Below are positions 1 to 11,614 of a stretch of 11,614 nt of DNA, piece by piece. A model generated the notes under the pieces. The model was given only the letters and a program-made list of their open reading frames with translations, was not told the DNA's origin and searched no databases. Made by a program: the position numbers and the translations under genes. The number at the start of each line of letters is the position of its first letter. Position 1 is the stretch's first letter. The stretch covers positions 1-11,614 of the forward strand of contig JANBQS010000812.1 in assembly GCA_027577415.1 (NCBI GenBank), written 5' to 3'. The stretch is from Coemansia sp. RSA 922. Its lineage: Eukaryota; Kickxellomycota; Kickxellomycetes; Kickxellales; Kickxellaceae.

Positions 1-51
1 CCTGGCAAGGTCAAGCAGAAGCGCAACTACTATGACGATGATTATTATTAG
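1..51 (+). CDS. C-terminal end of an unidentified protein (partial)
   Basis: The first frame reads 16 codons and then TAG at 49-51. The tail is Lys/Arg-rich followed by an acidic-aromatic end (KQKRNYYDDDYY). Such a charged, tyrosine-rich tail looks like a real protein C-terminus and is followed by AT-rich sequence typical of a 3' UTR. The gene is cut by the window edge, so its identity cannot be given. It converges with the - strand gene that ends at 105. A second frame stays open a little longer, which keeps confidence moderate. Confidence 0.5.
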   Translation, partial: PGKVKQKRNYYDDDYY

Positions 52-64
52 TAGCTTTAGTATA

Positions 65-70
65 TTTATT
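65..70 (-). terminator. AATAAA polyadenylation signal for family member 1
   Basis: The - strand reads AATAAA here, 35 bases past the TAG stop of the small-protein gene that ends at 105. Position and sequence fit a canonical poly(A) signal. Confidence 0.45.
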
Positions 71-104
71 TTCTTGAGCAACAATATGTCTCTAGCTTTT
101 TTTT

Positions 105-445
105 CTACATGCCTGGGATAGATCCGCCGATATAATTGCCCCTGCGTGCCAATGCTGATCTTCCATTAAATGCCTCCCCCCAGAGCAGCTCTCCACCGGT
201 TACTCGAATTCCCACCTCACGCTCACGGTTCATAATACCTCCAATAGTTGAATTTGGTTCTGCGTCACTACCATCTGGTTTACATAGTTCTACGTTACAT
301 CCACTCTCTCTAAAGTGGCCCAATTCAGCTTTCAATATTTTAGCTGTAGCTTCTAATGTCAAACCATCATCCACTTGATAGGAAAACATCCGGCCAGTTG
401 GTTGTTGCCGATGCACAGCACAAATCCTGTATATAGAAGATCCAT
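105..445 (-). pseudogene. Small-protein family member 1, disrupted by a 1-base frameshift
   Basis: No known family is recognised. The ATG at 445-443 opens with MDLLYTGFVL, matching the start of member 2 (NIIYTGFVLF), and lies about 90 bases past a TATA box. The homologous sequence then continues in another frame from about 416 to TAG at 105-107, through TLEATAKILKAEL, CNVELCKPDGSDAEP and EVGIRVTGGELLW. Aligned with member 2, one base is missing between about 418 and 395. The start frame ends at a TGA soon afterwards. Member 2 matches this gene closely in DNA over almost the whole reading frame, and LKAEL recurs in member 4. The predicted order is strand, strand, helix, strand, loop, strand, in about 113 residues. 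It may be a recent pseudogene, a site of frameshifting, a spliced gene with an unseen exon, or a sequencing error. Confidence 0.55.
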
Positions 446-494
446 TTAATGATAGTAATGAATAAAAATGATAGGTTTTAACTGAGTGAATAAA

Positions 495-789
495 GGGATG
501 GATGGTTTTTGAACATGCCAGATTCTCCCCAATTTATAGGTGCGTTCAGTCAAGGCGAGACAGTTTTTTTCCTTCCTGTGAAAATCCAACACTTGTTGAA
601 TTGAATGTCATTTTTTGGGAGGGGGGCATCTACTTCTTTGCAATAAGCACTAATCGAGTTTTTTCAATCTAGAGAAGGCTTTTTACATAGCTGCAAAGAG
701 GGCTAAAGCTTGCTAAAAGGCTGGAAAGAAGCCCACACGCATTGCCTTTGAATAAAAAAAAGTGCTTGGTGGAAACAATGGTAAAAGAG
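495..789. repeat. Duplicated intergenic promoter segment, copy 1
   Basis: This stretch is a direct repeat of about 2195-2502, roughly 85% identical by eye with small indels. Shared blocks include the TATA region, TTGTTGAATTGAATGTC, a GGGAGGGG run, CAATCTAGAGAAG, TTTTTACATAGCTGCAAAGA and CCTTTGAATAAAAAAAAGTG. At the far end copy 2 has AACAATATAAAAG, a + strand TATA box, while copy 1 has AACAATGGTAAAAG (774-787). Copy 1 therefore seems to have lost the TATA box for a + strand gene. Confidence 0.8.
533..539 (-). promoter_or_regulatory. TATA box of family member 1
   Basis: The - strand reads CTATAAATT, about 90 bases before the ATG at 445. The same element with identical flanks occurs upstream of member 3 (2231-2237). 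Confidence 0.5.
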
Positions 790-1203
790 AAAATTTCTTT
801 TCCTCTTCTGTTTATGGCCATGCTATTGAGCAAAGACGACCTACAACTAGAAAGCCATGTTGTGTGTGTGCACTTTTTTTATTCTTGACAAAAAGAAAAT
901 TATTTTCTTTTTCAGTCGTTGACTGAATTGTTGTCTTTGAGTGAAAGGAAAAGAGGGAAGGCCAAGAGGCATTGTCCATTTTTCTGGCTGGAGAATGGGG
1001 GGATGCCATCCCATGTCCTGTCTCTTGGTTTTTTTTGTCTCTTCTTTAACCACTTTCCTCGCCAACTAAGCCGACCAATAATGCAATACTAAACATTATT
1101 ATAAAGCACAGTATTCAGGGCCTAAAAAGGGCTATACCTGCTACTACGTTGTGTTTTAGCTAGCACTCGCAGTGTTTAGTTGTTTTATATAGTTGGCATA
1201 GGT
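790..1203. other. Stretch without a supported gene
   Basis: Two overlapping - strand open frames (about 65-72 codons) cross this stretch. Neither shows family similarity or convincing composition, and much of their length is poly-Lys/Phe from A/T runs. A short GT run lies near 861-870. A TATATAAAA-like element is present on the - strand near 1182-1191, just past the stop of member 2, with no gene recognised downstream of it. If the duplicated control region once served a + strand gene here, no recognisable remnant of it is left. Confidence 0.5.
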
Positions 1204-1521
1204 CTATTGCTGACCTGGTGTGACAAAGCTGATTCCCTCCTTGAACCCCTTTCTCCAGAGTAGTTCTCCACCGGTTACTCGAATTCCCACTTCGTGATCA
1301 AGGTTCATGGTCATTTTAATAGTTGGCGTTGGTTTTGCGTCACTACCACCTGGATTACATAGTTCTATAGTGCATTCACTTTCAATAAAACCAACCAACT
1401 TGGTTTGAAAATATATAGTTGTAGCTTCTAGTGTTGAATTGGGATCCATTGGAAAAGAAATCATTAAGCCTGTTGACTGATTGTCCCGAAAGAGTACAAA
1501 TCCTGTATATATGATATTCAC
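1204..1521 (-). CDS. Small-protein family member 2 (start codon missing or supplied by another exon)
   Basis: The frame is open for 105 codons to the stop at 1204. Its order of elements matches member 1: YTGFVLF, STG, STLEAT, TIELCNPGGSDAKP, then EVGIRVTGGELLW. The DNA is highly similar to member 1, for example the near-identical stretch at 1257-1291 against 181-215. Where member 1 has ATG, this gene has GTG (1521-1519), and no in-frame ATG precedes the conserved part. The open frame extends further upstream through hydrophobic residues without a Met. The segment just upstream ends in TATATACAG, which could be a 3' splice site, so an upstream exon is possible. Otherwise the gene has lost its start. 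The duplicated promoter of members 1 and 3 is absent. The function is unknown. Confidence 0.5.
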   Translation of the reverse strand: MNIIYTGFVLFRDNQSTGLMISFPMDPNSTLEATTIYFQTKLVGFIESECTIELCNPGGSDAKPTPTIKMTMNLDHEVGIRVTGGELLWRKGFKEGISFVTPGQQ

Positions 1522-1732
1522 AAATGTTATTGGCAAATAAATGAATAGAAAAATGGAATCTAAACTAAATAACAAAGAAGAAAAAGAAAGAAAGATGATT
1601 CTTGCCTCCTTATATTCTCTGGAATAGTCTTGTGACGATGGAGTGCTTGACTGCCACAGTCAATGCAGACATGTACAGGCTTAGTAGTGTACGGCACCAA
1701 TAGGTACTCCGTTGTGTAACCCCATCTAGGCT
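1522..1732 (-). other. Orphan open frame between members 3 and 2
   Basis: A - strand frame lacking an ATG stays open from 1757 to 1560. It encodes a well-mixed stretch including PRWGYTTEYLLVPYTTKPVH and then CIDCGSQALHRHK, a C-x2-C-x5-H-x-H pattern. It starts 25 bases inside the end of member 3 in another frame and stops before member 2. It may be an exon, a remnant of an older gene, or chance. A TATAAGG motif lies near 1604-1610 on the - strand. Confidence 0.25.
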
Positions 1733-2125
1733 TCACATTGTAGGGCCACCTCCCCAAGCACTCACGCCTCTCATAGCTTTAGCCTCATCAGTTGGTTCCT
1801 TAAATAACTGTTTTAACTCGAACATTTCCATACCGGACGTTTCAATGACTCCCACTTCTCTCTTGGTATTCAGCCAGGCACTAAGTTGCGATCCAGGAGC
1901 CACTTCTACTCCATCCAATCGCACAAGGTGAAACTGATACGAGGATTGTGATAATTGTAGTTGTGGTTGTAGCTGTAGTTGTAGTTGTAAGCTCGTAAAG
2001 AGGGCATTATAGGCTAACTCTGGACTGATATCTGTAGCAATATTAAGGGTAATCTTCCTCCCAGTATGTCTCAAATTGTTGAAATTGTCCAACAGAACGA
2101 ATCCAACCTCTTTAGTAGAGTTCAT
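1733..2125 (-). CDS. Small-protein family member 3 (130 residues)
   Basis: The family is unrecognised. I chose the ATG at 2125-2123 (MNSTKEVGFVLLD) because it aligns with the start of member 1 and lies about 106 bases past a TATA box. The longer open frame, to 2350, would begin upstream of that TATA box. Family positions kept are the GFVL opening, TG before a beta-like stretch (KITLNIATD), a helix (ISPELAYNALFTSL), FHLVRLDGVEVAP, and TKREVGVIETSG followed by LFKE. A Leu-Gln repeat (residues about 47-58) is inserted between the helix and the next strand. The C-terminus (GVSAWGGGPTM) resembles that of member 1 (GNYIGGSIPGM). The gene is divergent from member 4 with about 570 bases between. It is the most intact - strand copy. 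Confidence 0.6.
   Translation of the reverse strand: MNSTKEVGFVLLDNFNNLRHTGRKITLNIATDISPELAYNALFTSLQLQLQLQPQLQLSQSSYQFHLVRLDGVEVAPGSQLSAWLNTKREVGVIETSGMEMFELKQLFKEPTDEAKAMRGVSAWGGGPTM
1955..1990 (-). repeat. Hexamer repeat encoding Leu-Gln in member 3
   Basis: Six tandem copies of TTGTAG or one-base variants on the + strand (CTACAA on the coding strand) give alternating Leu and Gln, with one Pro. Members 1, 2 and 4 lack it, so it is a local expansion in a loop. Confidence 0.8.
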
Positions 2126-2230
2126 TAGGTGAAAATTAGTATTGAATGCTGAATACTGTAGAGATGTGGTAGTAAATTTGTTGGGTGGAGAAGAAGGAAG
2201 GATAGTTTTTGCATGCCAGATTCTTTTCAA

Positions 2231-2237
2231 TTTATAG
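2231..2237 (-). promoter_or_regulatory. TATA box of family member 3
   Basis: The - strand reads CCTATAAATT, about 106 bases before the ATG at 2125. The element and its flanks are conserved in the copy upstream of member 1. Confidence 0.55.
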
Positions 2238-2494
2238 GTGCTTTTAGTCAAGGCGGGACACGTTTTTCTTTCTATCTGTAAACACCCAACAATTGTTGAA
2301 TTGAATGTCTTTTTTTTGGGAGGGGCCATCCACTTCTTTACAATAAGCATTAATCAGATTTTTCAATCTAGAGAAGACTTTTTACATAGCTGCAAAGAGG
2401 GCTAAAACTTGTTGAAAGGCTGAAAAGAAGCCCACCCACATCGCCTTTGAATAAAAAAAAGTGCTTCAAAGAAAGTCGAGCAGCCTTTGAACAA

Positions 2495-2502
2495 TATAAA
2501 AG
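2495..2502 (+). promoter_or_regulatory. TATA box of family member 4
   Basis: TATAAAAG on the + strand lies about 195 bases before the ATG at 2692, implying a leader of roughly 165 bases. That leader would carry upstream ATGs: an ATG-ATG-TAG at 2564-2572 and a 26-codon ORF at 2593-2673 that ends 18 bases before the main start. Confidence 0.45.
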
Positions 2503-2592
2503 TTGTTTCCAAGCTCTGCCAGAAGATTCTCTGGGTTTCTTCTGTTGGGTAGAGACTTTGACCTATGATGTAGAGGAGAGGAAGAACGTTGA

Positions 2593-2673
2593 ATGAAAGT
2601 AGGAGGAATGGAACTAGTTCCTAGCCCTATTTTTCTTCTCTACATATTTAAATTTGTTTATTTTTACAAATAG
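2593..2673 (+). other. Possible upstream ORF in the leader of member 4
   Basis: The ATG at 2593 opens 26 codons and ends in TAG at 2671-2673. The peptide is hydrophobic toward its end and matches nothing I recognise. It would be translated only if transcription starts at the TATA box at 2495. Confidence 0.25.
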
Positions 2674-2691
2674 TAAAGCCTAAAGAAAATT

Positions 2692-3069
2692 ATGAACATT
2701 AAGTTAATAAGACAAGTTGGCAGTAATAGCCCAATAACCCTTAAACGTGGCTTTGACGTACATCAAGACGAGTCTAAGTTCATAGAGTTCTTAAAGGCTG
2801 AATTGAGTAAACTTGGTTTCCCGGAATGCTCGATAGAGCTACACGGGCTGAACAATGACCCTAAAGGTAACAAAGAGAATGAGGGTCCAGAAAAAAGGGT
2901 GTATATGGTGATGGACTATGTACAAATGGGGGAAGAAGGAGAAGTCTGGTGCCTTATAACGGGACTGAGTAATGCTGACTGGATTAATCTTCGTGATGCA
3001 GTTAGCAAAGCAAGTGGCACAGGTGAAAGCAATAGCACTGGTGAGAGAGAGTTTATTCCTATTCGCTAG
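2692..3069 (+). CDS. Small-protein family member 4 (125 residues)
   Basis: The family is unrecognised. The ATG at 2692 opens 125 codons to TAG at 3067-3069. The helix-strand core FIEFLKAELSKLGFPECSIEL aligns with ILKAELGHFRESGCNVEL of member 1, and GEVWCLITG with EVGIRVTGG. The N-terminal ITLKRGFDVHQDES corresponds to the second strand. The loop after the SIEL strand is charged (DPKGNKENEGPEKR), and the C-terminal tail is Ser/Gly-rich (GTGESNSTGERE). No signal peptide or membrane segment is seen, so a soluble intracellular protein is likely. It is the only + strand member and is divergent from member 3. A ubiquitin-like (beta-grasp) shape is conceivable from the order of elements, but this is only a guess. 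Confidence 0.6.
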   Translation: MNIKLIRQVGSNSPITLKRGFDVHQDESKFIEFLKAELSKLGFPECSIELHGLNNDPKGNKENEGPEKRVYMVMDYVQMGEEGEVWCLITGLSNADWINLRDAVSKASGTGESNSTGEREFIPIR

Positions 3070-3158
3070 ATTCTACTTTATGAAGGCTATAGTTTTTTTT
3101 TATAATAGTTGACTATTCTAATAAGAAACATTTATACTAATCCAATGAGGGGATTCAG

Positions 3159-3203
3159 TGAGCGGAGGATGAGGGGAGGATCTGCATGATTGAGCGGAGA
3201 ATG
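3159..3203. repeat. Direct repeat upstream of the synthetase gene
   Basis: TGAGCGGAGGATG (3159-3171) recurs as TGAGCGGAGAATG (3191-3203), 12 of 13 bases identical and 32 bases apart. It could be a paired regulator site. A CCAAT box (3142-3146) lies just upstream. Confidence 0.4.
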
Positions 3204-3225
3204 TGGTAATCGGATTGAATTTATA

Positions 3226-3232
3226 TGAGTCA
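3226..3232. promoter_or_regulatory. Gcn4/CPC1-type site (TGAGTCA)
   Basis: TGAGTCA is the exact core bound by the fungal bZIP regulators Gcn4p and CPC1, which activate amino-acid biosynthesis genes during starvation. It lies about 220 bases upstream of the synthetase ATG. That position and the arginine-pathway role of the gene make chance less likely, though a 7-base site alone is weak evidence. Confidence 0.6.
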
Positions 3233-3345
3233 CAATTTGTTGTTGACCTGAAAAAAAGTTTTCCTTTAAAGGAGCGAGATCTGACGACCAGAAAGCATGA
3301 TCTTTTCTCACTATTGCGTTTTTTTTAACAAAAATTTCTTCTTAC

Positions 3346-3417
3346 ATGTACCGTCACAAAAGTGAGAAAAACTCTTCCGACTACCTATCTGACCAAATCT
3401 GGACTACCTTGATCTGA
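3346..3417 (+). CDS. Arginine attenuator peptide upstream ORF in the synthetase leader
   Basis: The ATG at 3346-3348 opens 23 codons and ends in TGA at 3415-3417, 36 bases before the main ATG at 3454. Seen directly: the peptide has Asp12, Tyr13, Leu14, Ser15, Asp16, Trp19 and Leu22. Known of the family: the fungal arginine attenuator peptide of CPA1/arg-2 leaders is about 24-25 residues with the core D-Y-(L/I)-S-D-x-x-W. In Neurospora its essential Asp is residue 12. With arginine, the nascent peptide stalls the ribosome near its stop codon, lowers initiation at the downstream start and can trigger nonsense-mediated decay. The register here is identical. The ATG context is weak (T at -3), allowing leaky scanning, while the main ATG has A at -3. 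Odd: the attenuator is classically in front of the small-subunit gene, and here it precedes the large-subunit gene. Confidence 0.85.
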   Translation: MYRHKSEKNSSDYLSDQIWTTLI

Positions 3418-3453
3418 ATACTTTCTCTTTATTATTATTTTTTCTTTATCATT

Positions 3454-6400
3454 ATGTTGAGTGCTCGTACTATTTTCTTGGCTAAAAGCGCATCGATCAG
3501 TGGTGGCAAGCGTTTGGCCAGTGTGTCGGTTAAGCAGAGTCGCCAGCTGCACGTAAAGGCTACCCGTCGTCCTATTGGAGTTTCTTCTCTCCAGTCTGGT
3601 GTTTGTGCACCAGTGGCGTCTGGGCAGTTTATCGGCCGTCGTAGCTTCAGCGGGGCTCGCGTTCATCTCGAGGAGGCCAAGGCGCCAGTGGTGGGCGATG
3701 CAGTGGCGTTTGCGTCAGAGCTGGCGCGCACGGGGGCCAAGCTGGACGTGAAGAAGGTGCTCGTGGTTGGATCAGGCGGGCTGAGCATCGGGCAGGCGGG
3801 CGAGTTTGACTACTCTGGATCACAGGCGATCAAGGCGCTAAAGGAGTCGAACATCGAGACAGTGCTGGTCAACCCCAACATTGCGACGGTGCAGACGTCG
3901 CACGAGCTGGCCGACCACGTGTACTTTTCGCCGGTGACGCCGCAGTACTTGGCGCAGATCATCGAGCGCGAGCGGCCCGACGGCATCATGCTGGCGTTTG
4001 GCGGGCAGACGGCGCTGAACTGCGGCGTGCAGCTGAACAAAATGGGCGTGCTCGACAAGTTCAACGTGCGCGTGCTGGGCACGTCGGTGCGCACGCTGGA
4101 GCTGTCGGAGGACCGCGATCTGTTCGCGTCGGCGCTCAAGGACATTGGCATCCCCGTGGCGCACTCGGTGGCGGTCGACACGGTGGAGGACGCGCTGAAG
4201 GCGGCCGAGGAGATCGGGTACCCGGTGATTGTGCGGTCGGCGTACGCGCTGGGCGGGCTGGGGTCGGGGTTCGCGGGCTCGGCGGCGGAGCTGGCGGCGC
4301 TGGGCAGCCAGAGCCTGGCGCTGTGCCCGCAGATCCTGGTGGAGAAGTCGATGCGCGGGTGGAAGGAGGTCGAGTACGAGGTGGTGCGCGACGCGCAGGA
4401 CAACTGCGTGACGGTGTGCAACATGGAGAACTTTGACCCGCTGGGCGTGCACACGGGCGACTCGATCGTCGTGGCGCCCAGCCAGACGCTGAGCGACGAG
4501 GAGTACCACATGCTGCGCACGGCGGCGATCAAGATCGTGCGGCACATGGGCGTCGTCGGCGAGTGCAACGTGCAGTACGCGCTCAGCCCGCACAGCCTCG
4601 AGTACTGCGTCATCGAGATGAACGCGCGCCTGAGCCGCAGCTCGGCGCTGGCGTCCAAGGCGACCGGGTACCCGCTGGCGTTCGTGGCGGCCAAGATCGG
4701 GCTCGGGTGGACGCTGCCCGAGCTGCAGAACAGCGTGACGACGACGACCACCGCGTGCTTCGAGCCGAGCCTGGACTACGTCGTCACCAAGATCCCGCGC
4801 TGGGACCTGGCCAAGTTCAACCACGTGGCGCGCGACATCGGCTCGTGCATGAAGTCGGTCGGCGAGGTCATGGCGATCGGCCGGACCTTCGAGGAGTCGC
4901 TGCAGAAGGCCATCCGCTCGGTCGACCCGTCCTTCGCGGGCTTTGCGCCGCTGCCGGGCGAGACGCCGCGCGACGACGCCGAGCTGGAGGCGCTGCTGCG
5001 CGCGCCGACCGACCGGCGGCTGTTCCACCTGGCGTACGCGATGATCGAGCGCGGCTTCTCCGTCGACCGCCTGCACGCGATCACGGCCATCGACCGCTGG
5101 TTCCTGCACAAGCTCGAGAACATCTGCGAGGTGCACCGCGCGCTGAAGGACCCGCACCAGACGCTGCAGAATCTGACGCGCGCGCAGCTGGAGACCGCCA
5201 AGCGCGCGGGCTTCTCCGACGCGCACATCGCCAAGCTCCTGGCGGGCGGCGCCTCCGAGGACCTCGTGCGCGGCGCAAGAGACGCGTTTGGCCTGCGCCC
5301 GTTCGTCAAGCGCATCGACACGCTGGCCGGCGAGTTCCCCGCGCCCACAAACTACCTGTACACGACGTACAACGCGGCGACCGACGACGTCAGCTTTGGC
5401 GAGCGCGGCACGATGGTGCTCGGCTCGGGCGTGTACCGCATCGGGTCTTCTGTCGAGTTCGACTGGTGCGGCGTGTCGGCGATCCGCGCGCTGCGGCAGC
5501 TGGGGCGCAAGACGGTCATGGTCAACTACAACCCCGAGACGGTGTCGACCGACTTTGACGAGTGCGACCGCCTGTACTTTGACGAGCTCAGCTACGAGCG
5601 CGTGCGCGACATCTACGAGCTCGAGCAGTCGTCGGGCGTCATTGTCAGCGTGGGCGGCCAGCTGCCGCAGAACATCGCGCTGCGCCTGCACAACAACAAT
5701 GTGCGCGTCCTGGGCACGTCGCCGCACATGATCGACGCCGCCGAGGACCGCCACCGCTTCAGCCAGATCCTCGACCGCATTGGCGTCGACCAGCCCGCGT
5801 GGAAGGAGCTCGTCAGCGTCGAGGACGCCGAGGCCTTTGCCGACTCTGTCGGCTACCCCGTGCTTGTGCGCCCGTCGTACGTGCTTTCGGGCGCGGCCAT
5901 GAACGTCGCCTACGACCGCCACATGCTGCGCGAGCACCTGGGCCTGGCCGCCGCCGTCAGCCCCGAGCACCCCGTCGTCGTCACAAAGTTCATCCTGGGC
6001 GCGCGCGAGCTGGACATCGACGCCGTTGCCCACAACGGCGAGCTCATCGTCCACGCCGTCTGCGAGCACGTCGAGGACGCCGGCGTCCACTCGGGCGACG
6101 CCTCGCTGATCCTGCCGCCCGCCAACCTGAGCCAGGAGGTCATGGACCGCGTGCGCGAGATTGGCCGCAAGGTCGCCAGCGCCTTTGAGATCTCGGGGCC
6201 CTTCAACATGCAGATCATTATGCAACCACAGTCAGATAGCGAGCCTTTGCTCAAGGTCATCGAGTGCAACCTCCGCGCATCTCGCTCCTTCCCCTTTGTG
6301 TCAAAGGTCACCGACACCAATTTCGTTGATGCTGCTACTCGCGCCATCGTCGGCGAAGGTGTGCCCAAGCCTCGGGACCTGATGACGAACACTGGCAAGA

Positions 6401-7041
6401 ACTGGCCCTATACGGCGATCAAAGTGCCGCAGTTCTCGTGGACTCGTTTGGCTGGTGCTGATCCGTTCCTCGGCGTCGAAATGTCCTCTACTGGCGAGGT
6501 CGCCTGCTTTGGCAAGACGCCCGAGGAAGCCTACCTTGTCTCGCTCCTGTCTACTAACGGATTCCGTCTGCCTGCTCCTGGCAAGTCTGTTTACATTGGC
6601 GTTGACGATCTGACTGACCCGCGTATCGCCCAAAAGATCGCCAATCACTTTGCCGCTGCTGGCTACCCGATTCTGACTGACTGCGAGTCCACTCGCGATA
6701 TCATCAAGGATGTGGATGCGCGTGTTGTCAAGCTTGATTACGTTAACCGCCATGCTCTGCGTGATGCTGTCTTTGACAACAACATCGATCTTGTTGTCAA
6801 CTTGGCTAAGCGTCGTCCTGATGGCAAGCTCGATTCCAACTATAATATGCGTCGTATGGCTGTCGATTTCGCTATCCCGCTCGTCAACGACCAGCGTTGT
6901 GCCGAGATGCTTGTTGACGCATTGGATGCTCTGCCCTCTGGTACCTCCACCGCGCTATATGGATCTCAGCCACTAAACATTGAGACACCTGTAGCAGTAA
7001 AGACGTGGCGCGAGTATCTCGAGATGCGTAACGTGGACTGA
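3454..7041 (+). CDS. CPA2: Carbamoyl-phosphate synthetase, arginine-specific, large subunit (mitochondrial)
   Basis: The enzyme makes carbamoyl phosphate from glutamine-derived ammonia, bicarbonate and two ATP, for citrulline and arginine synthesis. It is 1195 residues and intronless. Residues 1 to about 75 are rich in Arg, Ser and Ala with few acids (ending GRRSFSGAR), a mitochondrial presequence. The carboxyphosphate half starts near residue 99 ([25 protein letters not shown]), with the ATP-grasp motif [20 protein letters not shown] near 388. A linker domain follows. The carbamoyl-phosphate half starts near 652 ([20 protein letters not shown]), with [15 protein letters not shown] near 937. 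An MGS-like regulatory domain runs from about 1044 to the end. No glutaminase or ATCase domain is fused, so this is the free large subunit of the arginine enzyme, not CAD. The glutaminase subunit is not in the window. Odd: GC content and codon endings change along the gene. Regulation is suggested by the Gcn4 site and attenuator uORF upstream. Confidence 0.95.
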   Translation: [1195 protein letters not shown]

Positions 7042-7070
7042 TTATGAAAAATATATATATATATCTCTCT

Positions 7071-7138
7071 CTTTATTCCCCTATCGCATATATATATTAT
7101 ATTTGTTCTTTATATATTTCTTTACTCCCCTATCGCAT
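7071..7138. repeat. 19-bp direct repeat at the convergent gene ends
   Basis: CTTTATTCCCCTATCGCAT (7071-7089) and CTTTACTCCCCTATCGCAT (7120-7138) differ at one base and lie 49 bases apart. The second copy contains the last codons and stop of the MFS gene. In the first copy the one difference turns that part into AATAAA on the - strand. Confidence 0.8.
7072..7077 (-). terminator. AATAAA polyadenylation signal of the MFS gene
   Basis: AATAAA on the - strand lies 45 bases past the MFS stop (7122-7124). The signal is only 31 bases beyond the + strand synthetase stop, so the convergent transcripts are likely to overlap in the AT-rich gap, which includes an (AT)n run at 7050-7064. Confidence 0.55.
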
Positions 7139-8813
7139 GCGGCTTGAAATTCGCTCGCAATGGTACATGCTCCAACGGCAATGTAAACAAAAACGCTACA
7201 CCAGCAAACGGCACAGTAGCAATAAACACCTTTCTCAAGGCCAGTACGTAAATATGTACCAACTGACCACGTATATCATCTGGAATCCCCGACTTGTAAA
7301 TAAGACTCTGGTCGTTAACCGAGCCCATGATAGCCACCGCAAACTCTGGATACTGACTGACGAGAACTCCTAGTTTAGGCAAAAGCGAGTTTTGGAATAT
7401 ACTCTGCATAGCTGCTACTCCGATACTGGACCCCAAGATACGCATAAACAAAAACAAAGTAGTCGCCGCCGCCATATCCTTTGTCGGTGCCGCCGTCTGC
7501 ACCACGATAAGCAGGATCTGGATATTGAGTCCTAGTCCGAATCCCATGATAACCATGAACCCGATTTGTCTACCAGAGCTAATGTTCTCGTCAAATAATA
7601 CCATTAGTCCCGTGCCCACGACGAATAACGCCGTACCGAATATCACTAGCTCGCGGTACCGACCTGTTTTGACCACCAGAAATCCCGAAGCCACTGAAAC
7701 GAGTGAAATACTGAGCAAGTACGGTAGCAAGTGCAGCCCGGCTGTAATAGACCCGGCGTTCTTGACGATAGTGTACCAGATGGGGATAAAGAACATTGGG
7801 CAAAACATGCCCACGCCCATGAAGAACTGCCCCAACACCGACATGCTGACATTACGAATACGGAACAAGGGGATAGGCACTGTGGGGTCTGCCGAGGTCT
7901 TCCACTCGATGAGCAAAAAAACGACCAACATAATAACGCCGAATATCAATAGACATATGACGCGCGCCGACGACCACGGGAAATCTTTACCACCCCAAGT
8001 CAACGCCAACAAAAGCATTACCACGGCGCCGATGAGTACGGCTGATCCCAAAAAGTCCACCTTTTTGAGTTTAGCCCACAAAGATCCCTGCGGCTGAGGA
8101 AGGCGAAGAAAGAACACGACGATAATTAGCACTATGCCGGAAATCGGCAAGTTGATTAGAAACGCCCATCTCCACGACGCCTTTTCCGAAAATACACCAC
8201 CCAATACAGGTCCGATCACCGAGGCTATTGACCATACGGCGCCCAATACGCCTAAATACGCTGGCCTTTCTTCTTCGCTGGTCACGTCAGATATAATAAT
8301 AAAAACTAGGGCCACGAGTCCTGCGCCACCTACGCCCTGTAATGCGCGTCCAAATATAAGCACACCCATGCTCTGTGCCCATCCGCAAGCCGCACTACCC
8401 GCGATAAACACTATAATCGATACTATCAGTGAAGGCACCCGCCCAAATGTATCGCTCAGTCGCCCGTATAATGGCTGCAGCGCTGTCGTAGTAAGCATGT
8501 ATGCTGTCGCTATCCAGGTCGCCTCCGAGAGCGCTGAAAATTCCTGTGATATCTTGGGTATCGCCGTTGTCACTATCGTTAGGTCCAGGCTCGCTAATAG
8601 CATCGTCAGTGCGAGAGAAACAAATACTACGATACGTCTGACCTTTGACATTGGAATAGGCGCATGCCCCTCCTGTTGGCTATTAATAGACGCCGTTTCT
8701 TGTTGCTTCTCTACTATATCTGTCGTAGTTTCTGCGCTGATTGCCTTGCTCTCCTCCAAGTTGATAGTACTGGTATCGCCAGTATCCATGGCCTCTTTAG
8801 GTAACGGAACCAT
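7122..8813 (-). CDS. DHA2-type MFS multidrug/proton antiporter
   Basis: This is a plasma-membrane or vacuolar efflux transporter of the major facilitator superfamily, likely exporting drugs or small organic compounds in exchange for protons. It is 563 residues and intronless. A charged cytosolic N-terminus (1-60) is followed by about 14 hydrophobic helices, the count typical of DHA2. Family motifs seen are LDLTIVTTAIP (76-86, motif D1), GRLSDTFGRVP (117-127, motif A), GRALQGVGGAG (155-165, motif B), SVIGPVLGG (198-206, motif C) and WRWAFLINLPI (214-224). I chose the ATG at 8813-8811. An upstream in-frame ATG at 8906 would read through a T homopolymer, adding a run of Phe of unstable length. 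The gene converges on the synthetase gene and ends 80 bases from it; nothing suggests a shared role. The substrate cannot be told, and amino-acid or siderophore export in related families cannot be excluded. Confidence 0.9.
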   Translation of the reverse strand: MVPLPKEAMDTGDTSTINLEESKAISAETTTDIVEKQQETASINSQQEGHAPIPMSKVRRIVVFVSLALTMLLASLDLTIVTTAIPKISQEFSALSEATWIATAYMLTTTALQPLYGRLSDTFGRVPSLIVSIIVFIAGSAACGWAQSMGVLIFGRALQGVGGAGLVALVFIIISDVTSEEERPAYLGVLGAVWSIASVIGPVLGGVFSEKASWRWAFLINLPISGIVLIIVVFFLRLPQPQGSLWAKLKKVDFLGSAVLIGAVVMLLLALTWGGKDFPWSSARVICLLIFGVIMLVVFLLIEWKTSADPTVPIPLFRIRNVSMSVLGQFFMGVGMFCPMFFIPIWYTIVKNAGSITAGLHLLPYLLSISLVSVASGFLVVKTGRYRELVIFGTALFVVGTGLMVLFDENISSGRQIGFMVIMGFGLGLNIQILLIVVQTAAPTKDMAAATTLFLFMRILGSSIGVAAMQSIFQNSLLPKLGVLVSQYPEFAVAIMGSVNDQSLIYKSGIPDDIRGQLVHIYVLALRKVFIATVPFAGVAFLFTLPLEHVPLRANFKPHAIGE

Positions 8814-8816
8814 GTT

Positions 8817-8840
8817 AAAAAAAAAAAAAAAAAAAAAAAA
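8817..8840. repeat. 24-base poly(A)/poly(T) tract at the MFS start
   Basis: An uninterrupted run of 24 A on the + strand ends three bases before the MFS start codon. In the transcript direction it is T24-AAC-ATG. Such tracts exclude nucleosomes in fungal promoters. If transcribed, it forms a U-tract directly before the start codon. Its length is prone to sequencing error. Confidence 0.85.
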
Positions 8841-9277
8841 GTATTGTAGCAATAGAGATAAAGGAAAGAAACCTCTCAAGGATGAAAAAAAGTATGACCT
8901 TGGCATATAAGGAAGAGGGGGGAGCCGTGCTCATATTTTCTTTTTTTAATTTGTGGCTGTTACGCTCGCTCCATTCGGAAACTGGTTTGAAGAATACAAT
9001 TAAATTCTCACAGCCACGATGAGCAAATTTTTATTTTTTGTTTAGAACAAACGTCGTTATAAAATTTGGGGAGGGAGGAGGGAGGGAGGATAGTTCTCCT
9101 TTCAATTGTACTTTATACCAAGCAGCAGTAATAGTAGACCTTGTTTGAAAGACCGAAAAAATAATTCCCTTACCCTACTTTTTTTTTTTTTACTAATTTC
9201 CATGTGATGATCACTTTTTGCTCATCATGCACACGCTAGAGCTAATTGACATAATATTAACTAATTAATGTGATTTT
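8841..9277. other. Intergenic region between the MFS start and the zinc-finger ORF
   Basis: No supported gene is seen. The region holds the presumed MFS promoter, several T and A runs (for example about 9178-9191) and a G-rich quadruplex-type motif at 9068-9086. I see no clear TATA box for the MFS gene on the - strand. Confidence 0.5.
9068..9086 (+). other. Potential G-quadruplex
   Basis: The + strand reads GGGG-A-GGG-AGGA-GGG-A-GGG: four runs of at least three G with loops of one to four bases. It lies about 255 bases upstream of the MFS start and is C-rich on that gene's coding strand. Confidence 0.6.
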
Positions 9278-9433
9278 TTACTGAGCTGATACTGGTTGAT
9301 GTGGAGGCCGCTTGTGTGCTTGGATATGTATGACGAGCTGACTGAAGCACGCTGCCTTGTAGTGACAAGTAGGACACTGGAACAGCGACCTGTTTTGGCT
9401 AACGACTAGTGTCTGAGAAAATGTACACACCAT
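9278..9433 (-). CDS. Single C2H2 zinc-finger microprotein (51 residues) or terminal exon
   Basis: The ATG at 9433-9431 opens 51 codons to TAA at 9278-9280. Residues 18-40 form one canonical finger, FQCPTC then 12 residues then HIQAH, which is C-x2-C-x12-H-x3-H, with Leu in the normal core position and Ala in place of the usual Phe. A basic KRPP follows. A TATA box lies 112 bases upstream on the same strand, the same spacing as in the small-protein genes, which supports an independent gene. The bases before the ATG (pyrimidine-rich, ATTAACCTCAAG) could also be a 3' splice site, making this the last exon of a larger zinc-finger gene. A lone finger usually binds DNA weakly, so it may need a partner. 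No close relative is recognised. Confidence 0.45.
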   Translation of the reverse strand: MVCTFSQTLVVSQNRSLFQCPTCHYKAACFSQLVIHIQAHKRPPHQPVSAQ

Positions 9434-9481
9434 CTTGAGGTTAATGATAAATAAAAGAGATAAATAATAAAAAAAGAGAGG

Positions 9482-9516
9482 TTAGATAGACATGCTCTAT
9501 TTATCTTTTAGATCAT
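9482..9516 (-). promoter_or_regulatory. Two minimal upstream ORFs in the zinc-finger leader
   Basis: On the - strand the leader holds ATG-ATC-TAA (9516-9508) and ATG-TCT-ATC-TAA (9493-9482). Both lie between the TATA box (9545-9553) and the ATG at 9433. Such tiny uORFs can reduce or gate initiation at the main start. Confidence 0.35.
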
Positions 9517-9544
9517 GATATCTTTGTGGAGGGGAAAAGGTTCC

Positions 9545-9553
9545 TTTTATATA
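9545..9553 (-). promoter_or_regulatory. TATA box of the zinc-finger ORF
   Basis: The - strand reads TATATAAAAGG, a near-perfect TATA box, 112 bases before the ATG at 9433. Confidence 0.5.
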
Positions 9554-9556
9554 AAC

Positions 9557-10127
9557 AAAAGAAAAAATAAAAGGAGGAAAGAAAAAAAAAAAACATGCTG
9601 TTATCTTTTTTGCTCGTCCGCCCTGCCCGCCACCTGCTTCTTATTGCTTCCGATGTGTACATATTCGGAAATTAGACAACCCGCATTCTAGGCACTCGTA
9701 AGAGTGCATGTTCCTTTTTCTTCTGCACGTGGATGACGAATCTGGGTGTTGCAGCCTCTCACTCTCTATTATTTTCCGGAAGAAAAAAAGTGACAGATAT
9801 GCAGAAGCATATGATGGATATGACATGCAGCAGCAGCAGCGGTGGAAAACACTCCTATCAGCAAAAATAACAGCAGTGGCTATTGCGTAGTTGCTTCACA
9901 CTAATTTGATTCTCCGCCACTTTCTCGAAAGAAAAAAAATGTGAGCACGTGGCTTGAAGATGACTGATTGGGCGACAATTTTCAAGAGTGAGAAGCACTC
10001 TCTCCCCACTTGCTCAAAATACCCCCTCTTTTTTTTCCACCTTTTTTTATTTCTTCCGACTTTGAATTTCTCACGTGTGTTTTTTTTAACCAATTTGAAA
10101 TATTATCATTCATTTTCATTTCAGCTA
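9557..10127 (+). other. Intergenic region with three E-boxes upstream of the last gene
   Basis: No convincing gene is seen. CACGTG, the core bound by bHLH regulators, occurs at 9726-9731, 9946-9951 and 10072-10077, all upstream of the ATG at 10128. A short - strand frame (9709-9641) has a C-x2-C pair (YECLECG) but no complete finger. (CAG)4 lies at 9828-9839. A pyrimidine-rich TTTTCATTTCAG ending at 10124 looks like a 3' splice site of a possible leader intron. Confidence 0.4.
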
Positions 10128-11614
10128 ATGGATGGAGAAGAAGCACCACAACAACTTACCGACAGTACGCCGCCGACGCCGCCGACGCCGCTGCAGGCAG
10201 AAGAAGACGCCACGAGCTGCAGCAGCGTTCCAATACAGTCAGTAGTGGATGAGGCGATTGTTCCCAACACACCAACAAAAGTGGCTGAGGAAAAAGAGGA
10301 AGAAGAAGTGGAGCCCAGCCAGACAACGTCCGATGTCTTACCAGCTGTTCAAGAGATGACTCAAGAGCTGGCGGATGATTTGGCGCAGGACCAACAACGT
10401 ACCGGTGACATTAGTGGCGGGTACTCGACTAGTAGCTCTCTTTATGGCGGTTCATTATCACTAATTGGAACTGGCGGCGCAGATACCAGCATTGGCCGTA
10501 CTACAAGTATCATCGGACTAGCGCCTACACTTGGTGGAGGCACGCTGAGCCCGCCGCACACTTTGGTCAACAGCGATGGAGCCAGTATGAGGGTACATAC
10601 GGGCAGTATTCGCGAGCGCAACTTCAACCGTCGTATCTCGGCTATCCACGAAGATGACTCTGACGTGTACTCGGAGAGTCGTCGATCAGATTCAATGATA
10701 TTCAGCCAGACTCAACAGCCATCCGTATCGCCCTCTCGTCGTCACCAGTCAAACTACCAGGGTCATCATGGCCGGCAAAGACAAAATAATAGTATTCGCT
10801 ATCAGCGCCGAATGTCAGAGGATGACAATAGCTGTATGCCGCGCTTGCTTAGTGAGAGCGACTGTCTGTCTATTGTATCGGGGATTAGTGAGGGCGGCGC
10901 TTCCACTACTCGTGTACGCTTGGCTACTGACCGTGCCTATGATGCGCTGAGGATAGGAGCTCCACCTGCTGTTATTGCTGCTGGTGGTGGTGGTGGCCAC
11001 TTGGGCTTTGGATACATCCACCATTACCAGGGAGGAGGAGGAGGCAGTAACCAGTATCCCCATCGAGCAATGTCCTTTGCCACATCGAGTGATCCTGGTC
11101 TGCCCAGCACCGGGTCATTTTACGATTATTATCTCGACCCAAACGACTATGTGCCGAATTCGGGCTCGACTAGAGATGGCGACCATGACGAGGACGACGA
11201 TGAGGACGATAGAGATTCTGACGATGATGATAGCAACAGCGAGTGCGGCCCTCGCCACCACCACCATCATAGGCGCCGTCGCCGCCGCCGAGATGACGAA
11301 GACATTGTCAGTCTGATACGTAGCGATATCGCCGTGTATGGCAGCGCCGTCGACGATGTGAAATTCCCCTTTTTGCCAGATAATTTCAGCGAGTTTAGTG
11401 GATCTGTCGTATACTCACCCAATGGCGCAATTGGTACAGACTGCGGCGGCGGTGATCGAGGGTTGAGAGAGCTCACAGAGGTCTATTACGCTCCACAATA
11501 CCAACAACAGCAGCAGCCACTGTCTCCACAGCAACAGCAAAGCTCGGAGCAGAATGGTAGTCGAGCTAGTAGCAACAAAAAGAGTCGTCGAGGCAAAGAT
11601 CGCTTGATTATTAG
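10128..11614 (+). CDS. Large disordered low-complexity protein (N-terminal part, cut by the window end)
   Basis: From the ATG at 10128 one frame stays open for 495 codons to the window end. I do not recognise the family. Nearly all of it looks disordered: TPPTPPTP near residue 12, a Glu-rich stretch near 61-67, Ser/Gly-rich repeats, a Gly run near 290, an acidic Asp/Glu run at about 350-374, then five His and seven Arg (377-388), and Gln-rich segments after 459. Two RRxS sequences (168-171 and 227-230) fit the protein kinase A consensus. A less biased island (DDEDIVSLIRSDIAVYGSAV and following, about 389-430) may be functional. No membrane helix is seen so far. It could be the regulatory N-terminus of a larger enzyme, channel or nuclear factor. 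The start could lie further upstream, as the frame is open before 10128. Confidence 0.75.
   Translation, partial: MDGEEAPQQLTDSTPPTPPTPLQAEEDATSCSSVPIQSVVDEAIVPNTPTKVAEEKEEEEVEPSQTTSDVLPAVQEMTQELADDLAQDQQRTGDISGGYSTSSSLYGGSLSLIGTGGADTSIGRTTSIIGLAPTLGGGTLSPPHTLVNSDGASMRVHTGSIRERNFNRRISAIHEDDSDVYSESRRSDSMIFSQTQQPSVSPSRRHQSNYQGHHGRQRQNNSIRYQRRMSEDDNSCMPRLLSESDCLSIVSGISEGGASTTRVRLATDRAYDALRIGAPPAVIAAGGGGGHLGFGYIHHYQGGGGGSNQYPHRAMSFATSSDPGLPSTGSFYDYYLDPNDYVPNSGSTRDGDHDEDDDEDDRDSDDDDSNSECGPRHHHHHRRRRRRRDDEDIVSLIRSDIAVYGSAVDDVKFPFLPDNFSEFSGSVVYSPNGAIGTDCGGGDRGLRELTEVYYAPQYQQQQQPLSPQQQQSSEQNGSRASSNKKSRRGKDRLII

Follow-up and report, generated by a model that had tools for sequence, protein, structure and literature searches.

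Is the arginine attenuator peptide (AAP) tied to the small-subunit gene of carbamoyl-phosphate synthetase (CPS), or can it also stand before the gene of the large subunit? The AAP is a textbook example of a eukaryotic nascent-chain sensor and is known as a control of the small subunit. Fungal small-subunit uORFs were reportedly surveyed by Hood, Spevak and Sachs in 2007, and the sequence requirements of the AAP are said to have been treated by Spevak, Ivanov and Sachs in 2010. The question is raised by a short upstream open reading frame (uORF) in Coemansia sp. RSA 922, located in a stretch of 11,614 nucleotides (contig JANBQS010000812.1, hereafter the window), in which a sequence-only reading had recognized an AAP in the leader of the large-subunit gene (CPA2). 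The following features are concerned:

3346..3417, plus strand: uORF encoding an AAP-type peptide, MYRHKSEKNSSDYLSDQIWTTLI, with stop codon TGA (translation, PF08252, PDB 2xl1_A, second copy on C20)
3379..3402, plus strand: AAP core D12-Y13-L14-S15-D16-Q17-I18-W19 (pattern found once in the window)
3418..3453, plus strand: ATG-free spacer of 36 bases between uORF stop and main start (sequence, list of leader ATGs)
3454..7041, plus strand: CPA2-type carbamoyl-phosphate synthetase large subunit, 1195 aa (CPSase_L_D1, D2, D3)

Translation of 3346-3417 on the plus strand yielded MYRHKSEKNSSDYLSDQIWTTLI, encoded by 23 codons and followed by TGA. As the sequence-only reading had described, the frame ends 36 bases before the synthetase ATG at 3454 and its product carries D12, Y13, L14, S15, D16 and W19. 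PF08252 (Leader_CPA1) was the sole Pfam family found at E values up to 1 for this peptide, as it was for its counterpart from the CPA1 leader (see below); the score of the CPA2-uORF peptide was 17.5 bits (E 0.0027), just under the cut-off of 18.5. A search of the PDB at E ≤ 10 returned a single, weak match (E 0.34) to 2xl1_A, the arginine attenuator peptide from Neurospora. The alignment was gap-free over the same positions 6-22 and included L14, S15 and D16 of the core, with differences at residues 7-9 and 11. The residues Asp12, Tyr13 and Trp19, which are given as critical for stalling in a passage of the review PMC3130931, are in register in the CPA2-uORF peptide. That passage also prints Lys14, a position occupied by Leu in the 2xl1_A chain.

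What follows the frame is not the small-subunit gene expected behind an arg-2/CPA1 leader, but a gene with CPSase_L domains, with CPSase_L_D1 and D2 matched by Pfam in two stretches each, together with D3. The proposed pairing of an AAP-type peptide with a downstream large-subunit gene is supported by register, by PF08252 as the sole family listed, if below its cut-off, and by the weak match to 2xl1_A on the side of the peptide, and by the large-chain domains on the side of the gene. Among the matches listed, the best named relative of the protein was a partial cpa2 product of Coemansia sp. RSA 2673 (98.0% identity over 1135 aa), whose first residues coincide with those of the ORF at 3454. Judged by eye, the N-terminus likely contains a mitochondrial presequence. 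Searches of the whole window with Rfam at gathering score and for tRNAs returned no match.

One of the checks suggested at the outset was to look for the same uORF before the small-subunit gene of this genome, where a frame of this type was indeed found. PF00988 had two matches in the assembly, one on contig C126 and one in a CAD-like gene on C197. The C126 gene (CPA1) has a product of 433 aa in which CPSase_sm_chain and GATase domains are present, and a DNA search with the locus recovered one copy in the assembly plus two short matches on C197. The CPA1 leader encodes MYAHSFEKNSSDYISEQVWKALDN in a frame that ends 62 bases before the main ATG:

L010 3070-3144, minus strand: AAP-type frame of the CPA1 leader (translation)

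In this peptide D12, Y13 and W19 occupy the same register as in the CPA2 frame, together with I14, S15 and E16 (Glu replacing Asp at position 16). Its PF08252 score of 17.8 bits likewise fell under 18.5, although the frame is in the classical position. By its sequence, an AAP-type uORF precedes both arginine-type CPS subunit genes in one genome.

In the assembly, the core pattern was found in CPS leaders only. It occurred once in the window and in none of 200 dinucleotide shuffles of it. A relaxed version matched three times in the assembly (20,375,970 bases in 960 contigs), with no match for the reversed-pattern control, and all three sites were CPS leaders: those of CPA2 on C810 (the window) and C20, and that of CPA1 on C126. 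A stricter version retrieved just the two CPA2 copies. When the C126 peptide was used as a protein query (E ≤ 10), with scoring limited to the candidates of a loose first look (n = 3), the same three leaders and nothing else were returned. Neither pattern nor protein search (E ≤ 10) placed an AAP in front of CAD or any other gene of the assembly; the CAD leader may be cut off, since C197 ends approximately 600 bases past the PF00988 match. When PF08252 was run over all six frames of the genome, two matches below the cut-off were listed, one to the CPA1 frame with 15.6 bits and one on C28 with 14.9 bits, and the CPA2 frames were not among them. The C28 match covers model positions 3-13 only and so does not reach W19 of the core. 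In the corresponding control, one of 14 genomes (Bacteroides ihuae) was matched, also below the cut-off.

Outside this genome, an ATG followed by the core in fixed register was matched seven times in the prokaryote collection genome_contigs (257 billion bases by its description), and tblastn with CPA1 and CPA2 (E 1e-3) found no CPS gene in the seven stretches of 3.2-8 kb each. The same pattern had no match in viral_contigs. A contig of viral_contigs with adjacent CPA1-like and CPA2-like frames, encountered in the CPA2 scan, was taken as bacterial-type carAB and discarded. Among the annotated CPS models listed for relatives (120 of 7972 for CPA2 and 120 of 7999 for CPA1), none contained the AAP motif, and a protein search with a 46-aa frame gave no match.

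The CPA2 region is present twice in the assembly (G000:C810 and G000:C20:1-9633), with approximately 3.4% divergence in the coding sequence (CDS), and CPA1 once. Collinearity between C810 and C20 extends through most of the window, and the two probably represent haplotypes, with a hybrid or a mixed assembly as the alternative. The CPA2 protein of C20 is 99.4% identical to that of RSA 2673, and from these likenesses the organism is probably a Coemansia (Kickxellomycota, Kickxellales) near RSA 2673. Conservation of the core, whose absence in close relatives had been named as a ground for refutation, was examined on this collinear copy of the same assembly, and the uORF proved identical at 72 of 72 bases. 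In the leader above it (3070-3345), 20 of 273 aligned bases differ and 15 gap columns occur; the spacer has one difference in 36 bases and one gap column, and the CPA2 CDS differs at 123 of 3582 bases, with 50 of 665 fourfold sites changed. The longest unchanged run within 2197-3453 is 3341-3420 (80 bases). None of the 205 possible 72-base windows in the leader above the uORF is unchanged, compared to 506 of 3517 in the CDS, 216 of 1624 in the neighboring MFS gene and 87 of 1072 in the stretch 8817-9959, which holds unchanged runs of 140 and 89 bases. By simple arithmetic, all 72 bases would escape change with a chance of about 0.004 if they varied like the leader and of about 0.08 if they varied like the CDS. 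Because equally long unchanged stretches occur elsewhere and a single pair of copies was compared, the identity of the uORF lends modest support to constraint.

Just upstream of the CPA2 leader, a 125-aa ORF (2692-3069), for which Pfam listed no family at E ≤ 1, shows 72% protein identity between C810 and C20. More distant relatives within the genome are found on C469 (40%), C44 (33%) and at C20:37272 (31%), the latter two with one internal TGA each; going by these likenesses, the ORF is a member of a small gene family. On the other side, CPA2 is adjoined by a gene for an MFS transporter with TRI12-type similarity (7122-8816, minus strand), and beyond it 9960-11612 (plus strand) is taken up by a long open frame with acidic runs and many Ser, His and Arg residues, for which no Pfam family scored above the cut-off. 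To the left of CPA2, two pairs of repeated blocks were detected (146-435 with 1220-1511, 72.6%; 496-767 with 2196-2466, 86.5%). The collinear C20 lacks a close equivalent of the segment 762-2196, of which it matches 1220-1510 alone (72%); an additional repeat unit thus seems to be present in the window copy.

The leaders were also compared with regard to start contexts and promoter sites. A weak uORF start and a stronger main start had been noted, and for CPA2 this was confirmed by T at −3 of the uORF ATG (CTTACATGT) and A at −3 of the main ATG (TCATTATGT). T at −3 of the uORF ATG is common to all three leaders (C810, C20 and C126). The main ATG has A at this position in both CPA2 copies and C in CPA1, and the weak/strong contrast is therefore clear only for CPA2. 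In the window, an extra ATG precedes the uORF by 49 bases; C20 does not have it. Other upstream ATGs lie at least 121 bases above the uORF in the CPA2 leaders and 228 bases above it in CPA1. Each of the three leaders further contains a TGAGTCA motif, which we take to be a Gcn4/CPC1-type site:

3226..3232, plus strand: TGAGTCA promoter site, 120 bases upstream of the CPA2 uORF

The corresponding distances are 125 bases in C20 and 251 bases in CPA1. In 43,408 bases of the genome examined, TGASTCA had five sites, three of which are those of the three leaders. The CPA1 and CPA2 promoters have TGAGTCAC in common.

Comparison of the CPA1 and CPA2 leaders by blastn gave the uORF as the best match (78% over 41 bases) and 18 bases corresponding to the TGAGTCAC element as the second best, with little else in common. 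In an alignment of the two frames without internal gaps, 14 of the 23 residues of the shorter peptide are identical in the other. The agreement extends beyond the core: at residues 2-11, which lie ahead of it, seven of ten are alike, a value reached in 18 of 200,000 shuffles of one side in a test chosen after the likeness was noticed. Common descent is indicated by EKNSS, which precedes the core in both frames. The codons of Y2, H4, E7, K8, N9, D12, Y13, W19 and L22 are identical in both, and those of S10, S11, S15 and Q17 differ in the third base. We read this as common descent of the two frames, not very recent, with the N-terminal residues kept alike.

These observations bear unequally on the ways in which the CPA2 frame could be explained. 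A chance or decayed uORF with no regulatory effect, whether coincidence or relic, would be in keeping with the PF08252 score below the cut-off and with the fair number of 72-base windows of the CDS that are likewise unchanged (506 of 3517). Such a uORF would hardly account for the absence of the core pattern from 200 shuffles, for three sites in 20.4 Mb of which every one is a CPS leader, or for 72/72 identity between copies while the leader above varies, and we consider it very unlikely. We attach just as little weight to the idea that the frame is missing from the mature mRNA, being either spliced out or above the transcript start. The CPA2 frame does contain GTGAGA as a possible donor-like string, but this string is not kept in the CPA1 frame, and since the RSA 2673 protein shares the N-terminus of the ORF at 3454, 36 bases would be left for the splice end before the main ATG. 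The position of TGAGTCA, 120 bases above the uORF, speaks against a frame upstream of the transcript.

As to origin, the sequence-only reading had left a choice between an element that moved or was copied between the leaders and control of both subunits that is old or separately gained. A move from the small- to the large-subunit leader does not fit and is rejected on account of the AAP frame that also precedes CPA1 on C126. Copying is favored over separate gain by the agreement of seven out of ten residues at positions 2-11. Gain of the CPA2 frame by convergence under arginine-sensing selection appears improbable in view of that agreement (18 of 200,000 shuffles) and of the alignment at 78% over 41 bases, even though convergence is proposed for the AAP-like TgApiAT1 uORF in a section of PMC8370653. 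More weight, though still that of a tentative alternative, can be given to ancient dual control, in which the AAP preceded both CPS genes in an ancestor shared with Dikarya and was later lost from the large-subunit leader in Dikarya. An AAP before the large-subunit gene is not known from Dikarya. The presence of the AAP in both leaders today and the agreement of the core with the 2xl1_A chain are consistent with this history, as are the third bases of S10, S11 and S15, which all differ, so that any copying was not very recent. However, E7, K8, N9 and S11 are common to both frames and none of them occurs in 2xl1_A (residues 6-22 compared), for which copying within the lineage is the better fit. 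Roughly even odds can be given to a history in which, in Kickxellomycota, the peptide was copied between the CPS leaders, giving a two-gene translational regulon in which one nascent-chain sensor would set both subunits.

With respect to function, the analysis as a whole makes it quite probable that the CPA2 frame encodes an AAP-type peptide that stalls ribosomes at high arginine and lowers CPA2 translation, and that the sister frame of CPA1 acts alike. The steps outlined here are modelled on the AAP of Neurospora, yeast and Cryptococcus; stalling at the uORF stop codon and nonsense-mediated decay are described for the AAP in portions of PMC11550727, PMC7049704 and PMC7969011. At low arginine, scanning ribosomes would skip the weak uORF start, or complete the uORF undelayed, and go on to the CPA2 start. 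At high arginine, ribosomes that have made the peptide would stall at the uORF stop codon and block scanning, and the stalled mRNA may be exposed to nonsense-mediated decay. Provided that the CPA1 leader behaves in the same way, the two subunits would drop together, and one metabolite would control both at the level of translation, with general amino acid control acting at transcription via TGAGTCA. The two frames would either go back to one frame that was copied between leaders or have stayed alike since both existed.

The CPA2 frame can be compared with three described systems. Like the AAP of N. crassa arg-2 and S. cerevisiae CPA1, it is a short uORF (approximately 24 codons in those cases) with a weak start before a gene of the same enzyme, and it has the register of 2xl1_A with D12-Y13-L14-S15-D16 and W19. 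As far as the excerpts at hand describe it, the arg-2/CPA1 AAP precedes the small-subunit gene, whereas here it precedes the large-subunit gene and is present before the small-subunit gene as well. In Cryptococcus, an AAP uORF in a non-ascomycete as here, the frame belongs to CND01050, a CPA1 homologue, and shows strong ribosome occupancy, with mRNA levels raised in the upf1 mutant; unlike the CPA2 case, the passages of PMC7049704 concerned give the AAP for the CPA1/arg-2 homologue only. The TgApiAT1 uORF of T. gondii is the counterpart in standing, AAP-like, before a gene other than that of the CPS small subunit. According to the relevant parts of PMC8370653, it encodes an arginine-responsive peptide of 33 aa with an important Asp, precedes the gene of an apicomplexan arginine transporter and is a possible case of convergence. 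In contrast, the fungal gene concerned here encodes the other subunit of CPS itself, and its uORF seems to have a common origin with the CPA1 frame. Among the matches listed in the open-licence full-text literature, none had an AAP before a large-subunit gene, which does not establish its absence in print.

With an AAP-type frame in the leaders of both subunit genes, this genome suggests that a set of genes can be placed under the one sensor. The two peptides, with D16 and E16, respectively, and with different tails, are a natural divergent pair for probing the requirements of the sensor. The origin of a regulatory uORF peptide, whether copied, ancestral or convergent, becomes testable in existing genomes of early-diverging fungi, and copying, if true, would be a rare spread of such a peptide between the leaders of partner subunits. 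For the fungus itself, abundant arginine would probably reduce the translation of both halves of the enzyme, and not of the small half alone.
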